The translations under genes were made by a program, and so were the position numbers. The notes under the pieces were generated by a model. That model had not been told where the DNA came from, did no database searches, and saw nothing but the letters and a program-made list of their open reading frames with translations. Source: Natronosalvus vescus (lineage in GTDB: Archaea > Halobacteriota > Halobacteria > Halobacteriales > Natrialbaceae). From it: a stretch of DNA of 64,000 bases. Shown piece after piece: positions 1 to 64,000 of this stretch. Positions within the stretch are counted from its first letter, which is position 1, and the number at the start of each line of letters is the position of its first letter. Location: assembly GCF_023973145.1 (NCBI RefSeq), contig NZ_CP099546.1, forward strand, positions 682,001 to 746,000, given 5' to 3'.

Positions 1-1471
1 CCCCGGCGTCAACGAGTTCCTCCCACTGTCGGCGACCCCCGGCATCGTCTTCGGGCTGCTCGTCGGCCTGGTCGTCCACGAGGGCGGCCATGGCCTCCTC
101 TGTCGGGTCGAGGACATCGACATCAACTCGATGGGCGTCGCGATGTTCGCGCTCCTCCCGATCGGCGCGTTCGTCGAGCCCGACCACGAGAGCAGCCGAA
201 AGGCCTCTCGTGGGGGGCAGACCCGGATGTTCGCCGCTGGCGTCACCTTCAACTTTGTGGTGACCATCATCGCCTTCGCGCTCCTTTTCGGCCCCGTTGC
301 TGGCGCGATCGCCGTCGCACCGGGTGCCGCCATCGGCGGCGTCGCCCCCGGCTCACCCGCCGATGCAGCTGGCATCCAGCCGAACGACCGGATTACCGCC
401 GTCGAGGGACAACACGTCGAGTCGAACGACGACCTCTCCGACCGGCTGGAAGACGCCGGGAGCGGCACCGTCACGGTCGAACTCGATGACGAGCGCACGG
501 TAGAGATGCAACAGTCCCTGCCCGTCACGGCGACGATCGACGGGGCACCCGTCGGCCTCGAGCCCGGCGATCTGATTCTCGCCGTCGACGGCGAACCCGT
601 CGTCACCGAGTCCGGCTTCTTCGACGCTGTCGGCGAGTCAGAGACGGTCACCCTGACGGTCAACCGCGACGGCGAAGAGACCGAGATTGCTGACGCCCCG
701 ATCGGTAGCGCCGTCCAAATCTCGGGCGACGGGCCGCTCGCCGACGCAGGTGCCCCCGGCGGCGAACTATTCGTCATCACCGAGTTCGACGGCGAGCGAA
801 CCCCCTCGTACAGTCACCTCGAGTCCCTCCTCGGCTCGAACGAGCCCGGTGACGAGGTGGTCGTCGCGGGCTACCTCGGTGGCGAACGGGTCAGCTACAC
901 CGTCACCCTCGGCGAACGTAGCGAGCGCACCGGCGGCGGAACGGTCGGCTTCTACGGCATCCAGGGCATCTCGGGCGTCGACGTCAACGACGGCGGCCTC
1001 GAGCTGTACCCCGCCGAGGAGTACCTGGCAATTCTCGGCGGCGACGCCGACGGCAGCTTCGGCCACGTGACCGACAGCTTCCTCGGCAAGATCGCGTTCG
1101 TCCTCTTCTTGCCGATCGTCTCGGTCGTCGAACTCCTCCCGTACAATTTCGCTGGCTTCACCGGCGGTATCGAGAACTTCTACCAGGCACAGGGCCCACT
1201 CGCCGGACTGGGCGATTGGACGGTGTTCGCCGTCGCAAACTTGCTGTTCTGGACCGGCTGGATCAACGTCCAGCTCGGCTTCTTCAACTGCATTCCGGCG
1301 TTCCCGCTCGACGGCGGGCACATCCTACGGACGAGCACCGAAGCCGTCCTCTCGCGGCTGCCGTTCGATGCGACCCGCGGGATGGTTCGGGTGGTGACGA
1401 CCACCGTCGGGATCACGATGCTCGTGAGCTTCCTGTTCATGCTGTTCGGCCCGCAGTTGCTCGCGGGCTGA
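1..1471 (+). CDS. Site-2 protease family (M50) membrane metalloprotease with PDZ domains, 5' end outside window
   Basis: This is an intramembrane zinc metalloprotease of the RseP/S2P type, expected to cut membrane proteins within the bilayer. The frame is open from base 2, so the true start lies upstream. An HEGGH zinc motif (HExxH) is encoded at 77-91 in a hydrophobic segment. A middle region of about 270 residues has PDZ-like stretches (GGVAPGSPADAAGIQ and a second GLEPGDLILAVDGEP). The C-terminal membrane part carries NCIPAFPLDGGH, the second metal-ligand motif of the family. Both catalytic halves are intact, so it should be active. Physiological substrates cannot be told from sequence. 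The gene downstream on the same strand follows after about 90 bases and has its own TATA-like box. Confidence 0.93.
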   Translation, partial: PGVNEFLPLSATPGIVFGLLVGLVVHEGGHGLLCRVEDIDINSMGVAMFALLPIGAFVEPDHESSRKASRGGQTRMFAAGVTFNFVVTIIAFALLFGPVAGAIAVAPGAAIGGVAPGSPADAAGIQPNDRITAVEGQHVESNDDLSDRLEDAGSGTVTVELDDERTVEMQQSLPVTATIDGAPVGLEPGDLILAVDGEPVVTESGFFDAVGESETVTLTVNRDGEETEIADAPIGSAVQISGDGPLADAGAPGGELFVITEFDGERTPSYSHLESLLGSNEPGDEVVVAGYLGGERVSYTVTLGERSERTGGGTVGFYGIQGISGVDVNDGGLELYPAEEYLAILGGDADGSFGHVTDSFLGKIAFVLFLPIVSVVELLPYNFAGFTGGIENFYQAQGPLAGLGDWTVFAVANLLFWTGWINVQLGFFNCIPAFPLDGGHILRTSTEAVLSRLPFDATRGMVRVVTTTVGITMLVSFLFMLFGPQLLAG

Positions 1472-1525
1472 GGGCTGACGCAGTCTCTGTCTCCGTTTCC
1501 GTCTCCATCGGCTACCGAGCCCGCT

Positions 1526-1535
1526 GATATTTATT
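1526..1535 (+). promoter_or_regulatory. TATA-like promoter box of the isochorismatase-family gene
   Basis: An A/T run (ATATTTATT) in otherwise GC-rich DNA ends about 25 bases before the ATG at 1560. That is the spacing expected for an archaeal TATA box feeding a leaderless transcript. This is inferred from sequence only. Confidence 0.45.
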
Positions 1536-1559
1536 GGTTGGGAGTACCTTCCTTCGCGT

Positions 1560-2156
1560 ATGGCACCCGATTTCGAACACGTACACGAACTCGAGCCGGC
1601 GACCACCGCCGTCGTGGTCGTCGACATGCAAAACGGCTTCTGTCACCCTGACGGCTCGCTGTACGCACCGGGGAGCGAATCTGTCGTCGACCCCATCGTC
1701 GACCTCGTCGCTCGAGCGCGGGTGGCGGGCGCGCAGGTGGTCTACACGCGTGACGTCCACCCGCCGGAACAGTTCGAGGACGCCCACTACTACGACGAGT
1801 TCGAGCGCTGGGGTGAGCACGTCCTCGAGGGCTCCTGGGAGGCCGAACTCGTCGCGGAACTCGACGTGCGCGAGGACGACCTCGTCGTCGAGAAACACAC
1901 CTACGACGCGTTTTACCAGACCCAACTCGAGGGCTGGCTGAACGCCCGGGGAATCACCGATCTCCTCCTCTGTGGAACGCTCGCGAACGTCTGCGTCCTC
2001 CACACCGGTGGTAGCGCTAGCCTTCGTGACTTCCGCCCAATTCTGCTCGAGGACTGCATCGGCGCGCTCGAGGACGACCACCACGAGTATGCCCTCGAAC
2101 ACGCCTACTGGTTGTTCGGCGAGGTGGCGCCGAGCGACGCGATCGAGTTTCGGTGA
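1560..2156 (+). CDS. Isochorismatase/nicotinamidase-family cysteine hydrolase
   Basis: A 198-residue cytosolic hydrolase of the isochorismatase fold. The three catalytic positions are visible: Asp22 in VVVVDMQNGF, Lys112 in VVEKHTYDAF and Cys145 in GTLANVCV. Members cleave nicotinamide, isochorismate, carbamoyl or related amide substrates through a Cys thioester. The overall length and the motif around Lys112 are like archaeal nicotinamidases, so a role in NAD salvage is possible but not proven. The ATG at 1560 is chosen because it lies about 25 bases from a TATA-like box. It is followed on the same strand by gpmI after 85 bases. Confidence 0.88.
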   Translation: MAPDFEHVHELEPATTAVVVVDMQNGFCHPDGSLYAPGSESVVDPIVDLVARARVAGAQVVYTRDVHPPEQFEDAHYYDEFERWGEHVLEGSWEAELVAELDVREDDLVVEKHTYDAFYQTQLEGWLNARGITDLLLCGTLANVCVLHTGGSASLRDFRPILLEDCIGALEDDHHEYALEHAYWLFGEVAPSDAIEFR

Positions 2157-2241
2157 CTCGGCATCGACCGGGCGCAGGGGCCACTCCGGCACGCGTTTCG
2201 CCGAACGACAGGTAATTGACGGCGGAAACGGTACCCCGAAT

Positions 2242-3765
2242 ATGGACGCGGCACTCATCATCCTCGACGGCTGGGGCCTGGGCAGCGAGGACGGCGGTCG
2301 GAACGCGGTCGAGGCGGCGCACACACCCGTCGTCGACCGGCTGACCGCTACCTGCCCGTCGGGATGCCTCGAGGTCGCCGGCCGCCGGGTCGGCCTGCCG
2401 GACGGACAGATGGGAAACAGCGAGGTCGGTCACCTCAACATCGGCGCTGGCCGGGTGGTCTTACAGGAGTACACCCGGATCGCCGACGCCGTCGCCGACG
2501 GCAGCTTTCGGGAGAACGACGCCATCAACGCCGCGTTCGACTACGCGCTCGCTCACGACGGACGGGTTCACTTCCTCGGTCTCGTCAGCGACGGCGGCGT
2601 CCACGCCGACCAGGAGCACCTCCACGCGCTGATCGGCATGGCTGCCGACCGGGAGGTCGAGGCCGTCACCCACGTGATCACCGACGGTCGGGACACCTCG
2701 CCCCACGGCGGGGAGCGCTACCTCGAGACCCTCGAGGCGGTGGTCGAGGAAGCCGGGACGGGCGACGTTGCGACAGTCACCGGCCGGTACTACGCGATGG
2801 ATCGCGACCAGAACTGGGAGCGAACGAAACGGGCCTACGACGCCATCGTGAATCGGGAGGCCGACTACGAAGCCGAGTCGGCGGTCGATGCCGTGATTGA
2901 GTCATACGAGCGCGGCGAGACGGACGAGTTCGTCGAACCGACGCTCGTCGAGGATGGACTGACACTCGAGGACGGTGATGCGGTCGTCTGGTTCAACTTC
3001 CGCTCCGACCGGGCGCGTCAGTTGACCCGCCTGCTCGCCGATATTCGCCCCGAGTGGGAGTTCGAGTCGCACCCACCGGAGAGCAAGGTCGTCATGCTCA
3101 CCGAGTACGACAAGACGTTCGACCTGCCGGTGGCGTTCCCGCCCCACCAGCCCACGCAGGTGCTGGGCGAGGTGCTCGCCGACGCCGGGAAAACCCAGTT
3201 GCGGATTGCCGAATCCGAGAAGTACGCCCACGTTACCTACTTCCTCAACGGCGGCCGGGAGGTCGAGTTCCAGGGCGAGATCCGGGAGATCGTCGCCAGC
3301 CCCGACGTCCCGACCTACGACCTGCAACCGGAGATGAGCGCCCCCGCGGTCACCGATACCGCTATCGAACACATCGAACGCGACGATCCCGACGTCCTGG
3401 TACTCAACTACGCCAACCCCGACATGGTCGGTCACACCGGCGACTACCGCGCAGCTGTCGAGGCCGTTGAGGCCGTCGACACCCAACTCGGCCGCCTGCT
3501 CGAGACGCTCGCGGATCACGGTGCCCACGTGTTCGTCACCGCCGATCACGGCAACGCCGATGATATGGGCAGCGAGGAGGAGCCCCACACTGCCCACACC
3601 TACAACGACGTCCCGTTCGTCTACGTCGATCCGACGGCCGGCGAGGTGGGGAGCGACTGGGCCGTCCGCGAGGGCGGGACGCTCGCCGACATCGCCCCCA
3701 CGATGCTCGAGTGTATCGACCTCCGACAGCCGCCGGAGATGACTGGCGAATCGTTGCTCGAGTAG
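2242..3765 (+). CDS. gpmI: 2,3-bisphosphoglycerate-independent phosphoglycerate mutase
   Basis: Interconverts 3-phosphoglycerate and 2-phosphoglycerate in glycolysis and gluconeogenesis, using a Mn-dependent phosphoserine intermediate. The 507-residue length matches the bacterial-type iPGM. The N-terminus has ILDGWG with metal ligand Asp9. The catalytic Ser60 sits in GQMGNSEVGHLNIGAG. The C-terminal metal-binding part contains VTADHGNAD and HTAHTYNDVPFVYV, typical of the alkaline phosphatase superfamily. An open frame extends further upstream to 1972, but the ATG at 2242 starts the conserved core and is preceded by an A/T-rich stretch (GGTAATTGA). Function is confident. Confidence 0.96.
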   Translation: MDAALIILDGWGLGSEDGGRNAVEAAHTPVVDRLTATCPSGCLEVAGRRVGLPDGQMGNSEVGHLNIGAGRVVLQEYTRIADAVADGSFRENDAINAAFDYALAHDGRVHFLGLVSDGGVHADQEHLHALIGMAADREVEAVTHVITDGRDTSPHGGERYLETLEAVVEEAGTGDVATVTGRYYAMDRDQNWERTKRAYDAIVNREADYEAESAVDAVIESYERGETDEFVEPTLVEDGLTLEDGDAVVWFNFRSDRARQLTRLLADIRPEWEFESHPPESKVVMLTEYDKTFDLPVAFPPHQPTQVLGEVLADAGKTQLRIAESEKYAHVTYFLNGGREVEFQGEIREIVASPDVPTYDLQPEMSAPAVTDTAIEHIERDDPDVLVLNYANPDMVGHTGDYRAAVEAVEAVDTQLGRLLETLADHGAHVFVTADHGNADDMGSEEEPHTAHTYNDVPFVYVDPTAGEVGSDWAVREGGTLADIAPTMLECIDLRQPPEMTGESLLE

Positions 3766-4133
3766 ATCGCTCTTGTCGGCCACACAGCGGACGTTTGGGC
3801 TCGATTTCCCCGTCGTTTCCGCTGGAAAGGTCGACTTCGGAGCTCGAGGAGCAGGTTCGAGTGCTCGGTGTGATAAAACCGTTCGCTCGAGTGTCCGCTG
3901 TCGTTCCGAACTGATGTCGGACGAGACGGGATTCGAACCACGTCTGAGAACCAGTTCGTTTCGCTCGCGGAATCCCGTGTCTAATTCGAATCTCCCTGTG
4001 TCGTTCCCGGAGCTCACCGCCGTCTACGGTAGACTCGGGCGGGACGGGATTCGAACCACGGTCGCAGCAAAGCTGCTCCCTGATTCGAATCCCGCACGAT
4101 CCGTCAACGGCCTCGCGTCGCTCGGCGCGTTGA
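3766..4133. repeat. Non-coding hairpin tract with two extra copies of the tRNA-Arg 3' end
   Basis: No convincing gene lies here; a plus-strand frame ending at 4195 is a shadow that runs into the tRNA. The sequence ACGAGACGGGATTCGAACC at 3921-3939 and GGGCGGGACGGGATTCGAAC at 4037-4056 nearly repeat the complement of the last part (T-arm half and acceptor strand) of the tRNA-Arg gene, whose matching bases are 4135-4154. Each copy is followed by an inverted TTCGAATC, at 3985-3992 and 4084-4094. The second pair is an 11-base perfect stem (4045-4055 with 4084-4094) that encloses a small GCAGC-AAA-GCTGC hairpin (4064-4076). A third hairpin, CCGTCAACG (4101-4109) with CGTTGACGG (4128-4136), abuts the tRNA 3' end. 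The tract may be scars of integration at the tRNA, or tRNA-derived repeats. Confidence 0.6.
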
Positions 4134-4206
4134 CGGGCGAGACGGGATTCGAACCCGCGATCAGAAGGTTAGGAACCTCCTGCCCTCTCCGCTAGGCCAC
4201 TCGCCC
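4134..4206 (-). tRNA. tRNA-Arg (anticodon CCU)
   Basis: The minus strand folds as a complete 73-base cloverleaf. The acceptor GGGCGAG pairs with CTCGCCC, followed by discriminator G; CCA is not encoded. The anticodon arm is GGAGG-TTCCTAA-CCTTC, giving anticodon CCT (decodes AGG), and the T arm is GCGGG-TTCGAAT-CCCGT. There is no intron. It starts only 11 bases after the tatA stop codon on the same strand, too little for its own TATA box in the gap, so transcription from tatA or from inside its tail is likely. Confidence 0.93.
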
Positions 4207-4217
4207 CGATAAAAATC

Positions 4218-4529
4218 CTAGTTCGTTTCCGTTTCGGTTTCCGTCTCTGTCTCCGTCTCGGTATCGAACTCATCGTCGTCCGTGACCGGCTCGGTGTCGA
4301 CGAACTCGTCTTCCTCCTCGTCGTAGTTTCCAGTCTCGCGCATTTCTTCGAGTTCCTTTTCAACTTTCTCCTGCCCCTTCTTGAACTCGCCCATGGCCTC
4401 CCCTGTCGACCGAGCCAACTTGGGGATCTTGTTCGCCCCAAAGAGCAAAATGGCGATGAAGAGGATGATCAGGAGTTCCGGACCCCCGGGAACGCCGGGG
4501 ATGACAAGCGGTGCGATTTCGGCTACCAT
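4218..4529 (-). CDS. tatA: Sec-independent twin-arginine translocase subunit TatA/E
   Basis: A 103-residue Tat translocase pore subunit in the cytoplasmic membrane, exporting folded proteins with RR signal peptides, the main export route in haloarchaea. The N-terminus has a hydrophobic segment (about residues 12-32), then the conserved FGANKIPKLARSTGEAMGEF hinge and amphipathic helix. A charged helix follows, and the tail is acidic with a TETETE run encoded by a degenerate GTCTCC/GTTTCC-like hexamer repeat at about 4220-4262. The ATG at 4529 is preferred over an upstream TTG at 4556 because a TATA-like TTATAATT lies 25 to 30 bases upstream. A plausible Tat substrate in this window is the BMP lipoprotein near 40.1 kb. 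Confidence 0.92.
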   Translation of the reverse strand: MVAEIAPLVIPGVPGGPELLIILFIAILLFGANKIPKLARSTGEAMGEFKKGQEKVEKELEEMRETGNYDEEEDEFVDTEPVTDDDEFDTETETETETETETN

Positions 4530-4553
4530 CTCTATGCGTGGATTACCCGCTGG

Positions 4554-4562
4554 CAATTATAA
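4554..4562 (-). promoter_or_regulatory. TATA-like box of tatA
   Basis: On the minus strand the bases read GGTTATAATT, about 25 to 30 bases before the ATG at 4529. This fits a leaderless tatA transcript and argues against the longer TTG start. Confidence 0.45.
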
Positions 4563-4820
4563 CCTTTTTGGACCGGCGGGTGAAGCCGCAGGAAGCGAAA
4601 ACAGTCGTGTATGGCCCCGCTACTGCCGATATTTTGACCCGAGCGGGATCACCGACGGTTCACACTCCCGGAACGTTGGTATGACCGGTTAATTGGCTGT
4701 GACGGCCGTTCGAACGCCTGGCGACTTCGATGAGGCGAGTCCCCACTCCCTCCCTCGAGCGACCCGGTCAGAGGCGTCCGAAAACGAAATCCCCTTGCCG
4801 GCCGCCCCGGAGGTACCGAT

Positions 4821-5297
4821 ATGGTCGACGTCGGCGACATTGCTCCCGAGATCTCGGCACCGGTCGCAACCGGAGATGTCGAATCGTTCACACTCACCGA
4901 TCGCCTCGAGGAAGAGGCATCGATCGTCCTCGCCTTCTTCCCGGCGGCGTTCACGAGCACTTGCGCCACTGAACTGTCCACGTTCGAGGATCGATTGGGC
5001 CGATTCGACGACCTCGAGGCGACAGTGTATGGCGTCAGCGTCGATTCCCCGTTCGCGCTCAACGAGTTCCGATCCCAGCAGGGACTCTCGTTCGATCTGA
5101 TCAGCGACTTCGAGAAGGAGCTCATTGACGCCTACGACGTCCGGACTGATTTCGCCACCATCGACGTGTACGGTCTAGCCAAACGAGCCGTGTTCGTCGT
5201 CGATGCCGATGGTGTGGTGACGTACACATGGGTCAGCGACGATGCGGGCGTTGAACCGGACTACGACGCGGTCGAGGAAGCCGTTGTGAAGGCTTGA
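4821..5297 (+). CDS. Peroxiredoxin (AhpC/TSA family, Bcp/AhpE-like)
   Basis: A 158-residue thiol peroxidase that reduces hydrogen peroxide and organic peroxides. The family motif PxxxTxxC is present as PAAFTSTC, with peroxidatic Cys48 and Thr45. The sequence continues with TELSTFEDRLGRF and a thioredoxin-fold core. The later part contains AKRAVFVVDADGVVTYTWV, the usual strand near the active-site Arg. No second cysteine is visible after Cys48, suggesting a 1-Cys mechanism that depends on an external thiol. It stands alone between tatA and an HD-domain gene. Confidence 0.9.
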   Translation: MVDVGDIAPEISAPVATGDVESFTLTDRLEEEASIVLAFFPAAFTSTCATELSTFEDRLGRFDDLEATVYGVSVDSPFALNEFRSQQGLSFDLISDFEKELIDAYDVRTDFATIDVYGLAKRAVFVVDADGVVTYTWVSDDAGVEPDYDAVEEAVVKA

Positions 5298-5443
5298 TGG
5301 GGAACGCTTTGCCAGTGTACTGTCGACCGTGCGCCCAGTGCCGGACGAACGGCGATAGCTGACGACAGATCCCTGTGAGGCGTCGATGGCGTGGACGTGC
5401 CGCCAGCGGAGCCCTTTTTTGTGTTCCCGACGACCACTGGGGT

Positions 5444-6280
5444 ATGGAACAGAGCGACCCCCTCGATAGCACCAGCGGTGACAGCGGTGACGGTCGTCGG
5501 GTGTACGATCCCGACGAGGAGCACCACTTCCCTGATGAGAAACTGAACACGGTTCTCGAGTTCATCGAGGAAGATACGGAAATTCAGACCTATCTCGAGG
5601 CGCAGAACATCAACGCCGTCGACCGCAAGCGGTACAACGATCACGGCGCGAAACACATCGAAATCGTCCGCAACCGGGCGCTCTGTCTCTACGATCTGCT
5701 CAAAGCTGGCGACGTCGATTTCAACGGCGCCCGCCAGCAGGGTCTCGAGGAGGCCGACGAGTCGGTAATCGTCGCCCTCGCGGCGACCCTCCACGACGTG
5801 GGCCACATCGTCCACCGCAGCGAGCACGCGTACTACTCGATTCCACTGGCTGCGGACATCCTCGATCGTGTGCTCCCTGAGTTTTACGACGTCGCCGATA
5901 GCGTCCGGGTGAAAGGCGAAGTCCTCCACGCAATTCTCTGTCACCACACCGCCGAAACGCCCCTGACGACCGAAGCGGGCGTTATCCGGGTTGCCGACGC
6001 CCTCGACATGGAGCGTGGTCGCTCGCGCATCCCCTACGAGCAGGGCGGACGTGGGATCAACACGCTCTCGAGCCAGGCGATCAGTCGCGTCTCCCTCCAC
6101 GAGGGCGAAGCGACTCCCGTGATGGTCGAAATCGCGATGACGAACGCCGCCGGCGTCTATCAGGTCGACAACCTGTTGAAAGCGAAGCTCAAGGGATCGG
6201 GTCTCGAGGACGAGATCCGAATCGTCGCGGTCAACACGAACGAGAACCGGGAGCAACTCGTCGAGCGGATCGAGCTGTGA
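5444..6280 (+). CDS. HD-domain metal-dependent phosphohydrolase
   Basis: A 278-residue cytosolic protein with one HD domain. The conserved elements are HGAKH near the start of the domain, the His117-Asp118 pair in ATLHDVGHI, and a following HRSEHAYYS and LHAILCHHT, which together supply the metal-binding histidines. A late segment GVIRVADALDMERGRSRIPYE resembles the last metal Asp of HD enzymes (VADALD). HD proteins hydrolyse phosphate esters of nucleotides, but the substrate here is unknown. The first 35 residues are acidic and probably disordered. The ATG at 5444 is preferred to an in-frame start at 5375 because the upstream part is Arg-rich and follows a CCCTTTTTTG box poorly. Confidence 0.85.
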   Translation: MEQSDPLDSTSGDSGDGRRVYDPDEEHHFPDEKLNTVLEFIEEDTEIQTYLEAQNINAVDRKRYNDHGAKHIEIVRNRALCLYDLLKAGDVDFNGARQQGLEEADESVIVALAATLHDVGHIVHRSEHAYYSIPLAADILDRVLPEFYDVADSVRVKGEVLHAILCHHTAETPLTTEAGVIRVADALDMERGRSRIPYEQGGRGINTLSSQAISRVSLHEGEATPVMVEIAMTNAAGVYQVDNLLKAKLKGSGLEDEIRIVAVNTNENREQLVERIEL

Positions 6281-6392
6281 CGACGTCGATGCACGGGCTG
6301 TGCTGTACTCGAGGCGCTGGTGGCGTCACTCGATGACTGCCGGCGACCGAACCTCGAGATCGGGATCGAACACTCGCGAGGGAGATGACGGC

Positions 6393-6707
6393 ATGGATAC
6401 TGAGAACGAGCGTGAGGAGGACTGGCCCGACCCATCACCAGGGATTGCCTCGGCCATCGACCGTCGCGGCCTCGCCGTTCGACTCGTGTGTGCCGTTGGC
6501 GTCCTGATCGTCCTGCTCGTCCTCACCCGTGGGTTTCTGGACGATTCGCTGGCGTTGCTCTGGACGCCAACGGAACCGCTCGCGCAGTGGTCGATGCTCG
6601 TGATGCTCCACGCCTTTGGCTACGTGCTGGTGCCGCTGATGGTCGGCTCGTTTCTCGCGGATCTCCTCCTCGAGTACGTCCTCGAGACGCCGGAAAACGA
6701 TCCGTAG
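6393..6707 (+). CDS. Small membrane protein of unknown function
   Basis: A 104-residue protein with an acidic N-terminal tail (about 25 residues) and two hydrophobic segments, at about residues 28-46 and 72-95, followed by a short acidic end. I do not recognise the family. An in-frame GTG at 6300 and an ATG at 6333 would add a basic, poorly conserved-looking extension, so the ATG at 6393 is preferred. It follows the HD gene on the same strand by about 110 bases and converges on a small HTH gene, 20 bases away. Confidence 0.6.
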   Translation: MDTENEREEDWPDPSPGIASAIDRRGLAVRLVCAVGVLIVLLVLTRGFLDDSLALLWTPTEPLAQWSMLVMLHAFGYVLVPLMVGSFLADLLLEYVLETPENDP

Positions 6708-6727
6708 TGTGCGGTTGCAGGAAAGAG

Positions 6728-6961
6728 CTATCGTGCGGTCTGGACGACCCGGTACTGCCCGTCGGCGCGCTCGACGTAACCGCGCTCGCGCAGCGTTCCG
6801 AGAATCGAGAGTGCCGATCCCTTGTCGACGTTGAGATCCGTACAGAGGTCGTCGACCGTCGCGTCGTCACAGACGGCGAGCGAGAGATAGAGGAGCTTCG
6901 CCTGTGATGACTCGAGATCGGTCGGCACTGTCAGGTTCGTCTGTCGAACGGTGGTTTGCAT
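6728..6961 (-). CDS. Small winged-helix DNA-binding protein
   Basis: A 77-residue protein that is almost entirely a winged helix: LSLAVCDDATVDDLCTDLNV forms helices 2-3 and GSALSILGTLRERGYVERADGQYRVV gives the recognition helix and wing. It resembles the short MarR/TrmB-like HTH proteins that are common in haloarchaea. No ligand domain is present, so it may act alone as a repressor or with a partner. A TATA-like TTTTAATATC lies about 25 bases upstream of the ATG, implying a leaderless transcript. The target is unknown. Confidence 0.8.
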   Translation of the reverse strand: MQTTVRQTNLTVPTDLESSQAKLLYLSLAVCDDATVDDLCTDLNVDKGSALSILGTLRERGYVERADGQYRVVQTAR

Positions 6962-6983
6962 ACTACACCGTCCGGAGTTCGAC

Positions 6984-6993
6984 GATATTAAAA
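6984..6993 (-). promoter_or_regulatory. TATA-like box of the winged-helix gene
   Basis: The minus strand reads TTTTAATATC centred about 27 bases upstream of the ATG at 6961, the expected archaeal spacing. Confidence 0.45.
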
Positions 6994-7102
6994 CTGTGTA
7001 TCGTCAATCGTCGATAATCCGTCGCTCGAGTGAGCACCAGACTGGGCTTCGGCCACGACGATCCAGAGCGCTTTTGGTGGCGGTGTTCCCACTCGTAATG
7101 CT

Positions 7103-7297
7103 ATGGCAATCAAACTCGTAGTTCTCGCGCTCCTGACCGGCTTTCTCGCCGGTGCAGTGTTTGCGTTCGTGGAGGTTCCGATCCCGGCCCCGCCGGAACT
7201 CCCCGGCATCATGGGTATCGTCGGCATCTACCTCGGCTACAAAGCCGTGCAGGCAGCTGGCGTCTCGGTCGACTTGCTCGAGGCCGTCGGTCTGTAG
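7103..7297 (+). CDS. XapX-domain small membrane protein (DUF1427 family)
   Basis: A 64-residue protein with two hydrophobic segments, about residues 3-24 and 34-52. The pattern AIKLVVLALLTGFLAGAVFAFVEVPIPAPPELPGIMGI matches the XapX family, where the PxPAPPxLPGI(M/L)GIVGIYLGY motif is diagnostic. Function of the family is unknown; it is named from a gene near xanthosine transport genes in E. coli. The divergent neighbour is the winged-helix gene. About 290 bases of apparently empty sequence separate it from katG, read from the other strand. Confidence 0.85.
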   Translation: MAIKLVVLALLTGFLAGAVFAFVEVPIPAPPELPGIMGIVGIYLGYKAVQAAGVSVDLLEAVGL

Positions 7298-7588
7298 CCG
7301 GTCGCTCGCTTGAACAACTCGCCCAGGATGCGACCAGCGGTGGTACACTGGTCGAGAACCGCCGTTGTAGCCCGCCGTTCGACTATCGCTTCGTGCAGTA
7401 ATTGCCGACGTTCTCTTCGACTATCGTCGATGTCACCGTGTGACGAACGCGACGCTCGCTCGGTAGCGTCTCACTGCGTGCTCGTGGGTCGTTGAATTCC
7501 CGGACAGTGGCTCGCACGTCGGTGCACGCTGGTCGAAACAGCGATGGAGGAAAGTGGTGTGGTAGGGGTACCCGGGTCAGTGGTCGGA

Positions 7589-9769
<2,181 letters not shown>

Positions 9770-9904
9770 CTAAATCGGAAACGAAGTCTTCACTGAAGAC
9801 CAATCAATTTTTCGCATTCACGAACTCCGTTCTCGAGGGGTTTCCACACTGAATTACAGCAATACGTAGTTCCCTTCTGAAAACAGTCGGGAACTGAATC
9901 TTGA

Positions 9905-10153
9905 TTATTCGATCGATTGGAGAAATTCGTCCAGCGTATCTGTGAGTTCGTCAACCTCTTCCCCGTTAATTTCAGCTGAATACCGGACGATGAACACATC
10001 CTTCTCATCAGTGTGGCGAGCTTCGTCAACTTGCTCAATCCCTTTCCAAATCCCTGCGACCACAACCTGGCCGTGTTCTGCGTGGGTGTACGTTTCACCA
10101 CGATTTACGACCATATCAGAGTCAGAACCCGGCAATTCGTCGGAATCACTCAT
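9905..10153 (-). CDS. Small acidic protein of unknown function
   Basis: An 82-residue acidic protein without cysteines, signal peptide or membrane segment. After a Ser/Asp-rich start there is a compact middle (GETYTHAEHGQVVVAGIWKGIEQV, DVFIVRYSAEINGEEV) that alternates hydrophobic residues like a small beta-barrel, then a helical tail. I do not recognise the family. Codon use is visibly less GC-rich than in katG, with several ATT, TTC-AAT and TCA codons. It sits in an A/T-richer stretch with two small regulators and could be acquired DNA. Confidence 0.6.
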   Translation of the reverse strand: MSDSDELPGSDSDMVVNRGETYTHAEHGQVVVAGIWKGIEQVDEARHTDEKDVFIVRYSAEINGEEVDELTDTLDEFLQSIE

Positions 10154-10378
10154 GTAAATCTGTGATAGCCGCTGGCCCTTGTTTCTGTTGGTAGATGGAA
10201 TATGTCATTCGCCTGTGCTGAGCGATCTCTCTTCACAAATTGACCCATATCTCGTGTGACATTCGCGCTATGATGCAGCACTCATCGAATAAGTTCCAAC
10301 TCAACTGTCAGAAACGACGTGATTCACCCAGAGGATGGCTGGAGGAAGGCATCATCATCGACCGCCCCGTCATTACTC

Positions 10379-10768
10379 TCAGTGCACATCTACGTCGTCG
10401 AGTTCGTAATTGATCGCCCAGACGTGGAAATGACGGAAGGCGGGGAATAGTTGCTCAGCTTTCGGTGTCGGTTCGTACTGAACCCGTGGCGGAACTTCGT
10501 TGTATTCCTGGCGAACGAGTAAACCAGCCTCAGTCAGTTCCTGCAACCGAACTGAAAGCGTATTCGCAGCGATGTCGAGTGAAGATTCCAGTTCAGAGAA
10601 CCGTAGTGGGCCGTCGACAAACGCGAACTCCGACAGAATCGCGATCGCATGAGCTTTCCCGAACAGTGACAGCAGATCTTCGACCGTTGTCTCGAGCCGC
10701 TTTCGTTGCTTGGACGACAGCGATTCACGCAGGTCACGCGCCTCCCTGGCGGTCAGTCCCAAGCCCAA
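10379..10768 (-). CDS. HxlR-type winged-helix transcriptional regulator
   Basis: A 129-residue regulator with the HxlR/ArsR-like winged helix: LLSLFGKAHAIAILSEF, then DGPLRFSELESSLDIAANTLSVRLQELTEAGLLVRQEY and a wing with PPRVQYEPTPKAEQLFPAF. The family regulates oxidative, thiol or xenobiotic stress genes; no Cys sensor is present here. An inverted repeat GATGCAT/ATGCATC (10791-10797 and 10816-10822) lies just upstream of its start and could be its own operator. Nothing else is close enough to be an obvious operon partner. Confidence 0.82.
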   Translation of the reverse strand: MGLGLTAREARDLRESLSSKQRKRLETTVEDLLSLFGKAHAIAILSEFAFVDGPLRFSELESSLDIAANTLSVRLQELTEAGLLVRQEYNEVPPRVQYEPTPKAEQLFPAFRHFHVWAINYELDDVDVH

Positions 10769-10790
10769 CTGGGGCGACTCTTTATCAGAA

Positions 10791-10822
10791 GATGCATGCT
10801 GAATACAGAGACCCTATGCATC
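10791..10822. promoter_or_regulatory. Inverted repeat upstream of the HxlR-type gene, possible operator
   Basis: GATGCAT at 10791-10797 and its complement ATGCATC at 10816-10822 are separated by 18 bases, starting 23 bases upstream of the regulator start. The position overlaps the expected promoter. Autoregulation is an inference. Confidence 0.35.
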
Positions 10823-10959
10823 AATCCGCGATACGGTAACCGATTTGATGGCCTTGAACACGGTACCGTCGTACGGAATCCGACACAGCTGACACATGGC
10901 AGCCTCCTCTGGCCTATTTGCGGACTCCTGTGGCCGCCATTGACGCGACCGGGAGACGA

Positions 10960-10980
10960 GTCACGTGACCGCGGTCACGT
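10960..10980. repeat. Overlapping perfect palindromes at the end of a DUF7344-type gene
   Basis: GTCACGTGAC (10960-10969) overlaps an 18-base perfect palindrome (10963-10980, ACGTGACC-GC with its mirror). Three GTCAC/GTGAC units are spaced evenly. It covers the last codons and stop of the gene ending at 10961, and lies about 190 bases upstream of the HxlR-type gene start. Confidence 0.5.
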
Positions 10981-11326
10981 CAACACATCGACGCAGTTCC
11001 CGTTCCAGAACTGGTGACTCTCGATACCGAACCGTTTGGCTCCTGTCGTCGTACTCGAGGAATCCAAGCGTTGCCAACTTCGGGAGTGCGACGTGATGTA
11101 ACTTCACGGCGATGTGTCTCCGGTTCTCGGTAACCTCATCGTGATCGTGAAGATTCGCGATTAGTTCATCTACCGTGGCGACGTCGCCCTCGCAACCGGC
11201 CAGATACTCTACAACCCGGCGACGATATGCGCAGGCCAGCGCCCTGTGAACAGCGGTTTGTGTATCGGTGTCGTTCGGAGGTACGTTCACATCGAGGTGT
11301 ATCGGCCCACGCCACTTTGGTGACAC
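10961..11326 (-). CDS. DUF7344-type winged-helix protein
   Basis: A 121-residue haloarchaeal regulator-like protein. It shows the pattern of this family: a first helix with ALACAYRRRVVEYL, a long second part with VTENRRHIAVKLHHVALPKLATLGFLEYDDRSQTVRY, which is the recognition helix and wing, and a short tail. Two further relatives occur in this window at 28731-29198 and 63499-63852. These proteins are presumed transcription factors but have no established targets. Translation appears to start at GTG. The 3' end contains a large palindrome. Confidence 0.78.
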   Translation of the reverse strand: MSPKWRGPIHLDVNVPPNDTDTQTAVHRALACAYRRRVVEYLAGCEGDVATVDELIANLHDHDEVTENRRHIAVKLHHVALPKLATLGFLEYDDRSQTVRYRESPVLERELRRCVDVTAVT

Positions 11327-11361
11327 TATTGTATGCTCAATCCCTTTTTAAGCGGATCAGA

Positions 11362-12021
11362 TCACTCGAAGTCCCTCGCCGACGTGAGCAACACCTGTTG
11401 GAGGATCTTTTCGTTCCCTCGGCGAATTCGATTCGAGACGGCCTGTTCGCTGATCTCCAATTCCGCGGCGATATCCTCGAGACTCGTCTCTCGCGGCGTA
11501 GCGAAGTAGCCCTGCCGGGTAGCGAGTACCAGTGCCTCGCGCTGTTCTTGTGAGAGGCCGAATCGGTGACCACGCTCGGTCGTTTCGCTCAACGTGTACG
11601 TTCGCTCGATGTGAATCGGGATGTCGTGTTCGAGGATGAAGTTATGAAAGAGGGAGAGTTTGTCGTGGTTGGGAAACCGTAGTCGAAAGCTCCACTGACT
11701 GTTTCCCCGGGCTTCGAGTACGACCGCATCGGCCACCGCGATCCCCTCGATGAGATCGGTCGGGGCGTCGTGCCATTCGACCCGATACAGGGCGCTGTCG
11801 CCCACGACGTCCAGCGACAGGAACTTACTGACCGCTGGATGGGTCTGGACGGTTTCTTCGAACCCGCCGTGATTCTCTCCAGTCGCCCACACGAACGGCA
11901 TGGTCATGTCCCCCGTCGGGACGATCCGTTCCAGTTCGAGATGCATGGTCTCCGGGCCCGAGAGAACCTCTCCGAGTTTGAAGTCCTCGCCCTCGACGGT
12001 AAATTCCAGGATGACGCTCAT
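11362..12021 (-). CDS. Bat-type helix-turn-helix regulator (HTH-10 family)
   Basis: A 219-residue haloarchaeal activator of the bacterio-opsin-activator type. The N-terminal two thirds form a sensory-like domain (SVILEFTVEGEDFKLGEVL at the start, with METMHLELERIVPTG-like sequence). The C-terminal about 60 residues contain the HTH_10 motif LSQEQREALVLATRQGYFATPRETSLEDIAAELEISEQAVSNRIRRGNEKIL. The ATG at 12021 is chosen because family members begin MSVI; an open frame extends 49 residues further upstream without family similarity. Family proteins control carotenoid, opsin or redox genes, but no target is evident here. Confidence 0.87.
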   Translation of the reverse strand: MSVILEFTVEGEDFKLGEVLSGPETMHLELERIVPTGDMTMPFVWATGENHGGFEETVQTHPAVSKFLSLDVVGDSALYRVEWHDAPTDLIEGIAVADAVVLEARGNSQWSFRLRFPNHDKLSLFHNFILEHDIPIHIERTYTLSETTERGHRFGLSQEQREALVLATRQGYFATPRETSLEDIAAELEISEQAVSNRIRRGNEKILQQVLLTSARDFE

Positions 12022-12217
12022 CACTACCGGCTTCGAGTGCCAGTAATGTAGGGGTTTCCCGACGTGCGGCGATGCCAATTCGTCGATTTCGGCTTGTGTT
12101 CCACGAACCTGCTGACACAACTCGTGAGCACCCTCGAGCACACTTTCCCGAGGTTCGATGGGTTTCACAGCCGGTATCGAACGATCCTTGATCTCGAGGG
12201 AACAGATGGGCCAGGGC

Positions 12218-13579
12218 CTACTTTTTGTGCAAGCGCCACCGGTCGATGTACAGGCTCAGATCGTCGCCCGCCCGCTCGAATCGGACGGGCTGTCGGTTAC
12301 CGGCGGCGGTCACCGCGTAGAATCGACCCGCCTCGAGATCCGCGGGAATCAGCGGCGTCCACGAGCCGTCGCCGATCGGCCCACCGACGCGGAGGCGCAG
12401 GATGCCGCCTTCGGGTTCGACCTCTGCTTCTTTGATGGCGCGGTAGGACTCGTACTCGCCCGAAAGCTCCTCGAACCGTTTCTTGCGAGCGAAGAACGGG
12501 AGTTTCTGTGGATCCTCGCCGACGAGTGCCGCGAACACGCCCTGGCCGAGCTCTGCTAGCCCGTAGCCAGGTGCCGTGTTCGCCAGCAGGGCGATCCCGA
12601 CATCGTGTTCGCGGCTGAAACCAGCGTACGCGGTCGAGACGGCGATCGACCCGCCGTGACCGACGAGCGTTTCGTCCGCAACCGTCCGCGTGCGCCAGCC
12701 GTAGCCGTACGGTCCCGACGGGGTGTCGGCGTACGCGCCGTAGGCGCGCTCGAGCGTCTCAGCCTCGAGCAGGCGATTCCCGTTGGCCGCGCCGCCTCCA
12801 AGGTGCAGACGGAGGTACGACGCCATGTCCGTCACCGGTGCCAACAGTCCGCCGGCGGCGGCGCTGAGTTCCCGGATTGGAACCGGCGTCTCCTCGAGGC
12901 CGTCGTCGGTCTTGTGATAGGGCGTCATCCGGTCGTCGAACGCCTCGAAGACTTCGCGGTCGTAGGTCGATCGTCCCATCTCCAGTGGCTCGAGGACGTT
13001 TTCGGTCACGTATTCGACGTAGGAGTTCCCCGAAACCGCCTCGACGACGGCCCCGGCGAGCGTGTAGCCGGAGTTGCAGTACATCCAGTGGTCACCGGGG
13101 TCGCCGGCAATTTCGTCTCGAGCGCCCTCGAAGTGGGCGAGGAAGTCCTCCCAGGTGCCGAGGGGGACGCCGGCCTCGCCCACCGTCATCTGCCGGGCAA
13201 TCAGTGCCTCGCTGGTCGCGAGCGAGGGGTAGCCGGAGGTGTGACTCAAGAGGTGGTGGAGCGTGACCGCCTCGGGAACGTCGACGGCGAGGTGATCCGC
13301 GACTGGATCCTCGAGTGAGAGCGCGCCCTGGTCGACCAGTTGCAGGATCGAAAGCGAGGCGAACGACTTCGACACCGAACCGATTCCATAGACGGTATCG
13401 GGCGTCGCCGGGTCGTTGGATGCGAGGTCTCGAGAGCCGTAGCCGCGGGCGTACCTGATCCCGTCGCTGTCGGTGATCGCGAGGCTCAATCCGGGGATCG
13501 TATCTTCCCGGAGTCGTTCTCGCAGCAGGCTGTCGATGGTGTCGGCGGTGGTCGACTCGAGGGGTGATGGCCTTGGCAT
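12218..13579 (-). CDS. Serine hydrolase of the class C beta-lactamase/esterase family
   Basis: A 453-residue enzyme of the penicillin-binding-protein/beta-lactamase fold. The nucleophile Ser68 and Lys71 are in GIGSVSKSFA (SxxK), the YxN motif is YCNSGY, and the third motif is VGHGGS (HxG form). A C-terminal domain of about 100 residues follows the catalytic domain, as in esterases and D-aminopeptidases of this group. No signal peptide or Tat motif is visible, so it is probably cytoplasmic. Archaeal members most often act as esterases or peptidases, not antibiotic resistance enzymes. It is divergent from the MATE exporter gene. Confidence 0.9.
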   Translation of the reverse strand: MPRPSPLESTTADTIDSLLRERLREDTIPGLSLAITDSDGIRYARGYGSRDLASNDPATPDTVYGIGSVSKSFASLSILQLVDQGALSLEDPVADHLAVDVPEAVTLHHLLSHTSGYPSLATSEALIARQMTVGEAGVPLGTWEDFLAHFEGARDEIAGDPGDHWMYCNSGYTLAGAVVEAVSGNSYVEYVTENVLEPLEMGRSTYDREVFEAFDDRMTPYHKTDDGLEETPVPIRELSAAAGGLLAPVTDMASYLRLHLGGGAANGNRLLEAETLERAYGAYADTPSGPYGYGWRTRTVADETLVGHGGSIAVSTAYAGFSREHDVGIALLANTAPGYGLAELGQGVFAALVGEDPQKLPFFARKKRFEELSGEYESYRAIKEAEVEPEGGILRLRVGGPIGDGSWTPLIPADLEAGRFYAVTAAGNRQPVRFERAGDDLSLYIDRWRLHKK

Positions 13580-13731
13580 GGCTACGGTATCGACGTATGC
13601 GCCACCTCGTATGAAGGTTCAGGTGTCCTGTATGAGTGGCCGCGATCCGAGTCGGCTGGCCGGGCGGACAACCGGCAACCGCGAACGAGACGGGAGCCCT
13701 TTTGAGGCCGCCGGGAGGAGAGCAACCGACG

Positions 13732-15390
13732 GTGGATCCTGACGACACAGGCGGTGGCAAAGAGGGCCCGATGGTCGACAGCGACGGCAGTGGCGGTGGC
13801 AATACCGATATCGATACTGATCCCGAGTCGGCACACGGTGCTGGCGACGATCCCGAATCGAGGTCGACTGACGAAGCGGCCTCGATCGAGTCTGGTTCGA
13901 CCCCGGAATCGAACGCGGGTGACCCCGTCGAGGATCGCAAAGGGATCGACATGACGACGGGGTCGATCCCGCCGAAACTCGCCCAGCTCGCCTGGCCGCT
14001 GGTGCTCGGCAACCTCTTACAGACGTTTTACAACCTGGCTGATATGTTCTGGGTCGGTCGCGTCAGCGCCGAAGCGGTCGCGGCCGTCTCGCTCATGTTT
14101 CCGCTCTCGTGGATGTTCGTCTCGACGGCGATGGGGCTGACGGCGGCGACCATCGCGCTCGTCTCCCAGCACGTCGGTGCGGGTGACCAGCGCGCGGCCG
14201 ACCGCGTCGTCGGCCAGACGATTCTGCTCGCCCTCGCGGTCTCGAGCGTCCTCGCCACGCTCGGCCTGTACTTTAGACACCCGCTCTTGCAGCTGATCGG
14301 CGCGCGCGACCAGGTGTTCGTCGAGGCGCTGGCGTACATCGAGGTCATCTTTCTTGCCCTGCCGCTCACGTTTCTGTTCTTCGCGTTTCGCTCGTCGTTA
14401 CAGGGCGCTGGCGACACGAAGACGGCGATGTGGCTGGTGTTGATCTCGGCGGGAATCAACGTCGTCCTCGATCCGTTCTTCATCCTCGGCTGGGGTCCGT
14501 TCCCCGAGATGGGGACGCGCGGTGCCGCGGTCGCGACGTTCATCGCCCGTGCGTTCGCCACCCTCGCGGGCGTCTACATCCTGCTCGACGGGCGCTACGG
14601 CGTCCGTCTTCGGTTTGGCGACCTCAAACCGAACCTCGGGATTCAGCGCCAGTTGATCGACATCGGTTATCCCGCCACCCTCGACGGCTGGGCGCGAAGT
14701 TTCGCCGCCGTCGCGATGGCGGGGTTCGTCGCCCGATTCGGTGCCGCACCGACGGCGGCGTACGGCATCGTCGTTCGCCTCATGTCCGTGACGTGGTCTG
14801 TCGCGGGGGCCGTCGGCGACGCGACGTCGACGGGCGTCGGCCAGAACCTCGGGGCCAAAACCCCGGATCGAGCGGCGACGGTGGCAAAGACGGCAACTGC
14901 TGGGACGATCCTCTTCATCTTCGCGATCGCCGCACTCGTCTTCGCGTTCCCGGCCCACGCGATGGGCATCTTCGTCGACGATCCCGACGTGATCGCCGAG
15001 GGCATCGTCTTCATCCGGATCAATGCTCCCTTCTGGGCGGTCTTCGCCGGCGTCATGGTGATCCAGGGGGCGTTCCGCGGTGCCGGAAACACCCGAGAGG
15101 CGATGGTACTCTCGTTCCTCTCGCGGTGGATTTTGCGCGTCCCGGTCGCACTCGTGCTGGCGTTTTCCTGGGCCGTGACGATTCCCGTCGTCGGGGTCAC
15201 GATCGTCGCGTTCGACTGGGGCGTCGAGGGCATCTGGTGGGCGTTCTCCTTCGGTATGGGCGGGTCGTTCGTCGTCGCCGTGCTGTGGTTCCGGCTGGGT
15301 ACCTGGCGTAAAGCGGTTATCGGCGACGAAGGGGATTCTCGAGCAACAGACACGGAGACGGACACGGACACGGATGCGAACGGCCACTGA
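13732..15390 (+). CDS. MATE family multidrug/organic cation efflux transporter
   Basis: A 12-helix membrane exporter driven by a Na+ or H+ gradient. After an acidic N-terminal tail of about 80 residues, the core begins GSIPPKLAQLAWPLVLGNLLQTFYNLADMFWVG, the typical MATE first helix. The internal duplication is visible with SLMFPLSWMFVSTAMGLT in the first half and AYGIVVRLMSVTWSV in the second. Start choice is uncertain: GTG 13732 follows GGAGGAG (13714-13720) by 11 bases and a CCCTTTTGAGG box, while GTG 13636 and ATG 13771 are also in frame. The C-terminus ends in a TETDTDTD run. Confidence 0.9.
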   Translation: MDPDDTGGGKEGPMVDSDGSGGGNTDIDTDPESAHGAGDDPESRSTDEAASIESGSTPESNAGDPVEDRKGIDMTTGSIPPKLAQLAWPLVLGNLLQTFYNLADMFWVGRVSAEAVAAVSLMFPLSWMFVSTAMGLTAATIALVSQHVGAGDQRAADRVVGQTILLALAVSSVLATLGLYFRHPLLQLIGARDQVFVEALAYIEVIFLALPLTFLFFAFRSSLQGAGDTKTAMWLVLISAGINVVLDPFFILGWGPFPEMGTRGAAVATFIARAFATLAGVYILLDGRYGVRLRFGDLKPNLGIQRQLIDIGYPATLDGWARSFAAVAMAGFVARFGAAPTAAYGIVVRLMSVTWSVAGAVGDATSTGVGQNLGAKTPDRAATVAKTATAGTILFIFAIAALVFAFPAHAMGIFVDDPDVIAEGIVFIRINAPFWAVFAGVMVIQGAFRGAGNTREAMVLSFLSRWILRVPVALVLAFSWAVTIPVVGVTIVAFDWGVEGIWWAFSFGMGGSFVVAVLWFRLGTWRKAVIGDEGDSRATDTETDTDTDANGH

Positions 15391-15542
15391 CTGTGAACGG
15401 ACACGAACAGGGATCCACACACGATCGATGAGTGAACACTGCCTCGAGCCAGGTCGTGGAGTCACCGCCCGAGTCAATTCGTGAAGTCTGTCGGTTCGAC
15501 TCCGAGCGATATGTCAATTATCTGCACCCTAGCCGCAGACAA

Positions 15543-15549
15543 TATATAA
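15543..15549 (+). promoter_or_regulatory. TATA box of the membrane histidine kinase gene
   Basis: TATATAA at 15543-15549 is a strong archaeal TATA box. The ATG at 15578 is about 29 bases downstream and fits a leaderless start better than the GTG at 15560. Confidence 0.55.
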
Positions 15550-15577
15550 CCTGCCGACCGTGTTTCACGCGATATCG

Positions 15578-17854
15578 ATGATCGAGGGGACGCTGTTTAT
15601 GGCCGGCCTCGTGATGGCAACGGTGCTGTCGGCCGTCCTCGGAGGGATGACCTGGCGGTATCGCCGACGGCCCGGAGCGACGCCGTTTCTCCTGCTCGTT
15701 GCCGGCCTCGGCATCTGGACGGGCATGGCGTTTCTTGCGTCAGTCGACCCCTCACCCGAGCGGACGCGGTTCTGGTACTATCTTACGTACGCCGGTATTC
15801 CGACCGTCGTCCTCGGCTGGTTTCTATTCGCCCTCGAGTTCACCGGGCACGAGGAGTGGATCACCCCGAAAACAGTCGGACTGTTGCTGGTCGAACCGGT
15901 TGCCGTCCAGTTAGTCGTGTGGACGAACGAATACCACAACTTATTCTGGCGGGATCTGCCGGAGAACCCCCTCAACCAGGCGTCCTACGAATTGCTGTTC
16001 TGGATCCACGTTCTGTACTCCTACGGGCTCTTGCTTGCAGGGTCGATCATCCTCGTTTCGTTCGTACTCTACTCCAAAACGCTGTACCGCGACCAGGTTG
16101 CCGCCATCCTGTTCGCCTGTAGCGTACCCTGGGGAACGAACATGGTGTATCTCTTCACGTCGTTCCCGACTGATTTGACGCCGCTGGCGATCGGCGTCTC
16201 CTCGATTGCGTTCGCCTGGTCGATGTTTCGATACGGATTCATGGACGTCGTTCCGATCGCTCGAGACACCGTTATCGACGAGATGAGTGATGGCGTTCTC
16301 GTCCTCGACGCCCACTGCCGGATCGTCGATTACAATCGGGCCATTCACCCCTTGATCGCGGCCGAAGAATCGACGCTTGTTGGGAGTCACGTCACGGACG
16401 TGTTCGCGTTCGGACGATTCAGGGCCGTCGACGAGGAACCGGGGAACGGTACAGATGCGGCATCTGCGAACCTAGCACTCGAAGCGTTCTTCGACGAATC
16501 GATCGAAACGGAACGGACGATCGAGGTCGAAACCGTCGTGTCGGACTCCGGGTCTCCGCGAGCGTTCTCGCTCACGCTCTCGCCGTTCTATGCCCGGAAA
16601 TCGACACAGACCGGCCAGCTGCTCGTTTCCCAGGAGATTACCATCAGTAAACGCCGGGAACGCCAACTCAGCGACCTTGCGGCCGAACTCGAACATCGGA
16701 CGCGCGAACAGTCGGCACTCATCGAGAACATCCCGGGGTTGGTGTACCGGATGCCCGAGCCCGATTCAGGGACGTGTTCGTTCGTCAGCACGGCGGCGAT
16801 GGCGGTGACCGGCTATCCACCGGCAGCGTTCGAATCCGGCGAGCGATCGCTCAACGATCTGGTTCACGGCGAGGAGCGCCAACGCGTCCTCGAGCAAAAG
16901 CAGGCGGCGATCGCCGACCGAAGCCGGTACGACGTCACGTACCGCATCCGAACTGGGAAGGACGGAACCCGGTGGGTCAGGGACGTCGGCGAGGGAATCG
17001 TCACCGACGACGGAGATCTCGCCTCGGTCGTCGGCGTCATCATCGACGTCACCGAGAACAAAGAACGCGAGCAGTTGCAGGTGCTCAACCGCGTGTTGCG
17101 CCATAACATCAGAAACGAGATGAACGTGATCAAAGGCTACGCTGGCATGGCAGCGGCGAACGCGTCCGAGGAAGTTGCTCCGGATCTCGCGGTCGTGAGA
17201 CGAAAGTCCAAGGAAGTGATGCGGATGAGCGAAAAAGCCCGTATCGTCCAGCAACTGTTAGGCACTCAGTCCGGAGCGAACCGAACGCTGAATCTCGTCG
17301 ATGCCCTCGCCAACGCGCTCGCCCGAATCGACGACCGCTACGGCGAGCGTGTCAGAGGTCGCGTCGACGTTACCGTCAGCGGTGCGCTCGATACGCACGC
17401 CGACGGCGATGACCCGTTCGAGAACGACCTGTTCGTCACTGGCTCCGATCTGCTCGCGGTTGGATTATACGAACTCCTCGAGAACGCCATCCTCCACGGC
17501 GGCGACAGCCCAACTCTCGAAATCGACGTTCGAGGCCGCGACGGAACCGCGGAACTCCGGATCGCTGACACCGGGCCAGGGCTCCCGGAGACCGAACGGC
17601 GGGTGCTCGAGGACGGGCTCGAGTCCCCGCTCGAGCACGGCAGCGGGATGGGGCTGTGGATCGCCCAGTGGGTTTTCACCCCCGATGCCGACCTCGCGTT
17701 CGACGCTGACGACGATGGAACTACGGTCTGCGTCACGTTCGGCAGGTCGGGAACCGATCGGGGGGACGAGGTCGACCGACACCAGGAAAGCGACGGCGTC
17801 GGTACGTCGTCTGCCGACGTCATTTCCGAGTGGCTCGTGGATACCGATTCGTGA
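15578..17854 (+). CDS. Membrane sensor histidine kinase with 7TM input and two PAS-like domains
   Basis: A 758-residue two-component sensor kinase. The first about 215 residues hold seven hydrophobic helices of the histidine-kinase 7TM type (HisKA_7TM). A PAS-like region follows, then a second PAS domain (about 370-490: LIENIPGLVYRM ... WVRDVGEGIV). The phosphoacceptor is His509 in LRHNIRNEMNVIKG, and the ATPase domain has intact boxes: YELLENAILHGG (N box), RIADTGPGLPE (G1) and GSGMGLWI (G2). No response regulator is adjacent; a HalX regulator lies about 3 kb away. ATG 15578 is preferred because of the TATA box. Confidence 0.93.
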   Translation: MIEGTLFMAGLVMATVLSAVLGGMTWRYRRRPGATPFLLLVAGLGIWTGMAFLASVDPSPERTRFWYYLTYAGIPTVVLGWFLFALEFTGHEEWITPKTVGLLLVEPVAVQLVVWTNEYHNLFWRDLPENPLNQASYELLFWIHVLYSYGLLLAGSIILVSFVLYSKTLYRDQVAAILFACSVPWGTNMVYLFTSFPTDLTPLAIGVSSIAFAWSMFRYGFMDVVPIARDTVIDEMSDGVLVLDAHCRIVDYNRAIHPLIAAEESTLVGSHVTDVFAFGRFRAVDEEPGNGTDAASANLALEAFFDESIETERTIEVETVVSDSGSPRAFSLTLSPFYARKSTQTGQLLVSQEITISKRRERQLSDLAAELEHRTREQSALIENIPGLVYRMPEPDSGTCSFVSTAAMAVTGYPPAAFESGERSLNDLVHGEERQRVLEQKQAAIADRSRYDVTYRIRTGKDGTRWVRDVGEGIVTDDGDLASVVGVIIDVTENKEREQLQVLNRVLRHNIRNEMNVIKGYAGMAAANASEEVAPDLAVVRRKSKEVMRMSEKARIVQQLLGTQSGANRTLNLVDALANALARIDDRYGERVRGRVDVTVSGALDTHADGDDPFENDLFVTGSDLLAVGLYELLENAILHGGDSPTLEIDVRGRDGTAELRIADTGPGLPETERRVLEDGLESPLEHGSGMGLWIAQWVFTPDADLAFDADDDGTTVCVTFGRSGTDRGDEVDRHQESDGVGTSSADVISEWLVDTDS

Positions 17855-17938
17855 GACTCTAGGAGCCACTGCACGTCAATGCACACCTGATCGCCAGATG
17901 TTTCGACGATTAGTGTGTACATCGTTGCAGTTGGTACT

Positions 17939-17980
17939 ACACCGTCGGTGTGGGTTGTACGTGTGCCGAAGTGACACACG
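17939..17980. repeat. Short inverted repeats upstream of the M24 gene
   Basis: ACACCG-T-CGGTGT at 17939-17951 and CGTGTG (17960-17965) with CACACG (17975-17980) lie 48 to 90 bases before the ATG at 18028. They could be regulator sites or the kinase gene's transcript end. Confidence 0.3.
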
Positions 17981-18027
17981 GCTCGCGTGTCGGTAGCTTT
18001 CTTATGGATTGTTCGTGAGATAGGAGT

Positions 18028-19296
18028 ATGTACCAGCGAGACTTCATGGAGGGAACGCGCGGCACCCAGGCGGTCGACTGGGAGGAGCGAATCGACGTCG
18101 CGCGGATGCGACGCGAGCGCAAGGAACGCGCGCTCGGGCGTCTCCAGGCGACCGACCTCGGTGCGATGTTGCTCGTCTCCGACCCGAACATCCGGTACGT
18201 GACCGGGCTGGCGATGACCGGCGGCAGCGGGGCCGACCACTACACGGTTCTTACAGAGGAGGGCGACGTGATCCACTGGGATACGGCCGACCACGCGAGC
18301 AACCAGCGGTTCAACTGTCCCTGGCTGCACGACGTTCGGTACGCCTGTCCGGGTCTCGGGAACGTCCCCCGGGCATCAGGCCGCGATTCCGCTCGGGACT
18401 TTCTCAAAACCAAGATGGCCGAAACAGTCGCAACGGCCCTCGAGGAGTACGGCGTCGCTGACGAGACGCTGGGAATCGATGTCGGCAACGCTGGGCTGGT
18501 TGGGGCGTTCGAGTCCATGGGGGTCGAGGTCGACACAGAGACCGCACCCGCGGTGATGGAGGACGCTCGCAGGGTGAAGACCCGGGACGAAATCGAGTGT
18601 CTGCGCCAGGTCGCAGCGATCTGTGAGGCCGGCTTCCAGCGGATCACCGAAACGGCGCGGCCGGGCGCGAAAGAGACCGACGTGTGGGGGGCTGCCGTCG
18701 AGGAACTCTGGAAACAGGGTGCGTTCGTTGGCGGGGGTTACGTCACCTCCGGGCCGAACACCTGGCCGAAACACCAGGCGAACACCACCGACCGGATGAT
18801 CCGGCCAGGCGACCTCGTCTACGCCGACTTCTACAACATCGGCTACCTGGGCTATCGCTCGTGTTACTACCGCACGTTCTCCATGGGCGAACCAACACAG
18901 GCCCAGCAAGACGCCTACGAGACTGCTCGAGACAACCTGTACGACGTCCTCGAGCGAATCGAACCCGGCGTTACGACCGACGAGATCTGCCAGGGCTTCC
19001 CGGACATGGAAGGCGAGCACGCCGACTGGTACGACGCCGACGAACACTGGCAGATGACGACCAACCATTGGGGCCACGGCCTGGGTCTCCAGCTATACGA
19101 GGTGCCGCTCATCTGGCGTGGCCTCTCCCCCGACCACCCGATCGAAATCGAGGAGGGAATGACGATGGCCGTCGAGACCCAGGAGCCAGCCGACCGCCAG
19201 GGTGTCCGCGTCGAGGAGATGGTCGTCGTTCGTGAGAACGGCGTCGAGATCCTCAGCCAGTGGCCGGTCGAAGAGATCACGACAATCGATTACTGA
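18028..19296 (+). CDS. M24 family (creatinase/prolidase-fold) protein with an altered metal site
   Basis: A 422-residue protein with an N-terminal creatinase-like domain (NIRYVTGLAMTGG) and a C-terminal pita-bread domain. Of the five metal ligands of M24 peptidases, Asp267 (VYADF), His350 (HWGHGLGL), Glu383 (MAVETQEP) and Glu396 (VRVEEMVV) are present. The second Asp, normally in GYHSD-x-TRTF, is Cys279 in GYRSCYYRTF. Prolidase-type aminopeptidase activity is therefore doubtful. M24 relatives without the full site include creatinase, a hydrolase that uses no metal. The role is therefore open: amidino hydrolase, lyase or peptidase. It is monocistronic by appearance. Confidence 0.85.
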   Translation: MYQRDFMEGTRGTQAVDWEERIDVARMRRERKERALGRLQATDLGAMLLVSDPNIRYVTGLAMTGGSGADHYTVLTEEGDVIHWDTADHASNQRFNCPWLHDVRYACPGLGNVPRASGRDSARDFLKTKMAETVATALEEYGVADETLGIDVGNAGLVGAFESMGVEVDTETAPAVMEDARRVKTRDEIECLRQVAAICEAGFQRITETARPGAKETDVWGAAVEELWKQGAFVGGGYVTSGPNTWPKHQANTTDRMIRPGDLVYADFYNIGYLGYRSCYYRTFSMGEPTQAQQDAYETARDNLYDVLERIEPGVTTDEICQGFPDMEGEHADWYDADEHWQMTTNHWGHGLGLQLYEVPLIWRGLSPDHPIEIEEGMTMAVETQEPADRQGVRVEEMVVVRENGVEILSQWPVEEITTIDY

Positions 19297-19395
19297 GTTC
19301 TCGAGCCACGACGGTGGGACTGTTGTACCTTCGAGTCACGGACCCCCGGCCTCGAGCCACGACGATTTTTCATCCTCGTCGACGTACTGCCACTT

Positions 19396-19902
19396 ATGGA
19401 GTTCGACGTCATCCAGGGCGACATCGCAGCACAGTCGGCGGACGCCTTCGTCAACGCCGCCGGGACGAGCCTCCGGATGGGGTCGGGTGTCGCTGGCGCG
19501 CTCAGACGGGGTGCAGGCCCCGAACTCAACGAAGCGGCAATGGCCAAGGGGCCGGTCGACCTTGGCGACGTCGCCGTCACCGACGCATACGACCTCGAGG
19601 CCGAGTACGTCATCCACGCGGCGGCGATGCCCCACTACGGCGACGGGGCGGCGACCGCCGAGAGCATTCGTGCGGCCACGCGAAAGAGCCTCGAGCGAGC
19701 GGACGACCTCGGGTGTGCGTCGCTCGTGATACCAGCACTTGGCTGTGGTGTCGCCGGATTCGGCCTCGAGGCTGGAGCCGATATCATCGCTCGAGAAATC
19801 GAGGCGTACGAACCGACGGCGCTCGAGGACGTCAGGCTCATCGCCTATAGCGACGAGGAGTTCGAGATCATCGAGCGTGTGGCGCAGCCTCACTCGGCGT
19901 GA
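19396..19902 (+). CDS. Macrodomain (ADP-ribose-binding) protein
   Basis: A 168-residue protein that is essentially one macrodomain. The landmarks are VIQGDIAAQSADAFVNAAG, with the Asn of the ADP-ribose pocket, then GSGVAGALRRGAG, the phosphate loop, and SLVIPALGCGVAGFGLE late in the fold. Such proteins bind ADP-ribose and may remove it from acetylated or modified substrates. The C-terminus overlaps the 3' end of the CheW-like gene on the other strand by 13 bases. No NAD-consuming partner adjoins it, so the physiological substrate is unknown. Confidence 0.92.
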   Translation: MEFDVIQGDIAAQSADAFVNAAGTSLRMGSGVAGALRRGAGPELNEAAMAKGPVDLGDVAVTDAYDLEAEYVIHAAAMPHYGDGAATAESIRAATRKSLERADDLGCASLVIPALGCGVAGFGLEAGADIIAREIEAYEPTALEDVRLIAYSDEEFEIIERVAQPHSA

Positions 19903-20345
19903 ATCGCTTCCTCGTCGAGCCAGAGATACGTGTTACCCGCTACCGGAAGCCGCCCGGTCACGAACGACATCCCCTGTGGAGTTGCCTCGAGCTGACGCCG
20001 GTCGACGCGCTGGGTCACGCCGACGTCGTCGACCAACCAGCCGATGTATGCGCCATCGTCGTCGGTGACGCCGAAGACGAGCAGTTTTGGTTCCGGCGGC
20101 CGCTCGAGGGAGGCTACTGGGGGAGAAAACACTTGGAACAGGTCGATCACGCGGATCGTTTCCCCGCCGACGGTAATCTCGCCAGCGTGCCAGGGGTCGT
20201 CCGCATCGTCGATGACACTGGCGTCACCAACACCGAGGACGGAGGAGAGCCGCCTGGATTCGACGCAGTAGCGATCACCATCGAGCGAAAACGTTACGAT
20301 GGTGGTTCGATTGCTCCGATCTCCAGAACTGGCAGTCGCTGGCAT
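19890..20345 (-). CDS. CheW-like domain protein
   Basis: A 151-residue single CheW-like domain (TIVTFSLDGDRYCVESRRLSSVLG ... GETIRVIDLFQVF ... LLVFGVTDDDGAYIGWLVDDVGVTQRV). CheW couples chemoreceptors to the CheA kinase, but this protein is outside any chemotaxis cluster and its sequence is divergent. It might adjust a signalling complex of the nearby HalX regulator, which is 85 bases downstream on the same strand and read in the same direction. This is inference; the two genes could be cotranscribed. Confidence 0.83.
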   Translation of the reverse strand: MPATASSGDRSNRTTIVTFSLDGDRYCVESRRLSSVLGVGDASVIDDADDPWHAGEITVGGETIRVIDLFQVFSPPVASLERPPEPKLLVFGVTDDDGAYIGWLVDDVGVTQRVDRRQLEATPQGMSFVTGRLPVAGNTYLWLDEEAIHAE

Positions 20346-20429
20346 CTATTTCCCTCAAACACAGTTGAATAAAATAAATGTACCGGGATCCAAGCTGATG
20401 GCCACCGATCTGCCTGATCGAACGCGAGG

Positions 20430-21014
20430 TTACTCGCTCGTGATCGGCTCCCGGGAGATGTCCTGACAGAGTCGTCGATAGACGTTCTTTTCGAGCAACG
20501 CCGTCATCGTGTCGTCGACGTTCGCCCGCAACACCGCCAGTCGATCCTCGAGTTTGGCGTACTCCTGGCTGGATTTGCGCTCGGCGTCGGTTTTCTCGGC
20601 GTCGAGCAGCGCCTTCTTCGAGGCGAGTGCGAAGAACTCCTGGAGTTGCTGGTCGTACGTCGAGCGCAACTCGAGCTGGTCGATGGTGCCGAGGAGTTCC
20701 GATTTCGACACCGGTTTGACGAGGTAGTCGTCGAACCCCATGCCGATGATGTCGAAGTCAGGTTCGACCGCCGTCACCATGGCGACACGACAATCGAGTT
20801 GCCGCTCGCGAATCGTCTCGAGGACGGTGTCACCCGACAGTCCCGGCATCCGCCGGTCGAGGAGGACAATGTCGACCGTCCCGTTGATGGCATCGAGCGC
20901 TTCGGTGCCGCTGTAGGCCGTCTCGACGGTTGCTCGATCCTCGAGCCAGGTTGCATACAGTGTCGCCAGGTCTGGTTCGTCTTCGACGATCAGGACGTGT
21001 TGGTTGGTGGACAT
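20430..21014 (-). CDS. HalX-domain response regulator
   Basis: A 194-residue regulator. The receiver domain has Asp12/Glu11 (VEDEP), phosphoacceptor Asp53 (LLDRRMPG) and Lys in DYLVKPVSK. The C-terminal about 70 residues are the haloarchaeal HalX domain, a helical region of unknown role without an obvious DNA-binding motif. The ATG at 21014 is used because upstream sequence to 21311 is Arg/Pro-rich and not receiver-like. A cognate histidine kinase is not adjacent. The CheW-like gene follows it on the same strand. Confidence 0.92.
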   Translation of the reverse strand: MSTNQHVLIVEDEPDLATLYATWLEDRATVETAYSGTEALDAINGTVDIVLLDRRMPGLSGDTVLETIRERQLDCRVAMVTAVEPDFDIIGMGFDDYLVKPVSKSELLGTIDQLELRSTYDQQLQEFFALASKKALLDAEKTDAERKSSQEYAKLEDRLAVLRANVDDTMTALLEKNVYRRLCQDISREPITSE

Positions 21015-21237
21015 TCGATTCGTACCCCCAGTGTCTACTGGTCGTTGACATACTGACTGTGGGGGGATATCAATATAACGGGCGGTTCCCCCAGTTTCGT
21101 TCTCGTGAACCAAATGAACGGTTCGAATCGAGGATGAATGGTGTGGTGGTGCGTTCGGGTGGGCGACTGTATTGCGGGAATCAGCGAGGGAGTGCCGGAG
21201 TTGGTGTCGGCGTAGCGGTGGTATCGGAGGGGGCCGG

Positions 21238-23466
21238 CTACTCGAGTTCGTCCTCGATGACCGACCGCAGTGAGGCGAGTTCGCTGGCGGTGGTTTCGAG
21301 CGTCTCGTCACCGACAGTGATCGTGAGCGTCCCGTCGGTCGTCGGTCGACCCAGGTCGATCACTGGCGCGCTATCGCCGATGGCTTCCCGTACAGCATCG
21401 GGATCGGTCGTCTGGACGAGTACGCGACCGGGCTGTTCGTGGAACAGGGCGCCAGCAGTGTCGTCACTCGAGATGGTGACCTCGAGGCCGACGTCATCCG
21501 TGACCATCTCGGCCAGCGCAACGGCCAGCCCGCCGTGGCTGACGTCGTGGGTCGCGAGGGTTTGTTCGGTATTTGCAACGGTTGCAATCGTCTCGATGCG
21601 GGCTGCCGGGTCGTCCGGCAGCGTGGGGAACCGGTCGCTGCCGCCGTGCTGGGCGAGGTACTCGGAGCCACCGAGGGCGAACGCTCCGGCCTCGAGGGCG
21701 TCGTCGCCGATGAGGAGGAGCGTCGAGTTCTCGCCATCGTCGGCGTCGTCCGCCCCGACGAGTTCGAGCGGCGGGGCGGTGTAGCCGGCTTTCGTGCCGA
21801 CCATCGCCAGCGTTGGTGTCGGCGGGATCGGCCCACTCACCGAGTCGTTGTACAGCGAGACGTTGCCCCCGACGATCGGTACCGATAGCTCGGCACACAT
21901 CTCGGCCAGGCCGTCGACGATGCCCTTGAACCCGCCGTAGACGTCGGGCTTCTCGGGATTGCCGCCGTTGAGGCAGTCGACTGCGGCGAGGGGTGTGGCC
22001 CCTTTCGCGGCGAGGTTGGTCGCGTTCTCGAGACCGACTGCGCGGGCACCCGTGATCGGATCGGCGCTCGTCCAGTTGGGGGCCGCCCCGGACGAGATCG
22101 CGAGCCCCGTCTCGGCTTCCCGGAGCGCGATGATCGCCGCGTCGTCGCCCGGCGGGACGCTCGTCCGGACGCCAACTTCGTGATCGTACTGGCGGTAGAT
22201 CCACCGTTTCGAGGCCGTGTTCGGCGAGCCGACGACCGCTTCGAACGCGTCCTCGAGAGCCAATTCAGGCAGCTCGGTCTTTGGCTCGCTCGGTTCCTCC
22301 CACGCGAGATCGTTCATCGGAGCGCCCTCGCCGAGGAACTCGGCGTCGACGTCGACGACGGTCTCGCCGTCGAAGGTACAGACGTAGTTGCCGTCGGTAA
22401 CCTCCCCGATGACCGAACAGCCGAGGTCGAACCGCTCGGCGATCTCGCGAACGCGGTCGACATTCTCAGGCGTAACCTCGTAACACATTCGCTCCTGGGA
22501 CTCCGCGAGCAGGATTTCGAGGCCCGTCATGTTCGGTTCGCGCTGGTGGACAGCCTCGAGGTCGATCGCCGCGCCGAGGCCGCCTTTGGCCACGAGTTCG
22601 CTCGAGGCACCGCCGAGACCGGCCGCCCCGAGGTCGCGAGCCGATTCGACGAGGTTCTCCTCGACCAGCACCTCGTTGGCCTCGATGAGCAGCTTTTCGG
22701 CGTAGGGGTCGCCGACCTGGACGGCCGGGCGATCCTCGGTTTCGGCGTCCTCAGCGAGATCCTCGCTCGCGAAACTCGCGCCACCGAGGCCGTCCCGTCC
22801 GGTCGCGTTACCCACGAGCACGAGTTTGTTCCCCGGCTCCTGGGCGACGGCGGTGACCAGTCGATCGGCGGTGAGGAGGCCGACGCAGGCGACGTTCACC
22901 AGCGGGTTCCCCTCGTAGTCGGGGTGAAAGTCGACGCTGCCGGCGACGGTTGGGACGCCGATGCAATTGCCGTAGTGGCTGATGCCGTCGACGACGCCCT
23001 CAAAGAGGTACCGGGAGTGTTCGCGGTCGAACGACCCGAAGTAGAGGCTGTCGGCGAGGGCGACCGGATAGGCACCCATCGATAGCGTGTCCCGAACGAT
23101 GCCGCCGACGCCCGTCGCAGCGCCGTCGAACGGGTCGACGTAGGAAGGGTGGTTGTGGCTCTCGATGCCCAGGGTGATGTAGACGTCCTCGTCGTCATCA
23201 GTTCCGCCGTCTTCGTTCCCGTCGACGCTCCCGTCGGCGCTCGAAAACGAACTCGAACTCGAGGGCACCGCCACGACCGCCGCGTCGTCGCCCGGCCCCA
23301 CGATGACCTGTTCCCCTTCGGACTCGAACGCAGAGAGCAACGGTCTCGAGGATCGGTACGCACAGTGTTCACTCCAGAGGTTTTCGAACAGTGCCGCTTC
23401 GGCCGGGGTCGGCTCACGCCCCAGTTCCGCGACGATCAGTTCGTGATCCGAATCGGCTTCGCTCAT
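21238..23466 (-). CDS. purL: Phosphoribosylformylglycinamidine synthase subunit PurL
   Basis: A 742-residue enzyme of de novo purine synthesis that converts FGAR to FGAM using ATP, with glutamine-derived ammonia from PurQ. It is the small PurL form (no glutaminase domain). The catalytic His34 lies in [17 protein letters not shown], and [10 protein letters not shown] is the Gly-rich ATP-binding loop. A 30-residue Ser/Asp-rich insertion (about residues 68-95), typical of halophile adaptation, follows it. purS and purQ are not adjacent here. The divergent neighbour at 23637 is a small membrane protein. Confidence 0.96.
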
Positions 23467-23636
23467 TCATCTAAGTGGTGAAAGCCGGTCGGTAAATGGG
23501 TTTCTATATCCACGTTCGTGCATCGATTTGGATGTCTCGAGCGAGATGAAACCAGTCTTCTGACCGCTGACCCGGCGAGCAATGTAGACACTCACGAACA
23601 GCAACACTTTTTGATTTCGCGAGCCGCGGTTCGAAT

Positions 23637-23843
23637 ATGAGTGCCGCCAATTCGACCCAGGAACACCCGTTCGAAAACCCGCTGTACCGCTATGCCGTCG
23701 GCATCTCGGGTGCCGCAATTCTCGTCTTCATCGCCGTCTTCTACCTCGAGGGGCTGCTCAGATACCTCGTTCTCGGACTCGCCGTCATCGACGCCGTGTT
23801 GGTGCCGAAGATCCTCGAGAAAACGATCGAAGCGGCCGAGTAG
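23637..23843 (+). CDS. Small membrane protein of unknown function
   Basis: A 68-residue protein with one or two hydrophobic segments (about residues 20-52), a short hydrophilic N-terminus and an acidic end. I do not recognise a family. The ATG follows an ACTTTTTGATT box by about 25 bases, which is a good archaeal arrangement. It is 84 bases upstream of the HD gene on the same strand, and could be cotranscribed with it. Confidence 0.68.
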   Translation: MSAANSTQEHPFENPLYRYAVGISGAAILVFIAVFYLEGLLRYLVLGLAVIDAVLVPKILEKTIEAAE

Positions 23844-23927
23844 CACCCGAACGACTACCCAACGCCTTGTTCACTGCCCAATGCGCCTGTCCGACAGTTT
23901 TTGTACGATACCGCCGAATCACCGCGC

Positions 23928-25154
23928 ATGAAGACGATCAAGGACAGCGTCCACGACCACATCGAGGTCGATGGGGTGGCTCGAGACCTCCTCGATACCC
24001 CGGCGGTACAGCGACTCCGACACATCGCCCAGCTCGGCACGGTCTCGCTCGTCTACCCGTCGGCAAATCACACGCGATTCGAACACAGCCTGGGCGTCTA
24101 CCACCTCGCCTGTGAGGCCCTCGACCACCTCGGCATCAGCGGAACCGAGGCCGAACGCGTCCAGGCCGCCGCGCTCTTACACGACGTCGGTCACGGCCCG
24201 TTCAGCCACAACCTCGAGACGCTCACCCACCGGGAGACCGGTCGCTATCACGACGACGTCCACGAGCTACTGGCGACCGGCGAAGTCGGCGACGTCTTGC
24301 GAGCGCACGATCTCGAGCCCGCCGCAGTGGCGGATCTGGTCGCCGGCGAGGGGCGGTTCGGCCAGCTCGTGTCCGGGGAGCTGGACGTCGATCGGATGGA
24401 CTACCTCGTCCGCGACGCCCACCACACCGGCGTCCCCTACGGAACGATCGACCACGGTCGCCTCGTTCGCGAACTGCGCTTCGTCGACGGCGAACTCGTC
24501 CTCGCGGCGGGGAACGTCCAGAGCGCGGAGAGCCTGCTCGTCTCGCGGGCGCTGATGAACCCGACCGTCTACAGCCACAGCGTCGCCCGGATCAGCAAAG
24601 CCATGCTCAGACGCGCCGGCGAACAGTTGCTCGAGGCCGAGGCGACCGACGCCGAGACGCTCCAGCGGATGGACGACCACGACCTGATCGTCGCCCTGCG
24701 CTCGAGCGATGCCACGAGCGAGTTCTTTCGGCGATTCGACCACCGAACCCTCTACAAACGAGCCGTCTGGGCGGAGATCGACGACGTTCCCGGCGGGATC
24801 ATCGAGGCCGATCACGAGGCGATCACGACCTTCGAGCGCGAGATAGCCGACGAGGCCGACGTCGACCCCACGTCGGTCATCCTCGACGTGCCCTCCCGAC
24901 CGTCCATGAAGGAATCCACGACGCGCGTCCTCGTCAACGGCGAGGTTCGCCAGCTCGGTCGCCAGTCGCCGCTCGTGGACGCGCTCAGGGCCGCTCAGTA
25001 CTCCCAGTGGCGGCTGGGGGTCTACTCGCCGGCGGACGTGCGAGAGCAGGTCGGATCGGCGGCCGTCGACGTCCTCGGCCTCGACATCGAGGGCCCACTC
25101 GTGACCGACGTTCGCGACGGGTTGTACGCGACGCTCGATCAGTTCGTTGGGTAA
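23928..25154 (+). CDS. HD-domain protein of the dNTP triphosphohydrolase type
   Basis: A 408-residue HD hydrolase with SAMHD1/dGTPase-like order: an early VHDHIEVDGVARDLLDTPAVQRLRHIAQLG, then NHTRFEHSLGVYHLA, the His85-Asp86 pair in LLHDVGHGPFSHNLETL, and LDVDRMDYLVRDAHHTGVPYGTID. These are the landmarks of enzymes that cleave dNTPs to deoxynucleosides and triphosphate. The substrate range is not visible in sequence. An in-frame ATG at 23901 is less likely because the family starts near MKTIKDSVHDHI. Start at ATG 23928 is favoured. Confidence 0.88.
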   Translation: MKTIKDSVHDHIEVDGVARDLLDTPAVQRLRHIAQLGTVSLVYPSANHTRFEHSLGVYHLACEALDHLGISGTEAERVQAAALLHDVGHGPFSHNLETLTHRETGRYHDDVHELLATGEVGDVLRAHDLEPAAVADLVAGEGRFGQLVSGELDVDRMDYLVRDAHHTGVPYGTIDHGRLVRELRFVDGELVLAAGNVQSAESLLVSRALMNPTVYSHSVARISKAMLRRAGEQLLEAEATDAETLQRMDDHDLIVALRSSDATSEFFRRFDHRTLYKRAVWAEIDDVPGGIIEADHEAITTFEREIADEADVDPTSVILDVPSRPSMKESTTRVLVNGEVRQLGRQSPLVDALRAAQYSQWRLGVYSPADVREQVGSAAVDVLGLDIEGPLVTDVRDGLYATLDQFVG

Positions 25155-25205
25155 TGCTCGAGTGTGAAAAGGTGAACAAGTGAACAGGTGCGTTCCTCTG
25201 CGTGT

Positions 25206-26054
25206 TCACCCGGTCTGCTGATCACTTTCGGCTAAGGTGTCGCCATCGGCTCCGTGGAGCAGGGAGACGTACCTGATCGCGAGGGCCGCTGCGAGGAGTA
25301 TCGGCACCATCGTGAACACGAGCGCCACGAACGGCACCGTAACGTCGTCCTCGAGCACCAGAACGACCGTCATCGCCGCGATGGTCGGTGCGAGGAGGGC
25401 ACCGAACACGAGACCGACGCCAGCGAAGACGTATCCCCAGGAGCGGCCCTGGATGAGCCAGACGGCGCCGACGAGGAGGCCGGGGACGACGACGGCGAGG
25501 TCGAGGAAGTGCGAGACGAGCGCCTGCGGCCCCATCTCCTCGACCAGCAGTGGTGGGGTTCCGGTCAGCGTGGCCGGGACGAGTTCGGCGAGCCAGAGGA
25601 CGGCAAGCCCGAGTGCGATAACGAGCAGGAAGCCGCCGTACAGTCGTTCAGAGAGGTGATCGGCGAGTGACTGGCGAACGCCGACTGGGTCGATGGCGAC
25701 CGTCCCTCCCACGAACGTGAACAGTGAGAGCCCAAACAGGAGAATGTATCCGAGGAAAAACCGGTTGAACGGCACCTGGAGGCCGACGGACGCCCACATG
25801 TAGGTCATGTACGCGAGCGCTCCGAGCCAGACGATGTACCCTCGAAGCGATCCGGCGAGGGCGGTGTACAGACCGAGCGCCAGCGCCGGCACGCCGACGA
25901 CGAGCACCAGGGCGTCCTGGGCGTAGAACTGCGGAAGCAACGCCGGATCGTAGTGCCCTGGCCGGAAGAGTCCGAGTAGGCTCGAGACGACCGAAAGTAC
26001 GGCGATACCGATGGTTGCAAAGACGTGCCAGCGGCGGATGGCGTGGGACGTCAT
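25206..26054 (-). CDS. Polytopic membrane protein of unknown function
   Basis: A 282-residue membrane protein with about eight hydrophobic helices, starting with MTSHAIRRWHVFATIGIAVLS. Hydrophilic loops are short, there are no Cys residues or recognizable catalytic motifs, and the tail is acidic (GADGDTLAESDQQTG). I do not recognise the family. The ATG at 26054 is preferred to an upstream in-frame start at 26126, which would add a Cys-rich peptide not typical of a haloarchaeal N-terminus. It converges on the HD gene and diverges from the amidohydrolase. Confidence 0.72.
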   Translation of the reverse strand: MTSHAIRRWHVFATIGIAVLSVVSSLLGLFRPGHYDPALLPQFYAQDALVLVVGVPALALGLYTALAGSLRGYIVWLGALAYMTYMWASVGLQVPFNRFFLGYILLFGLSLFTFVGGTVAIDPVGVRQSLADHLSERLYGGFLLVIALGLAVLWLAELVPATLTGTPPLLVEEMGPQALVSHFLDLAVVVPGLLVGAVWLIQGRSWGYVFAGVGLVFGALLAPTIAAMTVVLVLEDDVTVPFVALVFTMVPILLAAALAIRYVSLLHGADGDTLAESDQQTG

Positions 26055-26190
26055 CGTGTTTCGGGAGGTTGCACACCTCGAGGGACAATAAAATGGGTTC
26101 TCGGACGGTAGGATGAGGAAACACACGTCAATACGACGGAATCGTCACTCGACCGCAACCATTGAACGTCCCCGCGCCGAACCACCGGCT

Positions 26191-27213
26191 ATGGAACTCA
26201 CCGGAACGATTCTGCAGGGCCCCGACCTCGAGCCCCTCGAGGGGCGAGTCGTCGTCGGCGAGGACGGCCGTATCGAGGCGATCGAGGAGACGGTTGTCGA
26301 CAGCGAGGACATAATCCTGCCAGCGTTCGTCAACGCCCACACCCACGTCGGCGACTCCATCGCGAAGGAGGCCGGCGGCGGCCTCTCGCTCGAGGAACTG
26401 GTCGCGCCACCCGATGGGCTCAAACACCGGCTGCTCCGGGCGGCCAGCCACGAGGAACTCGTGGACGCGGTTCGAACCTCCCTCGAGTACATGGAACGCG
26501 GCGGTACCGTGGCCTGTTTCGACTTCCGAGAGGGTGGCGTCGGGGGGGTCGAGGTGCTCCGGGCGGCTGCGGAGGGGCAAGCCATCGATGCCTACGCGTT
26601 CGCTCGAGAGTCTCTCGAGGCGATGGAAGCCGGCGACGGTTTCGGGGCCAGCGGGGCGAACGACGATACCTTCGACCGCGAGCGGGAGGCGACGCGAGCG
26701 GCCAGCAAACCGTTCGCTATTCACGCGGGCGAGGGCGATCCGAGTGATCTCGACCCGGCACTCGATCTCGAGCCCGAGTTCCTGATCCACGTCGTTCACC
26801 CCGAACCCGACCACCTCGAGCGAATTGAGGAACAAGCGGTGCCGGTCGTGCTCTGTCCCCGCTCGAACCTGGTGACGGGGGTGGGCTTCCCGCCGGTCGA
26901 AGACCTGCTCGAGCGGACGACGCTCGCGTTGGGCACCGACAACGTCATGCTGAATTCGCCGTCGATGTTTCGCGAGATGGAGTTTCTGGCGAAACTGAGC
27001 GACGTCCCCGCCCGCGAGATTCTCAAGATGGCGACCGTCAACGGGGCCGACCTGCTGGGGCTCGAGTACGGGGCACTCGAGGTCGGGCGCGTCGGTCGGG
27101 TGCTGGTGCTCGACGGCGACTCCCCGAACCTCTCGGGGGTTCGTGACCCCGTTCGGGCGGTGGTTCGACGGGCGGGCGTCGACGACGTCGAGCGGGTTGT
27201 CTTCGCCGAGTGA
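26191..27213 (+). CDS. Amidohydrolase family protein
   Basis: A 340-residue metal-dependent hydrolase of the cytosine deaminase/chlorohydrolase type. His50 and His52 form the HxH metal motif in ILPAFVNAHTHVGD. A later His lies in FAIHAGEGD, another in LIHVVHPEPDH, and the metal Asp in LALGTDNVMLNSPSMF. It may deaminate or hydrolyse a small ring or amide substrate. The N-terminal beta-strands (MELTGTILQGPDLEPLEGRVVVGEDGRIEAI) belong to the small composite domain of the fold. The ATG at 26191 is used; the frame extends upstream without homologous-looking sequence. Confidence 0.85.
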   Translation: MELTGTILQGPDLEPLEGRVVVGEDGRIEAIEETVVDSEDIILPAFVNAHTHVGDSIAKEAGGGLSLEELVAPPDGLKHRLLRAASHEELVDAVRTSLEYMERGGTVACFDFREGGVGGVEVLRAAAEGQAIDAYAFARESLEAMEAGDGFGASGANDDTFDREREATRAASKPFAIHAGEGDPSDLDPALDLEPEFLIHVVHPEPDHLERIEEQAVPVVLCPRSNLVTGVGFPPVEDLLERTTLALGTDNVMLNSPSMFREMEFLAKLSDVPAREILKMATVNGADLLGLEYGALEVGRVGRVLVLDGDSPNLSGVRDPVRAVVRRAGVDDVERVVFAE

Positions 27214-27215
27214 GG

Positions 27216-27665
27216 CTATCTGCTGAAGACTCGCAGGAAGGCCAGTGACGCGCCGTACACGAACATGAGTGCGAACGCGGTCACCTGCACCCACGTTCCG
27301 ATGAGGTACGCAATGACGTCCCCCCGCGGTACCCCGATCGAGGCGACCGCGAGGGACACGAACGAGGTGGCGAGCAAAATAGTGGACGTCCGAGGATCTA
27401 ACGAGTCGGAAAATCGCGTGGGGTGCTGAGAGAGGTAAACGGCCGCGAGGACGATACCGGTGGCGAGGAACGCAAACAGGACGACCGAGGGCTCGAGCCA
27501 GACCGTTTCTATCTCGCCCTGGCACCTGGCGTGTCGGTGTGCGTCCTCTTCGACACACAGCCGGGCCTGGGGTAGGAACGCACTCACCGCGTAGAGGGTG
27601 GCACTAGCGAGGGCGATGAGTTCACCCCGGTTCGTCGATCGCGTATCGAACCACCAGATGTTCAC
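27216..27665 (-). CDS. Membrane protein of unknown function
   Basis: A 149-residue protein with about four hydrophobic helices (approx. residues 15-31, 60-80, 93-110, 118-140). Two cysteines lie in the loop after helix 1 (CVEEDAHRHARC), an arrangement that could form a disulfide or bind a metal outside the membrane. I do not recognise the family. It ends 2 bases from the amidohydrolase gene on the other strand. Confidence 0.65.
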   Translation of the reverse strand: MNIWWFDTRSTNRGELIALASATLYAVSAFLPQARLCVEEDAHRHARCQGEIETVWLEPSVVLFAFLATGIVLAAVYLSQHPTRFSDSLDPRTSTILLATSFVSLAVASIGVPRGDVIAYLIGTWVQVTAFALMFVYGASLAFLRVFSR

Positions 27666-27874
27666 GAGGGTTCTAAGATCTGTCTTTCAGTCGGGATCTC
27701 TTGAATTTTCGGGTCGCACGGCTCTGTCGGGTCGTGATCGTGGGTTCACTCCACGACTCGAGTGCGCTTTGGGACGCGTGTTCGTTCTTGACCGTCGAGG
27801 GAAACTGCGCGAACCACGGCCACCCGAACCACAGGCATCACGTCCCTGCCACAAGGGTCGCCCAACGCACCCAG

Positions 27875-27881
27875 ATATATG
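27875..27881 (+). promoter_or_regulatory. TATA box of the acidic-tract gene
   Basis: The ATATATG run at 27875-27881 is 25 bases before the ATG at 27906, consistent with a leaderless transcript. Confidence 0.5.
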
Positions 27882-27905
27882 TACCCCTCGCCACATCGGT
27901 CAGGT

Positions 27906-28622
27906 ATGCAGACACTCGAGGTTACGGACGAACAGTATGCAGTGATCCAGCGGTTGCGAGCGGCCATCTCGGCGGACGTCGTCGGCAAGTACGGCTTCGT
28001 ACGCGAGCAGGACGCCGTGCAGTTTTTGATCGACAATCTCGACGGCGACCTCGAGGCGGCCACCCTCGTCGATGCCGATGCTGACGAGGTCGGGTCGACG
28101 GCGACCGACGACGTTGCGGCGGCGGTCGAAGCGGCGATTGCAGGGGAGGAAACCCGGGAGGGTGTCGAGTCGGTCAGTTACGAAGAGGGCGAGGACGTGG
28201 TGGACGAGGATGGCGAGTCAGTCGACGATGAAGACGGATCCGGCGATGTCGACGACGACGAGGACTCGAGCGACGGAGATGACGAATCGGCGGACGACAG
28301 CAATGAGTCTGACGACACTGATAGCGATGAGTCCGACGATGGTGACAGCGATGGGGACACTGACGATAACGACGAATCGGCGGACGACAGTGACGAGTCC
28401 GAAGACACCGCTGATAGCGACGGGGACGATGACAGCACTGGCGGCGCAGCCGACGATGACGACATGCTCGATCGAATGATGAACCTGCTCGAGACCCACG
28501 ACGACAAGTGGGAGGAGTCGCCGTCGGGGGACTACCGGTACCGGGTGACGCTGCCCGACGGCTCGACGGATGACGTCCAGACCAAAGACGACGTACGAGC
28601 GTTGCTGTTCAAGAATTATTAG
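27906..28622 (+). CDS. Acidic low-complexity protein with a conserved N-terminal helix region
   Basis: A 238-residue protein. Residues 1-45 (MQTLEVTDEQYAVIQRLR...DAVQFLIDNLDG) look like an ordered helical or winged-helix domain. Residues of about 95-185 are an acidic Asp/Ser/Glu tract, and the last about 45 residues (MNLLETHDDKWEESPSGDYRYRVTLPDGS) return to an ordered sequence. An identical 20-base segment occurs at 28281-28300 and 28371-28390, so the tract grew by repeat duplication with a 90-base period. It could be a regulator or adaptor whose linker stays soluble in high salt. The family is not recognised. Confidence 0.68.
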   Translation: MQTLEVTDEQYAVIQRLRAAISADVVGKYGFVREQDAVQFLIDNLDGDLEAATLVDADADEVGSTATDDVAAAVEAAIAGEETREGVESVSYEEGEDVVDEDGESVDDEDGSGDVDDDEDSSDGDDESADDSNESDDTDSDESDDGDSDGDTDDNDESADDSDESEDTADSDGDDDSTGGAADDDDMLDRMMNLLETHDDKWEESPSGDYRYRVTLPDGSTDDVQTKDDVRALLFKNY

Positions 28623-28730
28623 CGGGTACGAATCGAGGGCGTGAAATCGACGGGATCGGTACGAACGCCCCACTCACCGGTGTTACAATCACATCGAATC
28701 CGCTTCTTTCGGCAGCCGTCCTCGAGCAAC

Positions 28731-29198
28731 TCAGACAGAGGTGATCACTGCACGTTTCCGTGACGCTGCGTTGAGCTGTGGCTCGATCTCCTCGAGCCGA
28801 TCGGTCGGGTAGACGATTCCTCGAGACTGGTCGTACTCGACCATGCCGAACTGAGCCAGTTTTGGGAGGAACGACTGGAACAGTGGGACGTATGCCTCGA
28901 GACGTTGCTCGGTCTCGAGTTGGTCGACCGTCGTTCCCTGTTCGTCGGCAGCGACGTATTCTGCAATCGTCCCCATTTTGACGGGGCCGTTTGCCGCGAG
29001 CAGGAAGCGAACCGCTGCTCGCTGTCGCGAACTCTCGAGTTGGGGGGTACCGTCCGTTTCTGGGGGCTCGTCGATACTCCGACGCTGATCGGGTGGGCTG
29101 TCGGTACGGGGGCTGGGTGAGTGGTGGTCGTCGTCTGCCGATTTCAATCCGTTAAAGTGCAGTGCACACTGTATCGACGTTTCCACCCTGTGAATCAT
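28731..29198 (-). CDS. DUF7344-type winged-helix protein
   Basis: A 155-residue protein if started at the ATG at 29198; an ATG at 29246 would add 16 residues. The lower start is preferred because a TATA-like CCATATAGA (29260-29268, minus strand) would place transcription start near 29238. The domain has RQRAAVRFLLAANGPVKMGTIAEYV, then LFQSFLPKLAQFGMVEYDQSRGIVYPT, the recognition helix and wing. The first about 60 residues are Ser/Asp/Pro-rich. An IR GTTTG-TATG-CAAAC (29231-29244) lies at the start. It is one of three such proteins in the window. Confidence 0.76.
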   Translation of the reverse strand: MIHRVETSIQCALHFNGLKSADDDHHSPSPRTDSPPDQRRSIDEPPETDGTPQLESSRQRAAVRFLLAANGPVKMGTIAEYVAADEQGTTVDQLETEQRLEAYVPLFQSFLPKLAQFGMVEYDQSRGIVYPTDRLEEIEPQLNAASRKRAVITSV

Positions 29199-29230
29199 TT
29201 GTGCACCCTTCTCTGCCAAATTTCCGCTCG

Positions 29231-29244
29231 GTTTGTATGCAAAC
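29231..29244. promoter_or_regulatory. Inverted repeat at the DUF7344-type gene start
   Basis: GTTTG and CAAAC are separated by 4 bases and sit between the TATA-like box and the likely ATG at 29198, where an operator would block transcription. It is inferred only from position. Confidence 0.3.
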
Positions 29245-29408
29245 ATCGTAGCCCACTGGTCTATATGGATGTCTAGAACCCCGTGACTATCCGTGTTGAC
29301 CCAAAATATATTGGTGTGGAGTGTTGGGCTCCCACCTGAAATGGCCGGTCGTCGCCAGTGTTGCCGCGTGGAACAACCCTTTTACACGTCCTCACACTCC
29401 TGAGTGGT

Positions 29409-29894
29409 ATGAGTGAACGCGAGGTGCTCGAGTTGCTTCGTGAGAACGCGCGATACGACACGGCCGACATCGCGCGAATGACCGACCTCGAGGAGTCAGA
29501 GGTCGAGGCAGCCATTGAGGCACTCGAGGCAGTCGGGGTGATCCGGGGCTACCAGCCGGTCGTCGACTGGGATCGCCTCGAGGACGAGCGCGTCCGTGCG
29601 GAGGTCGAACTCAACGTAACCCTTGATCGCGAGACGGGCTACGACGACATCGCCGAGCGGTTGGCTCGGTTCCCGCAGGTGACGGCGCTGCGCCTCGTCA
29701 GCGGCGACTACGACTTCGACATGGAAGTCGAGGGCGACTCGATCCGCGAAGTGTCCCAGTTCATCAGCGAGAAGGTCGCGCCGGTGCCCGAGATCACCCA
29801 GACCGTGACCCACTACATCATGACCTCCTACAAGGAACAGGGGATCGAACTCGGGGACGGCGAGGACGACGACCGGCTGTCCGTGTCGCCATGA
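29409..29894 (+). CDS. Lrp/AsnC family transcriptional regulator
   Basis: A 161-residue feast/famine regulator. The N-terminal HTH is ENARYDTADIARMTDLEESEVEAAIEALEAVGVIRGYQPVVDWDRL; the rest is the RAM effector domain (RVRAEVELNVTLDRETGYDDIAERLARFPQVTALRLVSGDYDFDMEVEGDS). It ends with ATG-overlap into the aminotransferase gene (stop TGA shares bases with ATG at 29891-29894), so the pair is translationally linked. A TTTTACAC box is about 30 bases upstream of the ATG at 29409. The likely ligand is an amino acid. Confidence 0.93.
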   Translation: MSEREVLELLRENARYDTADIARMTDLEESEVEAAIEALEAVGVIRGYQPVVDWDRLEDERVRAEVELNVTLDRETGYDDIAERLARFPQVTALRLVSGDYDFDMEVEGDSIREVSQFISEKVAPVPEITQTVTHYIMTSYKEQGIELGDGEDDDRLSVSP

Positions 29895-31078
29895 CGCTCG
29901 AGCCCGCCGATCGTGTTCAGGCGGTCGGCCCCTCCGGAATCCGCCGGTTCTTCGAAATCGCCGAGGAGCGCGACGACGTGATCTCACTCGGCGTCGGCGA
30001 GCCAGACTTCTCGACGCCGTGGGCGGCCCGCGACGCGGCGATTCAGTCGCTCGAGCACGGTCGAACCTCGTACACGGCCAACCGTGGTATGCGTGAGCTT
30101 CGGGAGGCGATTTCGACTTACGTTGCCGACCGGTTTGCCCTCGAGTACGGCGCGGACGAGGAGATTCTCGTCACCGCGGGTGCGAGTGAGGCCGTCGACC
30201 TGGCCTTCCGGGCGTTCGTCGATCCAGGCGAAAAGGTGGCGATCGCCCAGCCGTCGTACATCTCCTACGAACCGGGCGTCATCTTTGCTGGCGGCGAGGT
30301 CGTGCCAGTGCCGACGGACGAGGCCGACGACTTCCGGCTCACCGTCGACGCCCTCGAGGATGCGGGCGCTGCCGACGCGGAGTTGCTCGTGCTTTGTTAC
30401 CCAAACAACCCGACGGGAGCCGTCATGAGTCGGGCTGATCTCGAGCCGATTGCCGAGTTCGTCCGCGACAATGATCTCGCGGTGCTGTCGGACGAGATTT
30501 ACGCCGAGTTGACCTTCGACGACGATTTCGACAGCAATCACGGGGGTTCCGCCAAACACACCTCAATCGCTACCCTACCCAGCATGCGCGAGCGAACGAT
30601 CGTTTTCAATGGATTCTCGAAGGCCCACGCGATGACCGGTCTGCGACTGGGTTACGCTCTCGGGCCTGCCGAGGCCATCGCCGCGATGAACCGTATCCAC
30701 CAGTACGGCATGCTCTCGGCGCCGACGACCGCCCAGTACGCCGCGCTCGAGGCACTCGATTCGTGTGCCGACGACGTCGCGACAATGGTCTCACAGTACG
30801 ACCGTCGCCGGCGATTCGTGCTCTCGCGCTTTCGTGAGATCGGGATGCCCTGTTTCGAGGCCAAGGGTGCGTTCTACGTCTTCCCGGAGGTACCCGATGG
30901 CTGGATGGCGAACGAATTTGCCGAGGAACTGCTGCACGAGGAGGGGGTCGCGGTCGTCCCTGGCGACGTCTTCGGCGTCGGTGGCGAGGGTCACCTCCGG
31001 GTGTCCTACGCGACGGGGCTCGAGGAACTGCGCGAGGCGCTGGCGCGGATCGAGCGGTTCGTCGCCGAACACGCCTGA
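29891..31078 (+). CDS. Class I/II pyridoxal-phosphate aminotransferase
   Basis: A 395-residue fold-type I aminotransferase. The PLP lysine is Lys244 in FNGFSKAHAMTGLRLGY, the family's SKxxxMTGxRxG motif. The start GPSGIRRFFEIAEERDDVISLGVGEPDFSTP is typical of AspC-like archaeal enzymes. The substrate amino acid cannot be settled from sequence; aromatic or aspartate specificity is common in this subgroup. It overlaps the Lrp regulator by 4 bases, which suggests that the regulator senses its substrate or product. Confidence 0.94.
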   Translation: MTLEPADRVQAVGPSGIRRFFEIAEERDDVISLGVGEPDFSTPWAARDAAIQSLEHGRTSYTANRGMRELREAISTYVADRFALEYGADEEILVTAGASEAVDLAFRAFVDPGEKVAIAQPSYISYEPGVIFAGGEVVPVPTDEADDFRLTVDALEDAGAADAELLVLCYPNNPTGAVMSRADLEPIAEFVRDNDLAVLSDEIYAELTFDDDFDSNHGGSAKHTSIATLPSMRERTIVFNGFSKAHAMTGLRLGYALGPAEAIAAMNRIHQYGMLSAPTTAQYAALEALDSCADDVATMVSQYDRRRRFVLSRFREIGMPCFEAKGAFYVFPEVPDGWMANEFAEELLHEEGVAVVPGDVFGVGGEGHLRVSYATGLEELREALARIERFVAEHA

Positions 31079-31128
31079 CTTCGAGGAAGGGCGGTTGACA
31101 GCGCAATTCTGGTCTTCCGAACGGCCGA

Positions 31129-31581
31129 TCAATCGTCGCCGAACTCGCTCAAGAGCCGGTCTTCCGGTGCTGGGCGACCCGGGTGGATGCCGTAGAGCCC
31201 CATCGCGTAGAGCGCCGTAATCGAGATTGCACACAGGAGCGTGGCTCCGGCAACCGCTTCGAAGATGGTCGTCGGAAGCACCTCGGAAAGTGCCTCACCG
31301 AGCGCGGCCGATCCCGCACTCGATGGCGCAGCCACGATTCCGTAGGGAAGGAAGGCGACGAACGCGACCAGCCACCACCGTTTCGTACTACGGCGCAGCT
31401 GATCGAGCGGTCGGTGACTCACGCCGCTTACGATGCCGACGAGTCCGATCGAAATGACGAAGAGCGCGGGAACCGTTCGAACGGAGGGTTCCAACCCGCT
31501 GTTAATTGCAACACCGATCGCGACCAGGCCGGTCGAAGCTACCAGCGATGTCGCCGACAGTGTGGAGTGACCCTTGCTCAT
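31129..31581 (-). CDS. Membrane protein of unknown function
   Basis: A 150-residue protein with about four hydrophobic helices and a short cytoplasmic tail (GIHPGRPAPEDRLLSEFGDD). No motifs or cysteines suggesting a catalytic role are visible. The start could be at ATG 31581 or at 31587. I do not recognise the family. Confidence 0.62.
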   Translation of the reverse strand: MSKGHSTLSATSLVASTGLVAIGVAINSGLEPSVRTVPALFVISIGLVGIVSGVSHRPLDQLRRSTKRWWLVAFVAFLPYGIVAAPSSAGSAALGEALSEVLPTTIFEAVAGATLLCAISITALYAMGLYGIHPGRPAPEDRLLSEFGDD

Positions 31582-31743
31582 CGTCACGGCGGTAGTGCGT
31601 AATTACACAAAGCTCTCTCGAAGCGCGTATCTGCAGGCTATCCCGACAGTCTCGAAATCGGAACGGAGACACAACAAAGGACGTATTACTGGTGCGGATG
31701 AGACGTGAAGATAGATGCCGAACACGCGTGATCGAGTGGGGAC

Positions 31744-31753
31744 GGAGGTGATC
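31744..31753 (+). promoter_or_regulatory. Strong Shine-Dalgarno before a GTG start
   Basis: GGAGGTGATC is a 10-base match to the complement of the archaeal 16S rRNA 3' end. It is 2 bases from the GTG at 31756 (7 bases counted from GGAGG) and decides that start. Such sites are unusual in haloarchaea, where most genes are leaderless. Confidence 0.7.
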
Positions 31754-31755
31754 GT

Positions 31756-32160
31756 GTGGTTCTGAGACGATTGTGGAAGCGACACGTACGCGGGTGCCCC
31801 GACGACTACCAGGCGTATATCTCCCTCCCAACGGAGCCACAGGAGCCGACACTGAGTGAGGTTCAGACGCTCATCGAAGATATCGAATTCGTCTTCGAAG
31901 GACGACTGGACGTCTATGCACGAGTCGAACGGCTCGCGATCGTCACGGATCCGGTTCCGAGAGGAGTGGTGGATCCAACGGCGTTCGAAGCGGTTCTCGA
32001 GCAACTCGAGGAGCTGTACGCGGACACACACTCACTCGCCCGGATCGAAAAGTGGCGATCGAGTAATAACCGATTGATCAAAACGTACGTCGTCGTTCCG
32101 GTCAAGCCGCTCTTTCCGAGATCCGAGCGCCCGAAACGGACTCGGTCGGTTGTCGGGTGA
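31756..32160 (+). CDS. Protein of unknown function with a strong Shine-Dalgarno
   Basis: A 134-residue mostly soluble protein with mixed helix and strand; LSEVQTLIEDIEFVFEGRLDVYARVERLAIV and AVLEQLEELYADTHSLARIEKWRSSNNRL are the more regular parts. No family or catalytic motif is recognised. The end is basic (RSERPKRTRSVVG), which may bind nucleic acid. The start GTG 31756 is supported by the strong Shine-Dalgarno at 31744-31753. It lies divergent to the membrane protein at 31129-31581, and converges with the next gene. Confidence 0.65.
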   Translation: MVLRRLWKRHVRGCPDDYQAYISLPTEPQEPTLSEVQTLIEDIEFVFEGRLDVYARVERLAIVTDPVPRGVVDPTAFEAVLEQLEELYADTHSLARIEKWRSSNNRLIKTYVVVPVKPLFPRSERPKRTRSVVG

Positions 32161-32250
32161 ATTGCTGGCGCAGCGGAATTGGTGTGGCGGTGTACCGCCA
32201 GTCGCCGACCAATGGCAGGCGATCGGCGGTGCAGTGTTACACCAACTCTG

Positions 32251-33069
32251 TCAGTCGTCGGAACCAGCACCCGGGCCGGGCTCAGATCCTGCCTCTCGGT
32301 CGGATCGCTGGCGTTGGTCACCACTGTACTCGGTGTTGCTTCGTTGTCTCTCCTCGCCGCCTTCGCCCGACGGCGTAACCGCGTTCGTTCGCCCCATCCA
32401 GCGGTCGATGTTGTCGGCGACGTAGTCTTTGCCACCCCAGCCGAGGGCGACGCCGACGCCGATCGCCACGGCGGCGGCGAGACCCCACGCGAGCGCTCGC
32501 GCGAATACGTAGAGGATTGTGACGTCGATTCCCATCGTGCTGAGACCGATAACGAGTGCCGTGAAGTAGAGGAATACTCTGGCACCGTCCGCGATCCAGC
32601 GGGAGTACGCGGTTCGCGTTGCCGCTCGAGTTCGCTCGATCATGTCACCGACGAAATCGGCCACGACGAACCCGAGAACGATCACGAGCAAGCCCGCGAT
32701 GAACGCCGGCAAGTACGAGACTGCCGTGGAGATCCACTCGGACAACAACGCGATGGCGAGTGCGTTCGCCGCTGCGAGGATCGCGAGACCGTACACGAAC
32801 CATTTCGCGAGCTTTCCGAACGTTCTCGAGACGGCCTGTTCTGTCCCCCCGAGGATGCGTCCGAGTGGGGTCTCCAGTACCATTCGATCGAGTTCTATTC
32901 CGTCGGCGATCCGCATGACCACTCGACCGGCGAGCCGGCCGACGAACCACCCGATGGCCAGGATGACCAGTGCACCGATCAATCGCGGTAGAAACACCGC
33001 GAGCTCGGCGATGGGATCTTGCAGCCAGTCGGGAACCTGCTGTATCGGATACGGTTGATGTTGAACCAT
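32251..33069 (-). CDS. Small-conductance mechanosensitive channel-like TM-helix protein
   Basis: A 272-residue membrane protein with about five hydrophobic helices of the 'conserved TM helix' type, for example LPRLIGALVILAIGWFVGRLAGRVV, YLPAFIAGLLVIVLGFVVADFV and LAAAVAIGVGVALGWGGKDYV. The MscS beta domain and its pore-lining TM3 glycine-alanine pattern are missing, so this is not a standard MscS; it may be an accessory or ancestor-like form. The tail is acidic and disordered (GEEERQRSNTEYSG and on). Start at the ATG at 33069 (MVQHQPY) is preferred to one 7 codons upstream. Confidence 0.8.
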   Translation of the reverse strand: MVQHQPYPIQQVPDWLQDPIAELAVFLPRLIGALVILAIGWFVGRLAGRVVMRIADGIELDRMVLETPLGRILGGTEQAVSRTFGKLAKWFVYGLAILAAANALAIALLSEWISTAVSYLPAFIAGLLVIVLGFVVADFVGDMIERTRAATRTAYSRWIADGARVFLYFTALVIGLSTMGIDVTILYVFARALAWGLAAAVAIGVGVALGWGGKDYVADNIDRWMGRTNAVTPSGEGGEERQRSNTEYSGDQRQRSDREAGSEPGPGAGSDD

Positions 33070-33495
33070 ACGGTCGGATTCGACCGGCATTTGGCTTTAC
33101 GGTTGAGCTTGCTCTCGACTGTAAATTTCTACTTAATTATTAATGAAGATTGTCATGGCTACGAATCACCACTTTACCGGGAGGGCTGAAGGACCAGCCC
33201 GTGATGAAACGAACGACGAACCGGGGCGGTCGTGTCCGGTACGCAGGCGGCGTCAGTCGCTGAAACCGCGTGCCCATCCGCTGACAAACGCTGATTGACT
33301 GCTCGAGGCGATTCAGGCGTGGATCTGTCTGGAATCGAGACTCGCGAACGGTGTGGTACCGTCCGACATATAGGATCACGTGAGTATCGACGCCAGCGCC
33401 ATTTTCCCGGTTGTCACGAACGACGGACTTCCGAACATGTGATATGGTACCACAATTCGCGAATCTACTTTTCCCTCGCGTGCGGCTCTCATGGT
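33070..33495. other. Long intergenic region without a convincing gene
   Basis: A divergent promoter region between the channel-like gene and the acetyltransferase. It has an A/T-rich stretch (33121-33145) and a small hairpin (GGGCT and AGCCC at 33183-33200). A box-C-like GTGATGA at 33201 with a CTGA at 33260 suggested a C/D guide RNA, but the inner boxes are missing. Just before the ATG at 33496 lies a CTACTTTT box, a likely promoter. I see nothing else. Confidence 0.45.
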
Positions 33496-34728
33496 ATGCT
33501 CGACTACCGTCCCCTTCCCGACGCCCAGCGAGACGTCTTCCACGAGTACGTCACCTACGCGTTCAGACCGGAGGACGGCCCGCCGGCGTACGACCCCGAC
33601 GAACACGACACGCCACAGAGCCGACTCGGCGCGAAGCGCGGGCTGTACCCGGACGGCGCAGACGAAGACACCGAGCCGCTCTGTGTTTGCAACCACTACT
33701 GGTTCGACGCCACGGTTCGCGGGGAAAGTCACCCGACGCCCGGCCTCTCGGCGGTCGCCTCGCCACCGGAACATCGCCGCGGTGGCCACGTTCGCCAACT
33801 GCTCGAGGCCTCCCTCGAGGAGTACCGCGAACGAGCGGCCCACTTCTCGATCCTGTGGCCGTTTCGCTACCGGTTCTATCACCAGTACGGCTGGGAGACG
33901 ACCAATCGCCACGTGCTCCTCGAGTGCGACCCCGACGATCTCTCGTTCGCCGGCGAACGCCTCGCGAGCGACCTGACGGCGTCGACGCGGTATCGCCAGC
34001 TCGAGGCCGACGAGTGGGAGACGCTCGCACCCGTCTACGAGACCCACGCCGGTCGGCACGATCTGACCCTCGAGCGTGACGGCGACTGGTGGCGCTACCG
34101 GGTCTTCCAGCGCTGGACGACCGACCCGTTCGTTTACGTCTGGGAACGCGACGGCGAGCCGGCAGCGTACGTCGCATACACCATCGAGGGCGACTGGGGC
34201 GACCGCACGATGATGGTCTCGGACATCGGCTACGTCGACCTTGAGGCCTTTCTCGCCGTCCTGTCGTTCTGTCGGGATCACGACTCCCAGGTGAACGCCG
34301 TACAAGTGCGACTGCCAGTCGACACTCCGCTGTACGATGTCGCGCCAGCGCCCGACGCGCTCGAGGCCGAGTACCAGACCGGGCCGATGGTTCGGATCGT
34401 CGACGTTACGCGGACGCTCTCGGCACTCTCGTATCCGGATACCGACGCGAGCGTCACGCTCGAGGTGTCCGATCCGCTGGTCGACTGGAACGACGGCAGG
34501 TTTGCCCTCACGGTCGACGGCGGCGTCGGTACCTGTGAGCGGGTCGACGGTGACGGCACGAGTGCTGACGTCATCCTCGACATCGCAACGCTCTCACAGT
34601 TGGCCGTCGGCAGCCGGTCGGTGGCCGCCCTCGAGCGAGTGGATCGACTCGAAGCTCATGAATCGGTGCTCGCGGTGCTCGAGGGGCTGTTCCCGGAACG
34701 ACCAGTGTATCTCGGGGACGGGTTCTGA
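33496..34728 (+). CDS. Eis-like GNAT acetyltransferase with C-terminal SCP2-like domain
   Basis: A 410-residue protein matching Eis (about 400 residues) in size and order. The first half is two GNAT units; RFYHQYGWETTNRHVLLE has the Tyr just before the GW of the known acid Tyr motif. The last about 100 residues (DVTRTLSALSYPDT ... SADVILDIATLSQLAVG) look like the SCP2/sterol-carrier domain of Eis. The last residue is Phe410; in mycobacterial Eis the C-terminal carboxylate of Phe acts as the base. Eis acetylates aminoglycosides or lysines; the archaeal target is unknown. ATG 33496 is used. Confidence 0.86.
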   Translation: MLDYRPLPDAQRDVFHEYVTYAFRPEDGPPAYDPDEHDTPQSRLGAKRGLYPDGADEDTEPLCVCNHYWFDATVRGESHPTPGLSAVASPPEHRRGGHVRQLLEASLEEYRERAAHFSILWPFRYRFYHQYGWETTNRHVLLECDPDDLSFAGERLASDLTASTRYRQLEADEWETLAPVYETHAGRHDLTLERDGDWWRYRVFQRWTTDPFVYVWERDGEPAAYVAYTIEGDWGDRTMMVSDIGYVDLEAFLAVLSFCRDHDSQVNAVQVRLPVDTPLYDVAPAPDALEAEYQTGPMVRIVDVTRTLSALSYPDTDASVTLEVSDPLVDWNDGRFALTVDGGVGTCERVDGDGTSADVILDIATLSQLAVGSRSVAALERVDRLEAHESVLAVLEGLFPERPVYLGDGF

Positions 34729-34858
34729 ACGCTGTGTGTATCAAAATTCTTTAAATTCTGCCGCGTTGTATCTGGTCAGTTCAGTTCGAACGTACGGCGT
34801 TTTATTCTCAACTCGTTACTGCCTGGGTTTTAACTTCTTTAAGAAAATAACCTCGAGT

Positions 34859-35029
34859 ATGGGTGACAGGAAGCCAAACAACCCGCTATCACCGTACTAT
34901 CCAACCGAGACTCCCAATCTATCGGGGAACGTCCCCAAATGGATCGCAATTGGTGTCCTATTGTGGCTGGTGTTCTGGGGAGGGTGGATCGTTCTGTCCA
35001 CGCTTGAAATTGTCCCACCGCCACTGTAA
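34859..35029 (+). CDS. Membrane microprotein (56 aa)
   Basis: A 56-residue frame read from the ATG at 34859: a Pro/Asn-rich hydrophilic start and one membrane helix (WIAIGVLLWLVFWGGWIVLS), then LEIVPPPL. Five Trp residues are notable. A TTTAACTTC-TTTAAGAAAATA stretch lies 25 to 45 bases upstream and may be its TATA box. The frame continues open upstream in phase with the Eis gene's other frame, so support is moderate. Function is unknown. Confidence 0.5.
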   Translation: MGDRKPNNPLSPYYPTETPNLSGNVPKWIAIGVLLWLVFWGGWIVLSTLEIVPPPL

Positions 35030-35148
35030 CAGCGGTGTCAGAGGAGGTCGACCACCACTGGGCTACGTGTTTCACCGTCGCTGATTACTGAAACTACACT
35101 CCTGTCATTCTGCTAATTATTCATCATGGAAAACGCGAGAAACGGCGC

Positions 35149-36210
35149 TCACTCGTCAGATTCGTAGTGCTCGCCCGCGGCCGACGGCATCCGGGTTCGC
35201 CCGACGAAGGTGAGCACGACGAGGACGGCGACGTAGGGTATGATGCCGACGAGCGTCGAGGAGACGCTGTAGCCGGCGATCTGCTGGAGCTGTAACTGCA
35301 GGGCGTCGAGACCAGCGAAGAGGAACGACGCGAGGAACGCCCCGACCGGGTTGTAGTTCCCGATCAGGTACGCCGTCAGGCCGATCCAGCCACGGCCGTC
35401 GACCATCGTGTCGCCGCTGCCGACGAACTGGCCGGTGTTGAGTGCCAGGCCAGCCCCGCCGATACCACAGTAGATCCCCGAGAGGATGACACCAGCATAT
35501 CGGACTTTCCGGACGTCGATCCCGGCTGTGTCGAGCGATTTTGGATCCTCACCGCTGGCTTCGATCCACATCCCGAACGTGGTGTGATTGAGCAGGTACC
35601 ACGAGAACGGAACCGCGAGTATCAACAGGAACACCGGTGGGGTAGCGACGAACAGCGATCCGATGCCGGGCAGCGACGAGAGACCGGGAATCGACACGGT
35701 CGAAAACGTGCCGACGCTCGGACTGTTCGTCCGGTTCCAGATGATGATGCTCGCGAACGGCGCGAATCCGAGGGCGATCAGCCAGACGGCGAGCCCCGCG
35801 ATGATCTGATCCGCTTTGAACTCGATGCAGACGATCGCGAACAGGAGGGCGACGAACGTGCTCGCCGCCACCGCGAGGAGGAGCGCCACCCAGGCGTTGG
35901 CGCCGATCGGCGTCGCCGTGAGCGCGTACATGCTGGCGATGGCGCCGAACGCGCCGATGATGAGCAACCCCTCGAGGCCGATGTTGATAACGCCGGTCTT
36001 CTCGGCGAAGATGCCGCCCATTGCGGCGAAGGCGATGGGAACGGTGAGACGGAACGCGGAGGCGAGGTACGAGGTACTGATCACGCCCGTGACGTCGCCG
36101 AGGAGTTGGCGACCGCCGTCGACGAACAGTCCGAGCGCGAGCAATCCAAAGAGAATCGCCCCAATGGCGAGCCCCTGTCGTCGACTCAGTTCGGAAACCG
36201 TCGCTCTCAA
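35149..36210 (-). CDS. ABC transporter permease, nucleoside/BMP type (second permease)
   Basis: A 353-residue integral membrane subunit of a BMP-type nucleoside ABC importer with about nine hydrophobic helices. The motif GGIFAEKTGVINIGLEGLLIIGAFGAIASMYAL is the hallmark of this permease family. It overlaps the other permease by 4 bases (36207-36210), ATGA-type, and ends the transporter operon. Together with the neighbouring permease it should form the heterodimeric channel. Confidence 0.92.
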   Translation of the reverse strand: MRATVSELSRRQGLAIGAILFGLLALGLFVDGGRQLLGDVTGVISTSYLASAFRLTVPIAFAAMGGIFAEKTGVINIGLEGLLIIGAFGAIASMYALTATPIGANAWVALLLAVAASTFVALLFAIVCIEFKADQIIAGLAVWLIALGFAPFASIIIWNRTNSPSVGTFSTVSIPGLSSLPGIGSLFVATPPVFLLILAVPFSWYLLNHTTFGMWIEASGEDPKSLDTAGIDVRKVRYAGVILSGIYCGIGGAGLALNTGQFVGSGDTMVDGRGWIGLTAYLIGNYNPVGAFLASFLFAGLDALQLQLQQIAGYSVSSTLVGIIPYVAVLVVLTFVGRTRMPSAAGEHYESDE

Positions 36211-37397
36211 CTGCGATCACCTCCGTCGGCCGCCACCGCAGTCGGATCGGATCCGAACCCGAAGTGCTTGCCCACCATGCGGAAGAACTCCGGCATCGCG
36301 ATGAACAGGATGATCAGTCCGCGAAGCACCTCGACGAGTTCGTTCGGCACGCCGAGGGTGAGGTTAATGGCCAGGCTCCCGCTCTTCAGACTGCCGAACA
36401 ACAGCGCCGCGGGTATCACGCCGATCGGATTGTTCCCTGCGAGGATGGAAACGGCGATCCCGTCGAAGCCGAGCGGCGGGATACCGGCCTGCCAGCGGTA
36501 CTGAACCATCGTGACGTAGATCGCACCGGCGATGCCGCCGAGGGCCCCCGAGAGGGTCATGCTCGTCACGATGTTTCGTTTCGCGTCGACGCCAGCGTAC
36601 TCCGCGGCGCTCTCCTGTAAGCCGCTCGTCCGCAGGTCGTAGCCGATGACGGTTCGCGTATAGAGTAAGTAGACACCGACGGCGACCAGCAACGCCCCGA
36701 CGAGGGCGACGACCGAAAACCGCGAGCCGCCGATCGTCGGCGGCAGTCGCGCGACCGCCGGAATCGACTCCGTCTGGACGGAGTCGGTCGTCAGGTCGCC
36801 GACGTGTACCTGGACGAGCCAGAACGCGATGCCGATCGCGACGAAGTTGAGCATGATCGTCGTGATCACCTCGTGGGCGTCCGCGTAGGCCTTCATCAAT
36901 CCCGGAATCATGCCCCAGAAGCCCCCGACGATCGCACCGACGACGATTCCCGTCGGGATCACGAGGAGGGTACCGAACACGTTGTCCGGCACCAATTCAC
37001 CGAGGTGTAACACGACGAGTGCTGTGGCGAGCGCTCCGAGAATCATCTGTCCCTGCGTGCCGATGTTGAACAGGCCGGCCCGGAACGCGACGGCGACGGA
37101 GAGACCGGTGAACAACAGCAGCGTCGTCTCCTGGAGCGTCTGCCCGAGGTCATTCCACGAACCGAACGAACCGTCGAGCATCGTCCAGTACACCTCGAGC
37201 GGGTTGTAACAGCCGTAGCCGGCCCCGGGGAAGTAGATGAACGGGTCGGGACAGTCGGCGACGAACCCCGAGACGAAGACGAGGACGGCACCGACGACGA
37301 TCGCGAACAGGAGCGACGTCACGCTGATGATGATTCGTTCGGCCGCCGAGGCGTCGACGAGTCGATCGAGCGTCGATCGCCAGTCGGCCCGGCTCAT
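36207..37397 (-). CDS. ABC transporter permease, nucleoside/BMP type (first permease)
   Basis: A 396-residue membrane subunit of the same importer, with about ten hydrophobic helices. The motif FNIGTQGQMILGALATALVVL corresponds to the NIGxxGQ signature. A large hydrophilic loop follows an early helix (ADCPDPFIYFPGAGYGCYNPLEVYW). It overlaps the ATPase gene by 4 bases (37394-37397) and the next permease by 4 bases, so translation is coupled. Confidence 0.92.
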   Translation of the reverse strand: MSRADWRSTLDRLVDASAAERIIISVTSLLFAIVVGAVLVFVSGFVADCPDPFIYFPGAGYGCYNPLEVYWTMLDGSFGSWNDLGQTLQETTLLLFTGLSVAVAFRAGLFNIGTQGQMILGALATALVVLHLGELVPDNVFGTLLVIPTGIVVGAIVGGFWGMIPGLMKAYADAHEVITTIMLNFVAIGIAFWLVQVHVGDLTTDSVQTESIPAVARLPPTIGGSRFSVVALVGALLVAVGVYLLYTRTVIGYDLRTSGLQESAAEYAGVDAKRNIVTSMTLSGALGGIAGAIYVTMVQYRWQAGIPPLGFDGIAVSILAGNNPIGVIPAALLFGSLKSGSLAINLTLGVPNELVEVLRGLIILFIAMPEFFRMVGKHFGFGSDPTAVAADGGDRS

Positions 37398-38998
37398 GCG
37401 GTCGACCTCCGTTCGCTGACCCGTGCACCGTCGACGTCGAGTCCGGACGGTCGTTCACCGGCCATGAGCAGGCCGAGTTCCTCCTCGGTGACGTCGTCGG
37501 GATCGACGACGGCCACGATTTCGCCGTCGTGCATGACCGCCAGTCGATCCGAGAGCTGTGTGACCTCGTCGAGCTTCGAGGAGACGAGCAGGACGGCTTT
37601 CCCCTCCGCACGCAAGTCGAGCAGTCGGTTGTGGATGAACTCGATGCTGCCGATGTCGACGCCGCGAGTCGGCTGGGAAGCGACGACCAGAGAGGGATCG
37701 CGTTCGAACTCCCGGCCGACGATGAACTTCTGCTGGTTGCCACCGGAGAGCGAATGGGCAGTCGCCGTCGGATCGGGGGGACGGACGTCGTACTCCCTGA
37801 TGACGTCGTCGACGTACTGATCTGTCGCGTCCCAGTCGATCAGTCGACCATCCGAGAACGGCTCGAGGTGCTGGCGGCCGAGCAGCCCGTTCCGACGGAG
37901 TTCGTACTCCATCACGAGGCTGCGTTTCTGGCGATCCTCGGCGACGTAGGCCATGCCGGCGCTGGTTCGGGTTCGCCGCGATTCGTTCGTGATGTCCCGC
38001 CCGTCGAAGGTGATAGTGCCGGCAGTCGGTCGTCTGAGGCCCGTGACGGCTTCGATCAATGCCGACTGGCCGTTGCCGTCGACGCCGGCGATGCCGAACA
38101 CCTCGCCCTCGTGAACGCTGAAGCTGACGTCGTCGGTCGCGACGACCCCGCGATCGTCTTCGACGACCAGGCCGTCGACGTCGAGGATGACGTCACCCCG
38201 GGTCGCTGCCGTCTTTTCGACGTTGAGCAACACGTCCCGTCCGACCATCATTCGTGCGAGTTCCTCCCGGGTCGCTCCCTCGGCCGGGACGGTACCGACG
38301 AGTTTCCCCTTCCGGAGGACGCTGATCTCGTCGGCGGCTGTAAGCGCCTCGCCGAGTTTGTGCGTGATGAAGATGATCGTCTTCTCTTCTGCGATGAGCT
38401 CTTCGAGTATCTCGAACAATGCCTCGACTTCCTGTGGGGTGAGCACCGCCGTGGGTTCGTCGAGGATCAGAATGTCCGCACCTCTGTACAGGGATTTGAG
38501 AATCTCGACGCGCTGTTGTTCGCCGACGCTGATCTCCTCGATGCGTTCGGTCGGGTCGATGTCGAACCCGTAGCGATCGGCGAGTTCCTGGGTCTCTTGG
38601 TTCGCTCGTTCACGATCGCGAACGATTCCACCCCACTTCGTCGGTTCGTTCCCGAGCACGACGTTTTCGGCGACGGTCATCGTGTCCACGAGCATGAAGT
38701 GCTGGTGGATCATGCCGATGCCGACGTCCATCGCGTCGCGAGGATCGTCGAAGGTCTGGGGCTGACCGTCGATTCGAATCGTCCCCTCGGTCGGCTCGTA
38801 CAGCCCGTACAGGACGTTCATCAGCGTCGTCTTTCCGGCACCGTTCTCGCCAATAAGTGCGTGAATAGTGCCGCGTTCGACTCTGAAGTCGACGTCGTCG
38901 TTCGCGACGACGCCGGGAAACCGTTTCGTGATCCCGTCGAGGTGAACGGCCGGCGGGGCGGTCTCGTACTGGCTCGACGGACGATCCTCGGAACCCAT
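37394..38998 (-). CDS. ABC transporter ATP-binding protein with two ABC domains (nucleoside/BMP type)
   Basis: A 534-residue duplicated ATPase of the RbsA/BmpB type. The first domain has a good Walker A with Lys56 in GENGAGKTT and a signature ISVGEQQRVEIL. The second domain has GVDGNGQSALIEAV, where Lys is Gln, a substitution usual in this subgroup, and the signature LSGGNQQKFIVGRE. The D-loop and Walker B LILDEPTAVL are visible. It is 3 bases downstream of the BMP gene. Confidence 0.93.
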   Translation of the reverse strand: MGSEDRPSSQYETAPPAVHLDGITKRFPGVVANDDVDFRVERGTIHALIGENGAGKTTLMNVLYGLYEPTEGTIRIDGQPQTFDDPRDAMDVGIGMIHQHFMLVDTMTVAENVVLGNEPTKWGGIVRDRERANQETQELADRYGFDIDPTERIEEISVGEQQRVEILKSLYRGADILILDEPTAVLTPQEVEALFEILEELIAEEKTIIFITHKLGEALTAADEISVLRKGKLVGTVPAEGATREELARMMVGRDVLLNVEKTAATRGDVILDVDGLVVEDDRGVVATDDVSFSVHEGEVFGIAGVDGNGQSALIEAVTGLRRPTAGTITFDGRDITNESRRTRTSAGMAYVAEDRQKRSLVMEYELRRNGLLGRQHLEPFSDGRLIDWDATDQYVDDVIREYDVRPPDPTATAHSLSGGNQQKFIVGREFERDPSLVVASQPTRGVDIGSIEFIHNRLLDLRAEGKAVLLVSSKLDEVTQLSDRLAVMHDGEIVAVVDPDDVTEEELGLLMAGERPSGLDVDGARVSERRSTA

Positions 38999-39001
38999 CG
39001 C

Positions 39002-40123
39002 TTAGAGGTCGTCGAGGTTATCCGGCACGTTGATGTCACCGTCGATGATCGCCTGACGAGACTCGGCGAGCGCGTCGACGATATCCTCAGGCAGTTCGCC
39101 TTCGAAGTCCTGCCCGATGACCGCGCTTACACCCTCCTCCTCGAGGCCGAGGTCGTTCAGTCCGCCCTCGAACTCGTCGTTGATGACGGTTTCGATCGAC
39201 TCGTAGACGGCGGTATCGACGCGCTTGACCATGCTCGCGACGATCACGTCACTGGAGGCCTCGGCGCTAATCGACTGGTCGTCGTCGACGCCGATGGCGA
39301 AGCGTCCGGCGGACTGTGCGGCTTCGAACACCCCACCACCGGTTCCGCCGGCAGCGTGGTAGACGACGTCTGCGCCGCCGTCGTACATACTGGTCGCGAT
39401 CTCCTGGCCGGTCGAGGGGTCGTTCCAGCTGCCAGCGTAGGCCGATGGCGTCTCGATATCTTCGTCGGCGTACTGTGCACCGGCTTTGTATCCGGCCTCG
39501 AATCGCTCGATGAGGGCGATTTCCTCGCCACCAACGAAGCCGACTTCGGCTTGGTCGGGGTTCGTCTCGCCGCCCCCGTGAGCGTACTCGGACGTCGACA
39601 GCAGGCCGGCGAGGTGGCCGACCTGGAACGATCCCTCGTGCTCGCGGAAAATGTAGTTCGAGACGTTGTCGGCCTCGACGACGGCGTCGACGAGGGCGAA
39701 ACGCGTGTCGTCGAACTCCTCGGCGTTTTCGACGAGGTCGGTTTCGTGATCGAACCCGATACAGCAGACGAGGTCGATGTCTTCGTCGTTCGCGAACTGT
39801 CGCTGCATCTGGTTCATGTCCGCCGGCGAGTCCGGTTCGGCCTCCTGGGAGGTGATGCCGAAGTCGTCCTCCGCCTGCTGGATGCCCGCGTGGGCCATGT
39901 CGTTGAATGACTCGTCGCCGAGGCCGCCGGTCGAGTAGATGATCCCGACGGTGATGTCGGCGCCGGCATCACCGTTGCCATTGCCGTTCCCATTTCCGTT
40001 GCCGTCGTCGTCGTCACCGTTGCCGTTCCCATTTCCGTTGCCGTCGTCGTCCCCGACGAGGCAACCAGCGATACCCGCCGTCGTTCCCACGCCCACCGAC
40101 GCGAGAAAGCTCCGTCGTTGCAT
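39002..40123 (-). CDS. BMP family nucleoside-binding lipoprotein (Tat-exported)
   Basis: A 373-residue substrate-binding protein of the basic-membrane-protein family. The N-terminus MQRRSFLASVGVGTTAGIAGC is a Tat signal (RR) with a lipobox and lipid-linked Cys21. A hydrophilic Asn/Gly/Asp linker follows (encoded by two near copies of CCGTTGCCGTTCCCATTTCC at 39970-40050). Mature domain motifs VGIIYSTGGLGDESFNDMA and VCCIGFDHETDLVE are typical for purine-nucleoside binders. The upstream TATA-like TTTATAG at 40150-40156 is 27 bases from the ATG at 40123. Substrate assignment is from the family and the neighbouring hydrolase. Confidence 0.93.
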   Translation of the reverse strand: MQRRSFLASVGVGTTAGIAGCLVGDDDGNGNGNGNGDDDDGNGNGNGNGNGDAGADITVGIIYSTGGLGDESFNDMAHAGIQQAEDDFGITSQEAEPDSPADMNQMQRQFANDEDIDLVCCIGFDHETDLVENAEEFDDTRFALVDAVVEADNVSNYIFREHEGSFQVGHLAGLLSTSEYAHGGGETNPDQAEVGFVGGEEIALIERFEAGYKAGAQYADEDIETPSAYAGSWNDPSTGQEIATSMYDGGADVVYHAAGGTGGGVFEAAQSAGRFAIGVDDDQSISAEASSDVIVASMVKRVDTAVYESIETVINDEFEGGLNDLGLEEEGVSAVIGQDFEGELPEDIVDALAESRQAIIDGDINVPDNLDDL

Positions 40124-40149
40124 ACAGTTCACAGAGTGTTCGCTACCGG

Positions 40150-40156
40150 TTTATAG
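40150..40156 (-). promoter_or_regulatory. TATA box of the BMP transporter operon
   Basis: The minus strand reads CTATAAA at a 27-base distance from the BMP start codon, so the transporter operon has its own leaderless promoter although the nucleoside hydrolase gene lies just upstream. Confidence 0.5.
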
Positions 40157-40229
40157 ACTTGGTTTTTCGAAAGCGATGGCGAACTAACGTGACATCGACG
40201 AACAAAACGCCCCGTTTAGTTTACAACCC

Positions 40230-41210
40230 TCACTTGCCACGGTGTGGATCGCCGTGGCGAAACGCGTCCAGCATCATTTGCTGGAACCGATCGCCGTCGA
40301 CCGATTCGATCACGCGCGTCCGGTGTTCCTCGTCGGTCACGCCAAGTTCGTCGACCAGACTGTAGCCGCGGGTCATCCCTTCGCGGTCGTCGACGGCGAC
40401 GTGGTACGTGGTCGCCTCCTCGACGATATCCGGCTCGAGGAGCGTCGCGACTGTGAGTGAATCGGGCTGGGTCGTGACGTCGTCGCCGAGCGAATCGTGA
40501 TCTGACTGTTTGTTGAACTCGCGGACGGCTTCAGTGATCGTGAGATAGAAGTCGCCCAGCGGCGTTCCCATGGCCTCGATCTCCTCGAACACGTCGGTGT
40601 CGAACGTCGAGTCGCGGACGGTTACGCCCCAGTCGACCAGCTTCGTCTCGAACGCGTCCAGCACGATTGCGGCCGCGTCGGGATCGACCCAGAAGTTGTA
40701 CTCCGCCGTGGGGGTGATGTTCCCGAGGGTGTTGACGGCCCCGCCCATGATCAACACCTCGTCGAGCAACGCGGGGAGGTCGGGCTCGTGCTGGAGAGCG
40801 ACTGCGAGATTCGTCAGCGGGGCGATACAGACCAGCGTGATCTCGCCGGGGTTCTCCCGTGCGCTCCGGACGATGAAGTCGACTGCGTGTTCGTCGGCGG
40901 ATGGGATCCCCGTGTCCGGGAACAGCTCCCCGCCCAGGCCGCCCTCGCCGTGGATGTACTCGGCGAATTTGTGGTCTTTCTGAAGGGGCGAGCGGACGCC
41001 CTCGTACACCGGCACCTCGTCGGCCACGCCGGCCTGCTCGAGCGTGTATTTCGCGTTCTCGACCTGGTTGTCGAAGGGAACGTTCCCCGCACAGATCGTC
41101 ACTCCCTCGATCTCGACGCGGTCGGAGGTAGCGGCGAGCACCAGCGCCTGTGTGTCGTCGCCGGCCGTATCGGTGTCGATGATGATGCGTGTCGGATCGG
41201 AATCGGTCAT
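40230..41210 (-). CDS. Inosine/uridine-preferring nucleoside hydrolase family protein
   Basis: A 326-residue N-ribohydrolase of the nucleoside hydrolase fold. The Ca-binding DTDxxxDD motif is IIDTDTAGDDTQAL near the start. EITLVCIAPLTNLAVAL is another family motif. It cleaves nucleosides into base and ribose. It lies 106 bases upstream of the BMP lipoprotein gene on the same strand, so nucleosides imported by the ABC system can be split at once. ATG 41210 is used because the upstream extension to 41381 is not conserved-looking. Confidence 0.93.
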   Translation of the reverse strand: MTDSDPTRIIIDTDTAGDDTQALVLAATSDRVEIEGVTICAGNVPFDNQVENAKYTLEQAGVADEVPVYEGVRSPLQKDHKFAEYIHGEGGLGGELFPDTGIPSADEHAVDFIVRSARENPGEITLVCIAPLTNLAVALQHEPDLPALLDEVLIMGGAVNTLGNITPTAEYNFWVDPDAAAIVLDAFETKLVDWGVTVRDSTFDTDVFEEIEAMGTPLGDFYLTITEAVREFNKQSDHDSLGDDVTTQPDSLTVATLLEPDIVEEATTYHVAVDDREGMTRGYSLVDELGVTDEEHRTRVIESVDGDRFQQMMLDAFRHGDPHRGK

Positions 41211-41393
41211 CCCTCGAGGATGGGTGGACGGGTGGGAAGAGTCCTCGGATTGCAGTCGTCTGTACCCATTTCGGGCATCGATTCCCTCGAAACCGCCGGT
41301 AATAATTTCGTCACCGGATCCGGCCGGTGACGGCGCCAGCAACCCGTCACCACGCACACTCAAGTGCTCGAGCGCCCACATGCAGCTATAGCT

Positions 41394-42401
41394 ATGGTTC
41401 GCGTTCTCTCAGCTGACGACGTCTCGGCGCTGCTCGACCTCGAGGCCCTGCTCCCGGTCGTCGAGGACGCCTTCGCCGCCCAGTACGCGGGCACCGTCGA
41501 GCGACCCGAACGGCCACACTACTCGATCGGGATCGGTCGCGGGAAATCACCGGAAACGCCCCAGGGAACGGGGCTCTGTATGCCGGCGTACATCCACGGC
41601 TCGCCGTACGCCGCGACCAAACTCGCGACCGTCTTCGAGGGGAACCCGGAACGAGGACTGCCGACCGTCTCGGCACAGATCGCGCTCACCGACGCCGACA
41701 CCGGTGAGCCGGTCGCCTACCTCGACGGGACGACCGTCACCAGCGCCCGAACCGGCTGTATCGGCGGGCTCGCCGCCCGCACCCTCGCGCTCGAGGAGCC
41801 AGTTACCCTCGGCGTCATCGGCGCTGGTACCCAGGCTCGCTGGCAAACGCGCGCAATAGCCGCGGCAACCCCGCTCGAGCGCGTCCGGATCTACTCGCCG
41901 AGTAACTCCCGAGAGGCGTGTGCCGCCGACCTCGAGGAGACTCTCGATCCGTCGGTGACCGTGTCGGCCGTCTCGAGTCCGACTGCCGCGCTCGAGGACA
42001 CGACGGTTATCGTGACTGCCACGCCGAGCACGGAGCCGGTGTTCGACGGGGACGACCTCGAGCCAGGTGCGCTCGTAATCGCCGTCGGTGCGTACACCGA
42101 ATCCATGCGCGAACTCGACGATCGGACGATCGATCGCGCCGCACTCGTGTACGCGGACGTTCCGGACGAAGCGCGAGAAACGGGCGACCTTCGGGGGCAC
42201 GGCGGCCTCGAGATCCACCCTTTCGGCGGGCTGTTCGTAACTGACTCGGACGTTCCTGGGAGCGGAGACGATCCGCGGTGTGCTCCCAACGACGTGATCG
42301 TGCTCTCGAGCGTCGGTTCGGCCGTCCTTGACGCCGCGACGGCGACACATTTCCACGAACGGGCGGTAGATGCCGGCTACGGCGGCGTTATCGACCTGTA
42401 G
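41394..42401 (+). CDS. Ornithine cyclodeaminase/mu-crystallin family dehydrogenase
   Basis: A 335-residue NAD(P)-dependent enzyme. The N-terminal domain has a Lys in AATKLATVFEGN near the substrate site, and the Rossmann part has TLGVIGAGTQARWQTRAI. Relatives include ornithine cyclodeaminase, archaeal alanine dehydrogenase and ketimine reductases, so the substrate is open. It is divergent from the nucleoside hydrolase with about 180 bases between start codons. ATG 41394 is used because an upstream in-frame start would add only ten residues. Confidence 0.88.
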   Translation: MVRVLSADDVSALLDLEALLPVVEDAFAAQYAGTVERPERPHYSIGIGRGKSPETPQGTGLCMPAYIHGSPYAATKLATVFEGNPERGLPTVSAQIALTDADTGEPVAYLDGTTVTSARTGCIGGLAARTLALEEPVTLGVIGAGTQARWQTRAIAAATPLERVRIYSPSNSREACAADLEETLDPSVTVSAVSSPTAALEDTTVIVTATPSTEPVFDGDDLEPGALVIAVGAYTESMRELDDRTIDRAALVYADVPDEARETGDLRGHGGLEIHPFGGLFVTDSDVPGSGDDPRCAPNDVIVLSSVGSAVLDAATATHFHERAVDAGYGGVIDL

Positions 42402-42700
42402 GTGTGCCGAGCGTGGTGTCAGATCGCGCTGAAGCGGCCACGACACTCAAATACCGTGTCGGGCAAGTATGAGTCAACACACACTTCGATGAGGGGCGGA
42501 CGAGTGAGCGTCTGGCGGTTGCTCGAGCGGACTCGACGAGTGGGAACGCTCGCCCGTCCCACGGCATTGGTCGCTGTCAACGCACTATTGCCTGTTCCTG
42601 TCACGCCATTTTTCGCTTCCGGCACGCTACTGCCTACTCCCGCCACGTCGATACTTCTCGTACACGGTTCCAACCACTCGGGCACTCAGGGTGATCGCCC
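42402..42700. other. Intergenic region without a convincing gene
   Basis: A 299-base gap. A plus-strand frame of 100 codons runs through it but lacks family features and has Arg/Ser/Thr-rich composition. It contains a loose direct repeat (42585-42605 and 42627-42647, 16 of 21 bases equal), of unclear meaning. Confidence 0.4.
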
Positions 42701-44575
42701 GTGACCCTCCGTACCCTCCCGATGATCGACCGCGTCGGAGACGCTTTTTTCGCACTCGACACCGACTTTCGCTTCACCTACCTCAACGAGCAGGCCGAGG
42801 CGCTCCTCGAGCGCTCCCGTCAGGAACTGATCGGCCGGGTCATGTGGGACGAGTTTCCCGAAACGGTCGAGACGCAGTTTCCCGACGGCTTTTACCAGGC
42901 GATGGACGAGCAGGTGGCCGTCTCCTTCGAGGTGTATCACACGCCCCTCGACACCTGGTTCGAAGCCAGAGCCTGGCCCGCCGAGAACGGGCTGTCGGTC
43001 TCGATGCGGGACGTCACCGACCGGAAGGAACGGGAGACGAAACTCGCCCGGAACACCGCCGTCGTCGAGGCGATCCAGGACGGCGTGGTGACCCTCGACG
43101 ACAACAACCGCATCCTGTCGATAAACGCAACGATCGAGGGCGTGTTCGACATCGACGCCGAGAGCGTTCACGGCGAGCACGTCGAGATGCTCCTCGAGCA
43201 CGCCAACGTCGACCCCGAGGATACCGTTCGCGTCGGCCGAGCGCTCAGCGACGTCGACGTCGGTAACAGCCAGCTTCGAACCCTCGAGTTGCCCTACACC
43301 GATGCAAGCGGCGATGCCCGCGTCGCCGACGTCCGAGTGGTGCCGATCGACCACGGCTCGGCGAACCTGGCGTGTATTGCCCGCGATGTGACCGACCAGC
43401 GCGAGTACGAACGGATCGTCACCTCCCTCCACGAGGTGACCCGGTGGCTGCTCGACTCGAACGATCCCGAGGAGATCTGCGCCATCGCCGTCCACGCCGG
43501 TGGCGACCTCCTCGATCTCCCGATCTGCGGGGTCTGGTTGCTCGACGACGAATACGGCTACCTCGACCCCGTCGCCGGGACGGCCGGTGCCCACGAGGAG
43601 TTCGGTGGCCTCCCACGATTTCGCCCGGGCGAGGGGCTCGTCTGGGACGTCTTCGAGAGCGGTGACCTCGCACACTTCGACGACCTCCTGGAGGTCGAGG
43701 GGCTGTACAACCCCGAGACGCCCATCCGCTCGGAGGTGATCGCACCCATCGGCACCCATGGGGTGTTGATGACCGGATCGAAACGGCCGAACGACTTCGA
43801 CGAGACCGATCTCGACTTGCTCTCGACGCTGGTCGAAAATACCCGGGCGGCCCTCGACCGGGCGATTCGTGAACAGGTACTCAAGGAGCGAAGCGACCAG
43901 CTCGAGCGCCAGACCGACCGACTCGAGGCGGTCGCGGACATCCTCTCGAACGACCTCAAACACCAGCTCGAGACCGTCGAGACGGCGCTCGAGGAGGACG
44001 ACGAACCGGCCGACTGGGAATTCCCCCTCGCCAACGACACCGTCTCGACGACGCTCGACCGGGTCGAACACCTCGTCGACGACGTCCGGGAGTTCGCCCG
44101 GAACGCGACCGCCGTTGGCCCGCGCACCCGGATCGATCTCGAGGCGGCTATCCAGGAGGCGATCGACGGCTCGAGTCTCGAGCAGCCCGCGATCGTCGTC
44201 GACGCCGACGCCACCCTTCGGGCCGACCGCGAGCGATTCACCCACCTGCTCGAGACGGTGTTCGACGATACGGCGGCCCGCGCCGACGGCCCGGTGACGG
44301 TTCAGGTTGGGCTCCTCGGCGTCGAGGATCCCGGATCGAACACGCGGGGCTTTTTCCTCATGGACGACGCGGCCGAGATTCCGCCAATCGATCACGACCG
44401 GGTGGTCACGCTCGAGTTCGAAAACGGCGACGGATCGGGTGAACGCGGCCTCGGACTGGCGCTCGCGCGAGCGATCGCCGAAGCGCACGACTGGTCGCTC
44501 TCGGTCACCAACGGACAACACGGTGGCACCCGCATCGAAATTCGTGACGTGACGACGCTCGAGCGTCACGCCTAG
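42701..44575 (+). CDS. PAS-PAS-GAF sensor protein with degenerate histidine kinase domain
   Basis: A 624-residue soluble sensor: PAS 1 (about 10-110, DTDFRFTYLNEQAEALL), PAS 2 (about 115-225), GAF (about 230-390, CGVWLLDDEYGYLDPVAG), then a helical dimerisation part and a HATPase-like C-terminus. The H-box position has Asn417 (ILSNDLKHQL) where haloarchaeal kinases have His (SHDLRN). The N box has TVFDDTA instead of the usual NLLDNA, and the G1 region is FLMDDAAEIPPID. The G2 box GERGLGLALARAIAEAHDW is fairly normal. Autophosphorylation is doubtful; it may be a sensing or partner protein. Start is GTG 42701; ATG 42722 is possible. Confidence 0.85.
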   Translation: MTLRTLPMIDRVGDAFFALDTDFRFTYLNEQAEALLERSRQELIGRVMWDEFPETVETQFPDGFYQAMDEQVAVSFEVYHTPLDTWFEARAWPAENGLSVSMRDVTDRKERETKLARNTAVVEAIQDGVVTLDDNNRILSINATIEGVFDIDAESVHGEHVEMLLEHANVDPEDTVRVGRALSDVDVGNSQLRTLELPYTDASGDARVADVRVVPIDHGSANLACIARDVTDQREYERIVTSLHEVTRWLLDSNDPEEICAIAVHAGGDLLDLPICGVWLLDDEYGYLDPVAGTAGAHEEFGGLPRFRPGEGLVWDVFESGDLAHFDDLLEVEGLYNPETPIRSEVIAPIGTHGVLMTGSKRPNDFDETDLDLLSTLVENTRAALDRAIREQVLKERSDQLERQTDRLEAVADILSNDLKHQLETVETALEEDDEPADWEFPLANDTVSTTLDRVEHLVDDVREFARNATAVGPRTRIDLEAAIQEAIDGSSLEQPAIVVDADATLRADRERFTHLLETVFDDTAARADGPVTVQVGLLGVEDPGSNTRGFFLMDDAAEIPPIDHDRVVTLEFENGDGSGERGLGLALARAIAEAHDWSLSVTNGQHGGTRIEIRDVTTLERHA

Positions 44576-44853
44576 GGTGTGTTCTGTTTGGGTTTTATCG
44601 CCAGGTGTGCGGGTGATGTTCAGATTACATGATGAACCACTTGATGATGCAGTCGAAATTCTTCTCGAGTACGTGTGAGTGGTTCGGGACAAAAATATAG
44701 AATTTGTATCTATAAGCTTTATTTCCGTAGTATTAAACCAGCTCGAGAGAGCACCGATCAGTAGCAGGATGGATCCCGTCGGTCGTCATCAACAGCACGA
44801 ACCCGACTAAATCCATCACCTTTTTTGATTGGACACGACGTCGCTCGAGATGT
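44576..44853. other. A/T-rich intergenic region with a possible gene remnant
   Basis: The sequence is distinctly A/T-rich after 44615. A 20-codon frame at 44616-44678 (MFRLHDEPLDDAVEILLEYV) uses codons such as ATT, CTT and GAT that are rare in neighbours. It could be the 3' piece of a lost gene. A TTTTTTGATT stretch (44820-44829) is about 25 bases before the next ATG and is likely its promoter. Confidence 0.4.
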
Positions 44854-45573
44854 ATGTACAAACACGTCGCGCTGTTGGTTCGGAAGGACGACCTCAACCA
44901 CGAGGCGTTCGTCGACTACTGGCAGAACACCCACACGCCGATCGCCCGCGACATCGAGGGCGTGACGCGCTACCAGACGGTGCTGCCGACGGAACCCGAC
45001 CACGCCGAGTTCGACGGCCTCGCCGAACTCTACTTCGACACGCTCGAGGAGCTTCACGACGCGCTCGGGAGCCCCGGCTCGCGGGACTACGACCCGACGA
45101 AGGAGGTCGCCGCCGAGGCCCGCGCGGACGTGGACAACTTCCTCGACCTCGAGGGACGCCCGCGGTTCATCGGGGAAGAGATCATCCAGAAGGACGAGAC
45201 CGACGGTGACACGACGGGGCTGTACAAACACTCCGCGTTCCTCGTCCGCCAGGAGGGGATGAGCCACGAGGAGTTCGTCGAGTACTGGCAGGAGAAACAC
45301 ACCCCAATCGCCCGCGAAATCGAAGGCGTCGTCCGGTACGCGACCGTGTTGCCCGCCGATCCCGAAAACGCGGAGTTCGACGGTATCGCCGAACTCTACT
45401 TCGAGGATCTCGAGGCGCTGTACGACGCCCTCGGTAGCGAGGGCTCCCGGGACTACGATCCGGATCGCGGCAAGGCGAAGGAGGCCCGCGAGGACGTCGA
45501 CAACTTCCTCGCGATCGAGGAGCGCCCGCGGTTCATCGGCCAGGAGACGCTGCAGGTCGACCGGACGGACTGA
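44854..45573 (+). CDS. EthD/Dabb-like protein with tandem duplicated domain
   Basis: A 239-residue protein made of two near-identical alpha-beta barrel-like units (about 1-115 and 124-235). Both begin (M/L)YKH, share the HTPIAR(D/E)IEGVxRY core, FDGxAELYF, and the end RPRFIGxE. Each is an EthD or ferredoxin-like fold of the Dabb superfamily, in which two units form a dimer; here the dimer appears fused. Function of EthD domains is poorly known. Followed by the HD protein gene after 5 bases on the same strand. Confidence 0.82.
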   Translation: MYKHVALLVRKDDLNHEAFVDYWQNTHTPIARDIEGVTRYQTVLPTEPDHAEFDGLAELYFDTLEELHDALGSPGSRDYDPTKEVAAEARADVDNFLDLEGRPRFIGEEIIQKDETDGDTTGLYKHSAFLVRQEGMSHEEFVEYWQEKHTPIAREIEGVVRYATVLPADPENAEFDGIAELYFEDLEALYDALGSEGSRDYDPDRGKAKEAREDVDNFLAIEERPRFIGQETLQVDRTD

Positions 45574-45578
45574 TTCGA

Positions 45579-46175
45579 ATGCCAGACGAAACCGACTACG
45601 AAACGCAGGTTCGAGACGCCTTCCCGGAACTCGAGGCCATCGCCGACGACGACCTCCGCGAGCAGGTCATCGAGGCGTGGGTGCTCGCGCTCGAGCGCGG
45701 CGGCTGGCGCGACGTCCACGACATTCCCTACGCCTGGAACATCCACGAGGTCGACAACGTCGAGCACGTCCGCGGGACGACGAAGGTCGCCCTCGAGTCC
45801 GCTGAGATCCAGCGCGAGTTCCACGGTGCCGACCCCGACGAGGACGTCCTGGTCGCAGCCTGTCTGCTCCACGACGTCGGCAAGTGCTACGAGTACGTCG
45901 ACTTCGTCGACGAGGAACTGGTCGACCCCGACCCGACCTACTGTAGCGAGGAGATCCCCCACTCGATTTCGGGCTACGCGCTGGCCCACGAGGTGGGCTG
46001 TCCGCTGGCCGTCCAGCGGGCGATCCCGCACTTCCTTGGCGAGGTGCCGACGCGGACGCTCGAGGCCGAACTCGTCAAGAGCGCAAACTCGGCGAGTTCG
46101 AACGCGATCACCCAGGCGACGATGGGGATCACGTTGAAGGAGTGGGTGGCCGAGTACTCCCAGACGACGAAGTAA
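45579..46175 (+). CDS. HD-domain phosphohydrolase
   Basis: A 198-residue HD-domain protein. Metal ligands include His98-Asp99 in CLLHDVGKCYEY and later His residues in EIPHSISGYALAHEVG and RAIPHFLGEVP. The segment KSANSASSNAITQ is a possible last Asp-less end of the domain, since the final HD Asp is not seen clearly. It follows the EthD-like gene after 5 bases and is almost surely cotranscribed with it. Substrate is unknown. Confidence 0.85.
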   Translation: MPDETDYETQVRDAFPELEAIADDDLREQVIEAWVLALERGGWRDVHDIPYAWNIHEVDNVEHVRGTTKVALESAEIQREFHGADPDEDVLVAACLLHDVGKCYEYVDFVDEELVDPDPTYCSEEIPHSISGYALAHEVGCPLAVQRAIPHFLGEVPTRTLEAELVKSANSASSNAITQATMGITLKEWVAEYSQTTK

Positions 46176-46219
46176 CACCTCGAAGTGGCTCAACGGCTTT
46201 CAGCACGTTGAGGGCGGGT

Positions 46220-46329
46220 AGTTGACTAGTCGATCACGTTTCAGTTGACCAGCGGATCACGTTTTCGTCGGCCCTCGAGACGGTTCCTCGATACCCAACT
46301 ACCGTCGCAGTTCGTGACGGTTCCTCGAT
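46220..46329. repeat. Two pairs of direct repeats upstream of the MFS gene
   Basis: AGTTGACTAGTCGATCACG-like 22-base units at 46220-46241 and 46243-46264 differ at 3 positions. A 14-base GACGGTTCCTCGAT occurs at 46279-46292 and 46316-46329 with a 37-base period. They lie 130 to 240 bases before the MFS start and could be binding sites for a regulator. Confidence 0.5.
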
Positions 46330-46458
46330 TCCACACCACCCTGTCGTAGACGCTAGAGACGGTTCGTAACGACTCGAGGAACGACCACCCGCCAGACTGT
46401 GACTGCTGGAACCGGTGAGTACTCCTGTCTGGCCGGTCGTAGCACCCAGCAGTACCGA

Positions 46459-47880
46459 ATGACGCGAAGCAGGTCGTGGTCGTGGTCGTCGCTCCGGGAG
46501 CTCGGCCGTTACGATGCGCTCCTCCTGACGGCACTGATCTGGTTTCTCGCCAAGTTCCTCCGATACGCGTTCCCGCCCCTGTTCGGCCCCTTCCAGGAGA
46601 CCTACGGCGTCTCGAACACCGTCCTCGGGGCCGCGTTCACCGGCTTCATGCTGGTCTACGCCGCGATGCAGTTCCCCTCCGGCGTGCTTGCAGACCGCCT
46701 CGGGTCGGTGACGGTGATCACCGCGGGGGTCGTCCTCGCCTCGCTCGCGGCGCTCGTGCTGGTGGTCGACTCGCCGTTCGTCGTGCTCGTCCTCGCCATG
46801 CTCGTGATGGGGGCGGGGACGGGTGCCCACAAGACCGTGGCCGTCCGGTTGCTGGCTCGAGCCTACCCCGCACGAACCGGGCGAGCCCTCGGGTTCCTCG
46901 ACACTTTCGGCGCGTTCGGCGGCGTCGTCGCCCCGGCCGCGGTCGTCTTCGTCGCGGGGTTGACCCTGTTCGTCGGGACGGGATGGCGACTGCTCTTTTT
47001 CGGTGCCGGCGTAGTCGGCCTCGTGCTGGGTCTCGCTTTCCTCACTCGCGTCCCCAGGCGGTTGCCAGGGGAGGCCGTCGGGGCCCCCGTCAGTCGATCC
47101 GCATCCGTCGAGTCGGATTCGCCGCGTGACAACGGTGGCAACGGTGACAACGGTAACGCCGATGTAGACGGCGACTCGAGCCCCAGCGAAGCGGATATTA
47201 CTTCCGATTCGAACTCGAGCACCGCTGATCCCGGCTCGAACAGCACCGAAACCAGCCCGAGCCCCGGCCTCCGCCAGTACGCCGTGCTCTTTCGCGACTA
47301 CCGGTTCACGGTCTTCGTCCTCGCGACGATCTGTTTCTCGTTCACCTACAACGGCCTGGTCGCGTTCGCCCCGCTGTATTTGACCGACGAGGCGGGACTC
47401 GAGGCGACGACGGCGAACTTCCTATACAGCGCTCTGTTCGTCGTCAGCCTCGTTCAGCTCCTCACGGGCGAAGTCAGTGACCGCGTCGGGACGCTGCCGG
47501 TGATCGTCGCCGCGCTGGGGCTGGCGTCGGTGGCCATGATCGCCTTCGTCGCCCTGACGGGGCTCGGCTCGGCGCTCGTACTCGGCGCTGCACTCGTCGC
47601 CGTCGGACTCGGCTCCCACGGGTTCCGGCCGGTGCGGGGTGCCTACCTGATGGCCGCCGTTCCGGACTCGATCGCCGGCGGGAGTCTCGGCGTCGTTCGA
47701 ACGCTGCTGATGGGTGCCGGCGCGATTGCCCCTGCCATCGTTGGCTTCCTCTCCGAGACGGCCGGCTTCCGACCGGCGTTCTGGCTCCTCGCAGCGACCA
47801 TCTGTGTCGCGACCGTGCTCTGTGCGTACCTGCTCGCGACCGACGCGACGACGTTTCGGGGCTCGAGGGCGATGACGTAG
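46459..47880 (+). CDS. MFS transporter
   Basis: A 473-residue 12-helix secondary transporter. The family loop after helix 2 is visible as GVLADRLGSV (DRxG type), and a second copy in EVSDRVGTLPVI. The central cytoplasmic loop (about 210-270) is a Gly/Asn/Asp/Ser-rich insertion (for example DNGGNGDNGNADVDG). Substrate is unknown. The ATG at 46459 is preferred to a GTG at 46399. The upstream region has direct repeats that may be control sites. Confidence 0.9.
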   Translation: MTRSRSWSWSSLRELGRYDALLLTALIWFLAKFLRYAFPPLFGPFQETYGVSNTVLGAAFTGFMLVYAAMQFPSGVLADRLGSVTVITAGVVLASLAALVLVVDSPFVVLVLAMLVMGAGTGAHKTVAVRLLARAYPARTGRALGFLDTFGAFGGVVAPAAVVFVAGLTLFVGTGWRLLFFGAGVVGLVLGLAFLTRVPRRLPGEAVGAPVSRSASVESDSPRDNGGNGDNGNADVDGDSSPSEADITSDSNSSTADPGSNSTETSPSPGLRQYAVLFRDYRFTVFVLATICFSFTYNGLVAFAPLYLTDEAGLEATTANFLYSALFVVSLVQLLTGEVSDRVGTLPVIVAALGLASVAMIAFVALTGLGSALVLGAALVAVGLGSHGFRPVRGAYLMAAVPDSIAGGSLGVVRTLLMGAGAIAPAIVGFLSETAGFRPAFWLLAATICVATVLCAYLLATDATTFRGSRAMT

Positions 47881-47918
47881 GTATAGTCCTGCTGATATGT
47901 GGCTTCCGGTGGCGCCGA

Positions 47919-48695
47919 CTACATATACATCCGGTCGTTCGGAAAGTCCCGGCTGTGGAGGGATTGTTCCTCCTGCTGGAGCTCCTGTAACCGGTCGGCG
48001 AGCGTCTGATAGTATTGTTGCATCTCCTCGGACTGCCGCCGAAGTTCGCGTTCATCGACGCCGACGCCGTACAGTTCGCTCACCGCCTCGAGCAGTCTGA
48101 GCGTGGCGTCGAAATCGGCGCCCGGGGGGTGTGTTGGGGTGGTGAGTACGCCGACGGCGGGGGGATCGTCCTCGAGACTGCGCACGAGTAGTTCGGCGTT
48201 GACACCGTCGAGGACGCCGCCGGGAAGGGGATCGACGGTGGACGCGTGTTCCCCCTCGAAGTGGGCGGATCGGAAGTCGGGCGAGCCACTGTAGTAGACG
48301 CGGTGTTCCTCTTCTCGGTGCGGATAGGGGGCGCCGTGGACGATACCGATCTCTTCGACACTGGCGCTCCGTGCCCACTCGAGAACGGCAGCGGCAAACG
48401 TTTCGGCGGCCCAGACCGGGATGAATCGTTCGCTGATCAACACCGACAGGTCTGTGTCCACGATTCGCTCGAGTCGAATCGGATGGCGGGGCACGCCGTC
48501 GGCGATCGGAACGACGTCCGGAAGGCCGCGACTCTCTACTCGCCCGAGCGGTGTCGTCTCTCGATGCTCGAGCAGGTAATCGACCGTCGTGAGTCCTGCC
48601 GCTCCGATGTCGACCGTTCCGAGAAGGAGCGTTCGACCCGGTGTGGCGTCGACTCGAGTCTGCACCGTGAACGAGGGAGTTCCTTCCAGCGCCAT
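47919..48695 (-). CDS. PAC2-family proteasome assembly chaperone-like protein
   Basis: A 258-residue protein of the PAC2 (proteasome assembly chaperone 2) superfamily found in archaea; the start TPSFTVQTRVDATPGRTLLLGTVDIGAAGLTTVDYLLEH matches such members, with a C-terminal Gln-rich coiled coil (QSEEMQQYYQTLADRLQELQQEEQSLH). Its target is unproven in haloarchaea. The ATG at 48695 is chosen because the upstream extension to 48797 lacks similarity. It is divergent from the small zinc-ribbon gene at 48803, with only 107 bases between starts. Confidence 0.85.
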   Translation of the reverse strand: MALEGTPSFTVQTRVDATPGRTLLLGTVDIGAAGLTTVDYLLEHRETTPLGRVESRGLPDVVPIADGVPRHPIRLERIVDTDLSVLISERFIPVWAAETFAAAVLEWARSASVEEIGIVHGAPYPHREEEHRVYYSGSPDFRSAHFEGEHASTVDPLPGGVLDGVNAELLVRSLEDDPPAVGVLTTPTHPPGADFDATLRLLEAVSELYGVGVDERELRRQSEEMQQYYQTLADRLQELQQEEQSLHSRDFPNDRMYM

Positions 48696-48802
48696 ACGCG
48701 TGCTTCGACACAGAGAGATATAGTGGGGGAGGGTGTCTCGACGACCAGTGGGGTGAATAGCCGAAGTGAGTGGGCAGCCGAAAGACGAAGACGACAAAGT
48801 TC

Positions 48803-49042
48803 ATGGCGGTTCGCCCCAAGGTGCCGTCGATGCCACGCTGTCCGTCCTGTGATCGGCTCGTCATCCGAAACGAACTGTTCGAGTCCGCGTACGAGTGTCC
48901 CTTCAGCGACTGCGGGGCCCCGCTTCTCGGCCGAACGTCGTATCCGGTGTTCGGCCCTAACGACCACGACCACGACCACAGCCACGGACACGACGAGCAC
49001 GGAGACGTGTCCTCGAGCGAGCACGAGGAACTCACGCACTGA
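48803..49042 (+). CDS. Zinc-ribbon microprotein with His-rich tail
   Basis: A protein of 79 residues from the ATG at 48803 (or 70 from 48830). Four Cys form a zinc ribbon, CPSC near the start and CPFSDC about 20 residues later. A His/Asp-rich stretch follows (NDHDHDHSHGHDEHGD), able to bind Ni, Zn or Cu. The domain is ordered before the tail. Its divergent neighbour is the PAC2-like gene. It could be a metal chaperone or RNA-binding protein; function is not known. Confidence 0.68.
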   Translation: MAVRPKVPSMPRCPSCDRLVIRNELFESAYECPFSDCGAPLLGRTSYPVFGPNDHDHDHSHGHDEHGDVSSSEHEELTH

Positions 49043-49166
49043 CCGCGACCCGGTTCGTCGTGTTGCCGTCGCCCGTCTCTCGTTCGCCGTCCTCGTTCAC
49101 CGCCCCCGTTCGACGACACCCCACGTGACGACCAGACCTTTTTGCCTGCTCGGTGTACGACCCTCG

Positions 49167-50687
49167 ATGTCGAGCACACCGCCGAACGTCCTGTTCGTTC
49201 TGACCGACCAGGAACGCTACGACTGTACGGCTCCGAACGGACCACCTGTCGAGACGCCGGCGTTCGACCGTTTTTCGAGTGCGGGACTGCGCTTCTCACA
49301 GGCGTTCACCCCGATCAGCATCTGCACGAGCGCCCGTGCCTCGTTGCTCACCGGATTGTTCCCCCACGCTCACGGGATGTTGAACAACTCCCACGAGGCG
49401 GACGCCATTCAGCCGAACCTCCCACTGGATCTACCAACGTTTTCCGAACAGCTACGCAAAGCGGGGTACGACCTGACCTACACCGGCAAGTGGCACGTCG
49501 GCCGCGACCAGACGCCTGCCGATTTCGGCTTCGAGTACCTCGGCGGAAGCGACGTCCACCACGACGACATCGACTCCGACTTTCGGGACTACCGTCAGTC
49601 CCGGGGCACGCCCATCGATGAGACTGAACTCGAGGACGAGATATACACTCACGGCGATCCGGATACCGGGACGCTCGTCGCGGCGACGACGCCAATCGAG
49701 GTCGAGGACACCCGGGCGTACTTTCTCGCTGAACGAACGATCGAGGCACTCGAGGCTCACGCGAACGGCCGTGGGGGCACCTCGAACGGTCGCGGGGATG
49801 GCTCGAACGACCGCGACGGCACCTCGAACGCAGCCCATTCGACCCCCTTCTTCCACCGGGCGGACTTCTACGGCCCCCACCATCCCTACGTCGTCCCCGA
49901 ACCCTACGCCTCGATGTACGACCCTGACGACCTCGAGCCGTGGGCCAGCTACGCCGAAACCTACGCGGGAAAACCCGCCGTCCACGAGCAGTTCCTGCAC
50001 TACCGGGGCGTCGACGGGTTCGACTGGGAGATGTGGGCCGAGGCCGTCGCCAAGTACTTCGGCTTCGTATCCCTCATCGACGACCAGTTTGGACGCATCC
50101 TCGAGACGCTCGAGCGCCTCGGTTTGGCGGAGTCGACGGTCGTCGTCCACGCGTCCGATCACGGCGACTTCACGGGCGCCCATCGCCAGTTCAACAAGGG
50201 GCCGCTGATGTACGACGACACCTATCACATCCCGTTGCAGGTACGTTGGCCCGGGGTCACCGAGGCGGGATCGACCTGTGAGGCACCCGCCCACCTCCAC
50301 GACCTGGCGGCGACGTTTCTCGAGATCGCCGGAGAAGCCGTCCCGGAGTCGTTTCACGCCCGTAGCCTCGTCCCGCTCCTCGAGGGAAACGTCCCCGCCT
50401 CCTGGCCTGACTCGATTTTCGCGCAGTACCACGGCGAGGAGTTCGGCCTCTACTCCCAGCGGATGGTTCGCACTCGCTCACACAAGTTCGTCTACAACGG
50501 CCCGGATCGAAACGAGCTGTACGACCTCGAGGCCGATCCGGCAGAACTGCAGAACCTGATTGACCACCCCGACTACGCTGACGTGCGGGCGGCGATGGCC
50601 GACCGCCTTCGCGACTGGATGATCGAAACCGAGGATCCAAACCGGAAATGGGTACCAGAGACGCTCTCGTCAGCTATCCACGAGTGA
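49167..50687 (+). CDS. Sulfatase, Cys-type (formylglycine)
   Basis: A 506-residue enzyme of the alkaline phosphatase superfamily. The nucleophile Cys53 is in ICTSARASLLTG (C-x-x-x-R), the motif converted to formylglycine in type I sulfatases. Metal ligands include Asp14 (NVLFVLTDQ) and the DHG in HASDHGDFTGAH. The C-terminal part (RTRSHKFVYNGPDRNELYDLEADPAEL) is typical. A Gly/Asn/Ser-rich insertion (about residues 198-225) interrupts the fold. It probably cleaves a sulfate ester, or a phosphonate or choline sulfate; the maturing formylglycine enzyme is not in the window. ATG 49167 follows a CCTTTTTG box. It converges on the Thr-type gene. Confidence 0.92.
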   Translation: MSSTPPNVLFVLTDQERYDCTAPNGPPVETPAFDRFSSAGLRFSQAFTPISICTSARASLLTGLFPHAHGMLNNSHEADAIQPNLPLDLPTFSEQLRKAGYDLTYTGKWHVGRDQTPADFGFEYLGGSDVHHDDIDSDFRDYRQSRGTPIDETELEDEIYTHGDPDTGTLVAATTPIEVEDTRAYFLAERTIEALEAHANGRGGTSNGRGDGSNDRDGTSNAAHSTPFFHRADFYGPHHPYVVPEPYASMYDPDDLEPWASYAETYAGKPAVHEQFLHYRGVDGFDWEMWAEAVAKYFGFVSLIDDQFGRILETLERLGLAESTVVVHASDHGDFTGAHRQFNKGPLMYDDTYHIPLQVRWPGVTEAGSTCEAPAHLHDLAATFLEIAGEAVPESFHARSLVPLLEGNVPASWPDSIFAQYHGEEFGLYSQRMVRTRSHKFVYNGPDRNELYDLEADPAELQNLIDHPDYADVRAAMADRLRDWMIETEDPNRKWVPETLSSAIHE

Positions 50688-50749
50688 ACTCGTGCTCGTG
50701 GGCTTTCGTCTTGTCCCTGTGTGACCCCCGCGAGCACCCCGACCCCCTG

Positions 50750-52270
50750 TCAGAGGTACCCGAGATCTGCCAGCCGCTCTTTCGTTCCCTCCCGCATCTC
50801 GGGCGGGGACTTGGCCGTCGCTGGGCTGTTGACGCCCTCCAGTCCATCGAAGTGGGACTCGAGTTGGCGTCGAAGTCGGTCGGCTTTCTCCGGTCGCTTT
50901 GTGGCGATATTCGTCGCTTCGGTCGGATCGCGCTCGAGGTCGTGTAACCGTTCGAAACCACCGTCGCCGCGGACGTACTTGTAGCGGTCGGTGCGAATCG
51001 ACTGCAGCCGCCGATCGTAGGTGTACACGTGCTCCGGCAGCGTTCCGAACCGATCCTCGAGGCGTTCGATCGACGGCTGTGGCGAGACGTACTCGGCGTA
51101 GACGGCCTCGCGTTCTCGTTTTCGTTCTCGCTGGCTCCGATCGGCCGTCACCAGTGACCGGCCGTCACTCTGGGACTCGAATGCTGGATCGTCGATCCCG
51201 ACGGCCTCGAGCAGCGTGTTCGGAAGGTCGAGCAACTGCACCAGATCCGTGCGCGTTCCCCCGCCGGTGAACGGCCCGCCGTGGATCAGGAGGGGGACGT
51301 GCAACACGGTATCGTAGAGGTTGTACTGGTGACCGAAAAACCCGTGATCGCCGATGTTTTCGCCGTGATCCCCGCAGACGACCAGCAACGTGTCCTCCCA
51401 GAGACCGGCGTTTTCGAGCCCGGAACTGAGGCGGGCGAGCTGGCTGTCGACGTAGGCGAGTTCGGCGCGGTAGAGCCCGTGAAGGGCCGCAAACTCTGAC
51501 TCCGTCAACTCGTAGTCTTCGCAGTCGAACGCGCGCGGATCCTGTCTGATCGCCATCGCCTCCTCGACGTCCCAGTCGTCGGGGAGAAAGTGCTCGGCGA
51601 ACTCGCTGGGCGGGTCGTACGCAATGTGGGGTTCGATGTAGTTACAGAACAGAAAAAACGGACGGTCGTCCGACCGCTTGTGGAGCCAGTCGACCATCCA
51701 GTCCGTCGAACGGTCGGCCCCATCGTCTCCGGTCGGCTGGAGCACCTCGCTGTAGAGGACGTTCGCCAGGTTGATCAGCGGATTGCCGTCGAACAGTCGA
51801 CCCCGCGTGGCCTCGAGTTTTTCCCGGAGATCCTCACCCCGGACGACGGTTCCCATGTCGACGTCCGACTGAATGTACTGCCAGCCCCGTCGGAGGTCGT
51901 CGAAGCCCCGGTCGAAGCCGAACTCGTCGGTGATCCAGGTGTTGTTCGTGACACCGACCGTTTCGTACCCGGCGTCCAGAAACGCTTCCGGCAACGTCCG
52001 CAGGCTCGAGTCGAGGTAGGTGTGGCCGCCGTGGGTACCGTGTTCGGCGGTGTACGTGCCCGTGAACATGGCCGCGTGTGATGGCACCGTCCAGGGGGCG
52101 GTCGCGAACGCGCGTTCGAACGTCGTGCCCGCCTCGCCGAGCCGAGCGAGCGTCGGCATCGTCTCCCGTGAGACGCTCGCCTTTCGGGCCGTATCGAGGA
52201 CGACGAACACGACGTTCGGGGCCGTTTGATGGGTCTGTACATCACGTCCGTTGGACTCGCCCGCAGACAT
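50750..52270 (-). CDS. Alkaline phosphatase-superfamily (sulfatase-like) enzyme with Thr nucleophile position
   Basis: A 506-residue sulfatase-like enzyme. NVVFVVLDTARK gives metal ligand Asp26, and VVCGDHGENIGDHG the later metal site. The nucleophile motif is WTVPSHAAMFTG: aligned on PS-x-xxxxTG, the Cys of sulfatases is Thr61, and Arg is His65. Thr is the nucleophile in phosphoglycerol and phosphoethanolamine transferases (LtaS type) of this superfamily, so a phosphate-transfer or phosphodiesterase role is more likely than sulfate hydrolysis. Start at ATG 52270. It ends 62 bases from the Cys-type gene, converging. Confidence 0.88.
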   Translation of the reverse strand: MSAGESNGRDVQTHQTAPNVVFVVLDTARKASVSRETMPTLARLGEAGTTFERAFATAPWTVPSHAAMFTGTYTAEHGTHGGHTYLDSSLRTLPEAFLDAGYETVGVTNNTWITDEFGFDRGFDDLRRGWQYIQSDVDMGTVVRGEDLREKLEATRGRLFDGNPLINLANVLYSEVLQPTGDDGADRSTDWMVDWLHKRSDDRPFFLFCNYIEPHIAYDPPSEFAEHFLPDDWDVEEAMAIRQDPRAFDCEDYELTESEFAALHGLYRAELAYVDSQLARLSSGLENAGLWEDTLLVVCGDHGENIGDHGFFGHQYNLYDTVLHVPLLIHGGPFTGGGTRTDLVQLLDLPNTLLEAVGIDDPAFESQSDGRSLVTADRSQRERKREREAVYAEYVSPQPSIERLEDRFGTLPEHVYTYDRRLQSIRTDRYKYVRGDGGFERLHDLERDPTEATNIATKRPEKADRLRRQLESHFDGLEGVNSPATAKSPPEMREGTKERLADLGYL

Positions 52271-52390
52271 ACCATCCCTTCCACCACATGCGGGGAAGGC
52301 CATCGGGCCGGCGTATGCAGGGCCTACATTCGTCGAGGTACGGCCTCGAGACCGACGAATTCAACACTGAACGGCGTCACCTCCCACGTA

Positions 52391-53236
52391 ATGCGGGCCT
52401 ATCGCCTCGCCTACGACGGGACGGACTACTTCGGCTTTCAGCGTCAGCCCAACGTTCCGACCGTCGAGGACAAGGTGTTCGACGCTCTGCGAAATCTCGA
52501 TGTGCTGGCCACTGACGCCAGGAAACCGGCGGGGTACGCCGCCGCAGGCCGAACTGACGCCGGTGTCTCCGCGCTCGCCCAGACGATCGCGTTCGAGGCG
52601 CCCGACTGGCTCTCCCCCCGTGCGTTCAACTCGGCACTCTCGGCCGATATACGGGCATGGGCCAGCGCTGAGGCCCCGGCGGACTTTCACGCGACCCACC
52701 ACGCAACACGCCGGACGTACTCCTACCACCTCTACGCGCCTCGAGACCGGGATTCGCCACCGTCGGCGGTCGCGGGCGCACGACCCGTTGACGACGACCG
52801 TGTCCACGCCGCCCTCGAGGCGCTCTCGGGCACTCACGACGTCGCGAACCTGACGCCTGACGACGAGGGAACCCGGCGCACGCTCACGCTCGAGGCCGAA
52901 CGCGACGGTTCGTTTCTCGAGATCACGGTCAGTGCACCCGGATTCGCCCGCGAACTCGTTCGACGACTGGTCGCACTGGTTCACGCGGTCGCCACCGGGG
53001 CGGAACCCCTCGCGAAGATCGATCGAGTGCTCGACCCGGAGCCACTTCCCGGCCACGAGGGGATTGCGCCCGCCCCGCCGGAGCCGCTGGTGCTCACCGA
53101 TGTAACGTACCCAGTACTCACATTCGAGCGGGACACGGAAGCCGCTCGACGGACGCACGAGATTTTCGAGCGACTACGTCTCGAGCGAACGACGGGGGCT
53201 CGAGTTGCAAAGCAACTGTGTCAGGGGCTCGAGTGA
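52391..53236 (+). CDS. truA: tRNA pseudouridine synthase A
   Basis: A 281-residue enzyme that converts uridines 38-40 of tRNA anticodon arms to pseudouridine. The catalytic Asp56 is in AAGRTDAGVSALAQ. The start MRAYRLAYDGTDYFGFQ is the canonical TruA N-terminus. Another motif ARELVRRLVALVHAV is the C-terminal RNA-binding helix. ATG 52391 is used; an open frame reaches upstream to 52226 without similarity. It starts 121 bases after the Thr-type gene start, divergent. Confidence 0.95.
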   Translation: MRAYRLAYDGTDYFGFQRQPNVPTVEDKVFDALRNLDVLATDARKPAGYAAAGRTDAGVSALAQTIAFEAPDWLSPRAFNSALSADIRAWASAEAPADFHATHHATRRTYSYHLYAPRDRDSPPSAVAGARPVDDDRVHAALEALSGTHDVANLTPDDEGTRRTLTLEAERDGSFLEITVSAPGFARELVRRLVALVHAVATGAEPLAKIDRVLDPEPLPGHEGIAPAPPEPLVLTDVTYPVLTFERDTEAARRTHEIFERLRLERTTGARVAKQLCQGLE

Positions 53237-53736
53237 ACTGGCCGTGCTGGTCAACGGGCCCGCTTTGAGACTCACAAATCTGGGATTCGTTCGAGACTAG
53301 AGCATTTGAAACACCATCGATTGGATGGTGTTCGGTAGATTCGACGACCGCCCAAACGGATCGAGTGGTTTCCGATTCGTGATACGTAGTTTCGGTGCGA
53401 GATCAATAGGAATCGACGATTTCCCTCGCAATCGGCTTCATTGTCGACAAATCCCTTGCTGTAATGGCTATGTGCGATATTTAGGGCTATATATCACTAT
53501 GTTACAGTATGTGTGGCTATTTTTTCAGTATCGTACGTGTCTCTGATATTCAAATTAATTAATGACGTCTCTGCAACTGTGGTGGATGCATGGATCAACC
53601 AACCACGTACCGTATCCGCCGTGAAGAAGGATTTATCGGGCAGGTACATCCCCTCCACGAGTCACCACCTGGAACTGCCATTCAGTTCACCGAAGACGTG
53701 CCGTCGTCTTTCCATGGACGGTCGTAACGCCAGCCC
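53237..53736. other. 500-base intergenic region, partly A/T-rich, with a hairpin and a short frame
   Basis: A perfect 9-base stem AACACCATC/GATGGTGTT with 5-base loop is at 53310-53332. From about 53440 to 53590 the sequence is A/T-rich and has TATA-like runs. A 45-codon frame (53590-53727, MDQPTTYRIRREEGFIGQ... to HGRS) ends 9 bases before the next gene; it has no recognised homologue. No larger gene is visible. It may be a promoter region or a decayed insertion. Confidence 0.45.
53310..53332. terminator. Stem-loop downstream of truA
   Basis: AACACCATC and its complement, loop GATTG, 74 bases after the truA stop. Archaeal terminators are usually T runs, which are absent here, so a terminator role is uncertain and an RNA element is possible. 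Confidence 0.35.
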
Positions 53737-54981
53737 ATGCTCTCTGAACCCTGGATCTCCTGGCTTCCGCCGAACGTCCTGAAACTCCTCGTGGCCGTTG
53801 CCCTGGGCATGTTTCTCGGTCTCGAGCGCGAGTGGTCCGAGAAGGACGCCGGTATTCGAACGTTCGCGCTGATCACGCTCGCCGGAGCGGTGTTCACGAT
53901 ACTCGAGACGCCTGCACTGTTGATCATCGCCGGAGTCCTCGTCCTCGCCCAGGGAATATTACTCGGGATTCGCGGCGTCTATCGGGACGAATCCGGTCTC
54001 TCGTTGACGACATCGATCAGCATGATCGTCGCCTTTGGCGTCGGCATCCTCGTCGCCTCCGGCCACTTCATCGAGGGTGTCATCGTCGCCCTGTTGTCGT
54101 CGATGCTGTTGGTACTGCGCCGGGAACTCCACGGATTCGCTCAGGATCTCTCGAAGGAGGAGGTTCGAAGCGCCAGCGAACTCGCCATTCTGGCGTTCGT
54201 GGTGTACCCGCTACTCCCCGACGAACAGCTCGGGCCCTGGAACGCGATCAATCCGCGGGTCGTCTGGCTGCTCGTCATCGCGATGAGCGCCATCGGCTTC
54301 GTCAACTACATCATCATCCAGAAGTACGGGACTCGAGGCATCGGCGTCAGCGGGTTCGTCGGCGGCCTCGTCAACTCGACGGCCGTCGTCGGCGAAATCG
54401 CGACCCGGTCGCGCCGAAACGAAACGTTCGCCGGGCTCGCCGTCAGCGGCATCCTGCTCGCCGACGCTGCGATGGCATTTCGCAACACCCTCATCATCCT
54501 CTTTTTCCTCCCGGAACTGGCCCTCGTCATCGGGGCACCGTTGCTCGCGATCACGATCGCTGGAATCGCCCTCTCGATCGTCCAGGGTAACTGGGACGTG
54601 GAGTTCACGGCCGAACTCGACTCCCCATTCAGCCTCCAGAGCGCCCTCAAATTCGGCACGCTCTTTCTGTTCGTCCTCGTGCTCTCTGCGGCCGCCCAGG
54701 CGACGTTTGGCTCCACCGGCTTCTTCGTCACTGCCTTCTTTAGCGGGCTGATCTCGAGTGGCTCCGTCGCGACGACGGCAGTCGTTCTCGTCGGCTCCGG
54801 GCAGCTGTCGGTCACCGACGCCGCGCTGGGCGTCGTCGTCGCCACCTCCGCGAGTATTCTCGTCAAAATCGGGTTTGCGGCGACCGTCGACCGATCGCTG
54901 ATCAAGCCGGTGGGGGCCGCGAGCCTGGTACTTATCGCCACCGGGACGGTTGCGACCATCGTGCCGTTTTTGGTGGCGTGA
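53737..54981 (+). CDS. MgtC/SapB and DUF4010 membrane protein
   Basis: A 414-residue protein with about 12 hydrophobic helices. The N-terminal part (LLVAVALGMFLGLEREWSEK ... GIRTFALITLAGAVFTIL) matches the MgtC/SapB family; the rest is the DUF4010 region (VYPLLPDEQLGPWNAINPRVVW, GGLVNSTAVVGEIATRSR). Relatives occur in bacteria and archaea with unknown transport roles; MgtC itself modulates the F1Fo ATPase or Mg2+ stress in pathogens. Start ATG 53737 is used. Confidence 0.87.
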   Translation: MLSEPWISWLPPNVLKLLVAVALGMFLGLEREWSEKDAGIRTFALITLAGAVFTILETPALLIIAGVLVLAQGILLGIRGVYRDESGLSLTTSISMIVAFGVGILVASGHFIEGVIVALLSSMLLVLRRELHGFAQDLSKEEVRSASELAILAFVVYPLLPDEQLGPWNAINPRVVWLLVIAMSAIGFVNYIIIQKYGTRGIGVSGFVGGLVNSTAVVGEIATRSRRNETFAGLAVSGILLADAAMAFRNTLIILFFLPELALVIGAPLLAITIAGIALSIVQGNWDVEFTAELDSPFSLQSALKFGTLFLFVLVLSAAAQATFGSTGFFVTAFFSGLISSGSVATTAVVLVGSGQLSVTDAALGVVVATSASILVKIGFAATVDRSLIKPVGAASLVLIATGTVATIVPFLVA

Positions 54982-55224
54982 GCGCTCGAGGCTAGATCGT
55001 GCTGCGTTCTGGAACCCGGAATGTCCGACGGTTACTCGAGTCCCGCCCCCTTCGGGGACTGGCCCGATCGTTCGTCCAATTCGTCGAGACCGTTGGTGAC
55101 CGGAACCCTCACCGATACGCGAGCGACCAGGAACGGTGAGGGTTCACTCGAGTGAGAGGGGGCGAAGGTTTCCGAAAGTCTGACCTTTTTCCGTGGCAGT
55201 CGTGAACGCCGAATCCGTTGTGCC

Positions 55225-57153
55225 ATGGACGGATCCGATCCACACGGCAGCTTCGAGGACATCCGCGACGAGGTCGACGGCGATCCGATGTGGAAGCTGG
55301 TCGACTACGTCACGCCCTACTGGCTCCCGCTGACCGTCGGCTTCCTCTCGACGATGATCAACCGTGCGGCACGGCTGTTTCCGGCTTTGATGATCGCGGC
55401 GGCGATCGACCTCGTGATCACCGCCTCGGGGAGCGGCGACAGCCTGCTGGCCGCCGCGGGGATCATCCCCGCCGAACCGGTACCGGAAGAACAGGTTGGC
55501 GATCGACTGAGCCTGCTCTACTACCTGGGCGGACTCACCATCGCCGCCTACGGGATCCAGTCGATCACACACTTCGGGGCGCGCTACTTCTTCCAGACGA
55601 CCGCCCAGCGCATCCAGCACGACCTGCGACTGGACACCTACGACCACATGCAGCGGCTCTCGCTCGACTTCTTCAACAACCACCAGACCGGCGGGATGAT
55701 GGCGATCCTGAACAGCGACGTCAACCGACTCGAGGAGTTCTTCAACAACGAACTCCGTCAGATCACCGAGGCGGTGTTGATCTTCGCGCTGGTCGGCGGC
55801 TACATGCTCTACACGGCCCCCTGGCTGGGCGTGCTGGTATTACTTCCGGTGCCGATCATCGCGCTCATCACGACCAAGTTCATCATCTGGATCGAGCCAA
55901 AGTACAAGCGGATCCGCGAACTCGTTGCACGGTTGAACACCCGACTCGCGAACAATCTGGGCGGGGCGGCCATCGTGAAGTCCTTCGACCGCTACGACGT
56001 GGAGAATCGGCGCGTCGAAGTTCAGAGCGAGGGCTACCGTGACGAACAGATCAGCGCCATCACAGTGCGAAAGGCGTTTTTCGCCTCGCTTCGCCTCATC
56101 GTCGGGGCGATGTTCGTCGCCATCCTCGTCCTCGGCGGTCGCTCGGCGATCACCGCGGGTGGGCTCACGGCCGGGACGTTCGTCGTTTTCTTCATGTACC
56201 TCCGGGAACTCGACGGGCCGATGACTCGCATCGGCAAGACTGCGAACAACTACCAGAAGGCAAAATCCAGCGCCGAGCGAGTCTTCGGCATTCTGGCGAC
56301 CGACGCCGACATCCAGTCGCCGTCGAACGCACACAGCCCCGACACCCTCGAGGGCGACGTCGACTTCGACGGCGTCGATTTCAGCTACGCCGACGACGGC
56401 GAGCAAATCCTGGATGACGTGTCCCTCGAGGTCGAGGCGGGTGAAACGGTCGGCTTCGCGGGCACCAGTGGCTCCGGCAAGTCGACGCTGTTGAAACTCC
56501 CGACCCGGTTTTACGATGTCGACTCGGGAACGGTTCGGATCGACGAGAACGACGTCCGCGAGTACGACCTTCAGACACTCAGGGATCGGATCGGGGTCGT
56601 CGAACAGGATCCGTACATGTTCTCGGGTACGATTCGGGAGAACGTCGCCTACGGGGACGACGAGGCGTTCCAGACGGTTCTCGAGGCCGAAGACGAGGTT
56701 CCGGCGGGTGTCGACGAACGGATTCGAACGGCCGCGAAGGCAGCCGGTGCCCACCGGTTCATCGAGGAGCTCCCCGAGGGTTACGACACGATGGTCGGCG
56801 AACGTGGCGTCAAACTCTCGGGTGGGCAACGTCAGCGCGTCTCCATCGCCCGGACGATCCTCAACGATCCGGACGTGATCGTGCTGGACGAGGCGACGAG
56901 CGACGTCGACACCGAGACCGAGTCGCTCATCCAGCGGAACCTGGACGAACTCACCGCCGATCGGACGGCGTTCGTCATCGCCCACCGGCTGTCGACGATC
57001 CAGGACGCCGATCGCATCGTCGTCATGGAGGACGGGGAGATCATCGAGGTCGGCACCCACGAGGAACTGGTGGACGCGTCGGGAACGTACGCCTCCCTCT
57101 GGGAGTCTCAGACGAGCGAGGAGGAACACCAGGCGCTCGAGGCCGACGACTGA
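55225..57153 (+). CDS. ABC exporter (fused permease and ATPase)
   Basis: A 642-residue half-size exporter with six hydrophobic helices (about 30-330) and a C-terminal ATPase. Walker A is GTSGSGKST with Lys419; signature LSGGQRQRVSIART; Walker B VIVLDEATSDVD; H-loop IAHRLS. The coupling region FFNNHQTGGMMAILNSDVNRLE is normal. It works as a homodimer, exporting lipids, peptides or drugs. Start ATG 55225 is chosen; no clear operon partner lies beside it. Confidence 0.95.
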   Translation: MDGSDPHGSFEDIRDEVDGDPMWKLVDYVTPYWLPLTVGFLSTMINRAARLFPALMIAAAIDLVITASGSGDSLLAAAGIIPAEPVPEEQVGDRLSLLYYLGGLTIAAYGIQSITHFGARYFFQTTAQRIQHDLRLDTYDHMQRLSLDFFNNHQTGGMMAILNSDVNRLEEFFNNELRQITEAVLIFALVGGYMLYTAPWLGVLVLLPVPIIALITTKFIIWIEPKYKRIRELVARLNTRLANNLGGAAIVKSFDRYDVENRRVEVQSEGYRDEQISAITVRKAFFASLRLIVGAMFVAILVLGGRSAITAGGLTAGTFVVFFMYLRELDGPMTRIGKTANNYQKAKSSAERVFGILATDADIQSPSNAHSPDTLEGDVDFDGVDFSYADDGEQILDDVSLEVEAGETVGFAGTSGSGKSTLLKLPTRFYDVDSGTVRIDENDVREYDLQTLRDRIGVVEQDPYMFSGTIRENVAYGDDEAFQTVLEAEDEVPAGVDERIRTAAKAAGAHRFIEELPEGYDTMVGERGVKLSGGQRQRVSIARTILNDPDVIVLDEATSDVDTETESLIQRNLDELTADRTAFVIAHRLSTIQDADRIVVMEDGEIIEVGTHEELVDASGTYASLWESQTSEEEHQALEADD

Positions 57154-57229
57154 CTTCGGCGGTCAGTTCGCCATCTTCCGATCTTCCGAGACCCACAGGT
57201 TCAAACGAGTGCAGGTTGGGAACCGTACC

Positions 57230-59143
57230 ATGGTACGGGATGTTCGACCCTATCTGAGCGCTCGCGGGACGAGGGGGCCGTCGATCACGTCGGACGGTCG
57301 GTTAGCGTTCCGCACGGACACGACGGGGACGATGCAAATCTGGATCCTCGAGGAGCCACAGGGGTGGCCGACCCAGCGGACGTTCTACGACGAGCGCGTG
57401 TCGTTCGTCTCGTGGTCGCCCACGGGCGACGCGATCGCGTTCGGGAAGGACACCGGCGCAGACGAGCACGACCAGCTGTTCCGGCTCGATCCCGACGACG
57501 GGACGATCGAGCAGTTGACGGATCGACCGGATGCGATCCACTCGTGGGGCGGTTGGAGCCCCGAGGGCAATCGGATCGCCTTCACCGCCAACCGTCGCGA
57601 CGCCGCGCACTTCGACGTGTACGTGATGGCAGTCGACGATCGGCCGACAACCGATGAGGCTCACAATCGAGCGATAACCGGTGTCGAGAACGATCCGACA
57701 CTCGTGTACGAAGGCGAGGGACGGATCCACGTCGCAGACTGGAGCCCGGATGGCGACCGTCTGCTCGTCGGCAAAGCTCACGCGAGCTCCGACGACGACC
57801 TCTTCGTTGTCGACGTCGCGACCGGTGAGGGTCGACACGTCACGCCCCACGAGGGGCACGTGCGCTACGGCCATCCGACGTTCGGCCCCGACGGATCCGC
57901 GGTCTACTGCGTGAGCGACGCGAACGCCGACACGATGGAACTCGTTCGGATCGACGTCGAGTCACTCGACGTCGAGACGGTGTTCGACGGGGGCGAGTGG
58001 AGCGTCGACGAGTTCGCCTTCGACGCCGCCACCGGGCGACTCGCCTTCGCGCGAAACGTGGACGGCTACGCCGAGGTACAGGCGGGTCGGCTGGTGTCCC
58101 CTGCGGCGGTCGCCACCACCGAGGTTGAGATCCCTGAGGGCGTCGCGTCCGACCTGACGATCGGTTCCGGGGGTGATCGGTTGGCGATGACCGTTTCCGC
58201 GACCGATCTGAACTACTCCATTTACCTCGTCGACCTGGCTGATGCGCTGGTGGGGAACGCGACCGAACGGAATATCCTCGAGGGGAACGCGCCTGAGGGA
58301 AACACGCCAGAGGCTGAGCGCTGGACGGTTCCCTCCGCCGGCGGAATCCCGCTCGAGCGATACCACACGCCCGACCTGATCCGCTACGAGACGTTCGACG
58401 ACCGGGAGATTCCGGCGTTCTTCACCCTCCCCGATGACGCCAAGGGCGAGTCAGGGGAGACGCCGGTGATCGTCGACATCCACGGCGGCCCCCACTCCCA
58501 GCGCCGCCCGTCCTGGCGGAATCGTCCCATCAGACAGTACTTCCTCGATTCCGGTTTCGCCCTCTTCGAACCGAACGTTCGGGGCTCCTCAGGCTACGGC
58601 CGCGAGTACGCCGCACTCGACGACGTGGAAAAGCGCATGGATTCGGTTCGCGACGTCGCGGCTGGCGTCGAGTGGCTCCGCGATCATCCGGCGATCGACG
58701 GCGACTCGATCGTCTGCTACGGGCGCTCCTACGGCGGGTTCATGGTGCTCGCGTGCATCACCGAGTACCCCGACCTGTGGGCGGCCGCCGTCGACTTCGT
58801 CGGCATCGCCGACTGGATCACGTTCCTCGAGAACACCGGCGACTACCGGCGCTCTCACCGCGAGGCCGAGTACGGCTCGCTCGAGGACGACCGGGCGTTC
58901 CTCGAGTCGATCAGTCCCATTCACAAGGTCGACCGCATCGAGTGCCCGCTGTTCGTCCAACACGGCGTGAACGACCCCCGTGTGCCGGTGGGCGAAGCAC
59001 GACAGATCGCTGACGCCGTCGCAGAACAGGGTATCCCCGTCGAAACGTGTCTCTTCGAGGACGAGGGCCACCACACAACTAAACTCGAGAACCGGGTCGA
59101 GCAGTTCGAACGGATCGCCGCCTTCCTCGAGGAGCACGTGTAG
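57230..59143 (+). CDS. S9 family peptidase (acylaminoacyl-peptidase/DPP type)
   Basis: A 637-residue serine peptidase of the prolyl oligopeptidase family. The N-terminal beta-propeller part has repeats such as SWSPTGDAIAF and DWSPDGDRLLV. The C-terminal alpha/beta hydrolase has Ser500 in GRSYGGF, Asp582 in HGVNDPRVPV, and His614 in EGHHTTK, the expected triad order. It removes acylated or proline-related N-terminal residues from short peptides. Start ATG 57230 is preferred to GTG 57209. A GGAACC-rich gap separates it from the exporter gene by 76 bases. Confidence 0.93.
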   Translation: MVRDVRPYLSARGTRGPSITSDGRLAFRTDTTGTMQIWILEEPQGWPTQRTFYDERVSFVSWSPTGDAIAFGKDTGADEHDQLFRLDPDDGTIEQLTDRPDAIHSWGGWSPEGNRIAFTANRRDAAHFDVYVMAVDDRPTTDEAHNRAITGVENDPTLVYEGEGRIHVADWSPDGDRLLVGKAHASSDDDLFVVDVATGEGRHVTPHEGHVRYGHPTFGPDGSAVYCVSDANADTMELVRIDVESLDVETVFDGGEWSVDEFAFDAATGRLAFARNVDGYAEVQAGRLVSPAAVATTEVEIPEGVASDLTIGSGGDRLAMTVSATDLNYSIYLVDLADALVGNATERNILEGNAPEGNTPEAERWTVPSAGGIPLERYHTPDLIRYETFDDREIPAFFTLPDDAKGESGETPVIVDIHGGPHSQRRPSWRNRPIRQYFLDSGFALFEPNVRGSSGYGREYAALDDVEKRMDSVRDVAAGVEWLRDHPAIDGDSIVCYGRSYGGFMVLACITEYPDLWAAAVDFVGIADWITFLENTGDYRRSHREAEYGSLEDDRAFLESISPIHKVDRIECPLFVQHGVNDPRVPVGEARQIADAVAEQGIPVETCLFEDEGHHTTKLENRVEQFERIAAFLEEHV

Positions 59144-59179
59144 CGAGATCGCAACTCGAGCGTCGCCGACGGTGCGTGG

Positions 59180-59602
59180 TCAGTAGGAGGGGCGCTGTGC
59201 CTGGATGACGCCGGCGAGTTGCTGGTGTTCGTCGGCGAGCAGTTCGTTCAGGTCGTCACTCGTGATGATCCCGGTCAGTTCACCGTCAGAATCCACGACG
59301 GGAAGTCGACGAATGCCGTGTTCGCTCATCAGTTCGGTTGCCTGGTAAAAGCCGTCACCCTGGTCTATCGTACACAGATCCGTCGACATGACGGCTTCGG
59401 CGGTTACTTCCGTCGGGTCGTCACCCGCGGCGACGACTCGCACCGCCAGGTCGCGATCCGTGACGATGCCAACGGGCTCGTTGCCGTCGGTGATCACGAC
59501 GCTGCCGATGTCCTCGTCGTCCATCATCGTCGCGAGTTCGCTGGCCGGTTCGTCTACGGACGCCGTGATGACATCGCTCCGTGCGAGATTTTCGATTGGC
59601 AT
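59180..59602 (-). CDS. Two-CBS-domain protein
   Basis: A 140-residue protein made of two CBS domains (about 8-60 and 70-125): SVVITDGNEPVGIVTDRDLAVRVVA and IRRLPVVDSDGELTGIITSDDLNELL. CBS pairs bind adenosine nucleotides and regulate partner enzymes or channels. No partner is adjacent, so the target is unknown. It converges with the S9 peptidase gene with 36 bases between stops. Confidence 0.93.
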   Translation of the reverse strand: MPIENLARSDVITASVDEPASELATMMDDEDIGSVVITDGNEPVGIVTDRDLAVRVVAAGDDPTEVTAEAVMSTDLCTIDQGDGFYQATELMSEHGIRRLPVVDSDGELTGIITSDDLNELLADEHQQLAGVIQAQRPSY

Positions 59603-59767
59603 CGTTCCAACTGTCCTTCACCGACGACGGTCATAATGCCAGACCCTACTGGTTGTCTGCGGGTATCGTCACGGGTGCTGACACTGATAGAAGCGCTCTG
59701 GTTCGAGTCATCGACACTCGGGATGGAACCGTAGTAGTGGCTCGCAGGGTTGCTCTCGGCGAGAATA

Positions 59768-59841
59768 TGGGCCAACTCGGATTTGAACCGAGAGCCTCCA
59801 CCTTATCAGAGTGGCGCTCAACCTGATTGAGCTATTGGCCC
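59768..59841 (-). tRNA. tRNA-Ile (anticodon GAU)
   Basis: The minus strand folds as a 74-base cloverleaf: acceptor GGGCCAA with TTGGCCC and discriminator A; anticodon arm CCACT-CTGATAA-GGTGG, giving GAT (decodes AUC/AUU); T arm CTCGG-TTCAAAT-CCGAG. There is no intron and no encoded CCA. A TATA-like TTTAAA at 59873-59878 (in CGTTTAAACG) lies about 32 bases upstream, suggesting its own promoter. Confidence 0.94.
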
Positions 59842-59870
59842 GCTTCGCAATAGGCAGTTGCGTGGAGGGA

Positions 59871-59880
59871 CGTTTAAACG
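59871..59880 (-). promoter_or_regulatory. TATA-like box of tRNA-Ile
   Basis: The palindromic CGTTTAAACG at 59871-59880 is 30 to 35 bases before the tRNA-Ile 5' end, an ordinary distance for an archaeal tRNA promoter. Confidence 0.45.
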
Positions 59881-59908
59881 TTTCTTTCTTGCAGACCCGT
59901 GAGAACCG

Positions 59909-60577
59909 CTAGCGAGCGGTGGCGTCGCCGGTGTCGTCACGGTCGTCCTCATCGTCCTCGAGATCGAACCGTGTATCCCTGGTCTCTTCGTGCCCGGTAT
60001 CGACCGTGTAGGCGTCTTCGCCGAGGTCGACGGTGTCGTCGGATCCGTCGCTGTGCTCCCCTCGAGCGGTTCCCACCGTAAAACCACCGGCGGAACTCGA
60101 GGTGCCGCCGGCCCACGAGGCGCGGGCGGATCCCCCGTCTCCGCTCGAGTCGTCCGGGAAGCCGCTCGTCCAGACGACGCCGCTGGCGAGGCCGTCGGTC
60201 TGTTTGTCGAGGTAGGGGACGATGATGAACCGCTTGAGCGCCATCCGGATGGGAATCCGCGTCGGCGGGAGTACGAGCAGGAAGCCGATGGCGTCCGTTA
60301 CCAGCCCCGGCGTCAGCAGGAACGCGCCAGCGGCGATCAACAATCCACCGTCGAGGAGCTGGTTCGTCGGTGGCTTCCCCGCTGCCAGCGACTGTTGTGT
60401 CTTCCGGAGCGTTCTGCGGCCTTCGGCCCGTACGAGTAACATCCCGATGAGGCCGGTCAGGACGACCAGTGCGACCATCCCGACCCACCCTAGCACGTCG
60501 TACTGGGAGACGACGATGGCGAGCAACACCGCGTCGAGAAACGGGATGAACAACAACGCGAGGATCCACCGAAGCAT
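59909..60577 (-). CDS. FxsA-family membrane protein
   Basis: A 222-residue protein whose first about 125 residues match FxsA: LRWILALLFIPFLDAVLLAIVVS, GMVALVVLTGLIGMLLVRAEGRRTL, and GGLLIAAGAFLLTPGLVTDAIGFLLVLPPTR. The second half is Ser/Gly/Asp-rich and acidic, a halophilic extension. FxsA is a cytoplasmic membrane protein that influences phage F exclusion in E. coli, with unknown function in archaea. The tRNA-Ile lies 68 bases downstream on the same strand. Confidence 0.87.
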   Translation of the reverse strand: MLRWILALLFIPFLDAVLLAIVVSQYDVLGWVGMVALVVLTGLIGMLLVRAEGRRTLRKTQQSLAAGKPPTNQLLDGGLLIAAGAFLLTPGLVTDAIGFLLVLPPTRIPIRMALKRFIIVPYLDKQTDGLASGVVWTSGFPDDSSGDGGSARASWAGGTSSSAGGFTVGTARGEHSDGSDDTVDLGEDAYTVDTGHEETRDTRFDLEDDEDDRDDTGDATAR

Positions 60578-60730
60578 TACTCGAGATAGCTGCCCGAGGG
60601 TGAAAACCCTTTACTCTCTCTGCAGGCTGGCTGGTTCCTCGATCGTCCTCGAGTCCCGAGCGCGAACCACAGGTGCGTACTGAAAGTCCCGAACGAAGGG
60701 CTTACCCCACCGACAGCCCACCGATCGGGT

Positions 60731-62458
60731 ATGGAAGACGTCACGCGGGTCGAGTGGCGCGAGTGGGGGACAACGGCGTTCGACGAGGCAGCCGAGCGCG
60801 ATGTCCCGGTCTTGCTCTCGCTCACGGCGACCTGGTGCGATCACTGCCACGAGATGGATGCCGAAACGTACGCCGTCCCGACGCTGGCGGCGAACGTCAA
60901 CGATGGGTTCGTCCCGGTTCGCGTCGACGTGGATCGCCAGCCACGCGTGCGCGACCGGTACAACATGGGCGGCTTTCCGTCGACGGTCTTTCTCGCTCCG
61001 GACGGCTCGCTGTTGACTGGCGCCGGCTATCTGGGACAGGATGGATTGCGACAGGTGCTCGAGAGCGTTCGCACCATGTGGCAGGAGAAGGGAGCCGACG
61101 CGGGAACGATTCCGCGTCCGCTCCGGGACACCGAGACGCCGTCGGGGTCGCTGACGGCCGACGTCGAACGACAGATGCTCGGCCAGCTCACCGACAGCTA
61201 CGACGAGGTTGCCGGCGGGTGGGGTGAGCAGCCGAAGTTCCCGCTGCCGGACGCCCTCGAGTTCGCGCTCAAGCGCGACCGGGAGATGGCGTTACGATCG
61301 TTCGACGCCGTCTCGGCGAACCTGCTCGACGAACACGAGGGCGGGTTCTATCGGTTTGCCACCGAGCGAAACTGGTCGGGGATCCAGCACGAGAAGCTGC
61401 TCGATTCGAACGCAGCGCTCGTGCGGGCGTTCGCGAACGCCTACCTCTACACGGGAGCCGACACCTACCGCCAGCCGGCCGAGCGAACGATCGAGTACCT
61501 GACGACGACGCTCTGGACGACTGGCGATACGACTGATGCTGACGGAGCTGCTGAGGAGGAGACGACCGGTACCCGAGGCGCGTTCGCCGGCAGTCAGGCG
61601 CCAGGCGATCCAGCGGCATACACCCTCGAGGCCAGCGACCGGGAGGCCACCGCGGAACCGCCAGTGGACGGGACTGTTTTCGCGGGCGCGAACGCACTGG
61701 CCGTCGACGCGCTCTGTACCTACCACGCCTACACCGACGACGAACGCGTGCGTCGATACGCCGAGCGTGCCCTGACCACACTTCGGGAGGAACTGCTCGA
61801 GAACGGCGTCGTCGTGCACCACCGAACCCCACGGGGCGAGGGTGCTGATGAGACGGACACGAACACGGAACCCGATAATGTGATCGAACGCGGCCTCCTC
61901 GCCGACCAGGCGCGCGTGCTCCAGGCGCTGACGACCGCTCGAGCTGTTCTCGGCGAGGGGACGGTCGAGGAGGCGGTAGCCGTCGCGGAGGCGACCGTCG
62001 ATCGGCTTCGCGACGGGGACTCGTTCGTCGACGGGCCGGCCGACGGTGCGGGTCTGCTCGAGCGTCCGCTACGGCCGCTGAACACGAACGTCGAACTGGC
62101 CGACGCGCTCCTCGATCTGGCGGCCATCACGGGCGACGATCGATACGAGACGATCGCTCGCGAAACCCTCGAGGCGTTCGCCGGCGCGAGCGATCGGTTC
62201 AACGTCCAGGTCGCCCGGTATGCGAGCGTGACGACGCGCGTGCTTGAGGGAACGCTAGTGATCCGCGTCGGATCGCCTGCCGGCTCCGATCTCCACCGGG
62301 CGGCCTGCCGGATCGCCGATCACGAGAAAGTCGTCGTCCCAGACGCTTCCGACGTCCAGGATGGCGAGGCGGTCGCCACTATGGGGGATCGATCGACCGC
62401 ACCTGTGACAACGCCCGCCGAGTTGAGCGAGCAGCTTGCAACGTTGCTGTCGGCGTAA
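60731..62458 (+). CDS. DUF255 thioredoxin-domain protein (YyaL/SPATA20-like)
   Basis: A 575-residue protein with an N-terminal thioredoxin-like domain of the DUF255 type: CDHC redox site with Cys36 and Cys39 in TATWCDHCHEMDAETY, and YNMGGFPSTVFLAPDG. The following about 400 residues form an (alpha/alpha) barrel-like region, with GGWGEQPKFPLPDALEF and DHEGGFYRFATERNW typical of the family. The family is proposed to modify sugars or act in redox, but the reaction is unknown. A loop of about 30 residues (TTGDTTDADGAAEEETTGTR) is acidic insertion. ATG 60731. Confidence 0.9.
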   Translation: MEDVTRVEWREWGTTAFDEAAERDVPVLLSLTATWCDHCHEMDAETYAVPTLAANVNDGFVPVRVDVDRQPRVRDRYNMGGFPSTVFLAPDGSLLTGAGYLGQDGLRQVLESVRTMWQEKGADAGTIPRPLRDTETPSGSLTADVERQMLGQLTDSYDEVAGGWGEQPKFPLPDALEFALKRDREMALRSFDAVSANLLDEHEGGFYRFATERNWSGIQHEKLLDSNAALVRAFANAYLYTGADTYRQPAERTIEYLTTTLWTTGDTTDADGAAEEETTGTRGAFAGSQAPGDPAAYTLEASDREATAEPPVDGTVFAGANALAVDALCTYHAYTDDERVRRYAERALTTLREELLENGVVVHHRTPRGEGADETDTNTEPDNVIERGLLADQARVLQALTTARAVLGEGTVEEAVAVAEATVDRLRDGDSFVDGPADGAGLLERPLRPLNTNVELADALLDLAAITGDDRYETIARETLEAFAGASDRFNVQVARYASVTTRVLEGTLVIRVGSPAGSDLHRAACRIADHEKVVVPDASDVQDGEAVATMGDRSTAPVTTPAELSEQLATLLSA

Positions 62459-62505
62459 TCTGGGCGCCTCGAGGGAACTCGCCGAGCGATCAAACTACCC
62501 AAGCG

Positions 62506-62513
62506 TTTATACT
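62506..62513 (+). promoter_or_regulatory. TATA-like box of the TrmB gene
   Basis: TTTATACT at 62506-62513 is about 25 bases before the ATG at 62536. Confidence 0.45.
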
Positions 62514-62535
62514 TGTGGATTACCGTGGTAGGGAT

Positions 62536-63339
62536 ATGGCCACGTTACGGGATCTCGGACTCTCTGAGTACGAAGCACGGGCGTACCGGGCACTGCTCAA
62601 CACCGGCCCCACAACCGCAAAAGAGTTGTCCCGCGCGAGCGACGTCCCGATGGGGCGCATTTACGACGTGCTCAACAGCATCGAACAGTACAATCTGGTG
62701 CGTAGTCAGACCGCCAGCCGACCCAAAAAGTACGTCGCCGTCGAGCCCGCGACGGCGCTCGACCGGCTGCTGGACGACAAAAAACGCGAACTCGAGGAGA
62801 AAGCAGATCAGTACGAGTCCATCGTCGACGACCTGGCTGCGGAACTCGACGCGGCCGAGCCGGTCGAAGAGCAGTTCTGGACGGCCGCCGTCGGCCCCGA
62901 TGAGACGATCGACCTGTTGCTCGAGCGCCTCGCTGCCGCCGACCGGAACATCGTGATGGTGGCGGCCGACCCCTCGCCGCAGATCGACATCCGAACGGTC
63001 GGCGACGACGTGCTGGCGACGCTCGAGGCGGCGCTCGACCGCGGCGTGTCGGTGAACGTCCTTATGAGCCGCAGTCTGGTGAATGCACTCTCGCCGAGGG
63101 TGGGCCGGCGCTATCAGGAAGCGTTGCAGGAACGATCGGATTTCGACGTGCGGACGAACGACGACGTGACCGGCTCGTTCAACGTGATCGACGACGTCGA
63201 GGTCGTCATCCAGGTACCGAACCCGCTGGGATCGGGCGAGGCCTTCGGGATGATCGATCTGAAGGATCCGGAGTTCGCCGCGGACGTCCACGAGGAGTTT
63301 TTACCGCGGTGGGAAGCGGCGACGCCGTTGACGTTTTGA
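62536..63339 (+). CDS. TrmB family transcriptional regulator
   Basis: A 267-residue regulator. The N-terminal winged helix is LSEYEARAYRALLNTGPTTAKELSRASDVPMGRIYDVLNSIEQYNLV, as in TrmB. A coiled helix (KKRELEEKADQYESIVDDL) follows, then a C-terminal sugar-binding-like region (VRTNDDVTGSFNVIDDVEVVIQVPNP). TrmB proteins control sugar uptake and central carbon metabolism in archaea. ATG 62536 is favoured; a frame start at 62515 would add seven residues. No target gene adjoins it clearly. Confidence 0.92.
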   Translation: MATLRDLGLSEYEARAYRALLNTGPTTAKELSRASDVPMGRIYDVLNSIEQYNLVRSQTASRPKKYVAVEPATALDRLLDDKKRELEEKADQYESIVDDLAAELDAAEPVEEQFWTAAVGPDETIDLLLERLAAADRNIVMVAADPSPQIDIRTVGDDVLATLEAALDRGVSVNVLMSRSLVNALSPRVGRRYQEALQERSDFDVRTNDDVTGSFNVIDDVEVVIQVPNPLGSGEAFGMIDLKDPEFAADVHEEFLPRWEAATPLTF

Positions 63340-63498
63340 CCGTCGTGGACGGCTCGCTCCGGATTCTTCTCTCAGTATTTCCCGTCTCGCTCTGTATGCC
63401 TTTCCCGGTCTCACTCGAGTCCGCAGATCGATGTCTCTCGAGTAGTGGCGTTCTCGGCGACGCAGAAGGGCGGTCAAATGAACGCGTGGGTAAAAGCG

Positions 63499-63852
63499 CT
63501 ACTCGCCCTGTTCGGCGAGTTTCAGGTACGGGTCGATCACGTGTCGGTCGATCGCAAGCGAGACGAGTTCGGTTTCCTCGTCGTATCGAACGAGGCCGAA
63601 ATCACACAGGTACGGCAGGTGCCGGTGATGTAAATCGACGAGGATGCGCTGGTACCAGTCGAAGGACGGGGTGTCCTCTTTCAGGGCGATGTATTCGCCG
63701 AGATCGCCGATGTGGATTGCCGCCGGCTTCTGTGCGAGATACGAGAGCGTAAACTGGCGTCGTTCCTCCGCAAAGGCCCCGAACAGGTGGGTGGGGGTGA
63801 TCTCGACGGTCGCAGGTGCTGTGTTCTGCGGATGCTTGGTTTGTGGCTTCAT
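63499..63852 (-). CDS. DUF7344-type winged-helix protein
   Basis: A 117-residue protein. Pattern: GAFAEERRQFTLSYLAQKPAAIHIGDLGEYI, then LVDLHHRHLPYLCDFGLVRYDEETELVSLAIDR, the recognition helix and wing; the short LHHxHLPxLxxFGLVxYD motif resembles the two relatives at 10961-11326 and 28731-29198. Presumed transcription factor with no known target. Start ATG 63852. Confidence 0.78.
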   Translation of the reverse strand: MKPQTKHPQNTAPATVEITPTHLFGAFAEERRQFTLSYLAQKPAAIHIGDLGEYIALKEDTPSFDWYQRILVDLHHRHLPYLCDFGLVRYDEETELVSLAIDRHVIDPYLKLAEQGE

Positions 63853-63978
63853 AGTGGCTCTGTACCGTACCTACGCTCTCGCACCGACCAGTCTCGTCGC
63901 CAACTTCAGCAGAGTACGTATCGAGGTGTCGCGCGCATCCACATAACCTTTGTTGTGTGGGTCATATCTAGAAAGAAA

Positions 63979-64000
63979 ATGGTTCAGGGACGTTACCGGT
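63979..64000 (+). CDS. Possible start of a new gene, cut by the window edge
   Basis: An ATG at 63979 opens MVQGRYR before the window ends. A CACATAACC and a TCATATC stretch lie 20 to 40 bases upstream, which may be its promoter. Too short to identify. Confidence 0.3.

Follow-up and report, generated by a model that had tools for sequence, protein, structure and literature searches.

What left copies of a transfer RNA's own 3' end, in both orientations, in the DNA that follows the gene? The question is raised by the window analyzed here, a stretch of 64,000 nucleotides from the 3.84 Mb chromosome of the haloarchaeon Natronosalvus vescus, in which such copies are arranged as hairpins beside tRNA-Arg(CCU) (685,921-686,136 of the chromosome; all other positions are those of the window). 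The original prediction, made from the letters alone, reported near-exact copies of the tRNA end, and alignment places them at 3917-3942 and 4035-4060, with the true tRNA match at 4133-4158. The motif CGGGATTCGAA occurs four times in the window (3927, 4045, 4084 on the minus strand, and 4143), compared with 0.07 occurrences expected from shuffles, and a chance origin of the tail copies is ruled out by these controls. The 11-base stem predicted to join 4045-4055 with 4084-4094 is indeed exact. Each copy was also thought to have an inverted TTCGAATC partner; both partners are present (3984-3991 and 4083-4090), that of the first copy being the less perfect one.

Two cassettes behind tRNA-Arg(CCU)

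The copies belong to two units of approximately 100–120 bp, here called cassettes, which extend from tRNA-Arg(CCU) toward lower coordinates (Table 1). Read in the sense of the tRNA, a cassette opens with a trailer hairpin and an inverted copy of the host T-arm, continues with a hairpin core that varies, and ends in a direct copy of the tRNA tail. The core of cassette 2 is similar to the one found behind tRNA-Arg(CCU) in genomes G007 and G002, and at this locus seven species of the genus show different combinations of hairpin type and core type. The minus strand of 3900-4215 folds with a predicted energy of -147.3 kcal/mol and is thus more stable than its shuffled versions (-124.3 kcal/mol, z -4.3).

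Table 1. Components of the tRNA-Arg(CCU) locus, listed in the sense of the tRNA
Feature	Position	Strand	Remarks
tRNA-Arg(CCU), host gene	4134..4206	minus	ARAGORN; Rfam RF00005, 62.5 bits
tRNA-Arg(CCU) tail	4134..4155	minus	T-loop, 3' T-stem strand and 3' acceptor strand; source of the downstream copies
Cassette 1, trailer hairpin	4104..4133	minus	TCAACG..CGTTGA; same hairpin type at the tRNA-Arg(CCU) locus in other species
Cassette 1, linker	4095..4103	minus	degenerate, in the position of the inverted acceptor strand; inverted pair I1, 73% complementary
Cassette 1, inverted T-arm copy	4084..4094	minus	CGGGATTCGAA; 11/12 to tRNA-Arg(CCU)
Cassette 1, core	4057..4082	minus	type I, CAGGGAG-CAGCTTTGCTG-CGACCGTG; sequence, 4082-4057: CAGGGAGCAGCTTTGCTGCGACCGTG
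Cassette 1, direct copy of tRNA tail	4036..4057	minus	21/22
Cassette 2, spacer	3995..4035	minus	with hairpin GTCTAC..GTAGAC
Cassette 2, inverted T-arm copy	3983..3994	minus	9/12
Cassette 2, core	3940..3982	minus	other type than cassette 1; TAGACACGGGATTCCGCGAGCGAAACGAACTGGTTCTCAGACGT
Cassette 2, direct copy of tRNA tail	3918..3939	minus	21/22

Two reading frames touch the locus. One, of 140 amino acids on the plus strand (3773-4195), spans the cassettes and contains DETGFEPR and GETGFEPA, in line with the false gene calls that had been foreseen here; it is very probably spurious, and comparable frames are to be expected behind other tRNAs of Halobacteria. The other, a short frame on the minus strand (4218-4556) recognized by eye as TatA-like, adjoins the tRNA gene and is its neighbor in many other genera as well.

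Ends that follow the host, cores that do not

The arrangement is not peculiar to tRNA-Arg(CCU). When a tail copy is defined as a same-strand match of at least 17 of 22 positions located no more than 700 nt downstream, 16 of the 43 tRNAs of the genome are followed by copies of their own tail, 19 copies in all, against 0.05 expected with Markov-shuffled flanks, and upstream of the same 43 tRNAs there are no same-strand copies of this kind. With the cut-off relaxed slightly, hardly any matches to the tails of other tRNAs appear in these downstream flanks. An inverted arm with at least 9 of 12 matching positions accompanies 42 of 55 tail copies (copies of at least 16/22, three genomes).

A comparison of 110 cassettes reveals how closely the ends follow the host. 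The direct copy is 93% identical to the tail of its own tRNA and 65% identical to the tails of tRNAs for other amino acids; beyond the universal T-loop the respective values are 89% and 44%, and the own tail is the best match in 104 cassettes. The inverted arm is likewise host-specific over the T-loop and the 3' T-stem and at background over the acceptor part, the positional profile falling to background at the linker that takes the place of the inverted acceptor strand. The cores behave differently, with 88–98% identity between cassettes that lie behind different tRNAs, as exemplified by the tRNA-Phe core of genome G000 and the tRNA-Ser core of G007 (97.9% over 47 nt), and this in species whose genes differ by about 10% or more. 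Near-identical cores behind different tRNAs, combined with host-specific arms, indicate that cores have passed from one tRNA gene to another, with arms that match the new host.

Placement and distribution

Using the tRNA and its flank as the query, the cassette unit was matched many times in nearly all relatives. The type I core, CAGGGAG..CGACCGTG, is present in 171 of 244 Halobacteria genomes, representing 59 of 73 genera (Natrinema, Natrialba, Halorubrum, Haloarcula, Halobellus and many others), and in none of 236 genomes from other classes of the phylum; a control with the reversed pattern gave no matches. The original prediction's suggestion of a tRNA-derived repeat family was therefore right, and the family is far broader than the one locus implied, with hosts of almost all amino-acid identities. 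Copies next to the tRNAs of this genome and its relatives, which had been proposed as the check, are abundant and consistently positioned, neither missing nor scattered as random matches.

Placement was assessed on 160 unique cores, 152 of which could be tested. A same-strand tRNA lies within 336 nt upstream in 146 cases, and the remaining six cores are behind a truncated tRNA or a fragment of a tRNA tail that ends inserted DNA, which in two of these cases carries integrase-like reading frames (recognized by eye). Cores in tandem are spaced about 100–110 bp apart, as at loci L038 and L154.

A second kind of core, ACATCGCAAAC..GTTTGCTCAATC, was seen at L045 (behind tRNA-Ala), L080, L276 and L277. 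The inverted and direct copies on its two sides are limited to the acceptor strand, and it may represent a sister family.

Gain, loss and exchange

Since the tRNA genes are not syntenic between species of the window's genus, empty sites were sought in G002 and G007, which are close to each other and largely collinear at their tRNAs. Behind tRNA-Ile, a single cassette with a 22/22 tail copy is present in G007 and missing from G002, and the G007 flank past the tail copy aligns with the flank past the G002 tRNA; the empty site in G002 looks like the product of a deletion. Two cassettes follow tRNA-Ser in G007 and none in G002, and cassettes also differ between the two genomes at tRNA-Leu(GAG), tRNA-Phe, tRNA-Arg(TCG) and others. 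At tRNA-Glu and tRNA-Leu(TAA), the first hairpin and the arms are kept and the cores are different. In G007, tRNA-Glu is followed by the core that G002 has in its second cassette, so that a deletion within the array explains the swap. Overall, loss by simple recombination is better documented than gain.

The tRNA-Leu(GAG) locus (L317 compared with L345) has a further peculiarity: G007 contains an extra 284 bp that repeat the tail together with the beginning of the flank, a plain tandem duplication in which a type I core is not evident.

The placement, the host-matched arms, the shared cores, the tandem stacking, the presence or absence of cassettes with joints at the tail copies and the exchange of cores within arrays are all observed. 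With moderate confidence, we interpret them as the marks of a family of short hairpin cassettes in haloarchaea, non-coding and either mobile or recombinogenic, that reside at tRNA 3' ends, use the T-loop as their site and take their ends from the host tRNA.

Structured trailer RNAs or scars of integration?

Among the points against a mobile repeat are a conserved, strand-specific fold and a covarying inner stem, which would also be compatible with selection on an RNA. In 44 cassettes with an 11-nt inner loop, pairing in a 21-pair hairpin extends to 95% of the cells, compared with 86.5% after shuffling, and the inner stem shows 72 cells with changes on both sides against 23.5 in shuffled alignments (covariation score 0.256 against 0.109). 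As this alignment was selected by the core pattern, the constancy of CAGGGAG and CGACCGTG is there by construction, and the arms and the inner stem alone are informative. Of the two strands, the one in tRNA sense is predicted to have the more stable fold in 108 of 110 hairpins, whether RNA or DNA energy parameters are applied, because the core retains a tandem G.A mismatch and a bulged G; such a predicted asymmetry fits an RNA and a strand-specific fold of single-stranded DNA equally well. A kink-turn, which the tandem G.A pairs might suggest, was set aside since the required 3-nt bulge is missing.

On these grounds the cassettes could be parts of long pre-tRNA transcripts, retained as structured trailer RNAs that serve as processing signals, as decoys of the tRNA 3' end or as small RNAs with a tRNA-like 3' end. 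Downstream of the E. coli tyrT gene, tandem units that each contain a tRNA 3' end give rise to RtT RNA, a case known from one locus in one lineage. The cassettes resemble these repeats in standing in tandem behind a tRNA and carrying its 3' end, and their invariable tRNA sense and position directly downstream favor a trailer; they differ in having an inverted T-arm and another sequence, and an Rfam scan of 3700-4700 returned the tRNA and one chance match only, with no RNA family for the cassettes and no match to RtT. Moreover, only 12–19 of the 43–44 tRNAs in a genome bear cassettes, the set varies between close species, and T-rich stretches directly after the tRNA at several loci could end transcription before the cassette is reached. 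In six pairs of orthologous G002 and G007 cassettes without a core swap, each with one predicted fold, 2 base pairs are compensatory, 13 are kept and 21 are broken, a small and weak sample in which pairs break about as often as expected without selection. On balance, we regard a structured RNA, which the original prediction had also suggested, as a less likely reading. The position of the first T-run does not clearly separate tRNAs with and without cassettes, and a promoter or terminator role was rejected. Given the turnover of cassettes and the point changes that break pairs, the family seems to persist more by turnover than by conservation site by site.

The original prediction had pointed to integrases, whose excision or repeated use at tRNA 3' ends would leave copies of the attachment site. 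Archaeal tyrosine integrases do favor tRNA 3' ends, where the T stem-loop provides the required dyad symmetry (PMC8371274), and the duplicated att site is a direct copy of the 3' part of a tRNA with a boundary at the T-loop (PMC8371274). So are the tail copies described here, in which 17–22 of 22 positions match. Repeated insertion and loss of elements could accordingly have left both tail copies and element remnants. Inserted DNA with integrase-like frames, again recognized by eye, lies between the complete tRNA and the cassette at L145 (1-3300) and L201 (2000-2800), as does a truncated tRNA-Leu end at L212 (approximately 4700-5063), an arrangement that would result if elements had integrated in front of cassettes already present. 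In the form proposed, the integrase explanation is not supported. Duplication of an att site yields direct copies only, and it accounts neither for a tRNA-specific inverted arm nor for the same core behind different tRNAs in so many genera; nor does a cassette of this size contain an integrase. None of the 8 integrase matches of the genome is near a cassette-bearing tRNA, and the core was found neither in 2.9 million viral contigs nor in the phage and plasmid collections searched. Integration scars are therefore improbable as the source of the family. Quite improbable, too, is a process without any element, in which replication stalls at tRNA genes, fold-back template switching copies the tRNA end to and fro and gene conversion keeps the copies alike: the order of tail, flank, inverted flank, degenerate inverted tail, core and tail does resemble serial fold-back copying, and an inverted acceptor strand is recognizable by eye at several loci (I1 here), but near-identical cores at unrelated tRNAs throughout the class disfavor it as the sole mechanism.

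Possible mechanism and relation to known elements

For a family of mobile or recombinogenic cassettes, we infer how the arms would become matched to a new host as follows. The core may reach another tRNA through the T-loop sequence GTTCRAAT, which is nearly universal and palindrome-like, and its outer ends would then be completed from the tail of that tRNA. As the tail copy would keep the tRNA intact, the insertion would be harmless, and recombination between copies of the tail or the T-arm could subsequently delete, multiply and shuffle cassettes. Candidates for the transfer step are a tyrosine integrase acting at the T-loop and replicative template switching at the hairpin; since archaeal tyrosine recombinases are known to act at the T stem-loop and at tRNA 3' ends (PMC8371274), one of them may be involved. 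Neither an autonomous element nor a recombinase dedicated to the cassettes was found. A bolder version, which we put forward tentatively, is that the cassettes are a new kind of mobile DNA with borrowed ends: the short hairpin core, possibly folded as a single strand, would be able to recombine with any tRNA through its T-loop, and both outer arms would be rebuilt from each new host without harm to the tRNA. Each copy would then be custom-fitted to its own site.

Several known systems share some of these traits. Integron attC arrays are made of tandem cassettes with a folded hairpin that is strand-specific, has unpaired positions and a variable terminal stem, and follows the consensus GTTRRRY. 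The tRNA cassettes have the tandem order, the strand-specific hairpin with its unpaired positions, the variable terminal stem and a GTT at the possible joint, but they contain no cassette gene, and GTTCRAAT, with C at the fourth place, departs from GTTRRRY. In MITEs the terminal inverted repeats are common to all copies and related to a transposase, whereas here the inverted arms follow the host tRNA; the tail copy of about 22 nt could pass for a target-site duplication, although recombination rather than transposition could yield it.

Among published elements, the small mobile repeats and PATEs of Haloquadratum come closest (PMC3119063). SMR-A of Haloquadratum walsbyi is non-coding, about 110 bp long, contains inverted repeats and is inserted in palindromes, its movement being left unexplained by the authors (PMC3119063); the cassettes, also haloarchaeal, are similar in size, lack of coding capacity and possession of inverted repeats. 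Identity between copies of SMR-A commonly exceeds 95%, the terminal repeats are fixed, there is no target duplication, and the targets are near-terminal palindromes of IS605-type elements or PATEs (PMC3119063). In contrast, the ends of a cassette are those of the host tRNA, its site is always a tRNA 3' end or tail fragment, and it brings a direct tail copy (here behind 16 of the 43 tRNAs). PATEs are short, non-autonomous haloarchaeal derivatives of the palindromic, strand-asymmetric IS200/IS605-type elements (PMC3119063). Palindromic, strand-asymmetric and short as well, the cassettes differ in having no fixed terminal oligonucleotide or shown relation to a transposase and in being confined to tRNA tails. 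Host-fitted ends are the unusual feature among short non-autonomous mobile repeats. No earlier description of the family was found in the literature covered, from which subscription journals were mostly absent, and an earlier account is possible.

If confirmed, the family would mean that a whole archaeal class carries an undescribed repeat that is tied to tRNA genes and has ends fitted to each host, and would provide a case of a repeat that moves between different target sequences without damaging them; many spurious gene calls could be removed. Should the cassettes be RNA instead, they would form a large unannotated set of tRNA trailers. The family could also help to explain breaks of gene order at haloarchaeal tRNA genes. 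At tRNA-Leu(CAA) (L232-L239), the downstream gene is conserved in 8 genomes and has the tRNA beside it only in the genome of the window, so that gene order breaks at this tRNA, and the cassettes could be a cause.
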